Below the pieces are notes generated by a model. It was not told where the DNA came from. It made no database searches and saw only the letters and a list, made by a program, of their open reading frames with translations. Of a stretch of 64,000 nucleotides of DNA, positions 1 to 64,000 are shown piece by piece. The stretch's first letter is position 1. Every line of letters starts with the position of its first letter. Location: positions 1 to 64,000 of the forward strand of contig JAJYNO010000017.1 of NCBI GenBank assembly GCA_021786295.1, written 5' to 3'. The DNA comes from a bacterium. Lineage in GTDB: Bacteria > Elusimicrobiota > Elusimicrobia > Elusimicrobiales > UBA9959. Both the position numbers and the translations under genes were made by a program.

Positions 1-799
1 CTATGGACTTGCGGCCCAGTATGCCGAAATCCCGCAGGCGCTCCACCACGCGCACCTTGTGGTGCGACTCGCAGTGCAGCTGGTCCGCCTGGGATTCGGC
101 GGTGTGGACGTGGAAGCCGGCGCCGAGCTTGTGGCCGCGGTAGGCCGCCTCCTCCAGGGTCTCGTCGGAGATGGTGAAGGAGGCGTGCAGGCCGAACATG
201 GCCTTCACCATCCCGTCGCCCTTGGCCGCCGCGTTCGCGATGAAGGCGGTGTTCTCGTCGAGGCCTTCCTTGGCCCTGTCCCTGCCGTCGCGGTCGGAGA
301 CCTCGTAGCAGAGGCAGCCGCGCAGGCCGGTCTCCCGCACGGCCTTCTCCACGGCCGAGAGGGAGCCCGTTATGGAGAAGGGGCTGGCGTGGTGGTCGAT
401 GATCGTAGTGGTGCCCTTGCGCACCGCGTCGATCAGCGGGATGACGGCGCTGTAGTAGGAGTCCGCGTTGGTCAGCTTCTTGTCGAGGCGCCACCAGAGG
501 TTGTCGAGGATCTCCACGAAGTTCCTCGAAGGGGCGGCCTTGCCCAGGCCGCGCGCGAACGTGCTGTAGAAGTGCATGTGCGCGTTGATGAAGCCGGGCA
601 TGACCAGCTTGCCCGAGGCGTCTATGACCTTCGTGTACTTGCCCTTGAAGCTCTTCTGCGGCGCTATCTTCTTTATCAGCCCGCCCTCTATCAGCAGCGC
701 GTGGCCGGAGAGCACCCGGTTCTTCTCGCCGAGCGTGGCGATGGTGCCGTTCTTGATCAGGATGGTCCTGGCGTTGTTCTTCTTCATGGCGTTCTTCAT
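1..799 (-). CDS. ssnA: SsnA-type putative aminohydrolase, cut by the window edge
   Basis: This is the first 266 codons of an amidohydrolase-superfamily enzyme; the C-terminus lies beyond base 1. The translation has the usual small N-terminal beta domain, then NAHMHFYSTFARGL, the metal-binding HxH strand in the form typical of SsnA, followed by DHHASPFS and a later HVHTAESQ segment that matches the second metal-ligand region. SsnA proteins are found beside ygfK and molybdenum hydroxylase genes in purine-degradation clusters, which agrees with this neighbourhood; the exact substrate is not established. The chosen ATG at 799 overlaps the stop of the upstream reductase gene (ATGA), indicating translational coupling; a second in-frame ATG at 787 is possible. 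The family is confident, the substrate is not. Confidence 0.85.
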   Translation of the reverse strand, partial: MKNAMKKNNARTILIKNGTIATLGEKNRVLSGHALLIEGGLIKKIAPQKSFKGKYTKVIDASGKLVMPGFINAHMHFYSTFARGLGKAAPSRNFVEILDNLWWRLDKKLTNADSYYSAVIPLIDAVRKGTTTIIDHHASPFSITGSLSAVEKAVRETGLRGCLCYEVSDRDGRDRAKEGLDENTAFIANAAAKGDGMVKAMFGLHASFTISDETLEEAAYRGHKLGAGFHVHTAESQADQLHCESHHKVRVVERLRDFGILGRKSI

Positions 800-3249
800 T
801 CCGGGCAGACCTTGAGCTCGGCCGGGGTGCGCCGGCGCATCTTCAGCGCGCCGGAGAAGCATTTCTTCACGCACAGCGAGCAGCCGATGCACTTCGAGGC
901 GTCGAACTCCGGCACGCCCTTGGCGTTCAGCTTCACGGCCAGGTAGCCGCAGCGTTCGCAGTTGCCGCAGTGGCGGCAGAGCTCCGCGTCCACCGACGGG
1001 ATGTTCTTGACCGGCGTGAGGTCCGGGAAGTTGGTGACGGGGCCGGGCAGCGCGCAGCCGATGAACTCGCCCACCGACTTATAGCCCTTCTCCTCCAGCA
1101 TGAAGCTGAGGCCGCTCTCCAGCTCGCCGATCACGCCGAAGCCGTACTTCATGACGACGGTGCAGAACTGCACCGACTTCGCGCCGAGCGCGAGGAAATG
1201 GGCCGCCGCCTTGTAGTCCATCGGCCCGCCGTTGCCCGAGATCGGCACGCCGAGGTTCACGGCCTTGGAGATCGTCAGGTTGCTGATGGGCGCGACGCCC
1301 TCGCCGCTCATGCCCACGATCATGCCCTCTTCCCAGGCGCCCTTGCCGCTCATGCGCTTGCGGAAAGCCAGCGCCGGGAAGGAATTGGCCAGCGTGATGC
1401 CGGCCTTCTTGTGCGGATACCGCGCGTAGACCTGCTTGATCGCGTTGACCACCTGCCAGATAGAGGTGACGGCGCCGGTCAGCTTGAAGAGCTTGGGGAT
1501 GTCCGGGTCGGAAACTTCCATGACCCAGCCGATGATCTTGGCCGCGAGCTCCGGGTCCTGCGAAACGATGTCGCCCTTGGTGCCGTCGCCGCCCTGCGGG
1601 CAGGACAGCGAGTACTCTATGGCCATCGCGCCGGCCTTCTCGAGCTTGAGCGTGTTGCCCTGCCAGCCCTTGCGGTCGAACTCGTCGTTGCCGGTCACCG
1701 GGCCGCCGGTGGAGGCCGCGGTCAGGCGGTCCGGGTATTCCTTCACCAGCCGCGCCACTTCCTTGCAGACGCGGTCGAGCGGGTGGCCGGACACGTTGTC
1801 CGAGTTTCCGTAGGTGCTGTCGTTGAACGTCACCATGTACTCGGACGGGATATGGATGTCCAGCCCGTCGAAGGCCGTCTTCATCACGACGCCGGGCCAG
1901 CCGGCCTCATAGGCGCGCTTCACCTGCTCGTAGCCGTCGGAGTGGGGGGACGCGGAGATGATGAACGGGGACTTGAGCTTGCGGCCGAAGAAGTCGGTGG
2001 TCAGGTCCACGGGTTTGAGTTCCCGGCCGGCCAGGATGACGTGGCTCTTCTTGTTGTCCGGGATGACGGGGGCCTTCTTGCCCTGCATGTACGCGTGGGC
2101 TTCCATCGCGGCGTTCTTGGCGGAGGCGGTGCCTTCCACCACGGTGGCCGCGCCGTTGCGGCAGTCGCCGGCCAGGAACACGCCCTTCTGCCCCTTGTCC
2201 TCGAAGACCGGGATGTTCTTGATGGCGAGCACGGTGAACTGCACGTCCGTGCGGACCTGTTCGGTGCCGGGGACGTCCTTCGACTTGTCGTCGAGGCGGA
2301 CGACCTTTATCCCGCCGCCCTTCAGGATGCCGGTGATGCGCGAGCGGCCGTTGATGTTGATGCCGGCCTTCAGGATGTCCCTGAGCTCGTGTTCCGGCAG
2401 CTGGATATCGCCGATGTTCTTGCGGGTGAAGATCTCCGCGCGCGCCGCGCCGAACTCCAGCGCCTTCATCGCGCAGTCGGCCGCCACCGCGCCGCCGCCG
2501 ATCACGGCCACGTTCTTGCCCTTGACCTTGTACTTCGAGGTGTTGCGCAGGTACTCCAGGCCTTCCACGCCCAGTTCCTCGTTCTCTATACGTAGTTTGA
2601 GCTGCTCCTCGACGCCGGCCGTCACGATGACGGCGTCGTACTTCTTCAGCAGTGAGGCCGGGTCCTTCACGGCGGAACCGGTCTTGATGGCGATGTCGCC
2701 GAGCGACTTGACCCATTCTATCTCGGTGCGCAGCACTTCCTTGGGGAAGCGCTTGTCAGGTATCAGGTTGCAGGCGCCGCCGGCCTTCCTGTCCTTGTCG
2801 AAGACGTCCACCTTGTAGCCGAGCTGGGCCAGCGTGCCGGCGGCCGAGAGGCCCGCCGGACCGGCGCCTACCACGGCGACCTTTTTGCCGTTGGGCTTCG
2901 CCTTGCGGAACTTCGGCATCGCTCCCAGGTCCTTGGCCTTCTGCACCACCGTGGCCTGTACGGCCGGGATATTGATCGGGTTGTCGAAGAGCTTGCGCGA
3001 GCAGGCCTTCACGCAGAACCAGTCGGGGCAGACCGCGCCGCAGACGCCGCCGAAGGTGTTGTGGCCCATGATCAGCGCCGCGCTGCGCTTGAAGTCGGCC
3101 TTCTCCATCTGGCGCACGGCCATGATGAAATCGGCGGGCGAGCAGTCGGCCGGGCAGGCCTTCTGGCAGGGCTTGTCCTCGCAGTAGAGGCAGCGCTCGG
3201 CCTCGCTCTTGAGCTGGGCGTCGGAAAGGAACTGGATGGTCTTCTTCAT
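796..3249 (-). CDS. Fused PreT-PreA-like (dihydropyrimidine dehydrogenase-type) reductase
   Basis: The protein has 817 residues with the domain order of DPD or a PreT+PreA fusion. An N-terminal alpha-helical domain carries two Cys clusters (C20-C36 and C70-C83). An FAD domain has GAGPAG at 128-133 and a NAD(P)H domain has GGGAVA near 251. A dihydroorotate-dehydrogenase-like FMN barrel starts near 410, and a 2x[4Fe-4S] ferredoxin tail carries CIGCSLC. DPD reduces the 5,6 double bond of uracil or thymine with NAD(P)H. The active-site loop here reads SCPQGG (Cys550) rather than the usual SCPHGM, and the TPN and GGVSG segments of DPD are altered, so the substrate may be a related heterocycle. It lies 53 bases after a kinase gene and overlaps ssnA. 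YgfK itself has the opposite domain order, so that name was not used. Confidence 0.85.
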   Translation of the reverse strand: MKKTIQFLSDAQLKSEAERCLYCEDKPCQKACPADCSPADFIMAVRQMEKADFKRSAALIMGHNTFGGVCGAVCPDWFCVKACSRKLFDNPINIPAVQATVVQKAKDLGAMPKFRKAKPNGKKVAVVGAGPAGLSAAGTLAQLGYKVDVFDKDRKAGGACNLIPDKRFPKEVLRTEIEWVKSLGDIAIKTGSAVKDPASLLKKYDAVIVTAGVEEQLKLRIENEELGVEGLEYLRNTSKYKVKGKNVAVIGGGAVAADCAMKALEFGAARAEIFTRKNIGDIQLPEHELRDILKAGININGRSRITGILKGGGIKVVRLDDKSKDVPGTEQVRTDVQFTVLAIKNIPVFEDKGQKGVFLAGDCRNGAATVVEGTASAKNAAMEAHAYMQGKKAPVIPDNKKSHVILAGRELKPVDLTTDFFGRKLKSPFIISASPHSDGYEQVKRAYEAGWPGVVMKTAFDGLDIHIPSEYMVTFNDSTYGNSDNVSGHPLDRVCKEVARLVKEYPDRLTAASTGGPVTGNDEFDRKGWQGNTLKLEKAGAMAIEYSLSCPQGGDGTKGDIVSQDPELAAKIIGWVMEVSDPDIPKLFKLTGAVTSIWQVVNAIKQVYARYPHKKAGITLANSFPALAFRKRMSGKGAWEEGMIVGMSGEGVAPISNLTISKAVNLGVPISGNGGPMDYKAAAHFLALGAKSVQFCTVVMKYGFGVIGELESGLSFMLEEKGYKSVGEFIGCALPGPVTNFPDLTPVKNIPSVDAELCRHCGNCERCGYLAVKLNAKGVPEFDASKCIGCSLCVKKCFSGALKMRRRTPAELKVCPE

Positions 3250-3302
3250 AATAGTGGAACGGCTCCTCGTGATGATGTCGCTAATATAGATTTTAATATT
3301 TT

Positions 3303-5864
3303 TCAGGCGGTTTTATGCCTGATCTTCGCTTTCAGGTGGAAATGTTCGTAGTCGAAGAAGAAGCGCCTGAAGAGGAGGAAGCGCCAGCCTCCGCGCTTGA
3401 ACTCCTCGTCCGAACGGGCGGAAAGCTCCGTCAGCTCCGAGGTCTCCGGCAGCGCCAGGATATTGCAGCGCCAGCCCGGGCCGTCGGCCATCTCGTCCAG
3501 CCGCAGGTCTATGGTCCCGCCCTGGCGCCTGGCCCAGGCGCCTTCCAGGTTCAGCCGCGCCTCTACCGGGTCCAGCGCCAGGAGCTTTATGGGCGGGGAG
3601 AAGGTCAGCGCCGCGGAGTAGCGGCCGTATTCGGACCGGATGCGGCGGAAGTCGGCGCGCAGCGCGCCGCCGCCGTCGAGGAAGGAGGAGAGCGGCAGGG
3701 CCTGCAGCGTCACCCTGGTGGCGCCGACCGGGACGAGCCGCCCCTCGTTGAAGAACGGCCAGCAGCGCACGGCCTCGGGGTCGGCCCCGGGGGCGACGAT
3801 GTAGATCGTGGAGGTGGCCTGGGCCAGCGACCGGTGGCCGGAGTAGAGGTTGTCCAGCAGCGCGCGCCGGGCCCGCTCGTGGTTCACCTCCTGGCAGACG
3901 GTGGGCAGGTCCCCGTGATGCGGGCGGTACTCCACCGAGCCTTCCACCAGCGCCTTCAGTTCGTCGTTGGACTTGAAGCTGTGGTCGGGGGACATGTTGC
4001 GCGCGATCTCCAGGTGGCGCAGCGCTTCCTTCTTGTCGCCGCGCAGCGCGTAGATCTTGCTCAGGCGGTAGTAGATCCCGGCCACGTCCTCCTCGCCGGA
4101 GCTCATCGTCTTGCGCAGCTCGACGCACGCCGCCTTGTGGTCCCCGCGCAGCAGGGCCAGGTAGGCGCGCAGCAGGGGGAAATAGTCGTGGTTCGGGGCC
4201 AGCGCCGCCGCGTCCCGCATGGCCGCCTCGGCCTCGGAGAGCTTGCCGGCCTGCATCAGGCCCTCGATCAGCGCGAAGCGCAGCATGATGTTGCCGGGAT
4301 GGCGGTCGATCTCCTCCGCCGTCCGGTCCCGCCAGGCGTCGAACCTGCCCATGGCGGCGTTGTGGTAGGCGCCCACGAACCAGGTGAAGAGCGACGGGCT
4401 CGGCATGGCCGCGTCTATGCGCGCGGCGTAGTCCATGGCCGTGTCGTAGTCGCCGGAGCTCATCCTGGCGCGGGCGCAGATGGCCATGAGGGCCGGGTCC
4501 TCCGCGCCTCCCCGCAGGTAATGCTCCATGTTGCGCAGCCAGTCCCTGGCGCCGTCCAGGTGGTCGGCGAGAAGGGCCGCGTGCAGGCGCGTGCCGGCGT
4601 CGGGGGCCGTCTTCGCGGCCCGGCGCATGCGCGCGGCCGCCCGCGCGATCACGGGGGAATTCCCGACGTGCACCCGCAGCGCGGCGGCCAGCGCGGTGGC
4701 GTCCACGGAGAACGGGTCCAGCTTCAGCGCCTCGGAGACCAGCTGGTGGGCCTGGTCTACGGAAAAATCCACGAAATAGGCCAGCGCGGCCTCGCTGGCC
4801 AGCTTCGCCGCCTCGCGGCGGCGCTCCGGCGGGGCGGCGGGCTCCTGGGCGGGCTTGCCGCTCTCCGCCGGGGAGGGCCGCAGCATGCCGCGGAGGCCGT
4901 CCACTATCTGCGTCCTTATGCCCTTCGGCCGGGCCGCCATGCGGATGGCGTCGGCCAGCTCGCGCGCGTCGCGGTAGCGGGCCGCCGGCCTCTTCTCCAG
5001 GCATTTCATTATGACCGCGCCGAGGGCCGGGGACAGGGCGGGGTTCAGCCTGGACGGCGGGGCGCACCTGTCCTGGGTCACGGACCGTATGAAGGCGGCG
5101 GTATTGTCGCCTTTGAAAGGGTGTTCCAGGGTGACGAGCTCGTAGAGCACGGTGCCCAGGCTGTAGATGTCGGAGGCCTCCGCCGCGGCCCGGTCGGAGA
5201 ACACTTCCGGAGCCATGTAGCGCAGCGTGCCGAGCATCGGCTGGCCGGTGGTGATGTCGGAGGAGTCGGAGAACTTGGCCAGGCCGAAATCCACCAGCTT
5301 GGCCCGGCCTTTCCTGGCTATCAGGATATTGGACGGCTTGATGTCGCGGTGGAGTATGCCGAGGGAATGGGCCTCGTAGAGGGCGTCGGCCACGCCGGCG
5401 ATGAGCGCCGCGGCGTGGCTTTCGAAATCCGGTTCGGCCAGCGGCGGCCCTCCCGGCGTGCGCAGGAAATAGGGGAGGTCCTCCTCGCCGCCGGAAGGCT
5501 CCGCCACGTAGCCGTAGCTCCTGAGCGTTTCGACGTCCCCGGCCGCGCCTATGGCGCGGGCCAGTTCGAGGAAGGCCAGCAGCGGCTTGCCGTCCACGTA
5601 CTCCATGGCCATGTAGGGCAGGCCGGCGTGCTCGCCGAAGGAATAGACCTTGATTATACCGGGATGGTCGCAGCGCGCGATGGCGGCGGCCTCGCGCAGG
5701 AAGCGCCGCCGGCTCTGCGGCGTGGCCTGTTCGGGCAGGACCATTTTGACGGCCGCGTCGCGCTGCAGCGCCTTGTCGTGGGCGCGGTACACCACGCCCA
5801 TGCCGCCGCGGCCCAGCTCGCCGGTTATCTTGAGGCTGCCCAGTTCGTCCCCGACCTTTATCAT
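3303..5864 (-). CDS. Serine/threonine protein kinase with TPR region
   Basis: The 853-residue protein begins with a complete Hanks-type kinase domain: glycine loop GRGGMG at 19-23, catalytic Lys40, HRDIKPSN at 172-179 and DFG at 192-194. The domain runs to about residue 310. A roughly 45-residue Gly/Pro-rich insertion (100-147) sits between the hinge and the catalytic loop. Residues 350-690 are helical repeats of tetratricopeptide character, with spacing such as [19 protein letters not shown]. The C-terminal 160 residues are beta-rich and I do not recognise them. No membrane segment is evident, so the protein is probably cytoplasmic. It is the first gene of the minus-strand catabolic unit and is divergent from the deaminase operon; a regulatory link to that island is plausible but only inferred. 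Overlapping plus-strand frames of similar length are shadows. Confidence 0.9.
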
Positions 5865-5920
5865 GGCTTAAATCTGATTTTACTATAATATTGGAAACGC
5901 TGGATAACTAGAGGTTCACC
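5865..5920. promoter_or_regulatory. Divergent promoter region between kinase and deaminase genes
   Basis: This AT-rich 56-base gap in a GC-rich neighbourhood separates two divergent genes. A perfect TATAAT lies at 5884-5889 on the plus strand, 31 bases before the deaminase ATG, and the same stretch read on the minus strand gives TATTAT for the kinase gene. No convincing -35 box is placed for either direction, so only the -10 assignments are suggested. An AGAGG Shine-Dalgarno sequence precedes the deaminase start. Confidence 0.45.
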
Positions 5921-7291
5921 ATGAAAACGCTGCTGATAAAGAACGCCGAGGTGCTGGCCACGATGGACGACGCGGGCCGCGAGATCAAGGGCGGTGACGT
6001 CTATATCGAAGGCCCCGAAATAAAGAAAGTGGGCAAAGGCCTCCGGGTGAAGGCCGACAGGGTCATCGACGCGAAAGGCTGCGTCGTGATGCCCGGCATG
6101 GTGAACACCCACCACCACCTTTACCAGACGCTGACGCGCAACCTGCCGAAGGTGCAGGACGCCAAGCTCTTCGACTGGCTCGTCTATCTCTACGAGATCT
6201 GGAAGCATCTCGACGAGGAAGCCGTCTACGCCAGCACGCAGGCCGGCCTGGGCGAGCTGCTGCTGACCGGCTGCACCACCAGCACGGACCACCTCTACCT
6301 GTTCCCGAGGAAAGGCAGCGATAATTTCATAGACGCGCAGGTGGCGGCCGCGCGCGGCGTGGGGATGCGCTTCCACCCGACGCGCGGCTCGATGTCGCGC
6401 GGCCGCTCCAAGGGCGGCCTGCCGCCGGACAGCGTGGTGCAGACCGAGGACCATATAATGAAGGACTGCGAGCGCCTCGTGCACAAGTACCACGACGGCG
6501 GTAAGTTCGGCATGACGCGGCTGGTGCTGGCGCCCTGCTCGCCGTTCTCCGTGACCACCGAGCTGCTGAAGATCACCGCCGAGATGGCCAGGCGCTGGGG
6601 CGTGCGCATGCATACCCACCTGGCGGAGACTAAGGACGAGGACGATTTCTGCCGCAAGACGCTGAAGATGCGCCCGCTCGAGTACATGGAGAGCGTGGGC
6701 TGGGTGGAGGAGGGCAACGCCTGGTTCGCCCATTGCGTCTACCTCAACGAGGCCGAAGCGCGGCGGATGGGGAAGACCGGCACCGGCGTCGCGCACTGCC
6801 CGTCGTCCAACCTGCGCCTGGGCTCCGGCATCGCGCCTGTCCGGACGTTCCTGGAGCACGGGGTGCCGGTGGGCATTGCGGTGGACGGCTCGGCCTCCAA
6901 CGACGCCTCCGACATGCTCGGCGAGGTGCGGCAGGCGATGCTGGTGCAGCGCGTGAAGACCGGCGTGGAGGGCATGCCGGCGCGCGACGCGCTGCGGCTG
7001 GCCACGCGCGGCGGCGCCGCCGTGCTGGGACGCTCCGACATCGGCTCGATCGAGCCCGGCAAGGCCGCCGATATCGCGGTCTTCGACGTGAGCGGCCTCG
7101 ACTATATAGGTTCCAAGTCCGACCCGCTGGCCTCGCTGCTGTTCTGCGGCGCCTCCCACCGGACGAAATACACCGTCGTCAACGGCCGGATCGCCGTGAA
7201 GGACGGGCGCCTCGCACTGGTGGACGAGGAGCGGACGGCCGCGCGCGCCAACAAGGCGGCGGCCTTGCTCTACAGGAAGGCCGGGCTTTGA
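5921..7291 (+). CDS. 8-oxoguanine deaminase family amidohydrolase
   Basis: The protein is a full-length (456 aa) member of the 8-oxoguanine deaminase/AtzB-like branch of the amidohydrolase superfamily. VNTHHHLYQTLTRN (61-74) contains the HxH metal site, MHTHLAET and FAHCVY supply later histidines, and DGSASNDASD supplies the metal-binding aspartate. The family converts 8-oxoguanine to urate, and some members act on isocytosine-like or pterin rings. Its position at the head of an array encoding two molybdenum hydroxylases and their maturation factors supports a role in purine salvage or breakdown in the cytoplasm. The gene is preceded by AGAGG and a TATAAT element and is followed 14 bases later by a phosphofructokinase. 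Oxoguanine specificity is inferred from overall resemblance and context. Confidence 0.85.
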   Translation: MKTLLIKNAEVLATMDDAGREIKGGDVYIEGPEIKKVGKGLRVKADRVIDAKGCVVMPGMVNTHHHLYQTLTRNLPKVQDAKLFDWLVYLYEIWKHLDEEAVYASTQAGLGELLLTGCTTSTDHLYLFPRKGSDNFIDAQVAAARGVGMRFHPTRGSMSRGRSKGGLPPDSVVQTEDHIMKDCERLVHKYHDGGKFGMTRLVLAPCSPFSVTTELLKITAEMARRWGVRMHTHLAETKDEDDFCRKTLKMRPLEYMESVGWVEEGNAWFAHCVYLNEAEARRMGKTGTGVAHCPSSNLRLGSGIAPVRTFLEHGVPVGIAVDGSASNDASDMLGEVRQAMLVQRVKTGVEGMPARDALRLATRGGAAVLGRSDIGSIEPGKAADIAVFDVSGLDYIGSKSDPLASLLFCGASHRTKYTVVNGRIAVKDGRLALVDEERTAARANKAAALLYRKAGL

Positions 7292-7305
7292 ACCTGGGGG
7301 ACGAT

Positions 7306-8415
7306 ATGGCCGGAAGCAGGATACGCAGGATAGCCATCAGCACCGGCGGAGGCGACGCGCCGGGGCTCAACGCCGTGATACGCGCCGCGGTGATAGCGGC
7401 GCGCAACAGGGACTGGGAAGTGGCAGGGATCAGGGACGGCTACAACGGTCTGCTGAACCCGAAGGACTACCCGGACGGGGGATTAATAGACCTTCACCGG
7501 CACAACGTGCGCGGCATAACGCATCTGGGCGGCACCATACTGGGGACCACCAACAAGGGGAACCCGCTCAGGTACCCGACCAAAGGCCGCGGCGGCAAGT
7601 GGTACGAGAAGGACCGGAGCGGCGAACTGGTGGCGGCCTTCCGGAAGCGGAAGATAGACGCGCTGGTGGCCATAGGCGGGGACGGTTCCCTCGCCATCGC
7701 CGACGCGCTGGCCGGGAAAGGCCTGCGCGTGGTAGGGGTGCCCAAGACCATAGACAACGACCTGGAGAAGACCGTCGCGACTTTCGGCTTCGACAGCGCG
7801 GTCTCCTTCGCAACAGAATGCCTGGACCGCCTGCACTCCACGGCGGAGGCCCACCGCCGCGTGATGGTGGTGGAGGTGATGGGCCGCTACGCAGGCTGGA
7901 TAGCGCTCAACGCCGGCGTTTCCGGCACGGCCGACGCGATACTGATCCCGGAGATCCCGTACGACATCCGCAAGGTGGCCGGGAAGATAATGTCCATGGA
8001 GAGCATCGACAAGCATTTCGGCATCGTGGTGGTGGCGGAGGGCGCAAAGCCGAAGGACGGCGGGTACTCGGTGGTCTCGCGCGAGCTGGGGCGCGCCGAC
8101 AAGCTGGGCGGCGCAGGCGAGCGGGTGGCGAAGGCGCTTGAAACGCTGACCGGCAAGGAATGCCGCACCGTGGTGCTGGGACACCTGCAGCGCGGCGGAA
8201 GCCCCACTACTTTCGACCGCCTTCTTTCGCTGCGCTTCGGCGCGGCCGCCGTGCGCGCCCTGGACGAAGGGCGCAGCGGGGTGATGGTCGCGCTGGACCC
8301 GCCGAAGGTCCGTTACGTCCCGCTGAAGGAGGTCTCGGGCCGCATGAAGACCGTGCCGCTGGACTGCGATACCGTGCTGACCGCGCGCACCCTCGGCATC
8401 AGTTTCGGGGACTAG
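7306..8415 (+). CDS. pfkA: 6-phosphofructokinase
   Basis: The 369-residue protein has the family A phosphofructokinase signatures. These are GGGDAPGLNAVIRA for nucleotide binding, IGGDGS for the phosphate donor, PKTIDND for catalysis and GHLQRGGSPTTFDR for fructose-6-phosphate. In E. coli numbering position 104 is Gly, as in ATP-dependent enzymes, while position 124 is Lys, as in pyrophosphate-dependent ones; this mixed pair leaves the donor unsettled, with ATP more likely. The long open frame starting at 6733 is a read-through of another frame. The ATG at 7306 was chosen because the conserved sequence begins immediately after it and GGGGG lies just upstream. It is 14 bases after the deaminase and 1 base before mocA, so it is almost certainly cotranscribed with them, which is an odd partner for purine catabolic genes. 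Confidence 0.93.
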   Translation: MAGSRIRRIAISTGGGDAPGLNAVIRAAVIAARNRDWEVAGIRDGYNGLLNPKDYPDGGLIDLHRHNVRGITHLGGTILGTTNKGNPLRYPTKGRGGKWYEKDRSGELVAAFRKRKIDALVAIGGDGSLAIADALAGKGLRVVGVPKTIDNDLEKTVATFGFDSAVSFATECLDRLHSTAEAHRRVMVVEVMGRYAGWIALNAGVSGTADAILIPEIPYDIRKVAGKIMSMESIDKHFGIVVVAEGAKPKDGGYSVVSRELGRADKLGGAGERVAKALETLTGKECRTVVLGHLQRGGSPTTFDRLLSLRFGAAAVRALDEGRSGVMVALDPPKVRYVPLKEVSGRMKTVPLDCDTVLTARTLGISFGD

Positions 8416-8416
8416 C

Positions 8417-9013
8417 ATGCTCTCGGCTATAGTTCTGGCAGCCGGGGACTCCTCCCGGATGGGGCGGCCCAAGGCTCTGCTGCAGTGGAAGGGGAAGCCT
8501 TTCATCGAACATGTCTGCGAGGCGCTGCGCAGGGCCGGCGTAGCGGACCGCGTCGTGGTGCTGGGCGGCGCCTCGCGCGAGATACTGGCGGCCTGGCCGC
8601 CTGCGGGGGAGAAGGTGGCGCTTAACCCGCACCCGGAGCACGGACAGCTTTCCTCGCTGCGCGCCGGCCTGAAGGACGTCTCCGGCTCGGCGGAGGGCTA
8701 CATGGTCTGCCTGGCGGACCAGCCCACTGTGCAGGTGGAGACCTACAGGCGGATAATAGCGTTCTGGGAAGAGAACCGGGATTGCATAGTGATCCCGAGG
8801 ACACTTAGGGAATCCGATTCCAGACTGAAGCGCGGCCACCCGATAATCATCCCGGCCGCGCATAAGCGTCTGTGCCTGGAGGGCCCGCTGGAAAAAGGCC
8901 TGCACTGGGTAACGCACCACCCGTCGGTGAAAGTGGCCGACCTGGACGTGAAGGACCCCGAGATAATCCGGGACTTCGACACTCCGGAGGATTACGCCGC
9001 GCTCCCGCGGTAG
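8417..9013 (+). CDS. mocA: Molybdenum cofactor cytidylyltransferase (MocA-like)
   Basis: This 198-residue NTP-transferase has the N-terminal nucleotide loop LAAGDSSRMGRPKALL, the metal-binding LADQP motif and the RGHPIII segment characteristic of MocA/YgfJ proteins. MocA joins CMP to molybdopterin to make the MCD cofactor used by xanthine-dehydrogenase-family hydroxylases. Two such hydroxylases and an XdhC chaperone are encoded a few kilobases downstream on the same strand, so the cofactor role is well supported by context. It begins one base after the pfkA stop. A related guanylyltransferase activity (MobA) is less likely given the neighbours. Confidence 0.9.
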   Translation: MLSAIVLAAGDSSRMGRPKALLQWKGKPFIEHVCEALRRAGVADRVVVLGGASREILAAWPPAGEKVALNPHPEHGQLSSLRAGLKDVSGSAEGYMVCLADQPTVQVETYRRIIAFWEENRDCIVIPRTLRESDSRLKRGHPIIIPAAHKRLCLEGPLEKGLHWVTHHPSVKVADLDVKDPEIIRDFDTPEDYAALPR

Positions 9014-9036
9014 CGGTCCACGGCGGCCCATTCCAC

Positions 9037-10269
9037 ATGTTCCCCTTACTGGTCCTGGCGGCCGTCTTCCTGCTGATAGCCGTGCGGCGGGTCGGACGCT
9101 TCCGCCCCGCGATGTGGCAGGTGATGTGCGCGGGGGCGGGCGCCGTGCTGCTGTCCGGGGATATCAGGCCGGCAGCGGCGCTGGCGGCCATAGACCCGGA
9201 CGTGATGCTGTTCCTGTTCGGCATGTTCGCGGCCGGCCAGGCGCTGGAACTCAGCGGCTGGGTGGCCCACGCCGAGTACGAGGTCTTCAAACGCGCGCGC
9301 ACGGAGGAGGGGCTCCTGCTGCTGCTGGTGGCCTTCATGGGACTGGGCTCGGCCCTGCTGATGAACGACACGCTGGCCGTGATAGGCACGCCGGTGGCGC
9401 TGCTGCTGGCCCGCAAGCACGGCATCTCCTCCAAGCCCCTGCTGCTGGCGCTGGCCTTCTCCATTACCACGGGCAGCGTGATGAGCCCCATCGGCAACCC
9501 GCAGAACCTGCTGGTGGCTGTGGGCGGCGGGGTACCGGCGCCCTTCCTCACCTTCCTGCGGTACCTGGCCCTGCCGACGCTGCTGAGCCTGGCCGCCGTC
9601 TTCCTGGTGGTCAGGTATTTCTACCGCGGCGAGTTCGGGACCGCGGAACTGAAGCATTCGCAGGAGCCGGTGCGCGACGCGGAGCTGGCCCGCCTGGCTC
9701 GCGTAACCGTCTGGACGCTGGGGCTGGCCGTAGCGGCCAAGATATTCCTGGTCATGGCGGACCCAAGGCTGGATTTCAGCCTGACGTGGATAGCGCTGGC
9801 CGCGGCCGCCCCGGGCCTGCTCTTCAGCCCGCGCCGCCTGGAGCTGCTGCGCGGGATAGACTGGGGGACGCTGGCTTTCTTCGCCGGGATGTTCGTGCTG
9901 ACCCGTTCCGCCTGGGATACCGGCATCTTCCAGTCCCTGATAGTCCGCTCCGGGGCCGGGATAGCGGCGCCCGGCGCGGTGATGGCAGTCAGCGCGTCGC
10001 TGAGCCAGTTGATCTCCAACGTCCCGCTGGTAGCCCTCTACCTGCCCCTGCTGAAGCAGGCGGGCGCGGGCACGCCGGCGCTCATGGCCCTGGCGGCGGC
10101 CTCCACTTTCGCCGGGAACCTGTTCATCCTGGGGGCGGCCAGCAACGTGATAATAATCCAGGGCGCGGAGAGGAAGTCCGGAGAAACCCTGACCTTCGCC
10201 GAGTTCGCGCGCGCCGGGATCCCGCTTACGCTGATAAATGCCATAATATACTGGTTTTTCCTGAGGTGA
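9037..10269 (+). CDS. ArsB/CitM-type (SLC13-like) anion permease
   Basis: The predicted 410-residue protein is almost entirely hydrophobic, with about eleven membrane segments. It contains the repeat signatures of the ion transporter superfamily: LMNDTLAVIGTPVALLLA followed by TGSVMSPIGNPQNLL in the first half, and QLISNVPLVALYLPLL with STFAGNLFILGAASNVI in the second. These proteins move anions or dicarboxylates across the inner membrane with Na+ or H+. The ATG at 9037 is taken because it opens directly into the first membrane helix. An upstream in-frame start at 8872 would run through mocA. Its place between cofactor and hydroxylase genes suggests uptake of an anionic substrate such as urate or oxyanion, but this is inference; nothing fixes the substrate. 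Confidence 0.8.
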   Translation: MFPLLVLAAVFLLIAVRRVGRFRPAMWQVMCAGAGAVLLSGDIRPAAALAAIDPDVMLFLFGMFAAGQALELSGWVAHAEYEVFKRARTEEGLLLLLVAFMGLGSALLMNDTLAVIGTPVALLLARKHGISSKPLLLALAFSITTGSVMSPIGNPQNLLVAVGGGVPAPFLTFLRYLALPTLLSLAAVFLVVRYFYRGEFGTAELKHSQEPVRDAELARLARVTVWTLGLAVAAKIFLVMADPRLDFSLTWIALAAAAPGLLFSPRRLELLRGIDWGTLAFFAGMFVLTRSAWDTGIFQSLIVRSGAGIAAPGAVMAVSASLSQLISNVPLVALYLPLLKQAGAGTPALMALAAASTFAGNLFILGAASNVIIIQGAERKSGETLTFAEFARAGIPLTLINAIIYWFFLR

Positions 10270-10271
10270 CG

Positions 10272-11774
10272 ATGGCGGCAACGGAATCGGAAAAGAAAGG
10301 CAAAAAGCTGGCGGCCGGCCTGATGGCCTTCGCCTTCATCCCGTACTGGCTGGGCATGCTCGGCGACGGCTTCGTCCGCATGTACGTGGCGGCTTTCTCG
10401 CACGGGACCTCCGCGGCCGCCCTTAAAGGGCTGCACAGCGCTAGCTCGTTCGGGCTGGGCACGGTATTCCTGATGGCCTATGTCTGGGCGCGCCCCGCCA
10501 TCCTGTACAAAAAGAACCCGTCACCGGAGCTGCGGGAGACGGTGCGGCGGCGCTTCAACAGGATACATCTCCATGCCGCGGCCCTGGTGCTCCTCTCGGC
10601 CCTGCCGTCCTTTGTCCTGCTGGTCGCGTTCCGGCGGCACCCCGAAGCGCTGCTGAAGCTGGAGGCCCTCTCCGTCTCGCTGGCCGCGCAGCTCGCGGTG
10701 CTGCCCACGATCATAGACTGGATCAGGTCCAGGAACGGGGAGCTGATGGAGCTGCTCTACGACACGGACGAATTGCACTCGCTGCGCCCGGGCTTCTACG
10801 TGCCGCTGGGATGGAAGGTGACCCTGCTGATAGCTTCCTGCGCGCTGCTGCCTTTCGCGCTGGCCGCGGCCGCGTTCCGCTTCGGCAGCGCCGCGCAGGT
10901 GTGGAGCGGAGCTTTCGGAAGCCTCATGCTGATGTGCGCGTTCACGCTGGCGGTGGGGCTGGGCGTGGTCTTCTCCGGCGTGCAGCGCCCGCTGAACGTC
11001 CTGATCTCCCACATGAGGAAGCTGGCTTCCGGGGACTACGCCAAGACGCGCATCTACTTCCACGACGAGGTGGCCCGCCTCAAGGCCGGCTACAACGAGA
11101 TGGTGGACGGCCTGAAGGAGCGCGAGGAACTGCAGGACACGTTCGGCAAGTACATGTCCATAGAGATAGCGCGCGAGCTTATAAAGAACCACAGGTTCTC
11201 CCTCGGCGGGGAGACCATAGAGGCCGCGGTGATGTTCTGCGACATCCGCAACTTCACCCCGCTCTCGGAGCGCATGAGCGCCGCCGAGGTGGTGGAGTTC
11301 CTCAACAGCTATTTCCGCTACGTCACGCCGGCAATCCCGCTGAACAACGGCGTCATCAACAAGTTCATCGGCGACGCCGTAATGGCGGTGTTCACCCCGC
11401 GCATGGGCTCCCCGGACTACGCTGCCGACGCGGTGCGCTGCGCGGCGGCCATGCGCCGCGGCCTGGCCGAGTTCAACGCCTCGGGCAAGGCGCCGGTCAA
11501 GGTGGACTTCGGCATAGGCATACACTCCGGCAAGGTGGTGGCCGGCAACGTCGGGACCTTCTCCAGGCTGGAGTACACCTTCATAGGGGACACGGTCAAC
11601 ATAGCCTCGCGCCTGCAGTCCAAGGCCAAGGACTTCGGCACGGATATCGTCGTCAGCGCCGCCGCGGCGGAAAAGGCGCGCGGCTCGCTGGGCGGCTCGG
11701 CCGCGTTCGAGCCGCTGGGCAGGACTCAGCTCAAGGGCAGGATGGAGACGCTGGAACTCTTCAAGCTTTCCTGA
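10272..11774 (+). CDS. Membrane-bound class III adenylate/guanylate cyclase with HAMP domain
   Basis: The 500-residue protein has about six membrane helices in residues 14-236, a HAMP linker at about 238-285 and a class III cyclase catalytic domain at about 310-495. The two metal-binding aspartates are visible in FCDIRNF (Asp324) and KFIGDAVMAVF (Asp368), and the transition-state Asn/Arg pair is in TVNIASR (Asn443, Arg447), so the domain should be active. Substrate preference (ATP or GTP) cannot be decided by eye. It starts 2 bases after the permease stop. The extended membrane domain differs from the usual periplasmic sensor and could itself bind a ligand. Its placement immediately before xdhC suggests that a cyclic nucleotide signal is tied to expression or activity of this island, which is inference. 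Confidence 0.88.
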   Translation: MAATESEKKGKKLAAGLMAFAFIPYWLGMLGDGFVRMYVAAFSHGTSAAALKGLHSASSFGLGTVFLMAYVWARPAILYKKNPSPELRETVRRRFNRIHLHAAALVLLSALPSFVLLVAFRRHPEALLKLEALSVSLAAQLAVLPTIIDWIRSRNGELMELLYDTDELHSLRPGFYVPLGWKVTLLIASCALLPFALAAAAFRFGSAAQVWSGAFGSLMLMCAFTLAVGLGVVFSGVQRPLNVLISHMRKLASGDYAKTRIYFHDEVARLKAGYNEMVDGLKEREELQDTFGKYMSIEIARELIKNHRFSLGGETIEAAVMFCDIRNFTPLSERMSAAEVVEFLNSYFRYVTPAIPLNNGVINKFIGDAVMAVFTPRMGSPDYAADAVRCAAAMRRGLAEFNASGKAPVKVDFGIGIHSGKVVAGNVGTFSRLEYTFIGDTVNIASRLQSKAKDFGTDIVVSAAAAEKARGSLGGSAAFEPLGRTQLKGRMETLELFKLS

Positions 11775-11840
11775 CGGGCCGCCCCGCGCGCTGCGTTCCC
11801 GCGGCAGCTGTACCTGGGAAAGTTAGGTAAAATAATAGGC

Positions 11841-12650
11841 ATGAAAGAACAGAAGAACCTGATCAAACTGCTCTCGGAGGCCATCGATTCCGGCCGCAGC
11901 GCGGCCTTCGTCACGGTCATCTCGGTCGGCGGCTCCACGCCGCGGGAGGCCGGCGCGAAGATGCTGGTCTACGAGGACGGGGCCATAGAGGGGACCGTGG
12001 GGGGCGGCGCGATGGAGGCGCTCGTTATCAGGCAGGCCGTCGCCTGCCTGAAGAAGGGGGAGGGCGGCAAGTTCGTCTTCGAACTGAAGCCCGGCGGCAA
12101 TACCGGCATGATCTGCATGGGCGACATGGAGGTGTTCATAGACGTTTACAGAAACCCCTTCAAAGTGCTGATACTGGGCGCGGGTCACGTCGGGCTCAAG
12201 ATAGCCGAGGCCTGCCGGCTGGCCGGCTACCCCTACCTGGTGGCCGACGACAGGCCGGAGTTCGCCAGCGCCGAGCGCTTCCCCGGCGCGCTGAACATAA
12301 TAACCGCCGCGCCTCACAAGGCAGTGGCGCTGGCCGGAGTGGACAGGGACACCTACGCCGTCATCGTCACGCGCGGTCACGCGCTGGACAAGGAATGCCT
12401 GGAGGCGGTGATGCGGACGGAAGCCGCGTATATCGGCATGATCGGCAGCAGGGACAAAGTGGCCGAGATCTTCCGCCAGCTCGGGAAGAAGAGGCTCTAC
12501 CCGCTGAAGGACCGGCGCGTGCACTCGCCGATAGGCCTGAACCTCGGCGGCAAGGCGCCGGGAGAGATAGCCGTCTCCGTGCTCTCCGAGATCATGAAGG
12601 TGCATTACAAGCGCGACGCCGCGCACATGCGCGACGCGGGCGATAAATAG
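11841..12650 (+). CDS. xdhC: XdhC-family molybdenum cofactor insertion chaperone
   Basis: The 269-residue protein has the two XdhC domains: an N-terminal part with GSTPREAGAKMLV and GTVGGGAMEA, and a C-terminal Rossmann domain with VLILGAGHVG and IGMIGSRDK. XdhC binds matured molybdenum cofactor, promotes its sulfuration and delivers it to xanthine-dehydrogenase-family enzymes. Position between mocA and the first large subunit fits exactly. The 66-base gap before it includes TAAAAT at 11828-11833, a possible internal promoter -10. A selenium-dependent hydroxylase system protein (EF2563-type) is an alternative subfamily, but no selenium gene is visible nearby. Confidence 0.88.
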   Translation: MKEQKNLIKLLSEAIDSGRSAAFVTVISVGGSTPREAGAKMLVYEDGAIEGTVGGGAMEALVIRQAVACLKKGEGGKFVFELKPGGNTGMICMGDMEVFIDVYRNPFKVLILGAGHVGLKIAEACRLAGYPYLVADDRPEFASAERFPGALNIITAAPHKAVALAGVDRDTYAVIVTRGHALDKECLEAVMRTEAAYIGMIGSRDKVAEIFRQLGKKRLYPLKDRRVHSPIGLNLGGKAPGEIAVSVLSEIMKVHYKRDAAHMRDAGDK

Positions 12651-12658
12651 GCGGTAAC

Positions 12659-14938
12659 ATGGAAAAGCTCTCTTACGTCGGGAAGTCGCTGCCGCGCAAG
12701 GACGCGGAGATAAAGGCCACCGGAGCGGCGCAGTACGCGGCCGACAGGGAGTTCTCCGGCATGCTGCACGCGGCCGCAGTGCGCTCGCCCAGACCGAGGA
12801 TAAAAATACTCTCCATCTCGGACGCGAAGGCCCGCAAGGTGCCTGGCTATGTGACTTTGGTCACGCACAAGGACATAAAGGGCGTCAATAAGTGGCCTGT
12901 GGTCATGCAGGACTACCCTTTCCTGCCCGAGGGAGAGGCGCGCTTCGCCGGCGAGACCGTAGCGCTGGTGGTGGCGGGGACCGCCCGCGCGGCCAGGAAG
13001 GCCGCTTCGCTCGTGGAGATAAAGTACAGGGAACTCCCCTCCGTAGACGACCCGCTGAAGGCGCTGGAAAAAGGCGCGGTGAAGATCTACGGCAAGGACA
13101 ACGTCATCTCCAGTTTCGTCATAAAAAAAGGCTCGGTCGACGGGGCCTTCGCGAAGGCCGCTTTCACCGTCGAGGGCGAATTCTCCACCAACTACCAGGT
13201 GCACGCCTATCTGGAGACGCAGGGCTCCATAGCCGTCCCGGAAGCGGGCGGCGGGATGACCGTGCACAGCTCCACGCAGTGCCCGTTCTACGTGCTGGAC
13301 GCGGTGGCCGCCGCGCTGGGCCTCCCCTACCACAAGGTCAAGGTCCTGCAGACGGTCACCGGCGGCGGTTTCGGCGGCAAGGAGGACGTGCCGGCGCTGG
13401 TGGCCTCGCACGCGGCCCTTTGCGCGGCGAAGACCGGCCGGCCAGTTAAACTGATCTACGGGCGCAAGGAGGACTTCCAGAGCATGTCCAAGCGCCACCC
13501 GGGCTGGGCGCGCGTGGCTTACGCCGCCGACAGGAACGGGAAGATAACGGCCTGCCGGGTAAAGTACGTGCTCGACGGCGGCGCCTACTCCACGCTGTCG
13601 CCGATCGTGCTCTGGCGCGGCACCGTGCACGCGGCCGGGCCCTACAAGATCCCCAACGTGGACATCGAGACCTTCGCCGCTGCCACCAACAAGGTGCCGG
13701 CCGGCGCCTTCCGCGGCTTCGGCCAGCCGCAGATCTGTTTCGCGCAGGAGTCGCTCATCGACGAGCTGGCCGGAAAGGCCGGCCTGGACCCCGTGCAGTT
13801 CCGCCTGAAGAACCTGCTGAATCCCGGCGACAGGACCGTCACCAGCCAGAGGCTTAAGTCCTCCTGCGGGCTTTCAGAGCTGGTGCAGGCGGTCAGGAAG
13901 AGGTCCGGCTGGGACAAAAAAGCGGGGTCGCCGCGGGTCAGGGGCGACATCGCCTCCGGCATAGGCTTCTCTGCCGCCTATTACGGCGTGGGCTTGGGCG
14001 CGAAGGGCCGTTATCTGGACAGGGCCGGAGCCTACGTCAACGTCTACAAGGATTCCTCCGTTAACGTTAACGTCGGGAACGCCGAAATGGGCCAGGGCGC
14101 GCTGACCGTGCTGGCGCAGATAGCCGCGGAGACGCTGAACGCCCCTTACGAGAGCGTTCGCGTGGAGGAAGTGGATTCCTCCAAGGTCCCGGACTCCGGT
14201 CCGACCGTGGCCAGCCGCACCACGCTGATGAGCGGCAACGCCATTATAGAGGCCGCCACGCCCATACGCGAGCGCGTCTTCAGGACCGCGTATTCCATGC
14301 TTACCGGGATGGGGGCCGACGCCTCGGAGAAGATGATCGCGGCCGGCGGCGTCTTCTCCATGGGCGGGAAGTCGGTGCCTTTCAAAGCTGTCGTGGCGGA
14401 GTGCTGGAGCCGCCGCCTGAAGATGGCGGAGCAGGGCTGGTACGCGGCTCCCCGCACCACTTTCCGCATGCGGGACGGCCAGGGCGACGCCTATGTGATC
14501 TATTCCTACTCCGCGGACGCCGCGGAGGTGGAGGTGGACCTGAAGACCGGCGTGACCCGCGTGAAGAAGATCTGGGCCGCCTACGACGTCGGGAAGATAG
14601 TCAACCCGCGGCTGGCCCTTGGACAGGCGCAGGGCGGCATCCTGCAGGGGATGAGCTGGGCCCTGTACGAGAACCTGGTCTACAAGAACGGCATCATGGT
14701 GAACCCGAATTTCACCGATTACGTGATAGCCACTACCGCTGATAAACCCGAATATGATATAACTTTCATAGAGAAACCCTACGCTGAGGGCCCGTACAGG
14801 GCCAAGGGCATGGGGGAGGTTCCTTTGATAGGCGTGGCGCCGGCTGTGGCCAACGCCATAAAGAACGCCTGCGGCGCGCGGGTGAAGTCGGTCCCGTTGC
14901 TGCCGGAGAAGGTCTGGAAGGAACTTAAGAAGGGTTAA
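12659..14938 (+). CDS. Molybdenum hydroxylase large subunit 1, xanthine dehydrogenase-like
   Basis: This 759-residue protein is a complete molybdopterin-binding subunit. The aldehyde-oxidase a/b hammerhead fold is at the N-terminus, followed by GGGFGGKED (235-243), AFRGFGQPQ (350-358), EMGQGALTVL and the C-terminal KGMGEVPLIG with catalytic Glu720. The Glu after GGGFGGK and the Arg in AFRGFG correspond to the two residues that hold purine rings in bovine and Rhodobacter xanthine dehydrogenase, so a purine substrate is favoured. It starts 8 bases after xdhC. The matching iron-sulfur and FAD subunits (16134-17445) are separated from it by an outer-membrane-type protein, an unusual interruption. 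It would form a heterotrimer using Mo-MCD, two [2Fe-2S] clusters and FAD in the cytoplasm. Confidence 0.9.
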   Translation: MEKLSYVGKSLPRKDAEIKATGAAQYAADREFSGMLHAAAVRSPRPRIKILSISDAKARKVPGYVTLVTHKDIKGVNKWPVVMQDYPFLPEGEARFAGETVALVVAGTARAARKAASLVEIKYRELPSVDDPLKALEKGAVKIYGKDNVISSFVIKKGSVDGAFAKAAFTVEGEFSTNYQVHAYLETQGSIAVPEAGGGMTVHSSTQCPFYVLDAVAAALGLPYHKVKVLQTVTGGGFGGKEDVPALVASHAALCAAKTGRPVKLIYGRKEDFQSMSKRHPGWARVAYAADRNGKITACRVKYVLDGGAYSTLSPIVLWRGTVHAAGPYKIPNVDIETFAAATNKVPAGAFRGFGQPQICFAQESLIDELAGKAGLDPVQFRLKNLLNPGDRTVTSQRLKSSCGLSELVQAVRKRSGWDKKAGSPRVRGDIASGIGFSAAYYGVGLGAKGRYLDRAGAYVNVYKDSSVNVNVGNAEMGQGALTVLAQIAAETLNAPYESVRVEEVDSSKVPDSGPTVASRTTLMSGNAIIEAATPIRERVFRTAYSMLTGMGADASEKMIAAGGVFSMGGKSVPFKAVVAECWSRRLKMAEQGWYAAPRTTFRMRDGQGDAYVIYSYSADAAEVEVDLKTGVTRVKKIWAAYDVGKIVNPRLALGQAQGGILQGMSWALYENLVYKNGIMVNPNFTDYVIATTADKPEYDITFIEKPYAEGPYRAKGMGEVPLIGVAPAVANAIKNACGARVKSVPLLPEKVWKELKKG

Positions 14939-14950
14939 GGGAGAACACGA

Positions 14951-16132
14951 ATGAAGAATACCTTTAAGGCGCTGCTGGCACTGGGCCTGCTGGCGCTCGC
15001 TCCGGCCGCGAGGGCCGAGGATCAGTACGACAAGCTGGCCAACGACCTGACCGCGGCCGGCGCCGCGCTGCAGGGCCAGAAAATAGCCATCATCCCGTTC
15101 TCGTACGCGGACACCAAGGACACGGTCAGCAAGGACGGCTCGGTCATAGCGGCCCGGCTGACCGTGAAGATGATCAACATGCACAAGTTCGACATCATCG
15201 AGCGCAGCGCGCTGGACAAGGTGATGAACGAGCTTAAGCTGCAGTCCTCCGGGATCATGGACGCCAGTTCCACCCAGAAGCTGGGGAAGGTGCTGGGCGT
15301 CGAGGCCATAATCACCGGAACTCTGGTGCAGACCGACAACGGGCAGATAGAGGTCAACGCCCGCATGATAAAGACCGAAACCGCCCAGGCCATAGGCGCC
15401 TCCCAGGTGGACATCACCAAGGACTGGGTCGGCGACAACACTCCGGTCCCGCAGCCGCAGGCCCAGGCCCAGCCCGAGGAGGAACAGCAGGCCGAGCAGG
15501 CGCCGGCTAAGAAGGCGGCGCCGGTCCGCGGGCCGAACCAGTACGGCTTCTTCGACGTGATAGGCGGCGTGGGCGCCCAGACCACCAGCATCACCTGGGA
15601 CCCCAACGGCTACAACATCAGGCAGACCGGCCTGGTCACCAGCGGCGCCGGCCCTCTCGGCTTCCGGGTAGGAGGCTACGGGAACAACGTTATAGGCGGA
15701 GACTTCGAGTTCTCGGTCTCCAGGCATTACATAGAGGCGCAGAAGGGGCTGGTCGTCAACGGCCTCTACTACCCCAATGCGACCCTCCCGGCCGGTTTCC
15801 TGGACGTCACTTCGCTCGGCATGAGCGGCGACCTGCTGCTCAGGACCATGACCAAGGCCCAGCTGTACCTCGGCCTCGGTCTCGGCATGTCGATAAACAA
15901 CATCAAGTCGAACACCATCGTGGATATCCATAACACCTACCTGAACGAGACGGATATCGGTTTCATGTTCCGCGTGCCTATCGGCGTGCGCTTCAACATG
16001 GACAGCACGACGTTCTTCGCCGAGTGGCGCGCCGAGATAAACGCCACCTCGTTCAATGGCGGCTCCAGCATCACGAACAACGTGACCTTCACCGGCTCCA
16101 GGTTCGTGTTCGGCGTGGGGACCAAGTTCTGA
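14951..16132 (+). CDS. FlgO/CsgG-like domain plus beta-barrel envelope protein
   Basis: The 393-residue protein begins with a clear signal peptide ending in ARA before Glu23. Residues about 38-150 resemble the FlgO/CsgG periplasmic fold (KIAIIPFSY, FDIIERSALDKVMNEL, LGKVLGVEAIITGTL). A Gln/Pro/Glu-rich linker at about 168-190 follows. The C-terminal 200 residues alternate polar and hydrophobic residues, are Gly/Tyr/Phe-rich and end in Phe, as outer-membrane barrels do. No lipobox Cys is present. It sits 12 bases after one hydroxylase subunit and 1 base before the next, so it is part of the operon despite having no known link with molybdenum hydroxylases. It might help substrate passage or assembly at the outer membrane; that is speculation. 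The domain calls are moderately secure. Confidence 0.7.
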   Translation: MKNTFKALLALGLLALAPAARAEDQYDKLANDLTAAGAALQGQKIAIIPFSYADTKDTVSKDGSVIAARLTVKMINMHKFDIIERSALDKVMNELKLQSSGIMDASSTQKLGKVLGVEAIITGTLVQTDNGQIEVNARMIKTETAQAIGASQVDITKDWVGDNTPVPQPQAQAQPEEEQQAEQAPAKKAAPVRGPNQYGFFDVIGGVGAQTTSITWDPNGYNIRQTGLVTSGAGPLGFRVGGYGNNVIGGDFEFSVSRHYIEAQKGLVVNGLYYPNATLPAGFLDVTSLGMSGDLLLRTMTKAQLYLGLGLGMSINNIKSNTIVDIHNTYLNETDIGFMFRVPIGVRFNMDSTTFFAEWRAEINATSFNGGSSITNNVTFTGSRFVFGVGTKF

Positions 16133-16133
16133 A

Positions 16134-16610
16134 ATGCGGCCGTTCGCTCTCAAGTGCAAGGTGAACGGCCTGGACATGGAGCGGGAGATACCGTCCTCCC
16201 GCTCTTTGCTTGACTTCATCCGCGAAGACCTGGGACTGAAGGGCACCAAGGAAGGCTGCGGCGAGGGCGAATGCGGCGCCTGCCTCGTGCTCCTCGACGG
16301 GAAGGCGGTCAATTCCTGCCTGATGATGGCCGTGCAGCTGCACGGCAAGGAACTGGTGACCATAGAGGGGCTCAAGGGCAAGGACGGCGGTCTGCACCCG
16401 CTGCAGAAGACCTTCATGGAGGAGGGCGCGGTGCAGTGCGGCTTCTGCACACCGGGCCTGATCGTCGCCTCGGAGGCCCTGCTGCGCCGCAAGCCGGACG
16501 CCACGCTGGAGGACATAAAGCAGGAGCTTACCGGCAACCTGTGCCGCTGCACCGGCTACGAGAAGGTCCTTTCCGCCGTAGAGAAAGCCCGCGACGAGAG
16601 AAATGCCTGA
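16134..16610 (+). CDS. Molybdenum hydroxylase [2Fe-2S] subunit 1
   Basis: The 158-residue protein has the two-domain layout of XdhC/CoxS/HcrC-type small subunits. A plant-ferredoxin-like domain carries GCGEGECGACLVLLDG and a later Cys, and a helical domain carries CGFCTPG and LCRCTGY for the proximal cluster. It relays electrons from the Mo site to FAD. The start is 1 base after the stop of the envelope-protein gene, and its end overlaps the next gene by 8 bases, so the three are translated from one message. Its natural partner by order is large subunit 1. Confidence 0.92.
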   Translation: MRPFALKCKVNGLDMEREIPSSRSLLDFIREDLGLKGTKEGCGEGECGACLVLLDGKAVNSCLMMAVQLHGKELVTIEGLKGKDGGLHPLQKTFMEEGAVQCGFCTPGLIVASEALLRRKPDATLEDIKQELTGNLCRCTGYEKVLSAVEKARDERNA

Positions 16611-17445
16611 ATTCATAGCAAAGCCGGCCTCTCTGAAAGAGCTGTGGAAGCAGCTGCCCTCCCTGCCGGCCTCGCGCCGCTACCTGGCCGGGGGGACGGA
16701 CCTCGTGACGGCCGACAACGCCGGCGCCGAGACTTCGGAGTGCTGGGTGGATATCGGCGATCTGCCGGAGCTGAACGGCGTAAGGGAGACCTCTTCCGCC
16801 GTTTTCATAGGCTCCGCGGTAAAGGTCTCCGAACTGGAGCGTTCGGCCCCGGTGAGGAAATGGTGCCCTGTCCTGCTGGCCGCCGTGCCGCATTTCGCCA
16901 GCCCCAGCCTGCGCAACATGGCCACGCTGGGGGGCAACGCGGCCAACGCCAGCCCCTGCGCCGACGGCGTCTGCGCGCTGGTGGCGGAGGACGCCTGCGT
17001 GTCGCTCGCGCTAGGCGGCAAGAGGCGGCGTCTGCCGCTGAAGGACCTTTTTTCAGGGCCCAAGCGGACGGCCCTGAAGAAGGATGAGCTGATACTCGGC
17101 TTCGAAGTCCCTAAGCGCCCTCATACGGGCGCCTACCTCAAGCTCGGGCCCCGCGCCCGCTTCGGCATCTCCAAGGCCGCGGTGGCTCTGGCGGCGGAAC
17201 TCTCCGGCCGCAGGCTGACGCGGGCCGCGGTGGCTCTGGGCTCGGTGGCTCCGGTGCCGCTCTACGCCGCGCGCACCTCGGAGTGGCTGGCCGGCAGGAC
17301 GCTTTCTGCGGAGACTGCGGCGGCCGCCGCCTCGCTGGTGATGTCCGAGGTCTCGCCGATCACTGACGCCCGGAGCGAGGCCGCCTACCGCCGCGAGATG
17401 TGCGGCGTACTGCTTTCCAGGGCGCTGGAGTCGCTGGCGGCCTGA
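16603..17445 (+). CDS. Molybdenum hydroxylase FAD-binding subunit 1
   Basis: This is a 280-residue member of the XdhB/CoxM/HcrB FAD subunit family. The FAD pyrophosphate loop appears as YLAGGTDLV and the second FAD contact as NMATLGGNAANASP; the C-terminal CO-dehydrogenase flavoprotein domain follows from about residue 175. It passes electrons from the [2Fe-2S] subunit to NAD+ or another acceptor. It overlaps the preceding small-subunit gene by 8 bases and precedes the second FAD-subunit gene by 38 bases. No Fe-S insertion of the 4-hydroxybenzoyl-CoA reductase type is evident. Confidence 0.9.
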   Translation: MPEFIAKPASLKELWKQLPSLPASRRYLAGGTDLVTADNAGAETSECWVDIGDLPELNGVRETSSAVFIGSAVKVSELERSAPVRKWCPVLLAAVPHFASPSLRNMATLGGNAANASPCADGVCALVAEDACVSLALGGKRRRLPLKDLFSGPKRTALKKDELILGFEVPKRPHTGAYLKLGPRARFGISKAAVALAAELSGRRLTRAAVALGSVAPVPLYAARTSEWLAGRTLSAETAAAAASLVMSEVSPITDARSEAAYRREMCGVLLSRALESLAA

Positions 17446-17483
17446 GCCGCCAGGCGCCGGGAGCTATCCACGCAGGAGGAACC

Positions 17484-18293
17484 GTGAAGAACATCAGATA
17501 TTACGCCTGTCCGTCCTCGGTGAAGGACGCGCTGGCCCTGCTGAACAGCAGAAAATACAAGGCCATGGCCCTGGCGGGCGGAACGCTCGTCGCCAAGACC
17601 CTGCCGGATACCGTAGAGACCTACCTGGACCTCAAGGCCCTGCCGATAAAGGGCATAAAGCTGCAGGGCGGGAACCTCGTGATCGGCGCCGGCGCCACCT
17701 TCGACGAGATAGACAGATCGAAGGTCTGCCGCGCCTGGGCCGGCGGCATCGTCGCCAAAGCTGCCGCGGCCTGCTCCAGCCAGCTCGTCCGCAACATGGC
17801 CACCATAGGCGGCAACATAGCCCGCCCGCATTCCTTCAACATCTTCCCGGTGGTGCTGCTGGGGCTCGACGCGAAAGTGCGCGCCGTCTCGGGCAAGGGC
17901 TCCGAACTGCTTAGCCTGCCCGAGCTCTACGCGGCCTCGCCGCGGCTGCGCCCCGGGGCGAACTGCCTGATAACCGAGGTGGTTTTCCCGGCCGCGGCCT
18001 CGAAATGGAAGTGCGAGTTCGTAAAGCTGGCTAAAACGGATTCCAGCTGGGAGTCGTATATAACGCTTTTCCTGGCGGCCGAGAAGAGGGGCGGCCGGGT
18101 CTCTAAGGCCCGCGTGGCCGTCGGCGCCCTGTCGCCCAGGCCTTTCCTCGCCGCCGAGGCCGAAAAGGCGATACTGGGCGCTGCCGGAGCCGGTCCCGCC
18201 GCTTTCTCCGCGGAGCTGGAAGCGGTCCGCGCGGGGGAGTACCGCGCCGCTGCCGGAGCCGCCCTGCTGGGGCGTTTCATAGCTTCTCTCTAA
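17484..18293 (+). CDS. Molybdenum hydroxylase FAD-binding subunit 2
   Basis: A second, divergent FAD subunit has 269 residues. It carries LAGGTLVAK at the FAD loop and NMATIGGNIARPHSF at the second FAD site. The GTG start at 17484 is preferred because AGGAGGA ends 3 bases before it and homology begins there; longer frames run into the upstream gene. It pairs by order with the following [2Fe-2S] subunit and large subunit 2, making a second complete hydroxylase. Sequence differences from subunit 1 are large, so the two sets look like separate paralogues rather than a recent duplication. Confidence 0.88.
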   Translation: MKNIRYYACPSSVKDALALLNSRKYKAMALAGGTLVAKTLPDTVETYLDLKALPIKGIKLQGGNLVIGAGATFDEIDRSKVCRAWAGGIVAKAAAACSSQLVRNMATIGGNIARPHSFNIFPVVLLGLDAKVRAVSGKGSELLSLPELYAASPRLRPGANCLITEVVFPAAASKWKCEFVKLAKTDSSWESYITLFLAAEKRGGRVSKARVAVGALSPRPFLAAEAEKAILGAAGAGPAAFSAELEAVRAGEYRAAAGAALLGRFIASL

Positions 18294-18304
18294 AGGTGAG
18301 GAAC

Positions 18305-18814
18305 ATGAAGAACGAGATACTGGAGACAAAGGACGGACTTTTCACGGTGACGGTCATGGTAAACGGCGAGAAGAAGGAGCTTCCGGTAAGGAATTCCGAG
18401 TCTCTGCTGGACGCGCTGCGCCGCCACGGCTGGAAAGGGACCAAGAAGGGCTGCGACACCGGCGACTGCGGCTCCTGCACCGTGATCCTGAACGGCAGGC
18501 CGGTGCTCGGCTGCCTTACCCCGGCCGTGACGGCCCATAACGGCGAGATCACCACTATAGAGGGCCTCGGTTCCGTGCACGAGCCTCACCCGCTGCAGGA
18601 GGCCTTCGTGGAGGCCGGCGCCGTGCAGTGCGGCTTCTGCATACCGGGCATGATACTTTCGTCCAAGCACCTGCTGGACAACAACCCGATGCCCACCGAG
18701 GCCGAGATCCGCAAGGCGCTGGACGGGAACCTGTGCCGCTGCACCGGCTATGTCAAGCAGGTGGAGGCCGTGAAGAAAGCCGCCGCCAAAATGGCCCGCG
18801 GGAGGAAGAAATGA
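18305..18814 (+). CDS. Molybdenum hydroxylase [2Fe-2S] subunit 2
   Basis: The 169-residue small subunit has GCDTGDCGSCTVILNG for the distal cluster, and CGFCIPG plus LCRCTGY for the proximal one. The ATG at 18305 is chosen over the in-frame GTG at 18296 because AGGTGAGG lies at the correct distance before the ATG and the GTG is itself inside that ribosome-binding stretch. The stop overlaps the start of large subunit 2 (ATGA at 18811). An N-terminal extension of about 15 residues precedes the conserved strand compared with subunit 1. Confidence 0.92.
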   Translation: MKNEILETKDGLFTVTVMVNGEKKELPVRNSESLLDALRRHGWKGTKKGCDTGDCGSCTVILNGRPVLGCLTPAVTAHNGEITTIEGLGSVHEPHPLQEAFVEAGAVQCGFCIPGMILSSKHLLDNNPMPTEAEIRKALDGNLCRCTGYVKQVEAVKKAAAKMARGRKK

Positions 18815-21153
18815 CGGACCTTAAGCCAGGGAACGGGATGAACGCGGAGGAGCTCAAGGTAGTCAACAAGCCGGTGCGCAAGCAGGACGCGCTGGGCCTG
18901 GCCTGCGGCGAGCCGGTCTTCGCCGACGACCAGGAGTTCAAGGGCCTGCTGCACGCCAGGCTCCTGTGGAGCCCGCACGCGCACGCCCGGATAAAGAAGA
19001 TCGACGTTTCCGCCGCGCTGAAGGTGCCCGGCGTGAAGGCCGTGCTGACCTACAAGGACGTGCCGCGCGTGCCGCACACGACCGCCGGCCAGGGCTACCC
19101 GGAGCCGTCGCCCTACGATACCTACACTCTCGACAACAAGGTCCGCTACGTGGGCGACAGGGTGGCCGCGGTGGCGGCCGAGACGCTCGAGGCCGCGCAG
19201 GAGGCCGTCTCCAGAATAAAGGTCGACTACGAGGTGCTGCCGGCCGTGCTCGACCCGTTCGAGGCCATGAAGGACGGGGCGCCGGTCATCCACGACGAGC
19301 CGGACTCCAGGAACATCCCCGACGCCAAGCGCAACATAGCCGCGAAGTTCGATTTCGAGGTGAAGAACGGGGAATGGTTCAAGGAGGCGGACCATGTGCT
19401 GGAGCACAGCTGGTCCATCCCGTACCTGCAGCACTGCGCGCTGGAGCCGCACACGAGCATAGCCTATTTCGACAACTTCGGCCGCGTCGTGCTGCGCACC
19501 TCCACGCAGGTGCCGTTCCACGTGCGGCGCATCGTCGCGCAGGCGCTGAAGCTCCCGGTCAAGAAGATCCGCGTGATAAAGCCGCGCATCGGCGGCGGCT
19601 TCGGCAGCAAGCAGGAGGTGCTCGAGGACATCGTGGCCGCGCTCGCGCTTAAGACCAGGCGCCCCGTCAAGCTCGAATACACCCGCAAGGAGACCTTCGT
19701 CTCTTCGCGCACGCGCCATCCGGCGGTCTGCCGCATGAAGGCCGGCGTTAAGAGCGACGGCACGATCACCGACGCCGAGATGGAGATCACGCTGAACACC
19801 GGCGCCTACGGCAGCCACGCGCTGACCGTCATGATGTGCTCCGGCTCCCATACGATCCCGATGTACAAGGTGAAGAACAACATCAGGTTCGTCGGGCGCA
19901 GCGTCTACACCAACCTGCCGGTGGCCGGCGCCTACCGCGGCTACGGCGCCACGCAGGGCTTCTTCGCGTGGGAATGCATGATGGACATGCTGGCCGAGAG
20001 GATAGGCATGGACCCGGTTGAGTTCCGCCGGAAGAACTATATCAGGCTCGGCGAGGGCTCGCCGGTCTTCAAGGCTATGGGCGAGGGCCGCGAAGGCGTG
20101 GAGCAGGTCATCACCTCCACCGGTCTGTTCGAGGCCATCCAGAAGGGCGCGGACGAGATAAAGTGGGCGGAGAAGCGGGCCAAATACGCGAAGCAGAGCG
20201 GCCCCGTGCGCCGCGGCGTAGGCGCGGCCTGCATGATGCAGGGCTCCGGCATCCCTGAAGTGGACATGGCCTCGGCGACGATAAAGATGAACGAGGACGG
20301 TTCGTTCAATCTGCTCGTGGGCGCGGCCGACCTGGGCACAGGCTCCGACACGATACTGGCCCAGATAGCGGCCGAGGTGCTCGGCGTGAAGACGGAGGAT
20401 ATCGTGGTCACTTCGTCCGACACCGACGTGACGCCGTTCGACGTAGGGGCTTATGCCTCCTCCACCACGTTCATCTCCGGCGGCGCCGCCAAGAAGGCGG
20501 CCGAGAAGGTGCGGGACATGGTCCTGGCCGTAGGCGCTAAGATACTGGACAAGAAGCCGGAGGAGCTCAGGCTGGAGGGGGGGAGGGTGGTAGCCGCGGA
20601 CGGCGCCTCCTGCGCGCTCTCCGAGGTGGCCAACACGTCGCTCTACTATTACGACCAGCACCAGATCTGCGCTACGGCCTCCCATTACGGCCATACCTCG
20701 CCGCCCCCTTTCCAGGCGAACTTCGCCGAGGTCGAGGTGGACACGGAGACCGGCAAGGTGAGGGTGCTGGACTACGTCTCCTGCGTGGACTGCGGCACCG
20801 CGATAAACCCGCAGCTGGCCGAGGGCCAGAACGACGGGGCCGTGGTCAACGGCATCAGCCACACGCTGTCGGAGGAGATGGAGTTCTCCTCCAACGGTAC
20901 GCCGCTGAACGCCAGTTTCCGGCGCTATAAGATACTCTCCGCCGCGGATACCCCGCCTGTGCGCACGTTCATCATCCCGACCTGGGAGCCGAACGGGCCT
21001 TTCGGCGCCAAGTCCGTGTCGGAAATAGGCATCAACGGCCCCCTGCCGGCTATCGCGAACGCCATCTACGCGGCCTGCGGGGCGAGGCTTTTCGACGCGC
21101 CGTTCACCCCCGACAGAGTGCTGGCGGCCATAAAGAAGGCCGGAAAGCGCTAG
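18811..21153 (+). CDS. Molybdenum hydroxylase large subunit 2
   Basis: This 780-residue molybdopterin subunit has GGGFGSKQE (261-269), AYRGYGATQ (374-382), DLGTGSDTILAQIAAE and the catalytic Glu738 in GAKSVSEIGING. Where large subunit 1 has the purine-contacting Glu after GGGFGGK, this one has Gln268, and the Mo-proximal Phe is replaced by Tyr375, so a different heterocycle or ring position is likely. Candidates are nicotinate, hypoxanthine or an 8-position purine hydroxylation; sequence alone cannot choose. The open frame extends upstream to 18628 in the wrong context; the ATG at 18811 overlaps the previous stop. It is the last gene of the plus-strand array. Confidence 0.9.
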   Translation: MTDLKPGNGMNAEELKVVNKPVRKQDALGLACGEPVFADDQEFKGLLHARLLWSPHAHARIKKIDVSAALKVPGVKAVLTYKDVPRVPHTTAGQGYPEPSPYDTYTLDNKVRYVGDRVAAVAAETLEAAQEAVSRIKVDYEVLPAVLDPFEAMKDGAPVIHDEPDSRNIPDAKRNIAAKFDFEVKNGEWFKEADHVLEHSWSIPYLQHCALEPHTSIAYFDNFGRVVLRTSTQVPFHVRRIVAQALKLPVKKIRVIKPRIGGGFGSKQEVLEDIVAALALKTRRPVKLEYTRKETFVSSRTRHPAVCRMKAGVKSDGTITDAEMEITLNTGAYGSHALTVMMCSGSHTIPMYKVKNNIRFVGRSVYTNLPVAGAYRGYGATQGFFAWECMMDMLAERIGMDPVEFRRKNYIRLGEGSPVFKAMGEGREGVEQVITSTGLFEAIQKGADEIKWAEKRAKYAKQSGPVRRGVGAACMMQGSGIPEVDMASATIKMNEDGSFNLLVGAADLGTGSDTILAQIAAEVLGVKTEDIVVTSSDTDVTPFDVGAYASSTTFISGGAAKKAAEKVRDMVLAVGAKILDKKPEELRLEGGRVVAADGASCALSEVANTSLYYYDQHQICATASHYGHTSPPPFQANFAEVEVDTETGKVRVLDYVSCVDCGTAINPQLAEGQNDGAVVNGISHTLSEEMEFSSNGTPLNASFRRYKILSAADTPPVRTFIIPTWEPNGPFGAKSVSEIGINGPLPAIANAIYAACGARLFDAPFTPDRVLAAIKKAGKR

Positions 21154-21193
21154 GCGTTCCGGCCCGGTTCCCTTTTCGAAGCGTGCGTTCCGG

Positions 21194-21601
21194 CTAGGAT
21201 TCTACCGGCAGGCCGGCGGCCTTCCAGCCGATGATGCCGTCCCGGATATCGTGGGCGTCGGTGAACCCCATCCCGCGCATGAGCTCCAGGGCCAGGCCGC
21301 TGCGGTGCCCGCTGCGGCAGTAGATCAGATAGGGCGCCTCCCTGTTCAGATGCGCCAGGCCGTCGCCGAAGCCGGGCGCCAGGTAATCCACCAGCAGGTC
21401 GGTCGCCGCCAGGCGGGAGAGCTCGTTCTCGTCAGGGGTCCTGATATCTATGACTACGGGTCCGCGCGCCTGCATGAACGCGGCGGCCTCAAGAGGCGAC
21501 ATGCGTTCCGGATGGGCGGACGCCTGAAAGGGGGGCTGCTGCGGGACTTCAGTCCCCGGCGCGGCAGCGGCCGCTGTTGTCGTAGCGAGAGGTGTTTCCA
21601 T
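21194..21601 (-). CDS. Rhodanese-like domain protein
   Basis: The 135-residue single-domain rhodanese has VVIDIRTPDENELSR for the first half, and the active-site loop YCRSGHRS with its nucleophilic Cys, then the DIRDGIIGWKAAGLPV ending of the fold. It would move sulfane sulfur, or bind it, in the cytoplasm. An Ala/Thr/Pro-rich stretch of about 30 residues precedes the domain. The ATG at 21601 is preferred over a TTG at 21643, because TGCTAGAATATAT around the latter looks like promoter sequence. The gene converges on the molybdenum hydroxylase array; a contribution to cofactor sulfuration is possible but unproven. Confidence 0.85.
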   Translation of the reverse strand: METPLATTTAAAAAPGTEVPQQPPFQASAHPERMSPLEAAAFMQARGPVVIDIRTPDENELSRLAATDLLVDYLAPGFGDGLAHLNREAPYLIYCRSGHRSGLALELMRGMGFTDAHDIRDGIIGWKAAGLPVES

Positions 21602-21619
21602 GCCGTTCGGGCCCGTCCG

Positions 21620-21699
21620 GGCCTGTCGTATATATTCTAGCAAAACCGGGGCCCGCCGCGCGTAACGGGGCGGACAAGTTTTGTATCATATAGGCAAAT
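21620..21699. promoter_or_regulatory. Divergent promoter region, rhodanese and glycosyltransferase genes
   Basis: On the minus strand TTTTGCTAGAAT (21636-21647) provides a TGn-TAGAAT extended -10 about 35 bases before the rhodanese ATG at 21601. The same nonamer core (TGCTAGAAT) occurs before purB. On the plus strand a TATCATATAG stretch near 21685 ends about 10 bases before the glycosyltransferase ATG, so that message may have a very short leader. Assignments rest on sequence resemblance only. Confidence 0.4.
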
Positions 21700-23412
21700 A
21701 TGCACAGGAAGGTCGGCTTCCCCGCGCTCCTCGCCGCCGCTGCTTTGGCCCTGCACCTCTTCGCCGGGCTTTCCTTCATCGCCTCGTCCGCCCCGACTTA
21801 CGACGAGACCGTGCACCTTTCCAGCGGCTATTCCTACCTGCATACCGGGCGCTACGTGATGAACATCATGGACCACCCGCCGCTGGACGAGATGCTTTCC
21901 GCGCTGCCGCTGACCCTGATGAGGCTGGAGGCCTTCACCGCGCACCCGTTTTTCTCCAATTTCATGCCGTACCATTACGGCGACCTTTTCCTTTTCGACA
22001 ACCTGGCCTCCCCGGACCGCATTCTGGACACGGCGCGTGTCTTCACCTTCCTGGTCTGGACCGCGGTGTTCGGTTGGTTCATCTGGTTCTTCGTTTCCAG
22101 GCTGGAGCCGGGCCCTGCGGCCGCATATTCGCTGGCGGCCTTCTGCCTGATGCCCGTCTTCATCTCCAACGACGCGCTCGTGACCACCGACGCCGGCGCA
22201 GCGGCCTTCTATTTCGCCTCTTTCGCGCTGGGCTGGCTGTTCACTGCTCCCTCCGCCCGGGCCGGCGGCAAGGAGGCCGGAAAGACGGATGGCGGCGCGA
22301 GGCGCGTCCTTCTGCGCCGCGCCGCGCTGGCCGGGGCCGTGTCCGGCCTGGCGCTGGTCTCCAAGTTCAGCATGTTCGTGGTGCCGCCGATGATAGCCGT
22401 TTTCTGGCTGGCCGACAATTACCTCCGCCCGCGGATGAAATTCTCCAGGCTCTGGGGCTATATCCTGGTCTACGCGGCCTCTTGCCTGCTGGTGGTGGCC
22501 CTGGTCTACAAGTTCGACCTGCTGCTTTTCTGGAAGGGGCTTTATGCGACGCTGACCAGGCTGGACCAGGGCCGTTCCTCCTTCATAATGGGCCGCTACA
22601 CCGTCGATGGCGTCTGGTGGTACTTCCCTCTGGCCATCCTGGTGAAGACGCCGCTGATAATACTCGGCGCGGCCGCCGCCGGCGTCTTTCTCGTCCTGAG
22701 GCGTTTCCGCAGGGACTACCTGTGGCTGCTGCTCCCTCCGGCTCTCTTTTTCGCCGCGGCCCTGACCGCCAAGGTGCAGATAGGCTACAGGCACATAATG
22801 CCGGTCATGCCTTTTCTGGCCGTCCTGGCAGGGCTGGCCCTTTCGCGGCTGCATGGGGTAAAGCGCGGCGTCTGGCTGGCCTGCGGCCTGCTCGCGCTCA
22901 ACGCGGCATCGGTCCTCGCCGTCGGTCCGTACTACCTGGCCTATTTCAACGAGGCCGCCGGCGGCCCGGCCAACGGCTACAAGCTGCTGGTGGACTCCAA
23001 CCTGGACTGGGGGCAGGACGTCAAGACGCTGGCCCGCTATCTGAAGGCGCGCGGGAATCCGCCCGTGATCTTCTCCTACTTCGGGACGGCCAGGCCGGAG
23101 TCTTACGGTATGAACTATGTCCCGCTGGAGAACATCTCCAACGTGGAGTTCTCCGGCACAGGGGTGCAGGTCTGCGCCATGAAGCGGGTCCTGCTGGCCG
23201 TTTCCGCCACCAACCTGCAGGGGACTTATTACCCGGACAAGAGGACGTTCTACTGGCTCAAGGAGCGCCGCCCCGAGTTCGTGGCCGGGCACACCATTTT
23301 TCTCTACGATCTGACGGAGGACAAAACGGGTCTGCAAAAGCTGGCCGCCGTATTCGACCAGCGCGGCCATAACGCCGAGGCCGACTGCCTGTACAAGAGG
23401 GCGGGAGACTGA
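21700..23412 (+). CDS. GT-C (ArnT/PMT-like) membrane glycosyltransferase
   Basis: The 570-residue protein has about ten membrane helices. A first periplasmic loop carries APTYDETVHLSSGYSYL, including the Asp-Glu expected of the metal and lipid-sugar site in GT39/GT83 enzymes, and DHPPLDEM follows. A soluble C-terminal region starts near 410. Such enzymes transfer a sugar from a polyprenyl-phosphate donor to protein, lipid A or polysaccharide at the outer face of the inner membrane. The acceptor is unknown. A TPR protein gene follows 24 bases later and may act with it. Start at 21700 follows a short AT-rich leader without a strong Shine-Dalgarno sequence. Confidence 0.82.
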   Translation: MHRKVGFPALLAAAALALHLFAGLSFIASSAPTYDETVHLSSGYSYLHTGRYVMNIMDHPPLDEMLSALPLTLMRLEAFTAHPFFSNFMPYHYGDLFLFDNLASPDRILDTARVFTFLVWTAVFGWFIWFFVSRLEPGPAAAYSLAAFCLMPVFISNDALVTTDAGAAAFYFASFALGWLFTAPSARAGGKEAGKTDGGARRVLLRRAALAGAVSGLALVSKFSMFVVPPMIAVFWLADNYLRPRMKFSRLWGYILVYAASCLLVVALVYKFDLLLFWKGLYATLTRLDQGRSSFIMGRYTVDGVWWYFPLAILVKTPLIILGAAAAGVFLVLRRFRRDYLWLLLPPALFFAAALTAKVQIGYRHIMPVMPFLAVLAGLALSRLHGVKRGVWLACGLLALNAASVLAVGPYYLAYFNEAAGGPANGYKLLVDSNLDWGQDVKTLARYLKARGNPPVIFSYFGTARPESYGMNYVPLENISNVEFSGTGVQVCAMKRVLLAVSATNLQGTYYPDKRTFYWLKERRPEFVAGHTIFLYDLTEDKTGLQKLAAVFDQRGHNAEADCLYKRAGD

Positions 23413-23436
23413 GCCGTACTGACCGGACCGCACCAC

Positions 23437-24207
23437 ATGGATAAAGCGAAGCTAGTCAAGAACTCCGTCATGCTCATCGCCACGGCCGTACTGGCGTTCG
23501 CGCTGCTCCGTATCTGGGCGGGTTTCGACAGGACGTCCTGCTTCAGCGGGACCGGGGACTCGGCGGTGTCCGCCTGTTCCTTCCTGATAAACTGGCCTGT
23601 GGGCGGGGACAAGGCCGAGGCCCTTTACCGCAGGTCCAGGCTCTATTCCGCCGGCAGCGACTGGAAGGACGAGAAAGCGGACCTGGAGCGGATAGTTTCC
23701 GGAGGCGCGGCCGGCCTTGCCAGGGAACGGCGGGCTCAGGTCTATACGGCGCTGGCCGCTGTCAGCGCCCGCCTGCAGGACGAGGCCTCTGTCGTCAAGT
23801 ACTCCGAGCTCGCCGTGGATTCCGGCTCCGCCGATCCCGGCATCTACCTCGCGGTGGCGGACGCGTTCATAGACGGGAAACAATACGCCCGGGCCGCGGA
23901 CGTCCTGCTGAAGGCGCCCATCCCGGCCGGCCAGAAGACCCATCCCTATTACGACGCGCTGGCCGCAGCCTATTCCGGCATGGGGAATTACGCCGGAGCC
24001 TACGAGGCCCTGGATACGGCGCTCCGGAGCGTGAAGGCGCCGCGCCCGGTGCTGGCGGCCACCGCCAAGCAGATGGGGCTGGTCTGCTTCGAACTGAAGC
24101 GCTACGACGAGGCGAAGCTCTATCTGGGCTACGCGGTGAAAGCGGGCGCCGACTGCCCGGAGTGCCCGCTGCTGCTGACCACGATAAACGGCTCGCTCGG
24201 GGATTAG
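23437..24207 (+). CDS. TPR-repeat protein with N-terminal membrane anchor
   Basis: The 256-residue protein starts with a Lys-flanked hydrophobic helix (about 8-28) and then a Cys-containing luminal segment. From about residue 50 onward it has helical repeats of tetratricopeptide type (for example the repeat around YAGAYEALDTALRSV and the last one at YDEAKLYLGYAVKAG). It probably faces the periplasm as a scaffold. Being 24 bases after the glycosyltransferase gene on the same strand, it may be cotranscribed with it. I do not recognise a specific family. Confidence 0.75.
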   Translation: MDKAKLVKNSVMLIATAVLAFALLRIWAGFDRTSCFSGTGDSAVSACSFLINWPVGGDKAEALYRRSRLYSAGSDWKDEKADLERIVSGGAAGLARERRAQVYTALAAVSARLQDEASVVKYSELAVDSGSADPGIYLAVADAFIDGKQYARAADVLLKAPIPAGQKTHPYYDALAAAYSGMGNYAGAYEALDTALRSVKAPRPVLAATAKQMGLVCFELKRYDEAKLYLGYAVKAGADCPECPLLLTTINGSLGD

Positions 24208-24399
24208 CGGCGCGGGGGCAGTTGGAAGGGGAAAGCTGCGTTATTTCGCATGCGGCCGCGGGGCCGCTGCCTGGCACCGAAATTGCCCTTTTTCCCGTGA
24301 CGTCGGCGCCATTTTGCCCCGCGCCTCCAGCGGGAGGGGTGTAATACTTAGCGGGGGGAAGCGTATATACCTGCAAGGACGGCGCCGCGTCGGCAAAAT
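24208..24399. other. Intergenic region before tolC-like gene
   Basis: This 192-base non-coding gap lies between two plus-strand genes. It contains short GC-rich dyads (for example GCGGCC-GCG-GGCCGC near 24254) but no clean hairpin plus T-run. A TATATA at 24364-24369 could be the -10 of the export operon, about 30 bases before its ATG; no good -35 box was found. The ATG at 24400 has no obvious Shine-Dalgarno sequence. Confidence 0.4.
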
Positions 24400-25698
24400 A
24401 TGAGAAAACACCTCTGCTCCTGGACTGCGCTGGCGGCCGCGTGCCTCCTGCCCCGGCCTTTGGCCGCGGCCCAGTTCACGGCCTCCGCTTACGTCTCCGC
24501 CGCGCTTTCGGCCTCTCCGGCCATGCGGGCGGCGGAGGAGTCCTTCAGGCAGGCCGAGGACGCCTACAAGGCCTCGGTCTTCGACGCGGCGCTTCCCTCC
24601 TTCAGCTTCACGATGGGGGAGAGCTTTTACGACGACCTCGACCCCAGGCTGCGCGTCGCCAGGAGCGCCGTCACCAGCGGCCTCTCGGCTTCCTGGACGC
24701 TGTACGATTCCGCCTCAAGCCCGTTCCTGAGGATAAAGAGGGCGAGGCTGGACTACGAGACGGCGGAGCTGACGCTGCTTTCCGCCAAGCAGGGCGAGGC
24801 CATCACCGCCCTGACGCGCTTTTACGCCCTCTATTCCACGCAGCAGCGCACCGTAATAGCCAGGATGAACCTTGCCTCCCGCGAACGGCAGTACAAGGAT
24901 ACCTACGAGCAGTTCAACTCCGGCACGCAGGGCCGCATACAGGTGACGCAGAGCGAAGGCGACAAACTGCAGAGCGAGCTGGACCTGGCCCAGGCCGAGG
25001 CGGACGAGACCAAGGCCCTGATGGCCTTCAACGAGCTGCTGGACGCCGAACCCGACGCCGCCGAGCAGGTCGAGGTCAGCACGCAGCCGCCCGACATAAA
25101 GCTGCCGCTGCCGCGTTCGGACGTGCAGAGGGCGCTGAAGGACAATCTCTCGATACGCAGCCAGCGGCTGGCCCTGGAGAAGGCCCGCCTGCAGCATCAT
25201 ACGGATGTCGCCTCCTATTACCCGAGGCTGAGCCTGGGCGCCTCCTGGAGCAAGACCGGCCTTGGACTGGTCGGCCCGGGCTACTCCGGGACGGGTAATC
25301 CAGCCTACGGCCTCTCCGCAGCGCTGAATTTCCCTTTCGGCTTCTTCGGCGTCCAGAACCGCGTCAGGAAGCGCGAGGCCGATTCCGTGCTGAGGTCCGC
25401 GGAGCTGGTCCTGGAGGACTCGGAACGTACGCTAAAGACCTCGGTGCTGACCTCGCAGAGCGACATCGCCCTGCAGGTCAAGTCCAGACAGCTGCTCGAT
25501 TTCCAGGTCAAGGCCCAGAAGGAGACGCTGGATAACGTGCAGAGCGAGTACGCCCTGGGCGGGGTGGACTTCCTGCAGCTGGACAGCTCCCAGACCAAGC
25601 TGCTGGCCGCCAGCAACAGCCTGGTCTCGGCCATCAACGACCTCCAGCTGGCGCTGGCCAACTATCGGGCCCTGCTCGGGGAGAAGATCTGGGAATAA
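24400..25698 (+). CDS. TolC-family outer membrane efflux protein
   Basis: The 432-residue protein has a signal peptide (about 1-24, ending AAA before Gln25). Two long helical, coiled-coil-rich halves follow, as expected of the outer membrane efflux protein fold; heptad stretches such as SELDLAQAEADETKALMAF are visible. It should trimerise into a periplasm-spanning duct and outer-membrane pore. It heads a compact four-gene export unit with an HlyD-like adaptor, an ATPase and a MacB-like permease, 12 bases before the adaptor. Length matches the family. Confidence 0.9.
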   Translation: MRKHLCSWTALAAACLLPRPLAAAQFTASAYVSAALSASPAMRAAEESFRQAEDAYKASVFDAALPSFSFTMGESFYDDLDPRLRVARSAVTSGLSASWTLYDSASSPFLRIKRARLDYETAELTLLSAKQGEAITALTRFYALYSTQQRTVIARMNLASRERQYKDTYEQFNSGTQGRIQVTQSEGDKLQSELDLAQAEADETKALMAFNELLDAEPDAAEQVEVSTQPPDIKLPLPRSDVQRALKDNLSIRSQRLALEKARLQHHTDVASYYPRLSLGASWSKTGLGLVGPGYSGTGNPAYGLSAALNFPFGFFGVQNRVRKREADSVLRSAELVLEDSERTLKTSVLTSQSDIALQVKSRQLLDFQVKAQKETLDNVQSEYALGGVDFLQLDSSQTKLLAASNSLVSAINDLQLALANYRALLGEKIWE

Positions 25699-25710
25699 TA
25701 CGGAGCCGAT

Positions 25711-26631
25711 ATGAAAAAACTTGCCAAACACTCAGCGTGGTTCATAGCCCTGGCCGTCCTGGCCGCTGCTGGACTGGCTGGCTACACACGCTACGAGAAG
25801 ATGCTCGTCCGGAAGGACCTCTCCGATTTCATCCGGCAGGTCAGCCGGGGCGACCTTAAGGTGGACCTGGAGCAGTCGGGCGAGCTGGTCTCGCGCGACA
25901 GCGTCAACGTCTTCCCTCCGGGCCGCGGCTTCATAGTAGAGGTGGACAAGAAAGAGGGGGAGTACGTCAACAAGAACGATAAGATCATGATGTTCAAGGG
26001 CGGAGAGAGGATAGACTCCGACCAGTACAAGCCGGTCCCTATACTGGCGCCGAGGTCCGGGCTTATTACGCGCTGCATAGATTCCTACGGGAGGACCGGG
26101 GACGAGGTGCGCGCTGGCAACAGGGTGGACAATCCCGGCAGCTGCATCGTCCGCATAGTCGATATGAACACGCTGGCGGTCAACCTGCAGGTCAGCGAGC
26201 TCGATATCTTCAAGATCAGGCGCGGCATGCCGGTCTCGATAACCTTCACCGCCCTGCCCGGAGAGAAGTTCGCCGGCAAAGTGGACGTCATCGCTCCGAT
26301 GGCGGAGACGAAGAGCAACAGCTGGGGGGGCAGCGGGGACAAGGTCTTCCGCGTGGTGATAAGCCTGGACAAGCCGAGCAAGGAGCTGCGCGTCGGGATG
26401 AGCGCGGTGGTGACCGCCGCCCTGGAGGCGAAGAAGAGCGTGCTGAAGGCCCCGATAGAGACCCTTTTCAAGGAAGGGCTGAACTATTACGTTTACCGCC
26501 AGAAGGACGGCTACAGCGCCGACAAACTGCAGGTGTTCCCGGGCCTCAGGTCGGAGACCGAGGTCGAGCTCGTCGGACCGCTCAGGCCCGGGGACAAGCT
26601 GTTCACGGCCGTTCCGGAGACCCTCAAATGA
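25711..26631 (+). CDS. Periplasmic adaptor (HlyD/MacA family)
   Basis: This 306-residue membrane fusion protein has one N-terminal membrane helix (about 8-28). A split barrel-sandwich region follows (VNVFPPGRGFIVEVDKKEGEYVNKND and LAPRSGLITRCIDSYGRTGDEVRAGN), then a beta-barrel domain and a membrane-proximal end. The coiled-coil hairpin between the two half-motifs is unusually short, about 20 residues. It would bridge the inner-membrane ABC permease and the TolC-like duct. The stop overlaps the ATPase start (ATGA at 26628). Confidence 0.88.
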   Translation: MKKLAKHSAWFIALAVLAAAGLAGYTRYEKMLVRKDLSDFIRQVSRGDLKVDLEQSGELVSRDSVNVFPPGRGFIVEVDKKEGEYVNKNDKIMMFKGGERIDSDQYKPVPILAPRSGLITRCIDSYGRTGDEVRAGNRVDNPGSCIVRIVDMNTLAVNLQVSELDIFKIRRGMPVSITFTALPGEKFAGKVDVIAPMAETKSNSWGGSGDKVFRVVISLDKPSKELRVGMSAVVTAALEAKKSVLKAPIETLFKEGLNYYVYRQKDGYSADKLQVFPGLRSETEVELVGPLRPGDKLFTAVPETLK

Positions 26632-27293
26632 GCATAGTCTGCACGGACCTCGCCAAGGTCTACGAGGGCGGCAAGTCCGGCTGGCCCGCCCTGCGCGGCC
26701 TCTCCTTCGAGATAAGGAGGGGCGAGTTCGTGGCCGTGACGGGGCCTTCAGGCTGCGGCAAGTCCACGCTGCTCAACATCCTCGGTCTGCTGGACGAGCC
26801 GACGGGCGGGGTCTACAGCCTGAACGGCAGGGACGCCGGCGCGATGTCGGATTCGGAACGCTCGGCGCTCCGGCTCGGGGAGATAGGCTTCGTGTTCCAG
26901 GCCTTCCATCTGCTCAACAGGCTTTCCGCCCTGGACAACGTCTGCCTGCCGCTGCTCTACGCGGGCGAATACGGCGCCGGGATGCGCCACAGGGCCTCCG
27001 AACTGCTGAGGAAGGTCGGGCTGCACGGCAAGGAGCGGAAGACACCGCTGGAACTTTCCGGCGGAGAACGCCAGCGCGTGGCCATCGCCCGGGCGCTGGC
27101 GAACTCCCCGAAGATAATACTGGCCGACGAACCGACCGGAAATTTGGATTCCGTCTCCAGCGGGGAGATAATGGAGATGCTGCGTCAGCTCAACTCCGAG
27201 GGGATCACGGTCGTCATGGTCACCCATGACCTGGGTTTGGCCGGGCGCGCCGGGCGCAATATCCGCATCCGCGACGGGAGGATAGAGCCGTGA
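26628..27293 (+). CDS. MacB/LolD-type ABC transporter ATP-binding protein
   Basis: The 221-residue ATPase is complete: Walker A GPSGCGKST, Q-loop FVFQAF, signature ELSGGERQRVAIARAL, Walker B IILADEPTGNLD and the switch His in VMVTHDLG. These features are characteristic of the MacB/LolD/FtsE group that powers mechanotransmission permeases. The gene overlaps both the adaptor (ATGA) and the permease (GTGA), so all are translated together. It couples ATP hydrolysis to export of an unknown molecule through the TolC-like duct. Confidence 0.93.
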   Translation: MSIVCTDLAKVYEGGKSGWPALRGLSFEIRRGEFVAVTGPSGCGKSTLLNILGLLDEPTGGVYSLNGRDAGAMSDSERSALRLGEIGFVFQAFHLLNRLSALDNVCLPLLYAGEYGAGMRHRASELLRKVGLHGKERKTPLELSGGERQRVAIARALANSPKIILADEPTGNLDSVSSGEIMEMLRQLNSEGITVVMVTHDLGLAGRAGRNIRIRDGRIEP

Positions 27294-28585
27294 GGGAACT
27301 TTTCAACGCCGCGCGCACCGGCTTCGCCGAGATCTGGGCGCACAAGATGCGCTCCGCGCTCAGTTTTCTGGCCATAGCCGCAGGCTCGATGGTCTTCATA
27401 GACGCGTTTTCGGCCATCGTCAACACCTACTCCCAGCTCGAGCAGCAGAAAGCGGTCTCCGGTCTGGCGCGCCTGAAGGTCACCAACAACAGGAGCCTCT
27501 CCCTGTCCAACACCGACGGCTATCAGATGCCCCCGGTGATAGATTACGAGGAGGTCGCCGCGCTTCGCCGGCAGTTCCCTGACCTCTACATGGTCTCGCC
27601 GGAGGCCCAGGACTGGCGGGAGGTGCTCCAGTACGACGGGCGCAACGTGGTGACCAGCGTCACGGGCGTGACGCCGGACTGGACCAAGCGCGACTTCATC
27701 TACAAGCTGCGCGGAAGGTTCATAAACAAATACGACATGGACCACAAGCTGCGCGTCTGCGTCATCGTCAGGAAGGCCCCGCCGCCCCCCAGCAACGACT
27801 ATTTCAAGCAGAGGCGGAAGGAGTGGAACTTTACCGCTTCCTTCGACGAGCTCGCGGCGCATAACGACCTGCTGGACAAGACCGTCAAGATAGGGAGGGT
27901 CACGTTCACCGTCATCGGCGTGCTGGACGCGCTGCCCTATTCCGAACGCCCGGAGAACCTGCTCGGGTATTCCAACGACTATCAGGTGCTGGCGCCTGTC
28001 ACCACGATGTACAGCTACAACATGCTCGGCCCCTACGACTCGCTGGAGGTCAACGTCGACACCGGCAACGAAGCGACCTTCGACGAGACCGTGCGGAAGA
28101 TACGGAACTTCTTCAAGGTCCGCTTCGGTTCCGAGGACGCGTTCGTAATAGAGAACCAGATGGGGCTGATACGCGAGCGGATGGCGGAAAGCGTGAGGTC
28201 CTCGCTGGCCACTGTCTCGCTCGGCATGCTGGCCTTCCTGGCCGGCGGCATAGGGATCATGAACGTGACGCTGGCCACCGTCTTCGCCCGCACCAAGGAG
28301 ATAGGGGTACGCCGGGCCATAGGCGCCAGCCGCCGCGACATCATGCTGCAGTTCATGGTCGAGGCCGTCATGCTGGGCCTGATAGGCGGCGTCATAGGCT
28401 CGGTGCTCGGCTGGCTTTGGGACGTGCCGATCAAGGTCATTCTCGGAATGGGGGCGGCTAAGATCTCAGCCTGGATACCGCTGGTCTCTGTGCTCATCGC
28501 GGCTTTCACGGCCTTCGTCTTCGCAATCTACCCGGCCTGGGTGGCCGCCGGCCTGAAGCCGGCGGACGCCCTGCGCGCGGAATAG
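27290..28585 (+). CDS. MacB-type ABC transporter permease
   Basis: The 431-residue protein has the MacB topology. It comprises one N-terminal membrane helix (about 20-42), a large periplasmic MacB_PCD domain (about 45-290), and three C-terminal helices with the FtsX-like segment FARTKEIGVRRAIGASRRDIMLQF. The start is a GTG overlapping the ATPase stop. Unlike E. coli MacB, ATPase and permease are separate chains. Substrate could be a peptide, lipid or antibiotic; nothing in the sequence decides. Confidence 0.9.
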   Translation: MRELFNAARTGFAEIWAHKMRSALSFLAIAAGSMVFIDAFSAIVNTYSQLEQQKAVSGLARLKVTNNRSLSLSNTDGYQMPPVIDYEEVAALRRQFPDLYMVSPEAQDWREVLQYDGRNVVTSVTGVTPDWTKRDFIYKLRGRFINKYDMDHKLRVCVIVRKAPPPPSNDYFKQRRKEWNFTASFDELAAHNDLLDKTVKIGRVTFTVIGVLDALPYSERPENLLGYSNDYQVLAPVTTMYSYNMLGPYDSLEVNVDTGNEATFDETVRKIRNFFKVRFGSEDAFVIENQMGLIRERMAESVRSSLATVSLGMLAFLAGGIGIMNVTLATVFARTKEIGVRRAIGASRRDIMLQFMVEAVMLGLIGGVIGSVLGWLWDVPIKVILGMGAAKISAWIPLVSVLIAAFTAFVFAIYPAWVAAGLKPADALRAE

Positions 28586-28586
28586 G

Positions 28587-29117
28587 ATGCCCCGCGTCAG
28601 TTCCTTCCCTCCCGTCGCCGGCCGCGGCGCCCGCGCCCTGATACTGGGCAGCATGCCAGGCGCGGCTTCGCTGGCCGCCGGGCGGTATTACGCGCATCCG
28701 GGCAACTCTTTCTGGCGCATCGTCTCCGACGTGTTCTCGGACGGGGGGCCGTTGCCGTACGCGGCCCGCCTGCGTCTCCTGAAGGAGAACCACGTGGCGC
28801 TTTGGGACGTGCTTGCCTCCTGCCTGCGCAAGGGGAGCGCGGATTCTTCGATCAAGTCCTGCTCCGTCAGGGTCAACGATATCCGCTCTTTCCTGGCCGC
28901 CCATCCGGGCGTGAAGAACGTGTGGTTCAACGGCTCCAAGGCTGAGGAGTATTTCCTGAAGCGGGTGCTGCCTTCTCTAGGTCCGCGAGCTGCCGGGCTG
29001 AAACTGGGAAGGCTGCCCTCCACCAGCCCGGCGCACGCCTCCTGGCCATATGCCAGGAAGCTGGCCGCCTGGAGACGGGCCCTGCTCCCCCCTGCCGCGG
29101 GGGCGCCGCGCGCCTGA
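28587..29117 (+). CDS. Hypoxanthine-DNA glycosylase (HDG, UDG family 6)
   Basis: The 176-residue protein resembles the DNA-deoxyinosine glycosylase family. Motif 1 reads ILGSMPGAASLAAGRYYAHPGNSFW, given here at residues 19-43, with the catalytic Asn in PGNSFW. Motif 2 is LPSTSPAH. The family removes hypoxanthine arising from adenine deamination in DNA. The gene starts 1 base after the permease stop, apparently as a passenger of the export operon. Its activity fits the deamination theme of the window, but no functional link is implied. A terminator follows it. Confidence 0.8.
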   Translation: MPRVSSFPPVAGRGARALILGSMPGAASLAAGRYYAHPGNSFWRIVSDVFSDGGPLPYAARLRLLKENHVALWDVLASCLRKGSADSSIKSCSVRVNDIRSFLAAHPGVKNVWFNGSKAEEYFLKRVLPSLGPRAAGLKLGRLPSTSPAHASWPYARKLAAWRRALLPPAAGAPRA

Positions 29118-29130
29118 CGCGGGACGAAAA

Positions 29131-29161
29131 GGAACGGCCGGGGGGAAACCCCGGCCGTTCC
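29131..29161. terminator. Bidirectional terminator hairpin between convergent genes
   Basis: A perfect 13-bp stem (GGAACGGCCGGGG at 29131-29143 with its complement at 29149-29161) closes a 5-base loop. Read leftward it is followed by TTTT; read rightward by TTGT. It lies between the glycosylase stop (29117) and the rubredoxin stop (29181), the right place to end both messages. Confidence 0.85.
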
Positions 29162-29180
29162 TTGTCCTGCCGCAGAACCG

Positions 29181-29342
29181 TCAGTTCTCCGGCTCGAACT
29201 CCTCCTTGCCGGCGCCGCAGACCGGACAGACCCAGCCTTCGGGCAGTTTGTCGAAGGACGTCCCCGCCGGGACGTTGTTGTCCGGGTCGCCGACGGCGGG
29301 ATCGTAAACGTAACCGCAGAGCTTGCAGACGTATTTCTTCAT
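29181..29342 (-). CDS. Rubredoxin
   Basis: This 53-residue gene is too short for usual ORF length cut-offs. The protein has Cys6 and Cys9 in VCKLCGY, Cys39 and Cys42 in VCPVCGAG, and the family core [18 protein letters not shown]. Rubredoxin carries single electrons and is the usual donor to superoxide reductase and rubrerythrin, both of which are encoded just upstream on the same strand. It starts 24 bases after the superoxide reductase stop with GGAGAG before the ATG, and is the last gene of that operon, ahead of the terminator. Confidence 0.97.
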
Positions 29343-29366
29343 GTTCTCTCCTTGGCTTGGCCTGGC

Positions 29367-29747
29367 TCAGGCTTTCCAGAGCCCGTGCAGATTGCAGTAT
29401 TCGCGGGCCGAGACGGACTTGGGGGCGAAGTCCAGGCAGAACGAGGCCTCTGGGGCCATGCCCGGCTTTAGGTATTCGCGCAGGACCTTGCCGTCGGCCA
29501 GCAGCTCGATCCACTCTATGTAGTGCTTCTCCTCCATCGGGTGCGCCACGGAGCCCACCTTGACCTTGTAGCCGTGGGCGGTCTTCTCCAGGACGGGCAC
29601 GTGCTTCTCCTTGGCGGCGTCCACCGTGTTCTCCCTGAACAGCTTCATGTCCTTGCCGCAGCAGACCAGTTTTCCGGGCCCGCCGTGCATCACTTCCACT
29701 ATGTTCCCGCAGGCCTCGCACTTGTAAACCTCGTTCCTGTCAGCCAT
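29367..29747 (-). CDS. Superoxide reductase (desulfoferrodoxin)
   Basis: The 126-residue two-iron (class I) desulfoferrodoxin is complete. An N-terminal desulforedoxin-like centre has Cys10, Cys13, Cys29 and Cys30. The catalytic centre ligands are His49, His69, His75, Cys118 and His121, with Glu47-Lys48 in the EKH motif that guides superoxide. It reduces superoxide to hydrogen peroxide without releasing oxygen, typical of anaerobes. It is encoded between a thiol peroxidase and rubredoxin, which supply peroxide removal and electrons respectively. Confidence 0.97.
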
Positions 29748-29769
29748 TTTAGTCCTCCTTAACCCGGTA

Positions 29770-30315
29770 TCAGACCAGCGCCTTTAGCGCGGTGAGAACT
29801 TCCTCGTAGTCCGGTTCTTTCGTCACCTCCGGTACTACCTGGGCGTATTTTACCACGCCGTCCTTGTCCACGATGAAGACCGCGCGCGCCAGCAGGCGCA
29901 GCTCCTTTATCAGGACGCCCCAGTTCTTGCCGAACTCGGCCTTCTGGTAATCAGAGAAGGTCCTGACGGCCTTGACCCCGGCGGCGCCGCACCAGCGCTT
30001 CTGGGCGAAAGGCAGGTCCATGCTCACTGTGATAATGCTTATGTCCGGGCCCAGAGCCTCCGCCTCCTTGTTGAAGCGGCGCGTCTCGAGGTCGCAGACC
30101 GGGGTGTCGAGCGACGGGACCGACGCTATGACCGTCAGCCTGCCGCCGTAGGTGCGGGAGAACTTCATCGGCAGCATGTCGTTGTCCACCGCCTTGAAGT
30201 CCGGGGCCGGCATGCCGACCTTTATCTCGTTCCCTGTCAGCGTCAGCGGCCGGCCCTGCATCGCAACCGTGCGCTTCACCGCCTGTTCGGCCCTCTCGTT
30301 GGCGTTCTCGTCCAT
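29770..30315 (-). CDS. tpx: Thiol peroxidase (Tpx-type peroxiredoxin)
   Basis: The 181-residue peroxiredoxin has the Tpx signature [15 protein letters not shown] with peroxidatic Cys74, and a resolving Cys109 in KRWCGAAG. It reduces peroxides with thioredoxin-like donors. The gene starts 11 bases after the rubrerythrin stop and ends 22 bases before the superoxide reductase gene, so peroxide produced by the latter has an encoded sink in the same operon. An N-terminal extension of about 14 residues, rich in Glu/Asn, precedes the conserved domain. Confidence 0.95.
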
Positions 30316-30326
30316 ATATCCCTCCG

Positions 30327-30899
30327 TTACCAGTTCTCGGCCAGAATTTCAAAATAGGCCTTCGGGTGCAGGCAGGCCGGGCAGGTCTCCGGGGCGGCGT
30401 CGCCCTCGTGCACGTAGCCGCAGTTCAGGCAGCGCCAGTACACCTTGCCGTTCTTCTTGAAGACGGTGCCGTCCCGCAGGTTCTTAAGCAGGCCGAGGTA
30501 ACGTCTCTCGTGCTGCCTCTCCGCCACCAGGACGGCTTCGTACATCTTTGCCACCGGCTCGAAGCCTTCCTCGCGCGCTGTCCTGGCGAATTCCGGGTAC
30601 AGCTTGGTCCACTCCTCGTTCTCTCCGCCCGCTGCGGCCTTCAGGTTGGCCGCGGTGTCGCCCAGCCTGCCGGCCGGGTAGGCGGCCGTTATCTGCAGGT
30701 CGCCGCCCTCGAGGAATTTGAACATGCGCTTGGCGTGCTCCTTTTCCTGGCCGGCCGTTTCCTCGAAGGCCAGGCTTATCTGCATGTAGCCTTCCTTCTT
30801 CGCCGCGCTGGCGAAATAAGTGTAGCGGTTGCGGGCCTGCGATTCGCCGGCGAACGAAGCGAGCAGGTTCTTTTCGGTCTTGGAACCTTTCAGATCCAT
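30327..30899 (-). CDS. rbr: Rubrerythrin
   Basis: The 190-residue protein has the four-helix ferritin-like diiron domain, with ligands in FAGESQARNR, ETAGQEKEHA and VAERQHERR. A C-terminal rubredoxin-like domain has CLNCGY and CPACLHP. It reduces hydrogen peroxide to water in anaerobes. The ATG at 30899 is chosen for its strong AGGAGGT 7 bases upstream; the frame is open for another 19 codons without homology. It is the first gene of the operon rbr-tpx-superoxide reductase-rubredoxin. Confidence 0.96.
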   Translation of the reverse strand: MDLKGSKTEKNLLASFAGESQARNRYTYFASAAKKEGYMQISLAFEETAGQEKEHAKRMFKFLEGGDLQITAAYPAGRLGDTAANLKAAAGGENEEWTKLYPEFARTAREEGFEPVAKMYEAVLVAERQHERRYLGLLKNLRDGTVFKKNGKVYWRCLNCGYVHEGDAAPETCPACLHPKAYFEILAENW

Positions 30900-30961
30900 G
30901 GACTGACCTCCTGTAAGATAATGAACGGGGTACTGCCGGTCCCCGGACGGCAGCAACAGAG

Positions 30962-31009
30962 AGCGGATATATTCTACAAAAAAACCGGCCGTTTCGCCTT
31001 TTATCCGCT
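30962..31009 (-). promoter_or_regulatory. Candidate promoter and dyad of the oxygen-defence operon
   Basis: Read on the minus strand, TAGAAT (30971-30976) is a good -10 preceded by a run of seven T. No consensus -35 is visible. An exact 8-bp inverted repeat, AGCGGATA at 31002-31009 (minus reading) and TATCCGCT at 30962-30969, brackets the promoter with 32 bases between the arms. It could be an operator for an unidentified regulator or simply a leader fold. Confidence 0.45.
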
Positions 31010-31019
31010 GGCAGCCTTC

Positions 31020-34000
31020 TCAGGCGCGGCCTATGGCGGTCGCCTGAGCCAGCAGCTCGTCGATGGAGACCGGCTTTTGCAGGAACACGGCGTCTCCGAG
31101 CTCTTCGCTTTCCGGAATAATGGAGGGGTCGGCGTAACCGGAGACGAAGATAGTCCTTATCCAGGGCTGCAGTTCTTTGAGGCTGCGCCGGAGCTGCAGG
31201 CCGTTCATGCCAGGCAGGGCGATGTCGGTCAGCAGGAGATCCACGCGGCCCTTGCTCTCAACGCAGGAGGCCAAGGCCTCCTCCGCGGAGGAGAAATCCA
31301 GCACGGAGAAGCCGTTCTCCGTAAGCAGCCGTCGGGTCATGGCGCGCACGGCGGGGTCGTCGTCGACCAGCAGGACGACCGCCGCCGCAGCCGCAGCCGC
31401 CCGTTTTTCCGACCCGCGCGTCTCAGGCGGTTCCGCCGCGGCTCCGGTGGCCGGCAGATATACGTTGAAGGTGGCCCCTTTGCCGGGCTCGGTATCCACA
31501 GTGATGAAGCCTTCGTTCTGTTTCACCACGATGCCGTATACCGTGGAAAGGCCAAGTCCGGTCCCTTTCCCGGCCCCTTTCGTGGTGAAGAACGGCTCGA
31601 ATATCTTGGCTGCCGTCTCGGACGTCATGCCGGAGCCTGTGTCGCTCACCTGCAGCAGCACGTAAGCGCCTGGCCGCGCCTTCATCAGTTTCGCCGTCCT
31701 CTTATCGCCTATCTCTGCGTTGGCCGTGCGGACCACCAGGGTGCCGCCTCCGGGCATAGCGTCCCTGGCGTTCACGGTCAGGTTGAGCAGGACCTGTTCC
31801 ATCTGCGCCGGGTCGGCCATGACGTTCATCAGCGCCGGGGCCAGTTCTGTCCTGAGATCGATATCATCCCCTATGAGCCTGCGGAGCATCTTTTCCATGC
31901 CGGCGGTGATCTCGTTGAGGTTAAGGGCCTTGGGGGAATATATCTTCTTCTTGCTGAACACCAGCAGCTGACGCGTCAAGGCGGACGCCCTGTCGGCGGC
32001 CTTCCTGATCTCGCCCAGGTCCTCGGCCGCCTGACCGCCAACTGGGAACTGTCTGGCGAGAAGGGCCGCATAGCCGTCTATAGCGGCGAGGATATTGTTG
32101 AAGTCGTGCGCCACCCCGCTGGCCAGCATGCCTAGCGTCTCCATTTTCTGCGCCTGCGCCAGTTGGGCCTGCAACTCGTTCTCCGCCGACATATCGCGTT
32201 GTACCCCGGCGTAGGCCGTAATCCTCCCCGAGAGGTCCTTTATCGGGAAGATGACGGCATCGATCTCCATCAGAGAGCCGTCCTTGCGTTTGTTGCGCAT
32301 ATGCCCGTGCCAGTGGCTGCCCGCGGATATCGCCCGCCACAGGCCGGAATAGACGGCATCATTTAGAGTTCCGCTCTTCAGGATGCCGGGCTTTCTGCCC
32401 AGGGCTTCGGCGCGGGAGTAACCGGTGTGGCGTTCGAATGCCTCGTTGACGTAAATCATCCTGCCTTCCAGGTCGGTGATGAGGATCGAGTCGTTGGATT
32501 GCCTCAGTACCTCGGCAAGCCTGTCCCGTTCTTCCCTGGCAGTCATTTCGGCCGTGACGTCCTGCGTGGTGCCTATTACCCGCTGCGGCCGCCCGTCGGG
32601 ACCGAGGATCGTTTCTCCCCTGACGTCCACGTATTTCAGTCCGCCCTTGGTTAGCAGCCGGTACGAGGCGTGGTACGGCGCGCCGTCCCTGAGCGAGCCC
32701 TCATGGAGACGCTCCACCTGCCCGCGGTCCTCAGGGTGCACCAGGGCAAGGAATGTTTCGTAAGAGGGATCACCGATGGATTGGTCCATGTCGAAGATGC
32801 GGTAGGTCTCGGCCGACCATGTCACCTTGTTAGCGGCTATGTCTAGTTCCCAGTTGCCGAGCCGGCTCAAGGCTTGGGCCTCCTGCAGGCGTCTGCGGCT
32901 GAGCGCCAGTTCGTCCTCGGCCCGCTTATGTTCGATTATCCCGGCGACCAGGTCCGTCACGCTTTCCAGGAAGCGGATCTCCCCGTCATCCCTTTCATGG
33001 CCGGCCGCCAGGTAAAGAGTGAACACCCCGAGTATCCCGCTCGGAGACTTTATGGGCACGCAGTAGTGGCCGTGCGGCGTTGCCGCGTCGTAATGCGGCG
33101 CGTGCCGTTCGTCCACCTCGGAGGCAAACTCGGTCTTGCCTGTCATGGCGGCCATGCCGCAGAGGCACTTCCCCGGTTCCACGCGCGCGCAGGCTTTTAC
33201 CACATGCCCGCTGAGCCCGCTCCAGGCCTTCATTACCAGCATCCCCGAGGCTGCGTCCCTGAGGAATATCGCGCCTTTCGATTCCAGGCCCAGCCAGCCG
33301 GTAGAAAGGACGCGCTCCAGCATCATATCCAGCATTTCGTCCAGCAGCAAAGGCTGCAGTGAAAGCTTGAGCAGGTCGTTTATCAGTTCCTTGCTCTGTG
33401 CGTCCTGCTGCATGGTCGCGGCCATCCTGGAGAAGGTGAGCGACAGGGCCCCTATCTCGTTAGGGGTCCGCATGACCGGCATCTCCGGCGGGGCACCATG
33501 CGCTATCTCCGAGGCCGCCTTGTCCAAGGCCATCAGCGGCAGAACTATATTCCTGCGGGCCCGCCCGACGGCCCATGCTCCGGCCAGCAGCGTGATAACG
33601 ATAAGCCCCAGCAGTTCCCACTGGGTCCTGACCATCGCCGCCATAGTGTGCGCGACGTAGTCGTCCTCGGCCTGGTCGCAGGCCGAAAGCAGCGCGCTGG
33701 AGCGTTCCTCGGCCAGTCGCCTGGCCGCCTCGAACGCCGGACTGCCTCCGGCGGTCCCTGCCATGTCCAGCAGGGCCTTTTCCAGGGGCCGCCACTGTTT
33801 GTCTTCGTTCTTAATTACTGTCGCCGCGAAGTCCCTGTCGCCGTAGGCCTCCTCTCTCAGCGTCCCTTTGAATTCGTCCACGATGCCATTTAGGACCTTG
33901 GTGTCGCGCAGGTAACCGGCGTTCAGCATAAGGGCCGTATAGGCGGCCCTCTGCGAGATCTCGCGCTGGCGCCCCACGGTCCGCAGGTCGGTCGCCAGTC

Positions 34001-34133
34001 TCCGTGTGTCGGCGGCGAGCGTCATGTAGGCCAGGAAACTGGCTCCTATCATCAACGCGAAAAAAAGAAGGACCGCGGTCAGTTTGCGGTCCAGCGGAAA
34101 ACGCGGCAGGCGCAGGTCTCGGTTGTGATTCAT
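31020..34133 (-). CDS. Hybrid histidine kinase (TM-HAMP-GAF-PAS-PAS-HK-REC)
   Basis: The 1037-residue sensor has a membrane helix (about 18-40), a periplasmic helical domain with RQREISQRAAYTALML reminiscent of nitrate/pilus-type sensor domains, and a second helix (about 172-192). A HAMP segment, a GAF domain (about 260-410), and two PAS domains (about 425-540 and 545-665, the second with YVNEAFERHTGYS) follow. The kinase core has H-box GVAHDFNNIL, N-box NLTVNARDAM and [15 protein letters not shown]-terminal receiver carries LLVDDDP, the phosphoacceptor Asp in LLTDIALPGMNG, and the Lys in LQKPVS. No DNA-binding output is present, so it signals through phosphotransfer. It follows the DUF2400 gene by 25 bases. 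Confidence 0.93.
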   Translation of the reverse strand: MNHNRDLRLPRFPLDRKLTAVLLFFALMIGASFLAYMTLAADTRRLATDLRTVGRQREISQRAAYTALMLNAGYLRDTKVLNGIVDEFKGTLREEAYGDRDFAATVIKNEDKQWRPLEKALLDMAGTAGGSPAFEAARRLAEERSSALLSACDQAEDDYVAHTMAAMVRTQWELLGLIVITLLAGAWAVGRARRNIVLPLMALDKAASEIAHGAPPEMPVMRTPNEIGALSLTFSRMAATMQQDAQSKELINDLLKLSLQPLLLDEMLDMMLERVLSTGWLGLESKGAIFLRDAASGMLVMKAWSGLSGHVVKACARVEPGKCLCGMAAMTGKTEFASEVDERHAPHYDAATPHGHYCVPIKSPSGILGVFTLYLAAGHERDDGEIRFLESVTDLVAGIIEHKRAEDELALSRRRLQEAQALSRLGNWELDIAANKVTWSAETYRIFDMDQSIGDPSYETFLALVHPEDRGQVERLHEGSLRDGAPYHASYRLLTKGGLKYVDVRGETILGPDGRPQRVIGTTQDVTAEMTAREERDRLAEVLRQSNDSILITDLEGRMIYVNEAFERHTGYSRAEALGRKPGILKSGTLNDAVYSGLWRAISAGSHWHGHMRNKRKDGSLMEIDAVIFPIKDLSGRITAYAGVQRDMSAENELQAQLAQAQKMETLGMLASGVAHDFNNILAAIDGYAALLARQFPVGGQAAEDLGEIRKAADRASALTRQLLVFSKKKIYSPKALNLNEITAGMEKMLRRLIGDDIDLRTELAPALMNVMADPAQMEQVLLNLTVNARDAMPGGGTLVVRTANAEIGDKRTAKLMKARPGAYVLLQVSDTGSGMTSETAAKIFEPFFTTKGAGKGTGLGLSTVYGIVVKQNEGFITVDTEPGKGATFNVYLPATGAAAEPPETRGSEKRAAAAAAAVVLLVDDDPAVRAMTRRLLTENGFSVLDFSSAEEALASCVESKGRVDLLLTDIALPGMNGLQLRRSLKELQPWIRTIFVSGYADPSIIPESEELGDAVFLQKPVSIDELLAQATAIGRA

Positions 34134-34158
34134 TGTGCTTTTCGGTACGGGGACTTCG

Positions 34159-34920
34159 TCATCTCACCGCGTTGTTGCCTCGGATGCCGGCGCGGGTCAG
34201 GGCGAAGTCGTACTTCACCGGGTCCGAAGGCTCTATGCGCCCGAAGTAGGACGTGATCTCCACCGCCGTCTTCATCGAAGTGTCCTTGCGCTGCGTGATC
34301 CCCATCTTCATCGAGATCTGGCGCATGTGCGTGTCCAGCGGGATGATCAGCTTGGAGGGGGAGACGCCTTTCCACACGCCCGGGTCCACGGCGTCCTTCC
34401 TGACCATCCAGCGCAGGAACAGGTTCACGCGCTTGAAGGAGCTCTTGAGCTCCGTGCACGGAGTCAGTGTCGGCGCGCAGGCCCTTGCGTTGAAGGCGTC
34501 GATGAAGCGGTAGAGCGCCAGTTCCACCGTGGGCTCGTCTTTCCGGTAGCCGGCCAGGAACAGTTGTTCCAGCGAACCATGAGACTTCAGCGCGTCCTTG
34601 ATGTTGACGAGAAAGACGGTCATCTCGGCGCCGGTGGTGAAGCGGTGTTTGAAGCCGGCAAGAGCCTTTTTTATCTCCGCCGGAGGCGTTTGCTTCAACC
34701 AGGCGGCCGGGGACTTGCCCATCGGGGCCAGGACCTTCTCCACGCTCTTAAGGATCTGGTTGACGTTGCCGTAGGCGAGGCAGGCCGCTATCAAGCCTAC
34801 GACCTCCCGGTCGGCGGCGCTTTCGTAGCGCCAGACGAATTCCAGCGGGTCCGGATGTATGTACTCCGGCCTGTTCATCTCCCTGTAAGTCCTCTCAAAA
34901 AGTCCCCTGTTCAGCGCCAT
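34159..34920 (-). CDS. TIGR02757/DUF2400 family protein
   Basis: The 253-residue protein matches the DUF2400 family. It has DPLEFVWRYES and DREVVGLIAACLAYGNVNQI near the N-terminus, FLRWMVRKD in the middle and LIIPLDTHMRQISMKMGIT near the C-terminus. The family has an endonuclease-III-like helix-hairpin-helix fold by recall, but its biochemical role is not established. It starts 29 bases after a long inverted repeat and is followed on the same strand by the hybrid histidine kinase. I assign no function. Confidence 0.85.
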   Translation of the reverse strand: MALNRGLFERTYREMNRPEYIHPDPLEFVWRYESAADREVVGLIAACLAYGNVNQILKSVEKVLAPMGKSPAAWLKQTPPAEIKKALAGFKHRFTTGAEMTVFLVNIKDALKSHGSLEQLFLAGYRKDEPTVELALYRFIDAFNARACAPTLTPCTELKSSFKRVNLFLRWMVRKDAVDPGVWKGVSPSKLIIPLDTHMRQISMKMGITQRKDTSMKTAVEITSYFGRIEPSDPVKYDFALTRAGIRGNNAVR

Positions 34921-34930
34921 GGCCCTTATT

Positions 34931-34956
34931 ATAGGAAAAATAGATAGGAAAAATAG
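34931..34956. repeat. Tandem 13-bp direct repeat
   Basis: ATAGGAAAAATAG occurs twice back to back (34931-34943 and 34944-34956). The second copy overlaps the left arm of the long inverted repeat that follows. It lies just upstream of the DUF2400 start. Confidence 0.85.
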
Positions 34957-35013
34957 GGACAGACACCTATTTCCTTAAATATTATGGGGAAATAGGTGTC
35001 TGTCCCTATTTTT
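34949..35013. repeat. Perfect 26-bp inverted repeat, REP/REPIN-like palindrome
   Basis: Arms at 34949-34974 and 34988-35013 are exact reverse complements (core AGGGACAGACACCTATTT) around a 13-base AT-rich loop. The right arm ends 6 bases before the end of the osmC-like gene and the left arm lies upstream of the DUF2400 gene. Its composition is far more AT-rich than its surroundings. With T-rich flanks it could serve as a terminator, but the exact identity of the arms suggests a recently copied mobile palindrome of the kind spread by REP-associated tyrosine transposases. No such transposase is in the window. Confidence 0.8.
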
Positions 35014-35018
35014 ATTTG

Positions 35019-35450
35019 TTATTTTAGCGCGATTTTTAGGGGGGTGGGGAGGGAGAGATTGTCGCTTATGGGGCAGCGGGCCTCCACTGTTTTCAGGAGT
35101 TGTTCCAGTTTTTCGCGCGGGGCGTCGGCCTCCAGGCGTACGCTGGCCGCTATGCCTTTGAACCCGGCCCGGTCAGGCGACGGTCTGCCGCGGAATTTCA
35201 GCGGGTTTAGTTCGCCGCTGAGGTCCGCCCTGAAGCTCTTTATCTTTATCCCCATCTCTTCCGCCACCACGCCGCAGGCCACGCCAAGGCAGCCGCCCAG
35301 GGAGAAGAGCAGATACTCGGTCGGGGTCGGTCCCTTGTCGAGGCCGCCGGCGCTCTTGGGTTCGTCTATGCTGAGTTCGAAGCCCCTCGTCTCTGCCTTG
35401 AAAGACCCGTCCTGGCGCATTTCCACGCCGGCTTTGAATGTGACGTTCAT
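35019..35450 (-). CDS. OsmC/Ohr family protein
   Basis: The 143-residue protein has the OsmC fold with GPTPTEYLLFSLGGCLG, including Cys54, and the second redox Cys126 in VEARCPISDN. OsmC-like proteins reduce organic or inorganic hydroperoxides with a Cys pair. The ATG at 35450 has GAGGAG just upstream. It is the third gene in the direction rrf2-hcp-osmC, 66 bases after hcp with a strong hairpin in the gap. A stress-related role alongside Hcp is consistent, but the exact substrate is unknown. Confidence 0.88.
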   Translation of the reverse strand: MNVTFKAGVEMRQDGSFKAETRGFELSIDEPKSAGGLDKGPTPTEYLLFSLGGCLGVACGVVAEEMGIKIKSFRADLSGELNPLKFRGRPSPDRAGFKGIAASVRLEADAPREKLEQLLKTVEARCPISDNLSLPTPLKIALK

Positions 35451-35478
35451 GTGGTTCTCCTCGGTATGTCCGCCGATA

Positions 35479-35508
35479 CCCGGCGCCGGCTTTTTCTCCG
35501 GCGCCGGG
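35479..35508. other. GC-rich hairpin between hcp and osmC-like genes
   Basis: CCCGGCGCCGG at 35479-35489 and its reverse complement at 35498-35508 form a perfect 11-bp stem with an 8-base loop. The arm is itself largely palindromic. Neither strand shows a T-run after the stem, so it is more likely a message-stabilising or processing hairpin than an intrinsic terminator. Confidence 0.6.
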
Positions 35509-35516
35509 GCAATGGC

Positions 35517-37160
35517 TCAGGCGCCGGCCTTGGCGCCTAGTATGGCCTCCAGGTCCTTCTCCGGGGTGCTGGTCGGCATGATGTTGAACTTCTCCACCAG
35601 CACCTTCAGAACGGCCGGCGTCAGGAAGGCCGGCAGCGTGGGCCCGAGGCGGATGTTCTTTATGCCGAGGAACAGCAGCGTCAGCAGGATGCAGACCGCC
35701 TTCTGCTCGTACCAGGAGAGCACCAGCGAGAGCGGCAGCTCGTTGACGCCCACGCCGAACGCCTTGGACAGGGCTATCGCCACCTGTATCGCCGAGTAGG
35801 CGTCGTTGCACTGGCCCATGTCGAGCAGGCGCGGGATGCCGCCTATGTCGCCGAACTCCAGTTTGTTGAAGCGGAACTTGCCGCAGGCCAGCGTCAGCAC
35901 CACGGTGTCCTTCGGGGCCTTCTCGGCGAACTCGGTGTAGTAGTTGCGGCCGGGCTTGGCGCCGTCGCAGCCGCCGACGAGGAAGAAGTGCTTTATCTGC
36001 CCCGCCTTCACGGCGTCTATTACCTTGCCCGCCACGCCCATCACCGTGTTGTGGCCGAAGCCCACCAGGATGGTCTTCGGATCGCCGTCCTCGGCGAAGC
36101 CCGGGGCGGCCAGAGCGGCCTCCACGGCCGGGCCGAAGTCGCCGTTCGCGAGGTGCGTCACGCCGGGCCACTCGACGAGGCCGGTGGTGAAGATGCGGGC
36201 CTTGTAGCCGTTCAGCGGCTTCTGGATGCAGTTCGTCGTCATCACGATGGAGCCGGGGAACTTGTCGAATTCCTTCTGCTGGTCCTGCCAGGCGCCGCCG
36301 TAGTTGCCGGCCAGGTGCTTGTACTTCTTAAGGCCGGGGTAGCCGTGGGCGGGCAGCATCTCGCCGTGCGTGTAGACGTTGACGCCCTTGCCCTCGGTCG
36401 CTTTAAGGATGTTCTCGAGGTCCTTCAGGTCGTGGCCGCTGACCAGCAGCGCCTTGCCCTTCACGGGGTTGATGCGCACCGGGGTGGGGACGGGGTGGCC
36501 GTAGGCCGTGGTGTTGGCCTTGTCCAGCAGCTCCATCACGCGCAGGTTCACCTCGCCGCACTTCATGTTGTAGCCGACGAGCTCGTCCATCGTGGGGTTG
36601 GGCTTCGTGAGGAAATCCAGCGCTTCGTGGAAGAAGGCGTAGACCTTCTCGTCTTCCTGGCCCAGGATCAGCGCGTGGTCCGCGTAGGCGGCCATGCCCT
36701 TGAGGCCGTAGGCCAGCAGCTCCTGCAGGCCGGCGGCGTCGGCGCCCAGCGCCTTCTGGCGGGCCTGTATGCCCTTCTCCGGGGCTTCGGCGAGCAGCGC
36801 CTTGTGGTCGGCGGGGGGGACCCAGGCGGCGGGGCCGTCCAGCTTGGGGCTGCCGGCGAGGGCCTTCGCCTTCTCCTTTATCTGCTGGCCTTTCCGCACG
36901 AGCGCGGCTATGTTCCTGGCGTCGAAGTTTACGTTGGTGACCGTGGTGAACAGCGCTTCCACCACGAAGACGTCTATGGAGCGGTCGCGCTTGCCGGCCT
37001 TGGCGGCGGCGTGCGCGTACTGGGCTATGCCCTTGGCCTGCCACAGCAGCAGGTCCTGCATTCTGGCCGTCTCCGGGTCCTTGCCGCAGACGCCCATGGT
37101 GGAGCAGCCCTTGCCGCCCGCCGCCTGCTCGCACTGGTAACAGAACATATTGTCGCTCAT
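35517..37160 (-). CDS. hcp: Hybrid cluster protein (hydroxylamine reductase)
   Basis: The 547-residue enzyme begins with the Cys motif FCYQCEQAAGGKGCSTMGVCGK for the cubane cluster. It contains the later segments for the hybrid cluster: VSGHDLKDLE, YTHGEMLPAHGYP, TTNCIQKP, VGGCDGAKPGR and ACGKFRFNK. Hcp reduces nitric oxide (and hydroxylamine in vitro) and protects anaerobes against nitrosative stress. Length is normal for the class. It starts 33 bases after the Rrf2 regulator stop, with AAGGAG upstream, so the regulator and its likely target are in one message. Confidence 0.97.
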   Translation of the reverse strand: MSDNMFCYQCEQAAGGKGCSTMGVCGKDPETARMQDLLLWQAKGIAQYAHAAAKAGKRDRSIDVFVVEALFTTVTNVNFDARNIAALVRKGQQIKEKAKALAGSPKLDGPAAWVPPADHKALLAEAPEKGIQARQKALGADAAGLQELLAYGLKGMAAYADHALILGQEDEKVYAFFHEALDFLTKPNPTMDELVGYNMKCGEVNLRVMELLDKANTTAYGHPVPTPVRINPVKGKALLVSGHDLKDLENILKATEGKGVNVYTHGEMLPAHGYPGLKKYKHLAGNYGGAWQDQQKEFDKFPGSIVMTTNCIQKPLNGYKARIFTTGLVEWPGVTHLANGDFGPAVEAALAAPGFAEDGDPKTILVGFGHNTVMGVAGKVIDAVKAGQIKHFFLVGGCDGAKPGRNYYTEFAEKAPKDTVVLTLACGKFRFNKLEFGDIGGIPRLLDMGQCNDAYSAIQVAIALSKAFGVGVNELPLSLVLSWYEQKAVCILLTLLFLGIKNIRLGPTLPAFLTPAVLKVLVEKFNIMPTSTPEKDLEAILGAKAGA

Positions 37161-37193
37161 TATGTTTCTCCTTGTTTTTATTCCTACCCTAAA

Positions 37194-37598
37194 TCATTTC
37201 CGTTTAGAGAACTCCGATATCCTCTCGCCCAGTACTTTCTCGAAACGCCGGTTCGTTTCAGCAAGGAAATTCCCGAACAGGCAGTCCTTGTGGCGGCAGA
37301 CCTTGGCGCCCATAAGGCAGGCGTGCGTCTGCACGGGCCCGTCTATGGCCGTCATGATGTCGCGCACGGTGGCCTTGCGGCCGGAGGGCGAAAGAGTGAA
37401 CCCGCCCTTGGGGCCGCGCACCGGCCTCACGAAGCCGGCCTTCGTGAGGTGCTGCAGCACCTTGGAGAGGTGGTTGTAGGAAACGCCGAGGTCCCGCGCT
37501 ATATCCTGCGCGGAGCATAGGCCGGGGCGCCCGGCCATGTAGTCGGCCGCGTGCAGCGCTATCGCGGCGGCCTCCGAGATCTTGAGTATGGTCTGCAT
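37194..37598 (-). CDS. Rrf2-family transcriptional regulator with Fe-S cysteines
   Basis: The 134-residue protein has the Rrf2 winged helix (SAQDIARDLGVSYNHLSKVLQ) followed by the wing motif GPKGGFTLS. The three cluster cysteines are Cys94, Cys101 and Cys106 in the loop ACLMGAKVCRHKDCLFG. The pattern is closest to NsrR-type nitric-oxide sensors. The ATG at 37598 is chosen; the frame is open upstream through its own promoter. Lying directly ahead of hcp it probably represses the rrf2-hcp unit and is relieved when NO damages the cluster; this regulation is inferred from family and context. Confidence 0.92.
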   Translation of the reverse strand: MQTILKISEAAAIALHAADYMAGRPGLCSAQDIARDLGVSYNHLSKVLQHLTKAGFVRPVRGPKGGFTLSPSGRKATVRDIMTAIDGPVQTHACLMGAKVCRHKDCLFGNFLAETNRRFEKVLGERISEFSKRK

Positions 37599-37626
37599 GT
37601 GCTTTGCGGCTCCTAATTGGTATTCT

Positions 37627-37661
37627 GGTATAAGTATACCGATAAGACCGGGTCTTGTCAA
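37627..37661 (-). promoter_or_regulatory. Strong promoter with overlapping palindromic operator, rrf2-hcp
   Basis: On the minus strand TTGACA (37656-37661) and TATACT (37633-37638) are separated by exactly 17 bp, an almost perfect housekeeping promoter. The palindrome GGTATAAGTATACC at 37627-37640 covers the -10 box, and GGTAT is repeated once more just downstream. Transcription would start near 37626, about 28 bases before the Rrf2 start codon. The layout is that of an autorepressed Rrf2 promoter. Confidence 0.8.
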
Positions 37662-37779
37662 GCCCGCTCAGGAGCCGCGGCGGCAGCCGCGCTCCCCGGG
37701 CGGCCAGCAGGCAAAGAACGCCTGCTTTCCCGCGGCCACTGCCGCCCGCGCTCTTACGACGGGAGGGAGGCACGCGGAT
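37662..37779. other. GC-rich spacer between divergent rrf2 and purE promoters
   Basis: This 118-base stretch has no coding potential. It contains AGCAGGC-N7-GCCTGCT at 37706-37726, nested inside a wider complement of GGCGGCAG (37679-37686) and CTGCCGCC (37739-37746). The nested dyad may be an operator or structural element. I recognise no known riboswitch or purine-repressor site. Confidence 0.4.
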
Positions 37780-37808
37780 TTGTGCCGGGAAACTTAAAAT
37801 CGTAGAAT
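37780..37808 (+). promoter_or_regulatory. Candidate purE promoter
   Basis: TTGTGC (37780-37785) and TAGAAT (37803-37808) lie 17 bp apart, about 40 bases before the purE ATG. The -10 is a good match and the -35 a weak one. It is the only promoter-like signal found ahead of the purine cluster. Confidence 0.5.
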
Positions 37809-37848
37809 ATCCGTGTCGTAATACTCCCACTTCCGGTTTGAGGTGCGT

Positions 37849-38364
37849 ATGCTGAAAGCAGCCATCGTCATGGGAAGCGATTCGGACCTGGGAGTATTGT
37901 CGGCGGCCGCCAAGATCCTCGAGCAGTTCGAAGTCCCCTTCGAAATAAAGATACTTTCCGCCCACCGCACCACGGAGGCGGCGCTCGCTTTTATTTCCTC
38001 CGCCGAGCGGAAAGGCTTCGGCGTCGTCATAGCCGCCGCCGGCGGCGCCGCCCACCTGCCGGGCGTGCTCGCGGCCGCCACCCCGCTGCCGGTGATAGGC
38101 GTGCCGGTAGACGCTACGCCCCTCGACGGGCTGGACGCGCTGCTCTCCATCGTGCAGATGCCGGCCGGCATTCCGGTGGCCACCGTGGCCGTGAACGGCG
38201 CCAGGAACGCCGGCCTGCTGGCCGTGCAGATACTCTCGGTCAAAGAGAAGACCCTGAGGAGCAGATTTAAGGCTTACCGTGAGAACATGAAGAAGGAAGT
38301 CTTAGCCAAGAACGCCCGGCTCGGTAAGATAGGTTACAGGAAGTATCTGGAATCGATGAAGTAG
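37849..38364 (+). CDS. purE: N5-carboxyaminoimidazole ribonucleotide mutase / AIR carboxylase catalytic subunit
   Basis: The 171-residue protein has MGSDSD, the active-site SAHRTTE, AAAGGAAHLPGVLAA and LLSIVQMPAGIPVATVAV, close to the class I mutase pattern. The usual GKAGAxNA loop is replaced by the one-residue shorter NGARNAGLLA. The ATG at 37849 is preferred to the GTG at 37843 because GAGG lies 6 bases before it. No purK is in the window, so either purK is elsewhere or the protein works as a direct carboxylase. It opens the de novo purine cluster, and purC follows 45 bases later. Confidence 0.95.
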   Translation: MLKAAIVMGSDSDLGVLSAAAKILEQFEVPFEIKILSAHRTTEAALAFISSAERKGFGVVIAAAGGAAHLPGVLAAATPLPVIGVPVDATPLDGLDALLSIVQMPAGIPVATVAVNGARNAGLLAVQILSVKEKTLRSRFKAYRENMKKEVLAKNARLGKIGYRKYLESMK

Positions 38365-38409
38365 TCAGCGGGCCTGCAGTCTACCTGAGCGTCGGCAAAG
38401 GAGATGAGC

Positions 38410-39279
38410 ATGGAGCTGAAGCTGGTACATCAGGGGAAAGTGCGCGACCTGTACTCGGCGGGGGAGAAGTATCTCCTGATAGTGTCTTCAGACAGAATTT
38501 CGGCCTTCGATTCCGTCCTGCCCACTCCGGTTCCCGGCAAGGGCGTCCTCCTCAACAAGATAAGTTCTTTCTGGTTCGACCGGACCAGGCACATAATAAA
38601 GAACCATATAGTTTCCACGGATATCGACGAGATACGGCGCCTGGTCACGCCGCCGGCCGGCTTAGACTGGGAGCAGCTGCGCGGCCGTGCCATGCTGGTG
38701 CACCGCGCGAAGAGGGTGGATTTCGAGTGCGTAGTGCGCGGCTATCTCACCGGCTCCGGCTGGAAGGAATACCTGAAGCAGGGCAGCGTCTGCGGCATCG
38801 TGCTGCCGGCCGGTCTCAAGGAGGCGCAGCGGCTGCCGGAGCCGATCTTCACTCCTACCACCAAGGCCGACAAGGGCCACGACGAGAACGTGACCTTCGA
38901 GGTTATGGCGGCGGCGCTCCCGCCTGGCCTCGCTGAAAAGATCAGGGATACGAGCCTCGCCCTCTACAAGTTCGCCGCCGCCCACGCCGAGAAGGCCGGC
39001 ATACTGCTGGCCGATACCAAGTTCGAGTTCGGCCTGCTGGGCGGCGAGCTGATCCTGATAGACGAGGCGCTGACTCCGGATTCCTCCCGGTTCTGGGACG
39101 CGGCCAAATACAGGGTGGGGACCAGCCCGGAGAGCTACGACAAGCAGTACGTCCGGAACTGGCTGGAGGCCAGCGGTTGGGACAAGCGGACCACCCCGCC
39201 GGGACTGCCAGCCGAAGTAGTTCGGGGCACCCTCAAAAAATACGAGGAAGCCCTGCAAAAAATAACCGGAGCCGGGTGA
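38410..39279 (+). CDS. purC: Phosphoribosylaminoimidazole-succinocarboxamide (SAICAR) synthase
   Basis: The 289-residue enzyme contains the SAICAR synthase signatures ISAFDSVLPTPVPGKG, RGYLTGSGWKEY and LADTKFEFGL, plus a C-terminal region ending in a long helix. At this length it is of the longer, yeast-like type rather than the 237-residue E. coli type. The ATG at 38410 lies 6 bases after AAAGGAG; the in-frame ATG at 38404 is too close to that site. A perfect terminator hairpin overlaps its stop codon and separates purEC from purSLQFDM-NH. Confidence 0.95.
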   Translation: MELKLVHQGKVRDLYSAGEKYLLIVSSDRISAFDSVLPTPVPGKGVLLNKISSFWFDRTRHIIKNHIVSTDIDEIRRLVTPPAGLDWEQLRGRAMLVHRAKRVDFECVVRGYLTGSGWKEYLKQGSVCGIVLPAGLKEAQRLPEPIFTPTTKADKGHDENVTFEVMAAALPPGLAEKIRDTSLALYKFAAAHAEKAGILLADTKFEFGLLGGELILIDEALTPDSSRFWDAAKYRVGTSPESYDKQYVRNWLEASGWDKRTTPPGLPAEVVRGTLKKYEEALQKITGAG

Positions 39280-39304
39280 ACTGCCACCCGGCTCCTTCTT
39301 TCTT
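39268..39304 (+). terminator. Intrinsic terminator overlapping the purC stop
   Basis: GGAGCCGGGTG (39268-39278) pairs perfectly with CACCCGGCTCC (39285-39295) across a 6-base loop and is followed by TTCTTTCTT. The stem includes the last codons of purC. This should end or reduce transcription before purS, inside what would otherwise be one purine operon. Confidence 0.85.
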
Positions 39305-39343
39305 ATATGAGGAAATTTGAAATGCGCGAGATGCGAAGTCGGG

Positions 39344-39460
39344 GGCGAGGGTATGCCTTCGCAGGGGCCTCGGGCGGCCCGAGCTTGCATAGCGCGAGGG
39401 CCGACCGATGTGAGCGAGGCACGGTGTGCCGAGCGTACCCGGAGAAGGCATACCCTCGCC
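39344..39460. ncRNA. Structured palindromic element, copy A (purC-purS gap)
   Basis: A 117-base element is closed by a perfect 17-bp stem (39344-39360 with 39444-39460). Inside are a hairpin unit GGCCC-GA-GCT-loop-AGC-GCGA-GGGCC-GA (39376-39404) enclosed by TCGG/CCGA, and a second hairpin GGCAC-GGT-GTGCC (39418-39430). The same arrangement with different but still complementary stem sequences recurs at 60500-60616. That pattern indicates selection for structure, either as RNA or as a folded DNA element. It is not coding and I do not recognise a known family. Strand is not determined. Confidence 0.6.
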
Positions 39461-39491
39461 AGGCCCGGGCTCTGAACAAGCGGAGAACTAT

Positions 39492-39938
39492 ATGATAATC
39501 GAAATACGGACTAAAGAGAAGTACGCAAAAAACGAAAAAGAAGGTTTTATTGCCCGGATGGCGCACGCCGGGCTGAAGGTGAAGGCCGCGCGGCTGTCGC
39601 GGCTGTACCGGGTAGAGGCTGATTTCAGCCGCCCCGAGTTCGACCGGCTCGGGGCCGACCTGCTGACCGACCCGATCACAGAGACCTATTCGCTCTCCCG
39701 GCCCCGGCCCGGACTGAAAGGCTGGCGGGTGGAGGTGTGGCTCAAGGATTCCGTCACCGACGTGGTGGGGGAGAGCGTGAAGGGCGCCATAGCCGACGTC
39801 CTCGGCAAGGAGCCGCGGATCGTGCGTTTCGGCCGCGCCTACTATGTGGCCTGCGAGTCGGAGCTCAAGCTGAAGCGTGCAGTCGCCAAAACGCTGGTCA
39901 ACGAGACCGTGAACAAGTTCGGGACAGAGAAAATATGA
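39492..39938 (+). CDS. purS: PurS with two PurS-like domains (FGAM synthase small subunit)
   Basis: The product has 148 residues, whereas PurS is normally 80-90. The C-terminal half (about 76-145, WRVEVWLKDSVTDVVGESVKGAI) is a canonical PurS strand-helix unit. The N-terminal half (IIEIRTKEKYAKNEKEG to LLTDPITETYSLSRP) has the same beta-alpha outline. The LLTDPITETYS junction resembles the N-terminal PurS-like region of long PurL proteins. The protein may therefore mimic the PurS dimer in one chain, bridging PurQ and PurL. The ATG at 39492 is used; the longer frame from 39426 would encode the structured repeat. It overlaps purL (ATGA at 39935). Confidence 0.85.
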   Translation: MIIEIRTKEKYAKNEKEGFIARMAHAGLKVKAARLSRLYRVEADFSRPEFDRLGADLLTDPITETYSLSRPRPGLKGWRVEVWLKDSVTDVVGESVKGAIADVLGKEPRIVRFGRAYYVACESELKLKRAVAKTLVNETVNKFGTEKI

Positions 39939-42316
39939 ACGACACGCTCGAAAAGTTCAACTCGCTCAAATCCGGGCAGCTGGAGGCCCTGGATAGGGCA
40001 GCCGGCTGGTCGCTCAACGCCGCCGAGCTCGCCGAGGTGCAACGGCAGTTTCGCCGCATAGGCAGGCGGCCCACGCGCGGCGAACTGGAGACCATAGCCC
40101 AGACCTGGTCCGAGCACTGCAAGCACAAGACCTTCTCCGGCCCGGTGGCCTACCGGGCCGGACGGCGGGTAAAGAAATATAAGAACCTCTTTAAAGAGAC
40201 CATCGTAAAGGCTACCAAAACGCTGAACCGCAGCTGGTGCCTGTCGGTGTTCAAAGACAACGCCGGGATAGTGGAATTCGGCAAGGGCGGCAAGTGGGGC
40301 CTGGCCTTCAAGGCCGAGACCCACAACCACCCCTGCGCGGTAGAGCCTTACGGCGGCGCCGAGACCGGCGTGGGAGGCGTGATCCGCGACATCCTCGGCG
40401 TGGGCCTGGGCGCCAAGCCCGTGCTGAATACCGACACGTTCTGCTTCGGCAGGCTGGACAGGAAGTACCGGCTGCCGAAGAACGCGCTGGGGCCCGAGCG
40501 CATCATGCGCGGCGTGGTGGAGGGCGTGCGCGACTACGGCAACCGCATCGGCATCCCGACGGCCGCCGGCGGCATCTACTTCGACGACGGCTACCTGCTC
40601 AACCCGCTGGTCTACGTCGGCTGCGCCGGCCTTATCCCCGCGGACAAGATAGAGAAGAAGGTGGTGCCGGGCGACCTGATCGTCTCCATCGGCGGGCGCA
40701 CCGGCCGCGACGGCATACACGGCGCTACCTTCTCCTCGACCAATATCGACGAAGAGACCACGTCCTCGGCCGTGCAGATCGGGCACGCGGTCAACGAGAA
40801 GAAGACGCTGGACGTGCTGATGCGCGCGCGCGACCTCGGCCTCTACAACGCGGTGACGGACTGCGGCGCCGGCGGCTTCTCTTCCGCGATAGGCGAACTG
40901 GGTTCCGAAACGGGCGCGCATGTGCGCCTGGAGAAGGCCCTGCTGAAGGACACGCGCATAGAACCGTGGGAGATCTGGGTGTCCGAGTCCCAGGAGCGCA
41001 TGATCCTCTCGGTGCCCAAAGGAAAGCTTAAGAAGCTCGCCGCCATACTCGACGCCGAGAACTGCGAGTACTGCGTGCTGGGCGAGTTCCCCGGCGACGG
41101 CCGCCTGCTGGTGACCCACGGGGACGAAAAAGTGGTGGACCTGCCGATGGCTTTCCTGCACGGCGGCGTGCCCAACTTCGAGAAGCCGGCGGTGAAACGC
41201 GTCGTGAAGGTCAGCGCCAGGCCGCCGGCGCCCCCGGAAGACCCGGGCAAGGCCCTTGAGGCGCTGCTCGCGCATCCAAACGTCTGCTCCCGCCACTCCG
41301 TTATAACCCAGTACGACCACGAGGTGCAGGGCGGCACCGTAGGCAAGCCGCTGCAGGGCCGCTATGGCGACGGGCCTGGCGACGCGGCCGTCATCTGGCC
41401 GCAGGCGGCCACGCTGGACCTCCGGGACTATGCCGGCTTCGCCGTAGGCCACGGTTTCGCGCCGGCGGTAGGCCGCATAGACCCCTACCAGATGGCCCTG
41501 CACTCCATAGACGAGGCGGTCCGCAACCTTCTGTGCGCCGGCGCCGACGTCTCGCGCGTGGCTATCCTCGATAACTTCTGCGCGGCCAGTCCCCGCGACC
41601 CGCGGGTGATGGGCGACCTCGTGCAGGCCGCCGAAGGCTGCCTCGCCGCGGCGCTGGCCTACGGAGCTCCGTTCATCTCCGGCAAGGACAGCTTCTACAA
41701 TCAGTCCAAGGACGCAGACGGGAAAGAGTATCCCATCCCTCTGTCCCTGCTGATCTCCGCCACGGCTCCCGTTGAGGACGTGCGCAGGGCGCTGACCATC
41801 AACTTCAAGGAGGCCGGCAACCCGGTGTACGTCGCGGGCGTCGCCCGGCGCGGCATGGGCGGCTCGGTCTACAACGAGCTGTCCGACACCGCCAATAACG
41901 CCGTGGCCCGGCTCGACATGAAGGCCGCGGTGAAGCTCTACGCGGCCGTCGCCGGCGCCATGAGGGCCGGCTGCGTGGCCGCGGCCCACGACGTGTCCCA
42001 GGGCGGCCTCGCCGTGACGCTGGCCGAGATGGCCTTCTCCGGAGGCCTCGGCGCGGAGCTGGACCTCGTCCCGGCCGCGCGCGAAAAAGGGCTGACCGTC
42101 ACCGAGCTGCTCTTCGGAGAGGGTCCGGCCCGGCTAGTGCTGGAGATAGCAAAAGACAGGGAGACAGAATTCCTTAAATACGTCTCCGGGCTGCCGGTGG
42201 CCGAGATAGGTTATGTGAAAGAGGAGCCGGAACTCTCCGTTTCCTACGGCGGCGGACAACTTTTCTCGGCCTGCATCGGAAGACTGAAGGCCTGCTGGAA
42301 GAAGGAACTGATATGA
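39935..42316 (+). CDS. purL: Phosphoribosylformylglycinamidine synthase, PurL subunit
   Basis: The 793-residue small-type PurL carries TWSEHCKHKTF near the N-terminus, FKAETHNHPCAVEPYGGAETGVGG for ATP/substrate binding, and DCGAGGFSSAIGELGSETG. The second half is a repeat of the AIR-synthase fold, with HDVSQGGLAVTLAEMAFSGG. It makes FGAM from FGAR using ammonia delivered by PurQ through PurS. ATG 39935 overlaps purS and the stop overlaps purQ, so PurS, PurL and PurQ are translated together, matching their complex. A longer frame beginning at 39737 is a shadow through purS. Confidence 0.97.
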   Translation: MNDTLEKFNSLKSGQLEALDRAAGWSLNAAELAEVQRQFRRIGRRPTRGELETIAQTWSEHCKHKTFSGPVAYRAGRRVKKYKNLFKETIVKATKTLNRSWCLSVFKDNAGIVEFGKGGKWGLAFKAETHNHPCAVEPYGGAETGVGGVIRDILGVGLGAKPVLNTDTFCFGRLDRKYRLPKNALGPERIMRGVVEGVRDYGNRIGIPTAAGGIYFDDGYLLNPLVYVGCAGLIPADKIEKKVVPGDLIVSIGGRTGRDGIHGATFSSTNIDEETTSSAVQIGHAVNEKKTLDVLMRARDLGLYNAVTDCGAGGFSSAIGELGSETGAHVRLEKALLKDTRIEPWEIWVSESQERMILSVPKGKLKKLAAILDAENCEYCVLGEFPGDGRLLVTHGDEKVVDLPMAFLHGGVPNFEKPAVKRVVKVSARPPAPPEDPGKALEALLAHPNVCSRHSVITQYDHEVQGGTVGKPLQGRYGDGPGDAAVIWPQAATLDLRDYAGFAVGHGFAPAVGRIDPYQMALHSIDEAVRNLLCAGADVSRVAILDNFCAASPRDPRVMGDLVQAAEGCLAAALAYGAPFISGKDSFYNQSKDADGKEYPIPLSLLISATAPVEDVRRALTINFKEAGNPVYVAGVARRGMGGSVYNELSDTANNAVARLDMKAAVKLYAAVAGAMRAGCVAAAHDVSQGGLAVTLAEMAFSGGLGAELDLVPAAREKGLTVTELLFGEGPARLVLEIAKDRETEFLKYVSGLPVAEIGYVKEEPELSVSYGGGQLFSACIGRLKACWKKELI

Positions 42317-43056
42317 AAAGACCCAAGGCGATAATACTGCGCGGCACCGCAACCAACTGCGACATCGAGACCTTCAACTCGTTCAGGTACGTCGGCGCGG
42401 AACCCGAACTGGTCCATATAAACCAGCTGCTCGCCGGGGAGAAGGAAGTGCTGGATTACGACATCATGGCCTTCCCCGGCGGCTTCTCCTACGGCGACGA
42501 CATCTCGGCCGGCAAGATCTACGCCGTGAAGATGGCCAGGCTCGCCGGGGACTTCGGTAAGTTCATAAAAGGCCGCCGGCCGGTCATAGGCATCTGCAAC
42601 GGGTTCCAGATCCTGGTAAAGACCGGCTTCCTGCCGGCCAACAGGGCGGACGCGCAGGTCTCCACCCTCTATACCAACGACTGCGGGCATTTCATCGCCA
42701 AGTGGGCGAAGCTGAAGGTCAACCGCCGGAGCCCCTGCATCTTCACGAAGGGCCTGCCCGGCGAGATAGAGCTGCCTATAGCCCACGGCGAGGGCAAGTT
42801 CATAGTCGAGGATAAGGAAGAGCTCGCGGCTATAACCGGCGGAGAGCTGCATGCGCTGACCTATGCCGACAACCCCAACGGCTCGATGCTGGACATCGCC
42901 GGCATCTGCAGCCCGTCCGGCACCTGTTTCGGCCTGATGCCGCACCCGGAGCGCAATTTCTTCTCCTGGCAGAACCCCGGCAGGCCCGAGGCCGACCGCG
43001 GGGCCGAGGCGGCCGGCTTCCAGTTCTTCAAGAACGCGGTGGACTACGTCAGGTAA
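42313..43056 (+). CDS. purQ: Phosphoribosylformylglycinamidine synthase, PurQ glutaminase subunit
   Basis: The 247-residue class I glutamine amidotransferase has the nucleophile Cys in GICNGFQILVKTGF and the catalytic His-x-Glu in MPHPERNFF, with FPGGFSYGDDISAG forming the oxyanion region. It supplies ammonia to PurL. It overlaps purL by 4 bases (ATGA) and is followed 10 bases later by purF. Length and motifs are standard. Confidence 0.97.
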   Translation: MKRPKAIILRGTATNCDIETFNSFRYVGAEPELVHINQLLAGEKEVLDYDIMAFPGGFSYGDDISAGKIYAVKMARLAGDFGKFIKGRRPVIGICNGFQILVKTGFLPANRADAQVSTLYTNDCGHFIAKWAKLKVNRRSPCIFTKGLPGEIELPIAHGEGKFIVEDKEELAAITGGELHALTYADNPNGSMLDIAGICSPSGTCFGLMPHPERNFFSWQNPGRPEADRGAEAAGFQFFKNAVDYVR

Positions 43057-43066
43057 AAGGAAAACC

Positions 43067-44410
43067 ATGTGCGGAATATTCGGCATAACGGACAATAGGG
43101 ACGCGTCGCGGCTGGCCTACGTCGGGCTGTTCACGCTGCAGCACCGGGGGCAGGAGTCCGCCGGGCTCGTCACGGACGACCACGGCTCGCTCAGGCACTA
43201 CGCGGGAATGGGGCTGGTCAACGAGGTCTTCAACAACTACGTGCTGGCCCAGCTCGACGGGCGCAACGCCATAGGCCACATCCGCTACTCCACCGCCGGC
43301 TCCAGCCACATCAAGAACGCGCAGCCGCTGGTGCTGAACTCCTGCCTCGGCGCGGTGGCCGTGGCGCACAACGGCAACATCACGAACGCGGACGCCCTGA
43401 AGACGAAGCTTCAGAAGGAGGGGGCGATCTTTCAGTCCTCCAGCGACAGCGAGGTGATCCTGCACCTGGCGGCCCGCTACCGCGGCCGCACGCTCGAGGA
43501 CACGCTGGCCCGGAACCTGCCGAAGCTCTCCGGCGCCTACGCTTTCCTGTTCCTGGCGCCGGGCAAGGTGATAGGCGCCCGCGACCCGTACGGCTACCGC
43601 CCGCTGGTGCTCGGAAAAATCGGGAGGTCCTACGTTCTGGCCTCCGAGACCTGCGCGATCGACGTGGCGGGGGGCAAGGTGCTGCGCGAGGTGGAGCCGG
43701 GCGAGATGGTGGTCATCTCCGGAGGCAGGCTGAAGTCCCGCCGCTTCGCCCCCGTGAAGAGGTTCACGCGCTGCATCTTCGAGCAGGTCTACTTCGCCAG
43801 GCCGGACTCGGTGGTGGCGGGCCGTTCGGTGCAGACCGCCCGCTACGAGATAGGGGCCATGCTCGCCCGCGAGCTCGCCGGCGTGAAAGCGGACCTGGTC
43901 AGCGGAGTGCCGGATTCCGGCACGGTCTACGCGCTGGGCTACGCCAAGGAGTCCGGCATCCCCTACCAGACCGTTTTCATGCGCAACCACTATACCGGCC
44001 GCTCCTTCATCCAGCCGGACCAGCGCCTGCGCGAGTTCACGGCCCACCTGAAGCTCGCCCCTATAAGGGACGTGATAAAGGGCAAGACCATCATCCTGAT
44101 AGACGACTCGCTGGTGCGAGGGACCACCTCGCGCAAGATAGTAAAGAACCTCAAGCGGGCCGGCGCGAAGAAGGTCATTATGGCCATAGCTTCCCCGCCG
44201 ATCGTCTCGCCTTGCTATTTCGGCATAGACACACCGACGAAGCGCGAGCTCATCGCCAACCAGCTGGACCTGGAGGGGATAAGGCGCTTCATCGGCGCGG
44301 ACGCGCTGCGTTATCTCAGCCTGCCCAGCCTGGTGGAGGCCTGCGGCGGCCACAAGGACAGGGACTTCTGCGTGTCCTGCTTCACCGGTAAGTACATGGA
44401 GGGGCTGTGA
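43067..44410 (+). CDS. purF: Amidophosphoribosyltransferase
   Basis: The 447-residue enzyme starts MCGIFGI, so the N-terminal nucleophile Cys2 is exposed by methionine removal without a propeptide. The glutaminase domain contains GHIRYSTAG and HNGNITN. The phosphoribosyltransferase domain contains the PRPP motif IILIDDSLVRGTTS. Late cysteines (CYFGIDTP, DFCVSCFTG) match the [4Fe-4S]-bearing Bacillus-type enzymes. It commits PRPP to purine synthesis. The stop overlaps the GTG start of purD. Confidence 0.97.
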   Translation: MCGIFGITDNRDASRLAYVGLFTLQHRGQESAGLVTDDHGSLRHYAGMGLVNEVFNNYVLAQLDGRNAIGHIRYSTAGSSHIKNAQPLVLNSCLGAVAVAHNGNITNADALKTKLQKEGAIFQSSSDSEVILHLAARYRGRTLEDTLARNLPKLSGAYAFLFLAPGKVIGARDPYGYRPLVLGKIGRSYVLASETCAIDVAGGKVLREVEPGEMVVISGGRLKSRRFAPVKRFTRCIFEQVYFARPDSVVAGRSVQTARYEIGAMLARELAGVKADLVSGVPDSGTVYALGYAKESGIPYQTVFMRNHYTGRSFIQPDQRLREFTAHLKLAPIRDVIKGKTIILIDDSLVRGTTSRKIVKNLKRAGAKKVIMAIASPPIVSPCYFGIDTPTKRELIANQLDLEGIRRFIGADALRYLSLPSLVEACGGHKDRDFCVSCFTGKYMEGL

Positions 44411-45657
44411 ACGTATTGATCATCGGTTCCGGCGGCCGCGAGCACGCGCTGGCGTGGAAGATAAAGCAGAGCCCGATACTGGGCAGGCTGCACTGTATAC
44501 CTGGGTCCGCGGCCATAGCCGAGCTCGCGGCCTGCCCGCCGGTGAAGCAGGAGGACCACGACGGCATCTGCGGCTACTGCCTGGCTGAGAAGATAGACCT
44601 CGTCGTGGTGGGCCCGGAGGCCCCGCTGGCCAAAGGTCTTTCCGATTTCCTCTCGGCCAAGGGAATAAAGGTGTTCGGCCCTTCCCGGCGCGGGGCGATG
44701 CTGGAGGCCTCCAAGCAGTTCGCTAAGGAGTTCATGGACCGCAACGACATCCCTACCGCAGGGTTCACCGTGCTCTATTCCCCGGTGTTCGCCAGGGAGA
44801 AGATAAGGTCGGCGAAGGAATATCCGGTGGTCATCAAGGCGGACGGCCTGGCGGCCGGTAAAGGCGTGCGCATATGCAGGAACGAGGAAGAGGCGCTGGC
44901 CGCCGTGGAGGACTTCATGGAGCGGCGCATTTTCGGCGCCGCGGGCTCCAAGGTCGTCATGGAGGAGTTCCTGACAGGGAGGGAGGCCTCCATCATGGCC
45001 CTGACAGACGGCGAGAGCGCGCTGCTGCTGCCGGCCGCGCGCGACCACAAGCGCCTGCTGGACGGCGACGCAGGACCGAACACGGGCGGCATGGGCGCAG
45101 TCTGCCCGGCGGAGATACCGGAAGCGGACATGGAAGCCGTCAGGACGCTGGTGGTCCGGCGTTTCCTGGACGGCATAAAGCGGGAGCGCATCCCTTTCCG
45201 CGGCGTCATCTACGCCGGGCTTATGTTCACGCCGCGCGGTCCCAGGGTGCTGGAGTTCAACGTGCGCTTCGGGGACCCGGAGACCCAGGCCGTCATGCCA
45301 GCTCTCAGGAGCGACCTGCTGCCGCTGCTGGCCGCCTGCGCCGGAGGGAGCCTGGAGGGCAGGGGGCTCGAACTGGAGGATGGGGTCTGCGTCTCGGTGG
45401 TGGCCGCCGCGGCCGGCTACCCGGACGCCCCGGAGAAGGGCAGGGGCATCACCGGCCTTTACGCGCCGGCCGAAGGGGTGCACGTTTTTCACGCCGGCAC
45501 CGTCAAGAAGGACGACGCCTACGAGACAGCCGGCGGACGCGTGCTCGCCGTCACTGCCCGCGGCAGGGACGTCGCTGACGCCAGGCAGAAGGCCTACGCC
45601 GCCCTGGCAGGCATAAAGTTCGACGGCATGCAGTACCGGAAGGACATAGGGCTTTGA
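44407..45657 (+). CDS. purD: Phosphoribosylamine-glycine ligase (GAR synthetase)
   Basis: This 416-residue ATP-grasp enzyme has NVLIIGSGGREHALAWK at the N-terminus, VVIKADGLAAGKGV in the ATP-binding domain, GPNTGGMGAVCP and VLEFNVRFGDPETQAVMP at the metal and nucleotide sites. The start is a GTG that overlaps the purF stop. It uses glycine, and the glycine cleavage genes at the other end of the window draw on the same pool. Length and motifs are standard. purM follows 10 bases later. Confidence 0.97.
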   Translation: MNVLIIGSGGREHALAWKIKQSPILGRLHCIPGSAAIAELAACPPVKQEDHDGICGYCLAEKIDLVVVGPEAPLAKGLSDFLSAKGIKVFGPSRRGAMLEASKQFAKEFMDRNDIPTAGFTVLYSPVFAREKIRSAKEYPVVIKADGLAAGKGVRICRNEEEALAAVEDFMERRIFGAAGSKVVMEEFLTGREASIMALTDGESALLLPAARDHKRLLDGDAGPNTGGMGAVCPAEIPEADMEAVRTLVVRRFLDGIKRERIPFRGVIYAGLMFTPRGPRVLEFNVRFGDPETQAVMPALRSDLLPLLAACAGGSLEGRGLELEDGVCVSVVAAAAGYPDAPEKGRGITGLYAPAEGVHVFHAGTVKKDDAYETAGGRVLAVTARGRDVADARQKAYAALAGIKFDGMQYRKDIGL

Positions 45658-45667
45658 CGGAGGAAAG

Positions 45668-46636
45668 ATGACCACCTACAAGAAGAGCGGCGTGGATATA
45701 AAGCTGGCCGACAAGTTCACGGAGTTCCTCGAGAGGAAATCCAAGGCCATAGGCGGCTTCGCCGGGCTGCTCAGCATCCCGGAGACGCGCGGCGAATACA
45801 GCCTGGTCGCCTCCACCGACGGCGTGGGCACCAAGCTCAAGCTCGCCTTCCTCCTGGACAGGCACGACACTATCGGGATAGACCTCGTCGCCATGTGCGT
45901 CAACGACCTGGTCTGCTGCGGCGCCAGGCCCATGCTGTTCCTGGACTACTACGCCACCGGCCGGCTCGATCTGGCCCGCTCCAAGAAGATCATCGAGGGC
46001 ATCCTTGAAGGCTGCCGGCAGGGGGAGTCGGCGCTGCTCGGCGGCGAGACCGCGGAGATGCCGGGCTTCTACCAGGCGGGGGAATACGACCTCGCCGGCT
46101 TTTCGGTCGGCATAGTCAGGAACTCCGAGGTGATAGACGGCCGCAAGGTGCGCCCCGGCGACGTCCTCGTAGGCCTGCCGTCCACCGGCTTCCACTCCAA
46201 CGGCTTCTCGCTCGTCCGCAAGGTGCTGGGCGACAAAAAACTGCTCGAAAAGTACGCCGCCCGGCTGCTGACCCCGACGAAGATCTACGTGAAGGACGTT
46301 AACAGGCTGCGCGCCGCGCTGCGCAGGCAGGGCCACGACGTGCTCGCCCTCGCGCACATCACGGGCTCCGGCATACCCGGCAACCTGCCGCGGGTGCTGC
46401 CGAAGGGCATGGGCGCGCTGGTCCTGAAGAAGTCCTGGGAAGTCCCTCCCATCATGCGCGAGATACAGCGCCTGGGCGCCATCCCGGAGCGCGACATGTG
46501 GGACTCCTTCAACATGGGGCTGGGCATGATAGCGGTCATGCGCCCCGCCGCGGCGAAGACCGCGCTGAGAACGCTGAAAGGAGCGGTCGTGGTCGGTGAG
46601 ATCGTGAAAGGGAAGAACGAAGTCATCGTGAGGTAA
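45668..46636 (+). CDS. purM: Phosphoribosylformylglycinamidine cyclo-ligase (AIR synthetase)
   Basis: The 322-residue protein has the PurM signatures STDGVGTKLKLAF, IGIDLVAMCVNDL, GGETAEMPGFYQ and GLPSTGFHSNGFSL. It closes the imidazole ring of AIR using ATP. The gene carries GAGGAAAG just before the ATG. A 52-base gap with GGAGG precedes the purN-purH fusion gene. Confidence 0.97.
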   Translation: MTTYKKSGVDIKLADKFTEFLERKSKAIGGFAGLLSIPETRGEYSLVASTDGVGTKLKLAFLLDRHDTIGIDLVAMCVNDLVCCGARPMLFLDYYATGRLDLARSKKIIEGILEGCRQGESALLGGETAEMPGFYQAGEYDLAGFSVGIVRNSEVIDGRKVRPGDVLVGLPSTGFHSNGFSLVRKVLGDKKLLEKYAARLLTPTKIYVKDVNRLRAALRRQGHDVLALAHITGSGIPGNLPRVLPKGMGALVLKKSWEVPPIMREIQRLGAIPERDMWDSFNMGLGMIAVMRPAAAKTALRTLKGAVVVGEIVKGKNEVIVR

Positions 46637-46688
46637 TGTCCAGAGGGGCCAGGGGTATTTCACCGGGCGCCCAAAATAAAGGAGGCCT

Positions 46689-48848
46689 ATGAAAAATATC
46701 GTGGTATTCGCTTCGGGCGGCGGGACGAACCTGCAGGCGCTGATGGACGCCTGCAGGGAAGGGCGGATAGACGGCAGGATAACTCTCGTGGTCTCCAGCC
46801 GGAAGGAGGCGGGCGCGCTGCTGAGGGCCGAGAAGGGCGGCATCGCGGCGCGCGCGGCTGAGCCCAAGGATTTCGCCCCCGGCAACCACGACGAGTACCT
46901 CGCCTCGCTCTGCCTGGACCATAAGGCCGACCTGATCTGCCTGGCCGGCTACATGCTCAAACTTGGGCCGAAGATGCTGGCCGAGTACAAAGGCCGCATC
47001 CTCAACGTGCACCCCGCCCTGCTGCCCTCCTTCGGAGGCAAGGGCTACTACGGCATGAAGGTGCACGAGGCCGTGCTGGCGGCGGGGGTGAAGGTCACCG
47101 GGGCCACTGTGCATTTCGTGGACGAGAACTACGACCGCGGCCCCATCGCGCTGCAGCAGCCGGTCCCGGTGCTTCAGGGCGATACCCCCGAGACCCTGGC
47201 TGCGCGGGTGAATTCCGCGGAGCTCGCGATATATCCTAAAGCGGCCGCGCTTTTCTGCGCAGGCCGGCTCAGGATGAACGAAGGGCGGGCGGAACTTCTC
47301 CCTCCTGGGCCGGAGACCGGGAAGGTCCGCCGCGCGCTGATCTCGGTCTCGGATAAGACCGGCCTGCTCGACTTCGCCAGGGGCCTGGCGGGGGAAGGCG
47401 TGGAACTGGTCTCCACCTCTGGGACCTACCGGACGCTCAGGGAGGCCGGGGTGCCTGTTCGCGCCCTCGAGACGCTGACCGGTTTCCCCGAGATGCTGGA
47501 CGGCCGCGTGAAGACGCTGCACCCCATGGTGCACGGGGGCATACTCTACAGGCGGGACGACCCCGGGCACGCGGAGACCGTTTTCAGATTCGGAATAGAG
47601 CCGCTGGATATGGTGGTGGTGAACCTCTACCCCTTCGCGGAGACGGCCAAAAAGGCCGCTCCCTGGTCCGACGAGCTGACAGAGAACATCGACATCGGCG
47701 GCGTGGCTCTGCTGCGGGCCGCCGCCAAGAACTGGAGGTCCGTCGCCGTGCTGACCTCGCCTGAGGATTATGGCCCGGTGCTGGCCGCGCTTTCGGAGGG
47801 CAAGGGCGCTCTGCCGCCGGAGCTACTGAGGTCGCTTTCGCTGAAGGCCTTCTCGCATACCGCCTCCTACGACGGCGAGATAAGCCGGACGCTCTCGCCT
47901 TCGGCCGTCTTCCCGGAGAGGCTGGAGATACGCCTCAACAAGCTGCGCGACCTGCGCTACGGCGAGAACCCGCACCAGGCCTGCGCGCTGTACTCGCGCA
48001 GGGAGGTTCCTCCTTTCAGGCAGCTGCAGGGCAAGGAGCTGTCGTTCAACAATATTTTGGACGCCTACGGCACCTGGCAGGCGGTGCAGGAATTCGACAA
48101 GCCGGCTTCCGTTATCTTCAAGCACGTGACCCCGTGCGGCGTCGGCACCGGAGCCGATGTCGCCGAGGCCTTCGAGAGGGCCTGGAGCTCCGACCCGCTG
48201 TCGGCCTTCGGCGGCATCATAGCGGTCAACAGGGAACTGGACGGCCGCATAGCCGAGTTCCTTTCCAGGAAGTTCGTCGAGGTAATCTGCGCGCCGGATT
48301 ACGACGAGAAAGCCCTGCAGGTCTTCGCCAGGAAGACCAATCTGCGCCTGCTCAGGTGGGAGCCTTTCCCGAAAGGGCACCGGGTGCTCCGCTCGGTGGG
48401 AGAGGAGGTCCTGGTCAGCGGCGAGGACGACAGGCTGCTGGGGGAGAGGTGGGAGACGGTCACCAGGCGCAAGCCTACGCCCGGGGAAGAGGAGGCCCTG
48501 CGCTTCGCCTGGACGGCCGCCAAGTACGTGCGCTCCAACGCCATAGTCTTTTCCGACGCGTGCCGTACCGTCGGGATAGGCGCCGGCCAGATGTCGCGCC
48601 TGGACGCGGTCTTCATGGCCGGCCACAAGTACGAGGCCTATCTGAAGGACAATCCCAGGCCTGAGACCATGGTCATGGCCTCCGACGCCTTCTTCCCTTT
48701 CCCCGACGCGCTGGAGGAGGGGGTGAAGGCAGGCGCCACCGCCGTGGTGCAGCCGGGCGGCTCGGTGAAGGACAAGGACGTGATCGAGGCGGCGGACAGG
48801 CTGGGCGTGGCGATGGTGCTGACCGGCATGCGCCACTTCAGGCACTGA
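46689..48848 (+). CDS. purNH: PurN-PurH fusion: GAR transformylase plus AICAR transformylase/IMP cyclohydrolase
   Basis: This single 719-residue frame encodes two normally separate proteins. Residues 1 to about 190 are PurN ([62 protein letters not shown]). Residues from about 208 are PurH, with the IMP cyclohydrolase start [32 protein letters not shown], and the transformylase segments YGENPHQAC and FKHVTPCG. The last replaces the more usual KHxNPCG Asn with Thr. Both folate-dependent formyl transfers of the pathway would thus be on one chain. A short 17-residue linker joins the domains. There is no stop or frameshift between them. Confidence 0.95.
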
Positions 48849-48851
48849 AGG

Positions 48852-49946
48852 TCATTCGGCGGCGGGGAAGTAGAACGTGAAGACGGCCCCGCCCTCCCTG
48901 CGGTTGGCGGCGAAGACGTGGCCGTTGTTCTGCGTGACGATGCCGTAGACGGAGGACAAGCCGAGCCCGGTGCCTTTGCCCTTTGGTTTGGTCGTGAAGA
49001 AGGGCTCGAAGATGCGCGGAAGGACTTCCTTCGGGATGCCGGGGCCCGTGTCCGAGAATTCCAGCACGGAGTAGCGTTCCCCCAGCAGGTTCTGCGGCAC
49101 GCCGTCGGGCCCGGCGTTATAGGTCTTTATCATTATCCCGCCCCGGCCTTCCATGGCGTCGCGGGCGTTAACGGCCAGGTTCATGACGGCCTGCTTGAAA
49201 TGCTCTGGTTCGATCTTCGCCCCGGCCAGGTCGCCGGAGAGGGAGTAGGCGACGGAGATGTTCTTGCCCAGCAGTCCGTCCAGCAGCGGCTTCAGCTCGT
49301 TGAGCGGGGCGTTCAGCGTGGTCAGCACCGGGCGGCTCTCGTGCCGGCGCGCGAAGACCATCAGGTTCTTGATGAGCGCGGAGGACTCCTTGGAGGAGCG
49401 GAGTATCTCGACGGCGAGCTTGTTGCCGACCGAGCCTTCCTTCAGTTCCTCCATGATCAGCTCCATGGAGCCGATGATGACGGTGAGCAGGTTGTTGAAA
49501 TCGTGCGAGATCTGCCCCGCCAGCAGGCCGAGCGACTCCATCTTCTGGCTCTGGTTGAGCTGCTCTTCCAGCTGCAGCTCGCGGGTCACGTCCCGGCGCG
49601 TGGAGAAGTAATACCTGATGTTCCCGTCCGCGTCCCTGACCGGGCAGATGCGCTGCTCGTCCACGTACGTGGTGCCGTCCTTGCGGCGGTTTACGAGCCG
49701 GCCGCTCCAATGCCTGCCGGAGCGTATCGTAGACCAGAGTTCGTGGTAGAAAGCGCGGCTCATCTGCCCGCTCTTGAGCAGGCTGGGTTTCTGGCCCACG
49801 GCCTCCCCGCGGGAGTAGCCGGTCAGTTCCTCGAAGGCCGGATTGACGTAGAGGATGGTGCCCGAAGAGTCAGTCAGGAAGAACACCTCGCAGCTCTGGG
49901 CCAGCGCGGTGGCCAGCAGCTCGCGGATCTCGGGTCTTGTCTCCAT
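48852..49946 (-). CDS. PAS-domain sensor histidine kinase
   Basis: The 364-residue soluble kinase has a PAS domain (about 15-125, [20 protein letters not shown], with a PAC segment ending [12 protein letters not shown]). The H-box is [10 protein letters not shown], the N-box [10 protein letters not shown], and the catalytic loop [13 protein letters not shown]. No membrane helix or receiver is present. It lies on the opposite strand between purNH and purB and ends 3 bases from the purNH stop. Its kinase core is close to that of the hybrid kinase at 31020-34133. A single-receiver protein 3 kb away (52670-53038) is a possible partner. Confidence 0.92.
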
Positions 49947-49971
49947 AGCGATATTGTATCAAAACTTATGA

Positions 49972-50001
49972 TTTCCACGGCTTCCCCTATTTTGCTAGAA
50001 T
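49972..50001 (+). promoter_or_regulatory. Candidate purB promoter with extended -10
   Basis: TGCTAGAAT (49993-50001) is an extended -10 element of the type TGn-TAGAAT. A weak -35, TTTCCA, lies 18 bp upstream (49972-49977). Start of transcription would fall near 50008, just before the leader hairpin of purB. Confidence 0.5.
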
Positions 50002-50013
50002 TAGTTGCAAGAC

Positions 50014-50058
50014 CCCGTTCCGGGCTGTTCTTGCGAACAGCGGAACGGGTTTCTTTTT
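50014..50058 (+). terminator. Terminator-like hairpin in the purB leader, possible attenuator
   Basis: CCCGTTCCG (50014-50022) pairs with CGGAACGGG (50041-50049), and inside it CTGTTC (50025-50030) pairs with GAACAG (50035-50040) around a TTGC loop. TTTCTTTTT follows at 50050-50058. This is a textbook intrinsic terminator, but it sits 10 bases before the purB start codon and downstream of the only promoter candidate. Its last T overlaps the Shine-Dalgarno region. The upstream gene is divergent, so the hairpin cannot be serving it. Confidence 0.75.
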
Positions 50059-50067
50059 GGAGGGTTC

Positions 50068-51453
50068 ATGCCTGAGCGCAGCATCAACGCCGCAAGTCCT
50101 CTGGACGGCAGGTACGCCGGCAAGACCGGCCGCCTGCCGGAACTGGCCGGCGAGGCCGGACTGGCCCGCTACAGGGCGCTGGTGGAGTGCCGCTACCTGG
50201 CCAGGCTCTGCGCGACCCCTGGAGTAAGGGCCCGCCGCCTGAAACCGGCGGAAAAGAAGTTCCTGGAGAGGCTGCCGCGCCTCACCGACGCGCAGGTGCG
50301 CGAGATCATAGCGATAGAGGAGAAGGGCCTCGGCGGCGTCCCGGCTACTCGCCACGACGTGAAGGCGGTTGAGTACTTCATCAAGTCGCGCCTGCGCCGC
50401 GCCGGCATGGGGGACTTGCTGGAGCTGGTCCATTTCGGTCTCACCTCCGAGGACGTCAACAATATCTCCTACGCGCTGATGCTGCGGGACATGCTGCGCG
50501 GCGAGCTGCTGCCTGCCCTGGACGCCGTGCTGGCGGAGCTGGACTCGCTCGCCATGAGATACGCCGAGGCTCCGCTGCTGGCCCGCACGCACGGCCAGCC
50601 GGCCGTGCCGACGACCTTCGGCAAGGAGTTCCGCGTCTTCCACGCCAGGCTTTCCCGCCAGGTCTCGCAGCTGAAGGCGGCGCGGATCTGCGCCAAGCTC
50701 AACGGCGCCTCCGGCAACTACAACGCGCACCAGGCCGCCTATCCGGGGGTGGACTGGCGCGGGTTCTCCCGCGGGTTCGTGGAGAGTTTCGGCGGGCTGG
50801 AGTACAATCCGTTCACCACGCAGATAGAACCGCACGACTCCTACGCCGAGCTCTTCGACGCGCTGCGCCGCGCCAACACCATACTTATCGGCTTCAGCCA
50901 GGACATGTGGCGCTACATCTCGGCCGGCCTGGCGAAGCAGAAGGCCGTGGCCGGGGAGGTGGGGTCCTCCACTATGCCGCAGAAGGTGAACCCGATACAC
51001 TTCGAGAACGCCGAGGGCAACCTGGGCCTGGCGAACGCGCTGCTCGGCTTTTTCTCGGCCAAGCTGCCCGTTTCGCGGCTGCAGCGCGATCTCTCCGATT
51101 CCACGGTGGAACGCAACTTCGGGGCCGCTTTCGGCCACTGCCTGTCGGCCTATTCTTCGCTGCTGACCGGGCTCTCGCGAGTCTCTCCGGACCCGGCCGC
51201 GGCGCGGGCGGAACTCGAGGCCCATCCGGAGGTCGTCGCCGAGGGCATCCAGACCGTTCTGCGCCGCGAGCGCGCCGGCCGGCCTTACGAACTGCTCAGC
51301 AAGTTCACGCGCGGCAGGGCGGTCGCCGAAGGGGAAATGAGGGATTTTATAGACGGCCTCGAGCTCGGGCCCGAAGTAAAGGCGGAACTCAAAGGCTTGA
51401 CGCCCCTTAAGTACACGGGGCTTGCGGCGAAACTGGCAAAACAGCGGAGGTAA
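50068..51453 (+). CDS. purB: Adenylosuccinate lyase
   Basis: The 461-residue enzyme belongs to the fumarase/aspartase superfamily, E. coli PurB branch. It has SPLDGRYAGK at the N-terminus, HFGLTSEDVNNISYALML, RTHGQPAVPTTFGKE, and the mobile signature loop GEVGSSTMPQKVNPIHFENAEGN (around residue 293). It catalyses two steps: SAICAR to AICAR and adenylosuccinate to AMP. The ATG at 50068 follows GGAGGG; a longer in-frame start at 50005 would translate the leader hairpin and is rejected. The stop is adjacent to purA. Confidence 0.96.
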   Translation: MPERSINAASPLDGRYAGKTGRLPELAGEAGLARYRALVECRYLARLCATPGVRARRLKPAEKKFLERLPRLTDAQVREIIAIEEKGLGGVPATRHDVKAVEYFIKSRLRRAGMGDLLELVHFGLTSEDVNNISYALMLRDMLRGELLPALDAVLAELDSLAMRYAEAPLLARTHGQPAVPTTFGKEFRVFHARLSRQVSQLKAARICAKLNGASGNYNAHQAAYPGVDWRGFSRGFVESFGGLEYNPFTTQIEPHDSYAELFDALRRANTILIGFSQDMWRYISAGLAKQKAVAGEVGSSTMPQKVNPIHFENAEGNLGLANALLGFFSAKLPVSRLQRDLSDSTVERNFGAAFGHCLSAYSSLLTGLSRVSPDPAAARAELEAHPEVVAEGIQTVLRRERAGRPYELLSKFTRGRAVAEGEMRDFIDGLELGPEVKAELKGLTPLKYTGLAAKLAKQRR

Positions 51454-51458
51454 TGGAC

Positions 51459-52478
51459 ATGCCCGTAGACATAGTGGTTGGCGGACAGGCAGGCGACGAG
51501 GGGAAAGGCAAGATAACGGCGTACCTCGCCGCTAAGAACGGTTACGATTATTCCATCCGTGTGGGCGGGCCAAACGCCGGCCATACGATCTTCTATAAGG
51601 ACAGGATCTATACGCTGAAAACCATGCCTGGCGGCTTCGTCAGCCGCCGCACGAAACTGGTGCTCGGCGCCGGCACCTACATAATCACCGGCTGGCTGGA
51701 GAAGGAGATAGCGCTGACCGGGGCCGGGGACCGCCTGATCATAGACCCGCACGCGGTTATAATAGAGCCCCGTCATACCGCCGCCGAGCGCGGCGACGCC
51801 CGCATGATGGGCAAGATAGGCAGCGTCGGCACCGGCCTAGGCGCCGCGGTCCGCGACCGCGTGGACCGCAAGAAGCTGCGCTTCGCCAAGGACGAGCCGC
51901 GACTGAAGAAGTACGTGAAGGACGTCCCGGAGCTGCTGAACAAGGCGCTGGCCAAGGGGTCCAGGATGCTGCTGGAGGGCACGCAGGGCATGAAGCTTTC
52001 CAATCTGCACGGCGAATACCCGTACGTGACCTCCAGGGACACCACCGCCTCCACTTTCATGGGCGAGGCGGGCCTCGGGCCCAAGTACGCCGGAGAGGTC
52101 TACGCCGTCTTCAAACCCTACGTCACGCGCGTCGGCCCCGGTTTCGTCGCCAGGGAGATGACGGACAGGAACAAGCTCGACAGGTACCACACCGCCGGCC
52201 GCGAGGTGGGCAGCGTCAGCGGCCGGCTGCGCCGCGTGGGCGAGTTCGAGCTGGACGTCGCGCTGCGGACGGTGCGGATAAATTCCGTTACGCGCCTGGC
52301 GATAACCCACATGGACATGCTGGACGGCGCCGACTTCGGCCGCGGCGTAAGGAGCTTCACCGGCGAGGCGAAGAGGTTCATGGGCACGCTGGCGAGGATC
52401 TGTGCGGTCTACCCCTACCCCAAGGTCTCGCTGATCTCGTACGGTCCCGGCCTCGAAGAGGTCCTGGAACTGGCGTAG
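51459..52478 (+). CDS. purA: Adenylosuccinate synthetase, short archaeal-like form
   Basis: The 339-residue protein is about 90 residues shorter than typical bacterial PurA. Catalytic elements are intact: GGQAGDEGKGK phosphate loop with its Asp, GGPNAGHTI with the general-acid His, IGSVGTGLGAA, LLEGTQGMKLSNLHG, YPYVTSRDTTAS and YVTRVGPGF. The size and the TSRDTTAS segment recall archaeal enzymes. It makes adenylosuccinate from IMP, aspartate and GTP. The ATG at 51459, 8 bases after GGAGG, is chosen over the ATG at 51453 that abuts the purB stop. It ends the purine cluster. Confidence 0.93.
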   Translation: MPVDIVVGGQAGDEGKGKITAYLAAKNGYDYSIRVGGPNAGHTIFYKDRIYTLKTMPGGFVSRRTKLVLGAGTYIITGWLEKEIALTGAGDRLIIDPHAVIIEPRHTAAERGDARMMGKIGSVGTGLGAAVRDRVDRKKLRFAKDEPRLKKYVKDVPELLNKALAKGSRMLLEGTQGMKLSNLHGEYPYVTSRDTTASTFMGEAGLGPKYAGEVYAVFKPYVTRVGPGFVAREMTDRNKLDRYHTAGREVGSVSGRLRRVGEFELDVALRTVRINSVTRLAITHMDMLDGADFGRGVRSFTGEAKRFMGTLARICAVYPYPKVSLISYGPGLEEVLELA

Positions 52479-52521
52479 CCGGGGAGGCCAGCCTCCGACG
52501 GCCGGCGTTTTAGCGCGGAGG

Positions 52522-52551
52522 TTTTCGGCGCGTTCGTAAAAATGCTATTAT
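52522..52551 (+). promoter_or_regulatory. Candidate tRNA promoter
   Basis: TATTAT (52546-52551) lies 24 bases before the tRNA 5' end, with TTTTCG 18 bp upstream (52522-52527). The AT-rich block is out of keeping with its surroundings and no other promoter signal is present between purA and the tRNA. Confidence 0.45.
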
Positions 52552-52575
52552 TAGAAGCGCAGCAGGACCACGTTT

Positions 52576-52647
52576 GCCGCGGTAGCTCAGTGGTAGAGCA
52601 CTGGTCTGAAAAACCAGGTGTCGCTGGTTCGATCCCAGCCCGCGGCA
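52576..52647 (+). tRNA. tRNA-Phe (GAA)
   Basis: A 72-base cloverleaf is formed. The acceptor stem GCCGCGG pairs with CCGCGGC and has discriminator A. The D arm is AGCTCAGTGGTAGAGC, and the anticodon stem CTGGT/ACCAG encloses loop CTGAAAA with anticodon GAA at 52608-52610. The T arm is CTGGTTCGATCCCAG. The terminal CCA is not encoded and must be added. It lies 22 bases before a receiver-domain gene. Confidence 0.96.
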
Positions 52648-52669
52648 TATCTTTTTTCAGGAGACGAGG

Positions 52670-53038
52670 ATGCCCCTCCACAACAAGATCCTGATAGCCG
52701 ACGACGACTCCGAGATGCTCGAGACGCTCAGCTCCATGCTGGAGGCGGAGGGCTACGCTGTGGTCAAGGCGGAGAACGGCGAAGAGGCGGTGGAACTCTC
52801 CCGCAAGGAGCTGCCGGCGCTGGTGATGCTGGACATCCACATGCCCAAGATGAACGGGCTCGCGGCCTGCAAGGAGATAAAGTCAGCGGCCGTCACGAAG
52901 GCCATCCCGGTGGTGATGCTGACGGTGGAGGGGAGCATAAACGAGATCCAGCAGGCCATCTCCTACGGGGCCAAGACCTATATAACGAAGCCCTCCAGCC
53001 GCGAGGAGATCCTGAAGGTGGTAAAAAGCATAATCTGA
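52670..53038 (+). CDS. Single-domain response regulator (CheY-like)
   Basis: The 122-residue protein is a receiver domain only: ILIADDDSEM acidic pair, phosphoacceptor Asp in VMLDIHMPKMNG (about residue 54), conserved Thr in VVMLTVEGS, and Lys in YITKPSSREE. With no output domain it must act through protein contacts or phosphorelay. The orphan PAS histidine kinase at 48852-49946 is the nearest possible partner. It lies just after the tRNA and may share its transcript. A long hairpin terminator follows. Confidence 0.93.
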   Translation: MPLHNKILIADDDSEMLETLSSMLEAEGYAVVKAENGEEAVELSRKELPALVMLDIHMPKMNGLAACKEIKSAAVTKAIPVVMLTVEGSINEIQQAISYGAKTYITKPSSREEILKVVKSII

Positions 53039-53052
53039 GCCCGGGAAACCGG

Positions 53053-53099
53053 CCGGCAGGAAAAAGGGCCCGCGGGGGTCCTTTTCTTTTTCCCGCCGG
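53053..53099. terminator. Bidirectional terminator between convergent genes
   Basis: AAAAGGGCCC (53062-53071) pairs, with one G-T pair, to GGGTCCTTTT near 53076-53085. An imperfect outer extension (CCGGC near 53053 with GCCGG near 53095) makes a long hairpin. Both strands have a T-run after the central stem. It lies between the stops of the receiver gene (53038) and the methyltransferase gene (53112). Confidence 0.75.
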
Positions 53100-53111
53100 A
53101 AGCCGGAGCGC

Positions 53112-54296
53112 TTAGACTATCTTCAGCAGCGCGAAGTGCAGATATTCGGTCTCGGGCATGGCCAGCAGCACGGGGTGGTCCTTGGCCTGGCCGCGCAGCT
53201 CCGTCACGACGGCGGCGCGGCCGGCCCTTGCCGCTGCCCCGGCGAGGGTCTCCAGGAACGCGCCGCGGGAGATGTGGTGCGAGCACGTCGAGACCGCCAG
53301 GAGGCCGTCCTTCGGGAGGGCCTTCACGGCCTGGGCGGCCATGCGGGAGAACATCTTCAGCGCCTGCGGCAGATGTTTCTTGTTCCGCACGATGTTGGGC
53401 GGGTCCAGCAGTATGAAATCCGGAGTTTCCGGCAGCTGTCCGGACTCGAGGGCCTCCAGAAGGCGCTCGGCTTTTTCCTTCCTGAAGATTATCCTGTCCG
53501 CCGCGCCGTTGAGCCTGGCGTTCTCTGCGGCGCATTCGAGGGCTTTTTCAGAGGAGTCAACGGCCCAGACGGCGGCGGCGCCGGCCCTGGCCGCGGTTAT
53601 GGCGAAGCCGCCCAGGTAGGTGTGCAGGTCCAGGACCTTCCTGCCGGAGAAGAAGGGCGCTATGGCCGCCCTGTTCTCGCGCTGGTCGAAGTACCAGCCG
53701 GTCTTCTGCGCCCCGGCCATCGGCACGAGGTACTTGAGCCCGTTCTCCTCTATCTCCGCTTTCTCCGGCATGGCGCCGAAAGCGGTCTCCTCGTAGGCGG
53801 GCAAGCCCTCCAGTTCCCGGAAATGATGGGTGTTCTTGTAGAGCAGGCCCCGGGGGCGCAGCAGGTCCGTCAGGGCCTGCGTTATCTCGCCCTTGAGCAG
53901 CTCCATGCCGGCCGAAAGGATCTCTGCCACAAGATAGTCGCCGTACCTGTCCACGACCAGCCCCGGCAGACCGTCCGATTCCCCGAAGCAGAGCCGGCAG
54001 GCCCTGTCCACTCCGAGCTCCTCGCGGTATCTGAGAGCGGCGGCGAGGCGCTCCTTCACGAAGCCCTCCGGCACGTCCAGCGCGCCCTGCACCAGCAGGC
54101 GCATGGAGATGAGGCTCTTCGGATTGAAGAACCCAGCCCCGGCCGGCCTGCCGTCGGGGTGGAGCAGGCCGCATATGGCGCCGGGCGGAACGGAGGTGTC
54201 CACCGTCTCCAGCTCGTTGGAGAAGACCCACAGGCGCCCTGGCCCCCTGCGGCGCGCGGCGGCCGGCTTCAGCTTGAACGTCTTAGCTATGTTCAT
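53112..54296 (-). CDS. RlmI-like class I SAM-dependent rRNA methyltransferase
   Basis: The 394-residue protein has an N-terminal PUA-like domain (about 20-90), a central RlmI-type domain (FGESDGLPGLVVDRYGDYLV) and a Rossmann methyltransferase domain. SAM motif I is VLDLHTYLGGFAI; an acidic VDSSEKALECA and the catalytic FILLDPPN follow, then STCSHHIS. The family methylates C5 of cytosine in 23S rRNA. It overlaps the SAM hydrolase gene by 14 bases and is the last gene of the long minus-strand array. The exact nucleotide target is not deducible. Confidence 0.88.
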   Translation of the reverse strand: MNIAKTFKLKPAAARRRGPGRLWVFSNELETVDTSVPPGAICGLLHPDGRPAGAGFFNPKSLISMRLLVQGALDVPEGFVKERLAAALRYREELGVDRACRLCFGESDGLPGLVVDRYGDYLVAEILSAGMELLKGEITQALTDLLRPRGLLYKNTHHFRELEGLPAYEETAFGAMPEKAEIEENGLKYLVPMAGAQKTGWYFDQRENRAAIAPFFSGRKVLDLHTYLGGFAITAARAGAAAVWAVDSSEKALECAAENARLNGAADRIIFRKEKAERLLEALESGQLPETPDFILLDPPNIVRNKKHLPQALKMFSRMAAQAVKALPKDGLLAVSTCSHHISRGAFLETLAGAAARAGRAAVVTELRGQAKDHPVLLAMPETEYLHFALLKIV

Positions 54297-55074
54297 CGAA
54301 AGAGGTTATCGCCTCCACCTCCGCGCCTATCTTCACGTCGAAGGTCCTGGCGAAACTGCCGTTGCGCACCGCGAACTCCAGGAAGCCGAAGGAGCCTATC
54401 AGCGCCAGCGGCTCCCCTTCGGGCACCGAGGCGTAGGTCAGCCTGAGCCCCTTCATCATGTGGTCGGCCACGTTGAAGACGGACCTGGCTCCGACGTAGT
54501 CGCGGGAAATGTTGGTTATCGCGTTGCCGAAGTGGTCTATGGCGATGATCTGGCCCGTAGTGCGGTTGCCGGCCTTGACCGGCAGCGGGAACGGGAATCT
54601 GCGGTAGTCCGGGAACAAAGGGCCGATCTTGTTCTCCGGCAGGCCCTTGGCGATCGCGGCGGCCACGGGGGCCATTATGTCTCTGCCGTGGAAGGTGGAG
54701 CTGATCGTCTTCATGAAAAGGGCCGAGTTGTTGATGAAGCGGGCCTCGCGGACCTTCTCCCGCTGTTCCACCCAGCTTATCAGGCCGTTGTCGGGCGAGA
54801 TGAACTGGTGGCTGTCCGTCCTGGCCCAGATTATCCCGCGTCCTGTTCCCACGGTGGGGTCCACCACGCAGAGGAAAAGCGTGCCCTTCGGCATGTACGG
54901 CGTGGCCGCCATCAGGTAGAACGCGGCGGCCTGTATGTCCTGGGGGGGTATCTGGTGCGTTATGTCTATTATCGTGAGCCCCGGGGCCTTGGAAAGAAGG
55001 ACCCCTTTCATGGCTCCGACGAAAGGATCGTGCGTGCCGAAGTCGGAAAGAAGCGCGATGTATTTGGTTCTCAT
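54283..55074 (-). CDS. SAM hydrolase / DUF62 family protein
   Basis: The 263-residue protein matches the SAM hydroxide adenosyltransferase family. It has LLSDFGTHDPFVGAMKGVL at the N-terminus, DITHQIPPQDI, CVVDPTVGTGR and ISPDNGL, then a C-terminal barrel with IDHFGNAITNI. The family splits S-adenosylmethionine to adenosine and methionine; halogenases are rare relatives with changed loops. The ATG at 55074 is chosen, since the upstream frame overlaps pyrE. The 14-base overlap with the rRNA methyltransferase gene is notable, since one enzyme destroys the other's cosubstrate. Confidence 0.9.
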   Translation of the reverse strand: MRTKYIALLSDFGTHDPFVGAMKGVLLSKAPGLTIIDITHQIPPQDIQAAAFYLMAATPYMPKGTLFLCVVDPTVGTGRGIIWARTDSHQFISPDNGLISWVEQREKVREARFINNSALFMKTISSTFHGRDIMAPVAAAIAKGLPENKIGPLFPDYRRFPFPLPVKAGNRTTGQIIAIDHFGNAITNISRDYVGARSVFNVADHMMKGLRLTYASVPEGEPLALIGSFGFLEFAVRNGSFARTFDVKIGAEVEAITSFDEHS

Positions 55075-55151
55075 GTCGGACGGCCTCCGGCCGCGAAGAC
55101 CAGGCTTGCCGCCAGGTATCGAACGGCTCCGGGCGGAGGGGGGCGCCGGGT

Positions 55152-55748
55152 TTATTCCTGGCCGTGCACGTGGTGCACGGTCGAGCCTGGTATCGTGAGC
55201 GGCAGCTTCTGCCTGCAGAGCGGGCAGTTGTCGGGCGGGAAGAGCTGCAGCGGGTAGGAGACCAGTCCGCGCACCGGCACGTTGAGCGGCAGGTCGCCGG
55301 TGGAGCGGTCCACGATGGCGGCCACGCCGATCACTTTCGCGCCGTAGCCGCGGGCCAGATTGATGGCCTCTCCGCACAGGCGGCCGGAGTTCAGGACGTC
55401 GTCCACGACCAGCACGCGCTCGCCCTCTGAGATCTTGAAGTCCCGCTTCAGGACCATAACTCCGTTGATCTTCTCGGTGAAGATGGAGCGGGCCTTCTTG
55501 ACGCGGGCCACTTCCTGGCCTATCGCCATCGCGCCTACGGAGGGGGACAGCACGACGTTCACCTCCTGCGGGAACTTGGCGGCCATCTCCTTGGCCACCT
55601 TCTGGGCGAGATGCGGGTACTGCAGCACCAGCGAGGGCTGGATATAGGTCTGCGTGTGGAAACCGGACGGTATCTGGAAGTGACCGTTAAGGATGGCCCC
55701 GTGCTCCTGCAGCAGACCCACCACGTCGAATTTGCCGAGCTTGGACAT
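55152..55748 (-). CDS. pyrE: Orotate phosphoribosyltransferase
   Basis: The 198-residue enzyme has the PRPP-binding motif RVLVVDDVLNSG, a hood segment IPSGFHTQTYIQP for orotate, and the flexible-loop region EKINGVMVLKRDF. It makes OMP from orotate and PRPP in pyrimidine synthesis. A C-terminal tail with CPLC and two His residues (HHVHGQE) could bind a metal, which is unusual. Its start overlaps the AsmA-like stop by one base. No other pyrimidine biosynthesis gene is in the window. Confidence 0.9.
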   Translation of the reverse strand: MSKLGKFDVVGLLQEHGAILNGHFQIPSGFHTQTYIQPSLVLQYPHLAQKVAKEMAAKFPQEVNVVLSPSVGAMAIGQEVARVKKARSIFTEKINGVMVLKRDFKISEGERVLVVDDVLNSGRLCGEAINLARGYGAKVIGVAAIVDRSTGDLPLNVPVRGLVSYPLQLFPPDNCPLCRQKLPLTIPGSTVHHVHGQE

Positions 55749-57931
55749 TATTTTTTCCCTCCTGCGAAGCTGTTTATCCTGGCGAAATCTATGCCGACGC
55801 CTTTTCTGGCCGCCGCCGATATCATGTCCCCGCTTTCTTTGGCGCTGAGCATTTTGAACTCGGGGGACTTCATCTTTCCTTCCAGCGTGAAGGCCAGCGC
55901 CGGTTTCCCGCTCTTGTCCGTGAGCGCCTCCGGGAGGCTCCCCATGGTATCGTACTTACCCGATATTGTATAAATTTTTACCTTCATGGTCTCGCTGTTG
56001 AAATCCAACTGGCCGGTGACGTAGGCCGAGAACTGCTTGCCGGTTATGAACGAGTTCCTGATGTAGACCTTCCCGTTGTCCAGCGTGTAGTCCCCTCCTA
56101 TCGAGCTGAAGGCCACGTCGTTCACCTGGGAGGCGAACTGCAGCGCTCCGAAGCGGTTCATCTTGTGGATGAAGGTCAGCGGCAGGGAAAAGATGTAGTA
56201 AACGTGGTCCTTCTCCGAGGTCTCCTGCACGTTATAGAAGACGCCTGGGCCGGATTTTATGGAAATGTCTCCTTTTATCTTGGAGATATCGCCCGCGATG
56301 TTCTTCAGCGAGGCCGAGAGGTAGAAATCGTCGGCGTGCAGGTACTGGTGCCGGAAACGGGCTGCCTTGTAGAGCAGCTTCACCGAGGAGTAGCCCATCG
56401 GGATGGAGTTCTTGAGCTTCTTGAGCCAGGCGAGCTGGGACTTGAACTCCGGTACGCCCGTGCGCGGCCCGTGAAGTTTCTTTATGTCCAGCACCAGGTC
56501 CTTGAGGCTGTCGTAGGAGATATCGGAGGAATAGCCCAGATAGTCGACGCTCCGTTCCGGAGTGAAGGGCCGGCGCACCAGGACCCTGCCCTTGGCCGCC
56601 TGACCGTCGAATTTCCCGGTATAGTCGAACTGGAAGCCGTTCTTGAGGAGCTCGGCCTTCAGTCTCAGGCCGGAGAAGATGTTCCGCCCCAGGGCCAGCC
56701 TTCCTTTGGAGGCCGTAACCCGGCTGTCCGAAACCGGCTTCGTCACCAGGGCCGCCGCGTCCAGGCCGGAGACGGAAAGGGCGCGGTAGGAAAAACCGGC
56801 CCCGGCCACGTTGATGAAGGCCCTCGAGAAGACGGGCTTGCCGTCCTTCGAGGATATCCGGATCCTCGCCTGGGCCTTGCCGGAGGGTTTCTGCAGCGGG
56901 ATGACGGCGCCGTAGCGGCGCAGCTGGTCCATCGTGAGCGGCGGCACGGAAACGGTGAAACCGTAGGCCGGCACCAGGCCGGAGAGGTCTATCCGCCCGT
57001 CTATCTTCAGCCCCAGCGGGGTGCAGTAAAGGCTCGTCTCCACCGTTCTGGAAGAGGAGACCACGGCGTCTATCTTCCAGTGGGAGCGCGGAGCCTCGAA
57101 TTTGAACGGAGCGCTGAATAGGTAGTCCACGTCGTCCCCTGTGAAGGACGGGGTTTCCGCCTCGAGGGAGATCTCGGGCTGCCGGAGGCCCTTTATATCC
57201 CCGGTGAAATCTATAGTCTTGTCCTTCAGCGTCAGGTCTGCCCGAAGGTCCTTGATCCCGGAGTCCTTCCAGTTGAAGCCTGCCAGGTTCAGTTTGCCTT
57301 CGGCGTAAAGCCTGCCTTCGAGCGGGGCCCTGAAGGAATCGCTTTTCAGGAACACCGAGAGGTCGAACGGCGTGTCGGCGTCCGGCTTGAAGCCGCGCAG
57401 CGTGGCGTTCAGGTTCTCGAAGCGGTAGCCGGTCCCCGTGCGCAGGTAGGTCACCGAAAGCTTGCCGTCCTTTATCTCGGCGGAATCTATCCTGCTCAGC
57501 AGGGAGCGGCCGGAAGGCTTGTGGTAGGCGGCCAGGATGTCGGCGATGTTCCAGGTCCCGTCGGCCCTCTTGAACAGCGTTATCGACGGGGAGACCAGCA
57601 CGACGCTGTCGATGTCCAGCCTGCGCTGCAGCAGCGGCAGCAGGCGGTAGGTGGCGTAAATGTAGTCGGCCCGCAGGAAATCCACCGCTTCCGGGCTTGG
57701 TTCCACCACGCGCAGGCCCTTTATCTTGATCTCGCCGGTGTACGAGATCCTGGCCCACTCTATCTGCACCGGGCGTTTCAGTATCTGCTGGAACTGGTTC
57801 ACCATTATCGACTGCAGGTTGGCAGGCGTGAACATCACGCGCAGGGTGATCAGGGCGGCCGCGGCCAGCCCAGCCGCGAAGATCAGCGGCAGGAAGATGA
57901 CGCGGAGCATTATCTGCTTAAAAAGCTTCAT
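55748..57931 (-). CDS. AsmA-like envelope protein
   Basis: The 727-residue protein has an N-terminal membrane helix (about 8-32). A long periplasmic region of repeating beta strands follows, opening with an AsmA-type segment (FTPANLQSIMVNQFQQIL, VQIEWARISYTGEIKIKGLRV) and closing with the AsmA C-terminal pattern near 640-700. AsmA-family proteins of the inner membrane are implicated in lipid transport or outer-membrane assembly. Overlapping starts and stops with pyrE and the membrane-protease-like gene show that it lies in a single transcript with them. Confidence 0.8.
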   Translation of the reverse strand: MKLFKQIMLRVIFLPLIFAAGLAAAALITLRVMFTPANLQSIMVNQFQQILKRPVQIEWARISYTGEIKIKGLRVVEPSPEAVDFLRADYIYATYRLLPLLQRRLDIDSVVLVSPSITLFKRADGTWNIADILAAYHKPSGRSLLSRIDSAEIKDGKLSVTYLRTGTGYRFENLNATLRGFKPDADTPFDLSVFLKSDSFRAPLEGRLYAEGKLNLAGFNWKDSGIKDLRADLTLKDKTIDFTGDIKGLRQPEISLEAETPSFTGDDVDYLFSAPFKFEAPRSHWKIDAVVSSSRTVETSLYCTPLGLKIDGRIDLSGLVPAYGFTVSVPPLTMDQLRRYGAVIPLQKPSGKAQARIRISSKDGKPVFSRAFINVAGAGFSYRALSVSGLDAAALVTKPVSDSRVTASKGRLALGRNIFSGLRLKAELLKNGFQFDYTGKFDGQAAKGRVLVRRPFTPERSVDYLGYSSDISYDSLKDLVLDIKKLHGPRTGVPEFKSQLAWLKKLKNSIPMGYSSVKLLYKAARFRHQYLHADDFYLSASLKNIAGDISKIKGDISIKSGPGVFYNVQETSEKDHVYYIFSLPLTFIHKMNRFGALQFASQVNDVAFSSIGGDYTLDNGKVYIRNSFITGKQFSAYVTGQLDFNSETMKVKIYTISGKYDTMGSLPEALTDKSGKPALAFTLEGKMKSPEFKMLSAKESGDMISAAARKGVGIDFARINSFAGGKK

Positions 57932-58623
57932 GTCCTGAAATACATTCTAGCAGTATTGGCGGCGTACCGCGCCGCCGCGTAAAGGGCCAGGTACGTCTCC
58001 TTCTGCGCGCGCATCAGCCCGGAGGCGTACCCTCTTGCGCTCAGCAGTTCCGGGAAGAGCAGTTTGAGGGCCGCGGCCAGGGCCAGACAGTTGAGCAGCA
58101 CCAGCAGCGGTATGGAGAAAACCGGGCCGCCGGCTTTTTTGAGGTCGCTCTGAACCGGGCCGGCCAGGATGTCGGCCGTGTGCAGCAGGTGGAAGGCCAG
58201 CGTGAAGCCGGCCGCGGCCAGGAACCACGGCCTGAACCCGGAGAGGTCCAGGAAGCGGCCCGCGGCCCAGTAGAGCGCGGAGACAGTAAGCGTATAGAAA
58301 GGCACGAAATAGGGGGCAAGGGAGATCAGGAGATTGGAGGAGTCTGTAACGACGTAGCCGCTGTTCTTCCTGACCGAGATGCGCCGGACCTTGACGCCGC
58401 TGGCCAGCGCGGCCAGGGCGTGAGTAAGCTCGTGGGCGGCTACGTAAAGGCGCTTGCCGCGCCCGAGCCAGTGGAAGGCGAGGCCGGCGAACGCGCCGGC
58501 CAGCAGCGGTAAGGTCGCCGAGAACCTGCCCAGCGCGGGGGCAAGGGCGGCCGCGGTGGCCCAGACGGCCGCGAAGGCCGCCGGCGCCAGCGCTATGCCT
58601 ATCAGCGGTCTTGCCAGGCGCAT
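57928..58623 (-). CDS. HELTH-motif membrane protein, M50-like
   Basis: The 231-residue protein has about six membrane helices and the zinc-protease signature HELTHALAA in a membrane-adjacent helix (about residue 63). A later LLHTADILAGP segment might supply a third ligand. The size and topology resemble small M50-like or peptidase-associated membrane proteins; activity is unproven. The ATG at 58623 gives a 2-base gap after the upstream gene and starts directly before the first helix. The stop overlaps the AsmA-like start (ATGA). Confidence 0.7.
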   Translation of the reverse strand: MRLARPLIGIALAPAAFAAVWATAAALAPALGRFSATLPLLAGAFAGLAFHWLGRGKRLYVAAHELTHALAALASGVKVRRISVRKNSGYVVTDSSNLLISLAPYFVPFYTLTVSALYWAAGRFLDLSGFRPWFLAAAGFTLAFHLLHTADILAGPVQSDLKKAGGPVFSIPLLVLLNCLALAAALKLLFPELLSARGYASGLMRAQKETYLALYAAARYAANTARMYFRT

Positions 58624-58625
58624 GG

Positions 58626-59090
58626 TCACCGGAGCATCCAGGCTTCCGGCTTCAGGCCTTTCGCTTTGAGTTCGGTCCGCCAGGCCGCCAGGGCCTCCGG
58701 GAGCTTCTTTGCGGCTTTTCCCGCCCATGGGTTGAGCGGGGAAGAGAAATCCTGCGCGGCGGAGCGGTACCAGAGATAGGCCTGTTTGGCCGAACTCTCG
58801 GAGATGCGGAAATCCCTCTCGGCGGCGGCGAGTTCCAGTTTCCTGTCGGCCTGTTCCGCCGTGAGGGCCCCGGCGGTCTCTTCTTCCTTTATCCGGCCGG
58901 CCTGGTCATTGTAAAGGGCCTGGAAGTGGGCGGCCTTGTCGGCCGGGTGGGCGAGCCAGTATTCCTGCCGTTCGGCCCGCAGCAGGGCGCCCCTGGAGCG
59001 GAGCGCCAGGTCCGCCGCGGCGAGCAAAAAAAAGGCCGGGACCGCTATGACGGTCCAGGCCGCGTACCGCTTGAACCGCCTGCGGGACAC
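58626..59090 (-). CDS. Membrane-anchored protein of unknown function
   Basis: The 154-residue protein has an Arg-rich start, one membrane helix (about 11-28) and then a Glu/Lys/Ala-rich helical region (about 45-120) with coiled-coil character, ending in a Pro/Trp-containing tail. I recognise no family. The GTG start has AGGAGGT 7 bases upstream, embedded in the last codons of the receiver gene, indicating translational coupling. It stands between a receiver protein and the M50-like membrane protein. Confidence 0.7.
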   Translation of the reverse strand: MSRRRFKRYAAWTVIAVPAFFLLAAADLALRSRGALLRAERQEYWLAHPADKAAHFQALYNDQAGRIKEEETAGALTAEQADRKLELAAAERDFRISESSAKQAYLWYRSAAQDFSSPLNPWAGKAAKKLPEALAAWRTELKAKGLKPEAWMLR

Positions 59091-59093
59091 GCT

Positions 59094-59513
59094 TTACCTC
59101 CTGAGGGGCGGCTGGGTCCTGAGCAGTTTGTGGAGCAGGGCGCTGAGGATCTGCGGCTTCACCGGCTTCTCCAGGAAATCCCTTACGTTGGGCTCCTGCT
59201 TTATCATGTCGGAAGTGGACCGGTCTGTGTAGCGCCCGGTTATTATGACTATCGGGATGGAGCCGGTCTCGTCGGACTGCAGCTCCCGCAGTATCTCGAA
59301 GCCGCCGAACTTGGGCAGCATCAGGTCGAGAAGGATGATGTCGGGGCTCGCGGAGCGGGCCTTGGACAGGGCCTCCTCTCCGTCCGCGGCCTTTTCCACC
59401 ATGAAGCCTTCCTTCTTGACGATGAACTCTATGAGGTCCCTTACCGACTCGTCGTCGTCCACTATCAGGACGAGCTTGTCGGCCGGCCTGCCGAACGTGG
59501 AAGTGTTCTCCAT
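59094..59513 (-). CDS. Single-domain response regulator
   Basis: The 139-residue protein has a receiver domain (VLIVDDDESV, phosphoacceptor Asp in IILLDLMLPKFGG, Thr in VVIITGRYT and Lys in FLEKPVKP) and a short basic C-terminal tail ending PPLRR. No output domain is present. The ATG at 59513 is chosen because the upstream frame overlaps the AsnC-like gene. It is the second orphan receiver in the window. Confidence 0.92.
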   Translation of the reverse strand: MENTSTFGRPADKLVLIVDDDESVRDLIEFIVKKEGFMVEKAADGEEALSKARSASPDIILLDLMLPKFGGFEILRELQSDETGSIPIVIITGRYTDRSTSDMIKQEPNVRDFLEKPVKPQILSALLHKLLRTQPPLRR

Positions 59514-59530
59514 CTCCGTAGGTCCCCGGC

Positions 59531-59761
59531 TCAGATATTGGTGGTGACCAGCGTCTCGGTGGTCTGCACGCCGTGTATGCCGCGCACCTCGCGGACTATC
59601 AGGCCGCTGAGTTTGTCGATCGTGTCCGACTCGGCCACCAGGATGGCGTCCCAGCCGCCGAAGGTCATGTAGACGTCCTTCACGCCGCGGATGCTCTTTA
59701 TCTGCTGCACGGCCTTCTGTTCGAGGCCGGCCACCAGTTTGCAAAGCACGAAAGCTATCAT
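59531..59761 (-). CDS. Lrp/AsnC ligand-binding (RAM) domain protein without HTH
   Basis: The 76-residue protein is just the alpha-beta ligand-sensing domain of Lrp/AsnC regulators (AFVLCKLVAGLEQKAV, GVKDVYMTFGGWDAILVAES, IHGVQTTETLVTT). The DNA-binding helix-turn-helix is absent. Such stand-alone domains bind amino acids and oligomerise. It lies 8 bases after lplA at the end of the glycine-cleavage genes, so glycine or a related amino acid is a reasonable but unproven ligand. Confidence 0.88.
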   Translation of the reverse strand: MIAFVLCKLVAGLEQKAVQQIKSIRGVKDVYMTFGGWDAILVAESDTIDKLSGLIVREVRGIHGVQTTETLVTTNI

Positions 59762-59769
59762 GAACCCTC

Positions 59770-60471
59770 CTATATCCGCTCGTTCCAGGCGGTGGTGCTG
59801 TACTTTTCCCTTGTCAGTTCCGCGGTCCTGCCTGCCGTCCTTTCCGGCATGGCCGCTGTCTCCCAGTGCAGCCCGAATTCGCCGCCGAGCGCCTTTATTA
59901 TAGCGTTCCTGTGCAGCGGCGCGTTCCCGCGCGCGTCCGGGGCCTGGAAGGAGGCCTGATAAAGCATATAATCGCCCAGCTTCCTGAGCGCTCCTCCCAG
60001 GACTTTTTTCCCATTATACAATATATCTTTATCCACCGGTTTCGAGAAGCAGCTCATGACCGGGTCGTTGACGGCGTAGTCCCTGGTCTTCTCGCTCAGC
60101 AGATCGAACGGGATGCCGAGCCGGGCGTATTCCGAATTTATGGCGCTGTGCAGCCGGTCGTAGACCTTGCCTGGCTCGAAGTAGACCCCCGGCTGGTGGA
60201 AGACGAAGGAGAACGTCAGGTCGCTCTCGTGGAAAACTATGCCGCCCCCGGTGGGACGGCGTACGATGTCGGTTATGCGGCTCCCGGCCGCGGCTACCGC
60301 CTCGGCCACGGCCTTGCGCCGCTGCGAGTAGCCGAACGTGATGCCGGGCGCCTTCCAGTTGTAGAAGCGCAGCACATGCCGCGCCGGCAGCGCCTCGCAG
60401 ACCGCTTCGTCGGCCGCCATCTGCCCGTACACGTCCAGTTCCCCCGTCTCTATTATCAGTCCTTTTTCCAT
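59770..60471 (-). CDS. lplA: Lipoate-protein ligase A family protein
   Basis: The 233-residue protein has the LplA/LipB fold signatures RRPTGGGIVFH (71-81), DLTFSFV, and the catalytic Lys in NGKKVLGGALRK (Lys155/156). It attaches a lipoyl or octanoyl group to acceptor lysines. The acceptor encoded nearby is GcvH. It lacks the C-terminal accessory domain of E. coli LplA, so it may be an octanoyl/lipoyl transferase (LipM-like) or need a partner. The ATG at 60471 lies 157 bases after gcvPB, with structured element B in between. Confidence 0.9.
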   Translation of the reverse strand: MEKGLIIETGELDVYGQMAADEAVCEALPARHVLRFYNWKAPGITFGYSQRRKAVAEAVAAAGSRITDIVRRPTGGGIVFHESDLTFSFVFHQPGVYFEPGKVYDRLHSAINSEYARLGIPFDLLSEKTRDYAVNDPVMSCFSKPVDKDILYNGKKVLGGALRKLGDYMLYQASFQAPDARGNAPLHRNAIIKALGGEFGLHWETAAMPERTAGRTAELTREKYSTTAWNERI

Positions 60472-60499
60472 ATAGCTGTCTTTGCCTGCGGAGGGTGAC

Positions 60500-60616
60500 G
60501 CGCGGACAGGGTTAGCGGGACTGTCACGGAGGCCCGAGCTTGCGTAAGCGCGAGGGCCGAGTGACAAGCGGCGGCAACGGTGTTGCCGACCGCGTGTCCC
60601 GCGTTCCTGTCCGTGC
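60500..60616. ncRNA. Structured palindromic element, copy B (gcvPB-lplA gap)
   Basis: An outer stem GCGCGGACAGG (60500-60510) pairs with CCTGTCCGTGC (60606-60616), and then GCGGGAC (60515-60521) pairs with GTCCCGC (60596-60602). Within it TGTCAC/GTGACA (60522-60527 with 60561-60566) encloses GGCCC-GA-GCTT-GCGT-AAGC-GCGA-GGGCC-GA. A second hairpin GGCAAC-GGT-GTTGCC is at 60573-60587. The core matches copy A at 39344-39460, and where stem bases differ the partners differ in step. It is non-coding; strand is not determined. Confidence 0.6.
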
Positions 60617-60628
60617 GGCGCCCGGGGC

Positions 60629-62077
60629 CTACCAGCGGAGGTTCGGCTGGCGGGCGGCCTGTACCTCGTCGAGCCGCTTGACCGGCTGCGTGACCGGGGC
60701 GTCCTTCAAGGCCTGCGGGTCCGCCGAGCCTTCGGCGTGTACATCCCGCATCGCCGCCACGAACTCGTCCAGGGTCTCCCTGCTCTCGGTCTCCGTCGGC
60801 TCTATCATGATCGCCTCGTGGACGATCAGCGGGAAATACACCGTGGGAGCGTGGAAGCCGCGGTCCAGCAGGCCCTTGGCCACGTCCAGCGTCTTGATCC
60901 CCTTGGCCGCCAGGTCGGGGCCGGGGGTCAGCACGCACTCGTGCATGCAGTACTCCTTCGAGTACGGCGGATAGAGGTCCTTGAGCTTCGCGGCCACGTA
61001 GTTGGCGTTGAGGATCGCGCACTCGGCGATCTCGCCGAGCTCCTTGGCGGAGTGCGCGAGCATGTAGGCGTACGCCTTCACCAGCACGCCGGTGTTCCCG
61101 AAGAACGCCTTCACCTTGCCTATCGTGCGCTTGTCCCCGAAGTCGGAGACGTACCTGCCGCCCTCTTTCTTTACCGTCGGGACGGGCAGGAACGGGGCCA
61201 GGTGCGCCCTGCAGGCTATCGCGCCGGCGCCGGGGCCGCCGCCGCCGTGCGGGGTGGAGAACGTCTTGTGGAAGTTCAGGTGCATCATGTCCGCGCCGAG
61301 GTCGCCGGGCTTGACCAGGCCTATCAGCGCGTTCAGGTTGGCGCCGTCCATGTAGAGCAGCGCGCCCGCGTCGTGCACGGCCTTGGCTATGGCCTCGATG
61401 TTGCTCTCGAAGATGCCGAGGGTGTTGGGCACGGTCAGCATCAGCACGGCCGTCTTCGGGCCGAGGCGCTTCTTGAGCTCCTCCACGTCCAGGCGGCCGT
61501 CGGACTTGGAGGCGATGTTGACGGTGGTGAAACCCATCATGGACGCCGTGGCCGGGTTGGTGCCGTGGGCGGAATCAGGTACTATGATCTCGTTGCGTTC
61601 CTTCTGGCCCTTGTCCTCGAAGTAGGCCTTCGCGAGCAGCAGGCCGGTGAACTCGCTGTGCGCGCCGGCGGCGGGCTGCAGCGTGATCGCGTCCATGCCG
61701 AGCAGGCCGGTGAGGCGCGAGCCCAGTTCGTGGAGCAGTTCCAGCGTGCCCTGGGAACAGGTGTCGTGCGCGAGCGGGTGCAGCGCGGCGAAGCCCTCGA
61801 GCCCGGCTGCCTCCTCGTTGAAGCGCGGGTTGTACTTCATCGTGCAGGAGCCGAGCGGGTAGAAGTGGGTGTCCACCGAGAAGTTCAGGCGGGAGAGGCG
61901 CGTGTAGTGCCGCACCACGTCGAACTCGGCGAGCTCGGGCAGCCGGGGGGCGGCCTTGCGGCGCAGGTTCGCCGGGACCTTCGCTTTAGCCCGCAGCGGG
62001 TTCTTGCAGAAGAGGCCGCGGCGGCCGGGGGCGGATTTCTCGATGCTGAGCTTGCTGTCGGTCGGGGCGCAGATCAT
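60629..62077 (-). CDS. gcvPB: Glycine dehydrogenase (decarboxylating) subunit 2
   Basis: The 482-residue protein is the PLP-bearing half of the split P-protein. It has FYPLGSCTMKYNPR near the N-terminus, AGAHSEFTGLLLAKAY, and the PLP lysine (Lys271) in NFHKTFSTPHGGGGPG. With GcvPA it decarboxylates glycine and passes the aminomethyl group to lipoyl-GcvH. The ATG overlaps the gcvPA stop (ATGA). A long upstream frame from 62803 is a shadow of gcvPA. Element B starts 12 bases after its stop. Confidence 0.97.
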   Translation of the reverse strand: MICAPTDSKLSIEKSAPGRRGLFCKNPLRAKAKVPANLRRKAAPRLPELAEFDVVRHYTRLSRLNFSVDTHFYPLGSCTMKYNPRFNEEAAGLEGFAALHPLAHDTCSQGTLELLHELGSRLTGLLGMDAITLQPAAGAHSEFTGLLLAKAYFEDKGQKERNEIIVPDSAHGTNPATASMMGFTTVNIASKSDGRLDVEELKKRLGPKTAVLMLTVPNTLGIFESNIEAIAKAVHDAGALLYMDGANLNALIGLVKPGDLGADMMHLNFHKTFSTPHGGGGPGAGAIACRAHLAPFLPVPTVKKEGGRYVSDFGDKRTIGKVKAFFGNTGVLVKAYAYMLAHSAKELGEIAECAILNANYVAAKLKDLYPPYSKEYCMHECVLTPGPDLAAKGIKTLDVAKGLLDRGFHAPTVYFPLIVHEAIMIEPTETESRETLDEFVAAMRDVHAEGSADPQALKDAPVTQPVKRLDEVQAARQPNLRW

Positions 62078-63405
62078 ATGGCCTCCTTGATGGCGTCGGC
62101 GAGCTTCAGGATGTCCGCTTCGGTCTTGGTCTCGGTGGCGCAGACCAGCAGCGTCTCGCCGAGTTCCGGGTAGAGCGGCGCTAGCGGCAGGCCCGGGTCT
62201 ACCCCCTTCATGGCGAGCGCTTTCTCGCGCAGCGCCGCGGCCTTGCCCGGCACCGCGAGGACGAACTCGTTGAAGAAAGGGGACTTGAACTTGAGCGAGC
62301 AGCCCTTGACCGAGGAGAGCCTCTCCGCGGCGAAGGCGGCCGCTCCGGCGTTGGCCTCGGCGAGCTCCTTGAGGCCCTCGGGGCCGTAGAGCGCCGAGTA
62401 GATCGTCGCCGACAGCGCGCAGAGCGCCTCGTTGGAACAGATGTTGGAGGCGGCCTTGTCGCGGCGGATATGCTGCTCGCGGGCCTGCAGCGTCAGCACG
62501 AAGCCGCGCTTGCCGTCCTTGTCCCTGGTCAGGCCGCAGATGCGGCCCGGCATCTGGCGCACGTGCTCCTTTTTGCAGGAGAACAGCCCGAGGTAGGGGC
62601 CGCCGTAGGCGAGCGGCAGGCCCAGGCTCTGTCCTTCGCCTACGGCGAAGTCCGCGCCGTACTCTCCGGGGGCGGCGAGGATGCCGAGGCTGACCGGGTC
62701 GGCCGCGGCCACCAGCAGCGCGCCGGCCTTCTTGACGGCGTCGGAGACGCCGGCCATATCCTCTATGACGCCGAGGAAGTTGGGGGTCTGTACGGCGAGG
62801 CAAGCCGCTCCCTCGAGCAGGGCGGGCAGCGCGGCCTTGTCCAGCGCGCCGTCCTTCAGCGGGACCTTCACGTAGGAGTAGTCCGGGGAATGGGCGAAAT
62901 AGGTCTTCAGCGTGTCCATGTACTGCGGGTTAACGCCGGCGGCGTACACGATCTTCTTGCGGCCGGTCACGCGCACCGCCGCCCGCACCGCCTCGGCGAA
63001 GGAGCTCGCGCCGTCGTACATCGACGCGTTGGCGCAGTCCATCGCGTAGAGCGAGCAGACCGTGCTCTGGAACTCGTAAATGGCCTGCAGCGTGCCCTGG
63101 CTGGCCTCGGGTTGGTACGGGGTGTAGGCGGTCAGGAATTCGGTGCGGGAGGTGACCGCCTTGACCACCGCCGGGGTGTAGCGCTCGTAGGCGCCGGCGC
63201 CGAGGAAGCTCAGCGGGCGCAGGTTCTTCTTCGAGAGTCCGGAGAGCCGCGCCGCGGCCTGGGCCTCGTCGAGGCTCTCGGCGGGCAGGTCGATCTTCGG
63301 GCGGAGGAACTTGGCCGGGACCTGCCTGACGAGGTCCTCGAAGGAAGAGGCTCCTATGGCCTTGAGCATCTCCTCCTTGTCTTTATTGGTGTGGGGAATA
63401 TACAT
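62074..63405 (-). CDS. gcvPA: Glycine dehydrogenase (decarboxylating) subunit 1
   Basis: The 443-residue protein is the other half of the split P-protein, starting YIPHTNKDKEEMLKAIG. It has SFLGAGAYERYTPAVVKAV, TAYTPYQPEASQGTLQ, DGASSFAEAVRAA and GQSLGLPLAYGGPYLGLF. It lacks the PLP lysine, as expected for this subunit. A pseudoknot-like arrangement ends 3 bases before its AGGAG ribosome-binding site. The stop overlaps gcvPB. Confidence 0.97.
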   Translation of the reverse strand: MYIPHTNKDKEEMLKAIGASSFEDLVRQVPAKFLRPKIDLPAESLDEAQAAARLSGLSKKNLRPLSFLGAGAYERYTPAVVKAVTSRTEFLTAYTPYQPEASQGTLQAIYEFQSTVCSLYAMDCANASMYDGASSFAEAVRAAVRVTGRKKIVYAAGVNPQYMDTLKTYFAHSPDYSYVKVPLKDGALDKAALPALLEGAACLAVQTPNFLGVIEDMAGVSDAVKKAGALLVAAADPVSLGILAAPGEYGADFAVGEGQSLGLPLAYGGPYLGLFSCKKEHVRQMPGRICGLTRDKDGKRGFVLTLQAREQHIRRDKAASNICSNEALCALSATIYSALYGPEGLKELAEANAGAAAFAAERLSSVKGCSLKFKSPFFNEFVLAVPGKAAALREKALAMKGVDPGLPLAPLYPELGETLLVCATETKTEADILKLADAIKEAI

Positions 63406-63418
63406 GTGGGCTCCTGAT

Positions 63419-63506
63419 AGCGGGACGATGGCGAACGAAAAGGGGAAACTTTCAACGGGCGGCGGCCAGGGGAGGTTCGGCGCGTGCCGTCCCGCTCCCT
63501 GGCCGC
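63419..63506 (-). promoter_or_regulatory. Candidate pseudoknot leader of gcvPA
   Basis: On the minus strand four segments appear in the order a-b-a'-b': GCGGCCAGGG (63497-63506), AGCGGGACG (63488-63496), CCCTGGCCGC (63462-63471) and CGTCCCGCT (63419-63427). Both pairings (10 bp and 9 bp) are perfect and interleaved, giving an H-type pseudoknot or two alternative hairpins. The last strand ends just before ATCAGGAG and the gcvPA ATG. A translational control function is inferred from that position. Confidence 0.55.
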
Positions 63507-63524
63507 AGTCCGCGGAGGCGCAGT

Positions 63525-63911
63525 TTAGTGCGTAGCCTGTTTTACGAATTCCCTGTAGGCTGCCCAGTCCATCAGCGAGTCCGCTTCGGCCGGGTCGGAG
63601 GGTTTCATCCTGAACAGCCAGCCTTTGTCGAGCGGCGACTGGTTCAGCAGCGCCGGCTCTCCGGTGACGGCGGAATTGACGGCTATCACCTCTCCTGAAA
63701 CAGGGGCGTAGATGTCGAAGGCCGACTTGACCGACTCCACCACGGCGCAGGGCTTCTCCTTCTCGAGCTTCTGGCCTATCTTAGGGAGCTCGACGAAGAC
63801 CACGTCGCCCATTTCGTGCTGGGCGTGGTCGGAAATGCCAACGGAGGCCTCTCCGCCTGGCAGAAGCCACTCGTGCGTCTTGGTGTACTTTACTTCCTCG
63901 GGTTTAGCCAT
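63525..63911 (-). CDS. gcvH: Glycine cleavage system H protein
   Basis: The 128-residue lipoyl-carrier protein has YTKTHEWL near the N-terminus, GDVVFVELPKIGQ, and the lipoylated Lys62 in VVESVKSAFDIYAPVSGEV. The C-terminal DSLMDWAAYREFV helix is intact. It shuttles the aminomethyl group from GcvPA/PB to GcvT. The ATG at 63911 follows AAGGAGAT; a longer start at 63950 would overlap gcvT. It lies 35 bases after gcvT. Confidence 0.97.
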   Translation of the reverse strand: MAKPEEVKYTKTHEWLLPGGEASVGISDHAQHEMGDVVFVELPKIGQKLEKEKPCAVVESVKSAFDIYAPVSGEVIAVNSAVTGEPALLNQSPLDKGWLFRMKPSDPAEADSLMDWAAYREFVKQATH

Positions 63912-63946
63912 TTTGATCTCCTTGCTCTCTACTGGATCCTGCCGGC

Positions 63947-64000
63947 TCACTTGCCGGTGTAAAGCGTCTTGCTGAAGGCCGTGCCCTTGTGGAAAGGCAC
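63947..64000 (-). CDS. gcvT: Aminomethyltransferase C-terminus (partial)
   Basis: Only the last 17 codons and stop are inside the window. They read VPFHKGTAFSKTLYTGK, which resembles the usual end of GcvT. The position directly before gcvH on the same strand supports the call. GcvT releases ammonia and makes methylene-tetrahydrofolate, feeding the folate used by PurN and PurH. Confidence 0.75.
   Translation of the reverse strand: MPFHKGTAFSKTLYTGK

What the first reader, a model, noticed from the sequence alone, without database searches (positions are those of the whole stretch)
39344..39460. Two-copy structured element with covarying stems (copy A)
Copy A (39344-39460, between purC and purS) and copy B (60500-60616, between gcvPB and lplA) share one architecture: an outer stem, an enclosing stem, then GGCCC-GA-GCT(T)-loop-(A)AGC-GCGA-GGGCC-GA, then a GGT-loop hairpin. 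Unpaired pieces (GA, GCGA, GGT) and GGCCC/GGGCC are conserved. The other stems differ but remain complementary: GGCAC/GTGCC versus GGCAAC/GTTGCC, GCT/AGC versus GCTT/AAGC, TCGG/CCGA versus TGTCAC/GTGACA. That is a covariation signature for a structured RNA or a folding DNA element. I recognise no known family. Both copies are in folate/purine-related operons, which may or may not be meaningful.
Basis: seen in the sequence. Interest (0 to 1): 0.85.

Follow-up and report, generated by a model that had tools for sequence, protein, structure and literature searches.

The report
Structured ends of mobile gene cassettes
The two look-alike folded DNA pieces belong to a large family of roughly 130-base three-armed structures that, in a little-known group of environmental bacteria (Elusimicrobia), often sit as mirror-image pairs at the ends of small mobile DNA units, some of which carry a foreign-looking gene; no enzyme that moves them was found.

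Summary
A covariance model finds 27 copies in this genome, copies in all 32 genus genomes searched and in four other genera of the family. Rfam has no match at its thresholds. Covariation is overwhelming: 182 double-changed cells versus 46.6 in shuffles on 33 copies. One strand folds better in 176 of 181 copies. It does not look like a cis-regulatory RNA: copies lie in either orientation. Neighbouring copies within 1.5 kb are nearly always divergent (22 of 23; 18 of 21), never convergent. They enclose about 0-120 bp or an AT-rich insert with one or two genes (13 of 14 larger pairs examined). Units up to 97% identical sit between unrelated flanks, without target-site duplication (0 of 32) and beside a pyrimidine-rich side. 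Best reading: structured ends of non-autonomous mobile cassettes in Elusimicrobia, recognised as a folded single strand by an enzyme acting in trans. Y1 transposase, integron integrase and Y2 transposase were tested and none fits; the mobiliser is unknown.

The parts
39324..39342 (-). tail motif beside copy A (CCGACTTCGCATCTCGCGC on the minus strand); in other tail-bearing copies this motif lies 3' of the element, at the outer end of the unit
   Evidence: regex match 39325-39341; tail side; motif family
39337..39461 (+). copy A as matched by covariance model R1 (98.2 bits, E 1.4e-19)
39344..39360 (+). copy A, 5' arm of outer stem P1
39370..39408 (+). copy A, arm P2: TCGG/CCGA (39370-39373 with 39405-39408), GGCCC/GGGCC (39376-39380 with 39398-39402), internal loop GA/GCGA, GCT/AGC
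39418..39430 (+). copy A, arm P3: GGCAC, triloop GGT, GTGCC
39444..39460 (+). copy A, 3' arm of outer stem P1
60490..60620 (+). copy B as matched by covariance model R1 (125.3 bits, E 1.5e-25)
60499..60510 (+). copy B, 5' arm of outer stem P1 (CGCGCGGACAGG; partner CCTGTCCGTGCG, with a G.T pair)
60515..60521 (+). copy B, 5' arm of inner part of P1 (GCGGGAC; partner GTCCCGC 60596-60602)
60522..60566 (+). copy B, arm P2: TGTCAC/GTGACA (60522-60527 with 60561-60566) enclosing GGCCC (60531-60535) / GGGCC with internal loop GA/GCGA
60573..60587 (+). copy B, arm P3: GGCAAC, triloop GGT, GTTGCC
60606..60617 (+). copy B, 3' arm of outer stem P1

Best explanation
The elements are structured ends of a family of non-autonomous mobile DNA units in Elusimicrobia. 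A unit is two ends in divergent orientation, each an about 130-nt three-way junction (long outer stem, internal-loop arm, triloop arm) on the strand that runs outward, often followed by a short outer tail; between them lies a spacer of about 0-120 bp or one or two genes. Shown: the structure, its covariation, the folding strand, the divergent pairing, near-identical units at unrelated sites, no target duplication, and a pyrimidine-rich side of insertion. Inferred: a recombinase or transposase supplied in trans recognises the folded single strand of DNA by its shape (helices interrupted by purine mismatches) rather than by stem sequence, which is why the outer stem can be almost free in sequence. 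Solo copies such as A and B would be relics of such units or single-end insertions. Which enzyme does it is unknown.
For: 27 copies in the genome, all 32 genus genomes; 35 of the 38 positive genomes in a 294-genome phylum sample are of one family. Covariation. Outer stem: median 27 pairs in 187 copies, 182 different 14-nt arm words. Plus strand folds better in 176 of 181 copies with RNA and 175 of 181 with DNA parameters; G.T 78 and A.C 20 in outer-stem columns of alignment A3. Close pairs: 22 divergent, 1 tandem, 0 convergent (2 antisense double matches dropped); 18 divergent, 3 tandem, 0 convergent (6 of these 21 share an identical copy with the first set). 13 of 14 pairs 425-3000 bp apart hold DNA of GC 0.37-0.48 (flanks 0.58-0.63) with short ORFs. 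In G024, 33 pairs of 19 units are >= 80% identical, best 97%, with mean flank identity 0.57 and 0.55 against 0.55 for shuffled flanks. No duplication of 4 bp or more at the borders of 32 units; T at -2 in 26 of 32, C at +3 in 22 of 32. purC-purS holds an element in 5 of 17 loci and none in 10. G010 carries a 1.28-kb insert plus a second end where its 93-94% identical relative G002 has one end.
Against: No enzyme found, and no copy with a recombinase between the ends was seen. Many copies are solos: 89 of 122 carry none of three tail motifs by regex. Solos recur at the same sites across species, which could mean host use. Divergent neighbours further apart (2375 and 4700 bp, 2606 bp) hold DNA of ordinary GC (0.60-0.62), so not every divergent pair is a unit. 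DNA versus RNA as folded strand is open. In copy A the core is inverted relative to the tail, which the simple model does not explain. Whether G010 gained or G002 lost is unknown.
Confidence: 0.6

Rival explanations
1. The folded strand is RNA: the elements are transcribed structured RNAs, either trans-acting or the recognition part of a retroposon copied through an RNA intermediate.
For: Strong RNA fold energies; G.T over A.C asymmetry and plus-strand preference; G-A mismatches and triloops suit RNA as well as DNA.
Against: TATAAT-like boxes in the sense 5' flank are no commoner than in the controls: 56 of 184 (shuffled 46.2) against 55 on the other strand and 65 for the antisense of the 3' flank. 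Antisense to both neighbours 60, sense 32, of 162 copies. No Rfam match. No reverse transcriptase was searched for and no expression data were available.
Confidence: 0.15
2. REPIN-like units moved by the clade's Y1 (RAYT-type) transposases.
For: Inverted doublets with a spacer, palindromic, mostly extragenic, as in REPINs (PMC3116915, abstract). Y1_Tnp is found in 27 of 32 genus genomes.
Against: None of 30 Y1 loci fetched (one per genome as a rule, 23 of them of the genus; one search lists more Y1 places that were not examined) carries an R1 match or one of two tail motifs within about 1.5 kb. No Y1 match in five genus genomes with 29-54 element copies (drafts, so absence is soft). The Y1 gene in L151 is flanked by another inverted word, GGACAGACAC, which also occurs in an inverted repeat of the window at 34937-35025.
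Confidence: 0.1
3. Site-specific tyrosine recombination (host Xer or a relative) acting on folded ends, as in integrons or dif modules.
For: Structured ends with free sequence and small orphan genes recall integron cassettes; genes flanked by Xer sites recall dif modules of Acinetobacter (PMC12907356, start of abstract in the listing). All 45 genomes match the integron-integrase model below its cut-off, which I read as Xer-type recombinases.
Against: No integron integrase over the curated cut-off in 45 genomes, 28 of the genus. Units are dispersed with inverted ends, not direct-repeat arrays. Neither attC nor dif sites were searched for.
Confidence: 0.1
4. Domesticated repeats kept for a host role (transcript end, mRNA stability, chromosome organisation).
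For: Recurrence at purC-purS in 5 of 17 loci and at gcvPB-lplA in six genomes (flanks read by eye); compensatory change at one site between two close genomes, 5 double to 1 single.
Against: A U-tract 3' of the element in only 7 of 187 copies, so not intrinsic terminators. Orientation varies at the same site. Near-identical copies at unrelated sites.
Confidence: 0.1

Closest known systems
REP / REPIN (REP doublets) with RAYT transposases
   Same: Palindromic, mostly extragenic, many copies, inverted doublets with spacer, thought to be non-autonomous (abstracts of PMC3116915, PMC3733652, PMC8266576)
   Different: REPs are 20-40 bp palindromes tagged GTAG or CGTC (PMC3733652, abstract); these are about 130-nt three-way junctions with a hypervariable long stem, can enclose genes, and were not found beside Y1 genes
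Integron gene cassettes with attC sites
   Same: Small units with mostly unknown genes; ends conserved in structure more than in sequence; strand-specific folding (IntI binds the attC bottom strand: PMC3053210, abstract)
   Different: Two inverted ends per unit rather than one attC; dispersed; no integron integrase over cut-off
dif modules of Acinetobacter (Xer)
   Same: Genes carried between recombination sites (PMC12907356, start of abstract)
   Different: dif sites are short (recalled); none was searched for here
Parvovirus terminal repeats and Streptomyces telomeres (comparison from recall; listings only)
   Same: Long stem plus two inner hairpins at each end, unpaired tail, purine mismatches; GCGNAGC words in 46 of 184 cores
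   Different: Chromosomal short units, no replication gene seen; a resemblance, not tested
MITEs
   Same: Non-autonomous units with inverted ends
   Different: No target-site duplication; ends alike in fold more than in sequence; gene cargo

Membership tests
Any Rfam family | match to a covariance model | tested here: not met
   Only a tRNA in the window at gathering threshold; for L006, L007 and L340 the only match up to E 1 is FinP, antisense, 26.9 bits against its 45-bit cut-off
REPIN / RAYT | 20-40 bp hairpin tagged GTAG or CGTC | tested here: not met
   Elements are about 130 nt and three-armed. GTAG was seen by eye in one tail class; tags were not counted
REPIN / RAYT | elements next to a Y1 transposase gene | tested here: not met
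   0 of 30 fetched Y1 loci, 23 of them of the genus; other Y1 places not examined
REPIN / RAYT | inverted doublets | tested here: met
   22 of 23 and 18 of 21 close pairs divergent
Integron cassette | integron integrase | tested here: not met
   0 of 45 genomes over the TIGR02249 cut-off (drafts)
Integron cassette | attC core boxes | not tested
   No attC search was made
DDE-type MITE | target-site duplication | tested here: not met
   0 of 32 units with 4 bp or more at borders set by the tail motifs; longest shared word in 10-nt flanks 2.81 against 2.84 in permutations
IS91-like (Y2) derivative | Y2 transposase in genomes with elements | tested here: not met
   PF04986 found in 10 of 28 genus genomes and not in the own genome (drafts)
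Cis-regulatory RNA / riboswitch | same orientation as a downstream gene | tested here: not met
   Of 162 copies 60 antisense to both neighbours, 32 sense, 28 between convergent, 10 between divergent genes, 30 unclear, 2 inside ORFs (rough gene calls)
Intrinsic terminator | hairpin followed by a U-tract | tested here: not met
   7 of 187 copies on the sense side, 17 on the other

The most novel reading that the evidence does not exclude
A new class of gene-capturing mobile system: units of one or two genes bounded by large three-way-junction ends whose stems change sequence freely by paired changes, recognised by fold alone, spreading orphan genes in a bacterial phylum without integron integrase and with an enzyme of unknown type, possibly through fold-back (hairpin-primed) copying that rewrites both stem arms at once.
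Probability: 0.25. Interest if true: 0.92.

Novelty: new variant of a known kind. Interest (0 to 1): 0.75.

Why it matters
Integrons are the textbook case of gene capture through a folded single DNA strand. A second, independent solution, with larger ends and inverted pairing, would show that fold-based recognition arose more than once and would give a natural series of hundreds of compensated variants for testing what an enzyme reads in a fold. It also explains a class of strongly folded intergenic repeats in Elusimicrobia that could otherwise be taken for regulatory RNAs.

Tried and rejected
Riboswitch or leader RNA of purine/folate genes: orientation and location speak against it. Intrinsic terminators: no. 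Known Rfam family: none. Y1/RAYT, integron integrase and Y2 transposase as mobiliser: no fit. Matches of the exact core pattern in six records of other phyla (titles: Thermoplasmata, Conexibacter, Planctomycetota, Alphaproteobacteria, Variovorax, Edaphobacter): only short stretches of the model match, 12.2-16.6 bits, taken as chance. Virus contigs: no exact match to a core or a tail pattern. Flip-flop of the core as in parvovirus ends: of 33 copies with a recognised tail, 32 have it on the 3' side and the other is an antisense double of the same place; copy A, whose tail is too degenerate for that regex, is the one copy I recognised with the tail on the 5' side, so this is one case, not a pattern. 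Double versus single changes at short divergence: copies >= 0.90 identical give 27 double, 10 single and 36 pairs involving a mismatch in one set, and 33, 13 and 31 in the other, so suggestive only. A tail-III word at window 138 lies in coding sequence by eye and has no element.

Literature: ten searches. Four held the term Elusimicrobi (72, 74, 91, 112; in 91 and 112 it was optional, and only the top 12 of 665 and 8 of 327 were listed). No listed title concerned such elements; only open-licence PMC papers are covered. I read the abstract and outline of four papers; for all others I saw only listings.

Full report
WHAT WAS CHECKED. Copies A and B are real and at the stated places. Both fold much better than dinucleotide shuffles (z -6.69 and -7.63), the plus strand better than the minus strand (A -77.5 versus -71.4; B -87.7 versus -74.9 kcal/mol; the minus strands also fold well, z -6.29 and -6.82). 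Rfam gives no match at its own thresholds, and a lax search of three loci gives only a sub-threshold antisense FinP match.

COPIES. A core pattern found 7 places, and a shorter one 11, in the window's own genome, and places in 23 of 61 genomes, all of one genus (two of the 11 do not look like the core). From 33 copies I built a covariance model R1; 34 were listed after leaving out 12 loci with inserts, cut or odd copies, and one more was left out. R1 finds 27 copies in the own genome at E <= 0.001; copies in 33 of 61 genomes, namely all 32 of the genus and one of another genus (at most 56 candidates scored per genome, so higher counts are floors); and in 38 of 294 genomes of the phylum: 23 of the genus, 12 of four other genera of the family, and 3 single weak matches (1.1e-6, 1.0e-4, 2.3e-6) in other families. 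Two genomes scored more deeply have 68 and 70 copies. The six match by chance only. One title names groundwater; that the GWA/GWB/GWC series is groundwater too is recalled.

STRUCTURE. On the 33-copy alignment 97.1% of cells pair (77.9% in shuffles, at most 49.2% when partners are slid), with 182 double-changed cells against 46.6. On 102 matches from named genomes (aligned to the model, so leaning to it) 96.0% pair, with 614 against 149.7. The outer stem has a median of 27 pairs in 187 copies (range 0-33, 183 with 15 or more) and 182 different 14-nt arm words; the ACGGYGT triloop is in 173 of 187. Between orthologous elements in two genomes with 93-94% identical flanks, 41 shared pairs are the same, 5 differ on both sides and 1 on one side. 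The plus strand is the folding strand: more stable in 176 of 181 copies with RNA and 175 of 181 with DNA parameters; G.T 78, A.C 20, other mismatches 66 in outer-stem columns. This does not decide between RNA and single-stranded DNA. Some copies hold a nested hairpin TGGAGCGNAGCGACA (15 of 184); that GCGNAGC forms a very stable DNA mini-hairpin is recalled, with only listings seen.

PAIRS AND CARGO. Among 126 matches in 99 loci, neighbours within 1.5 kb are 22 divergent, 1 tandem and 0 convergent; the gap is 13-104 bp in 16 and 452-1280 bp in 6 divergent pairs (2 antisense double matches dropped). A second set of 74 named loci (the six chance records left out) gives 18 divergent, 3 tandem and 0 convergent, 16 of the divergent ones with gaps up to 118 bp; 6 of these 21 pairs share an identical copy with the first set. 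In G016 and G013 I took by eye all divergent neighbours 425-3000 bp apart, plus the G010 pair: 14 in all. Thirteen hold DNA of GC 0.37-0.48 against flanks of 0.58-0.63; the fourteenth (2606 bp, GC 0.62, an enzyme that by eye is a glycogen branching enzyme) looks like ordinary chromosome between unrelated copies. In the named loci two divergent neighbours at 2375 and 4700 bp also hold DNA of ordinary GC (0.61, 0.60), and one tandem pair holds 683 bp of GC 0.47. Of 15 cargo ORFs, one has a Pfam match over its cut-off (Mrr_cat); several look membrane-bound by eye. Of ten scanned against PADLOC three had matches: Mrr-like nuclease models, PtuB (HNH)-like models, and for the third a type I specificity model and candidate systems.

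UNIT ENDS. Outward of some ends lies a tail, CGACTNNRCWTCTCGCGG (105 exact places in 7 genomes, none of the reversed control) or GCGGTAGGCCGCC. I fetched 20 of the 26 such places in G024, mostly ones where R1 had listed no match. All 20 hold an R1-type element as the end away from the tail; the tailed end is R1-type in 2 (L338, L341) and by eye another hairpin family in the rest. Over all loci 33 units with both tails were found. Of 32 with full flanks none has a duplication of 4 bp or more at the borders that the tails define (2 have 3 bp, 5 have 2 bp), 26 have T at -2, 22 have C at +3, and the right flank is pyrimidine-rich. In G024 33 pairs among 19 units are at least 80% identical (best 97%) with mean flank identities of 0.57 and 0.55, the level of shuffled flanks, 0.55; one such pair has a left flank of 0.82, where by eye another end precedes both. 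This is the main evidence of recent movement.

SITES OVER TIME. At purC-purS (copy A) 17 genus loci were compared: 5 carry an element (own genome sense, four antisense to purC), 10 have none, one has another insert, one contig ends too early. At gcvPB-lplA (copy B) elements occur in six genomes, three in each orientation relative to the operon, with different stem sequences (flanks read by eye; genomes without one were not sought). The gap between a NUDIX gene and dnaE is a hot spot: R1 matches in 10 of 26 loci as pairs, solos or cassettes; by eye one locus has only two inverted tails back to back and another nothing of the kind. G010 carries a 1.28-kb insert and a second end where G002 has a single end; which state is older is open.

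FUNCTION. A role as regulatory RNA of neighbours is unlikely: of 162 copies with enough flank, 2 lie inside ORFs, 60 are antisense to both neighbours, 32 sense, 28 between convergent and 10 between divergent genes, 30 unclear (rough gene calls). They are not intrinsic terminators (U-tract in 7 of 187), and TATAAT-like boxes upstream are no commoner than in the controls. The best-supported account is mobile-unit ends read as a folded strand. The enzyme is missing: no element at 30 fetched Y1 loci, 23 of the genus; no integron integrase over cut-off in 45 genomes, 28 of the genus; Y2 in 10 of those 28 and not in the own genome; no exact core or tail pattern in virus contigs. All these genomes are drafts.

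OPEN POINTS. Copy A is the one copy I recognised with its tail on the 5' side, that is, with the core inverted relative to the tail; the orthologue L132 has tail and core in the usual order. Solo copies are common and not explained in detail. Whether both stem arms change together through selection or through copying of one arm from the other is not settled.

Noticed in passing
window 34937-35025: Inverted repeat (38-nt arms, 87% complementary) with the word GGGACAGACACC; the word GGACAGACAC flanks a Y1 transposase gene in inverted order in locus L151, so these may be Y1-type ends, unlike the three-armed elements.
   Followed up: partly
L328-L347 (G024): A second family of hairpin ends (GGCAGGGGTGCTG... 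/ AGTACCCCTGCC and variants) with the same outer tail, some with an extra hairpin of about 100 nt in the tip. No model was built for it.
   Followed up: partly
L184-L209, NUDIX-dnaE intergenic: Insertion hot spot with different content in many genomes, including two back-to-back tails (L196) and, read by eye and not scanned, a MazEF-like gene pair (L194).
   Followed up: partly
15 of 184 element cores: Nested hairpin TGGAGCGNAGCGACA inserted within elements.
   Followed up: no
L186 (G013) and L187 (G020): By eye, hairpins with the same tail but a quite different inner fold, as if cores were exchanged while tails stay.
   Followed up: no
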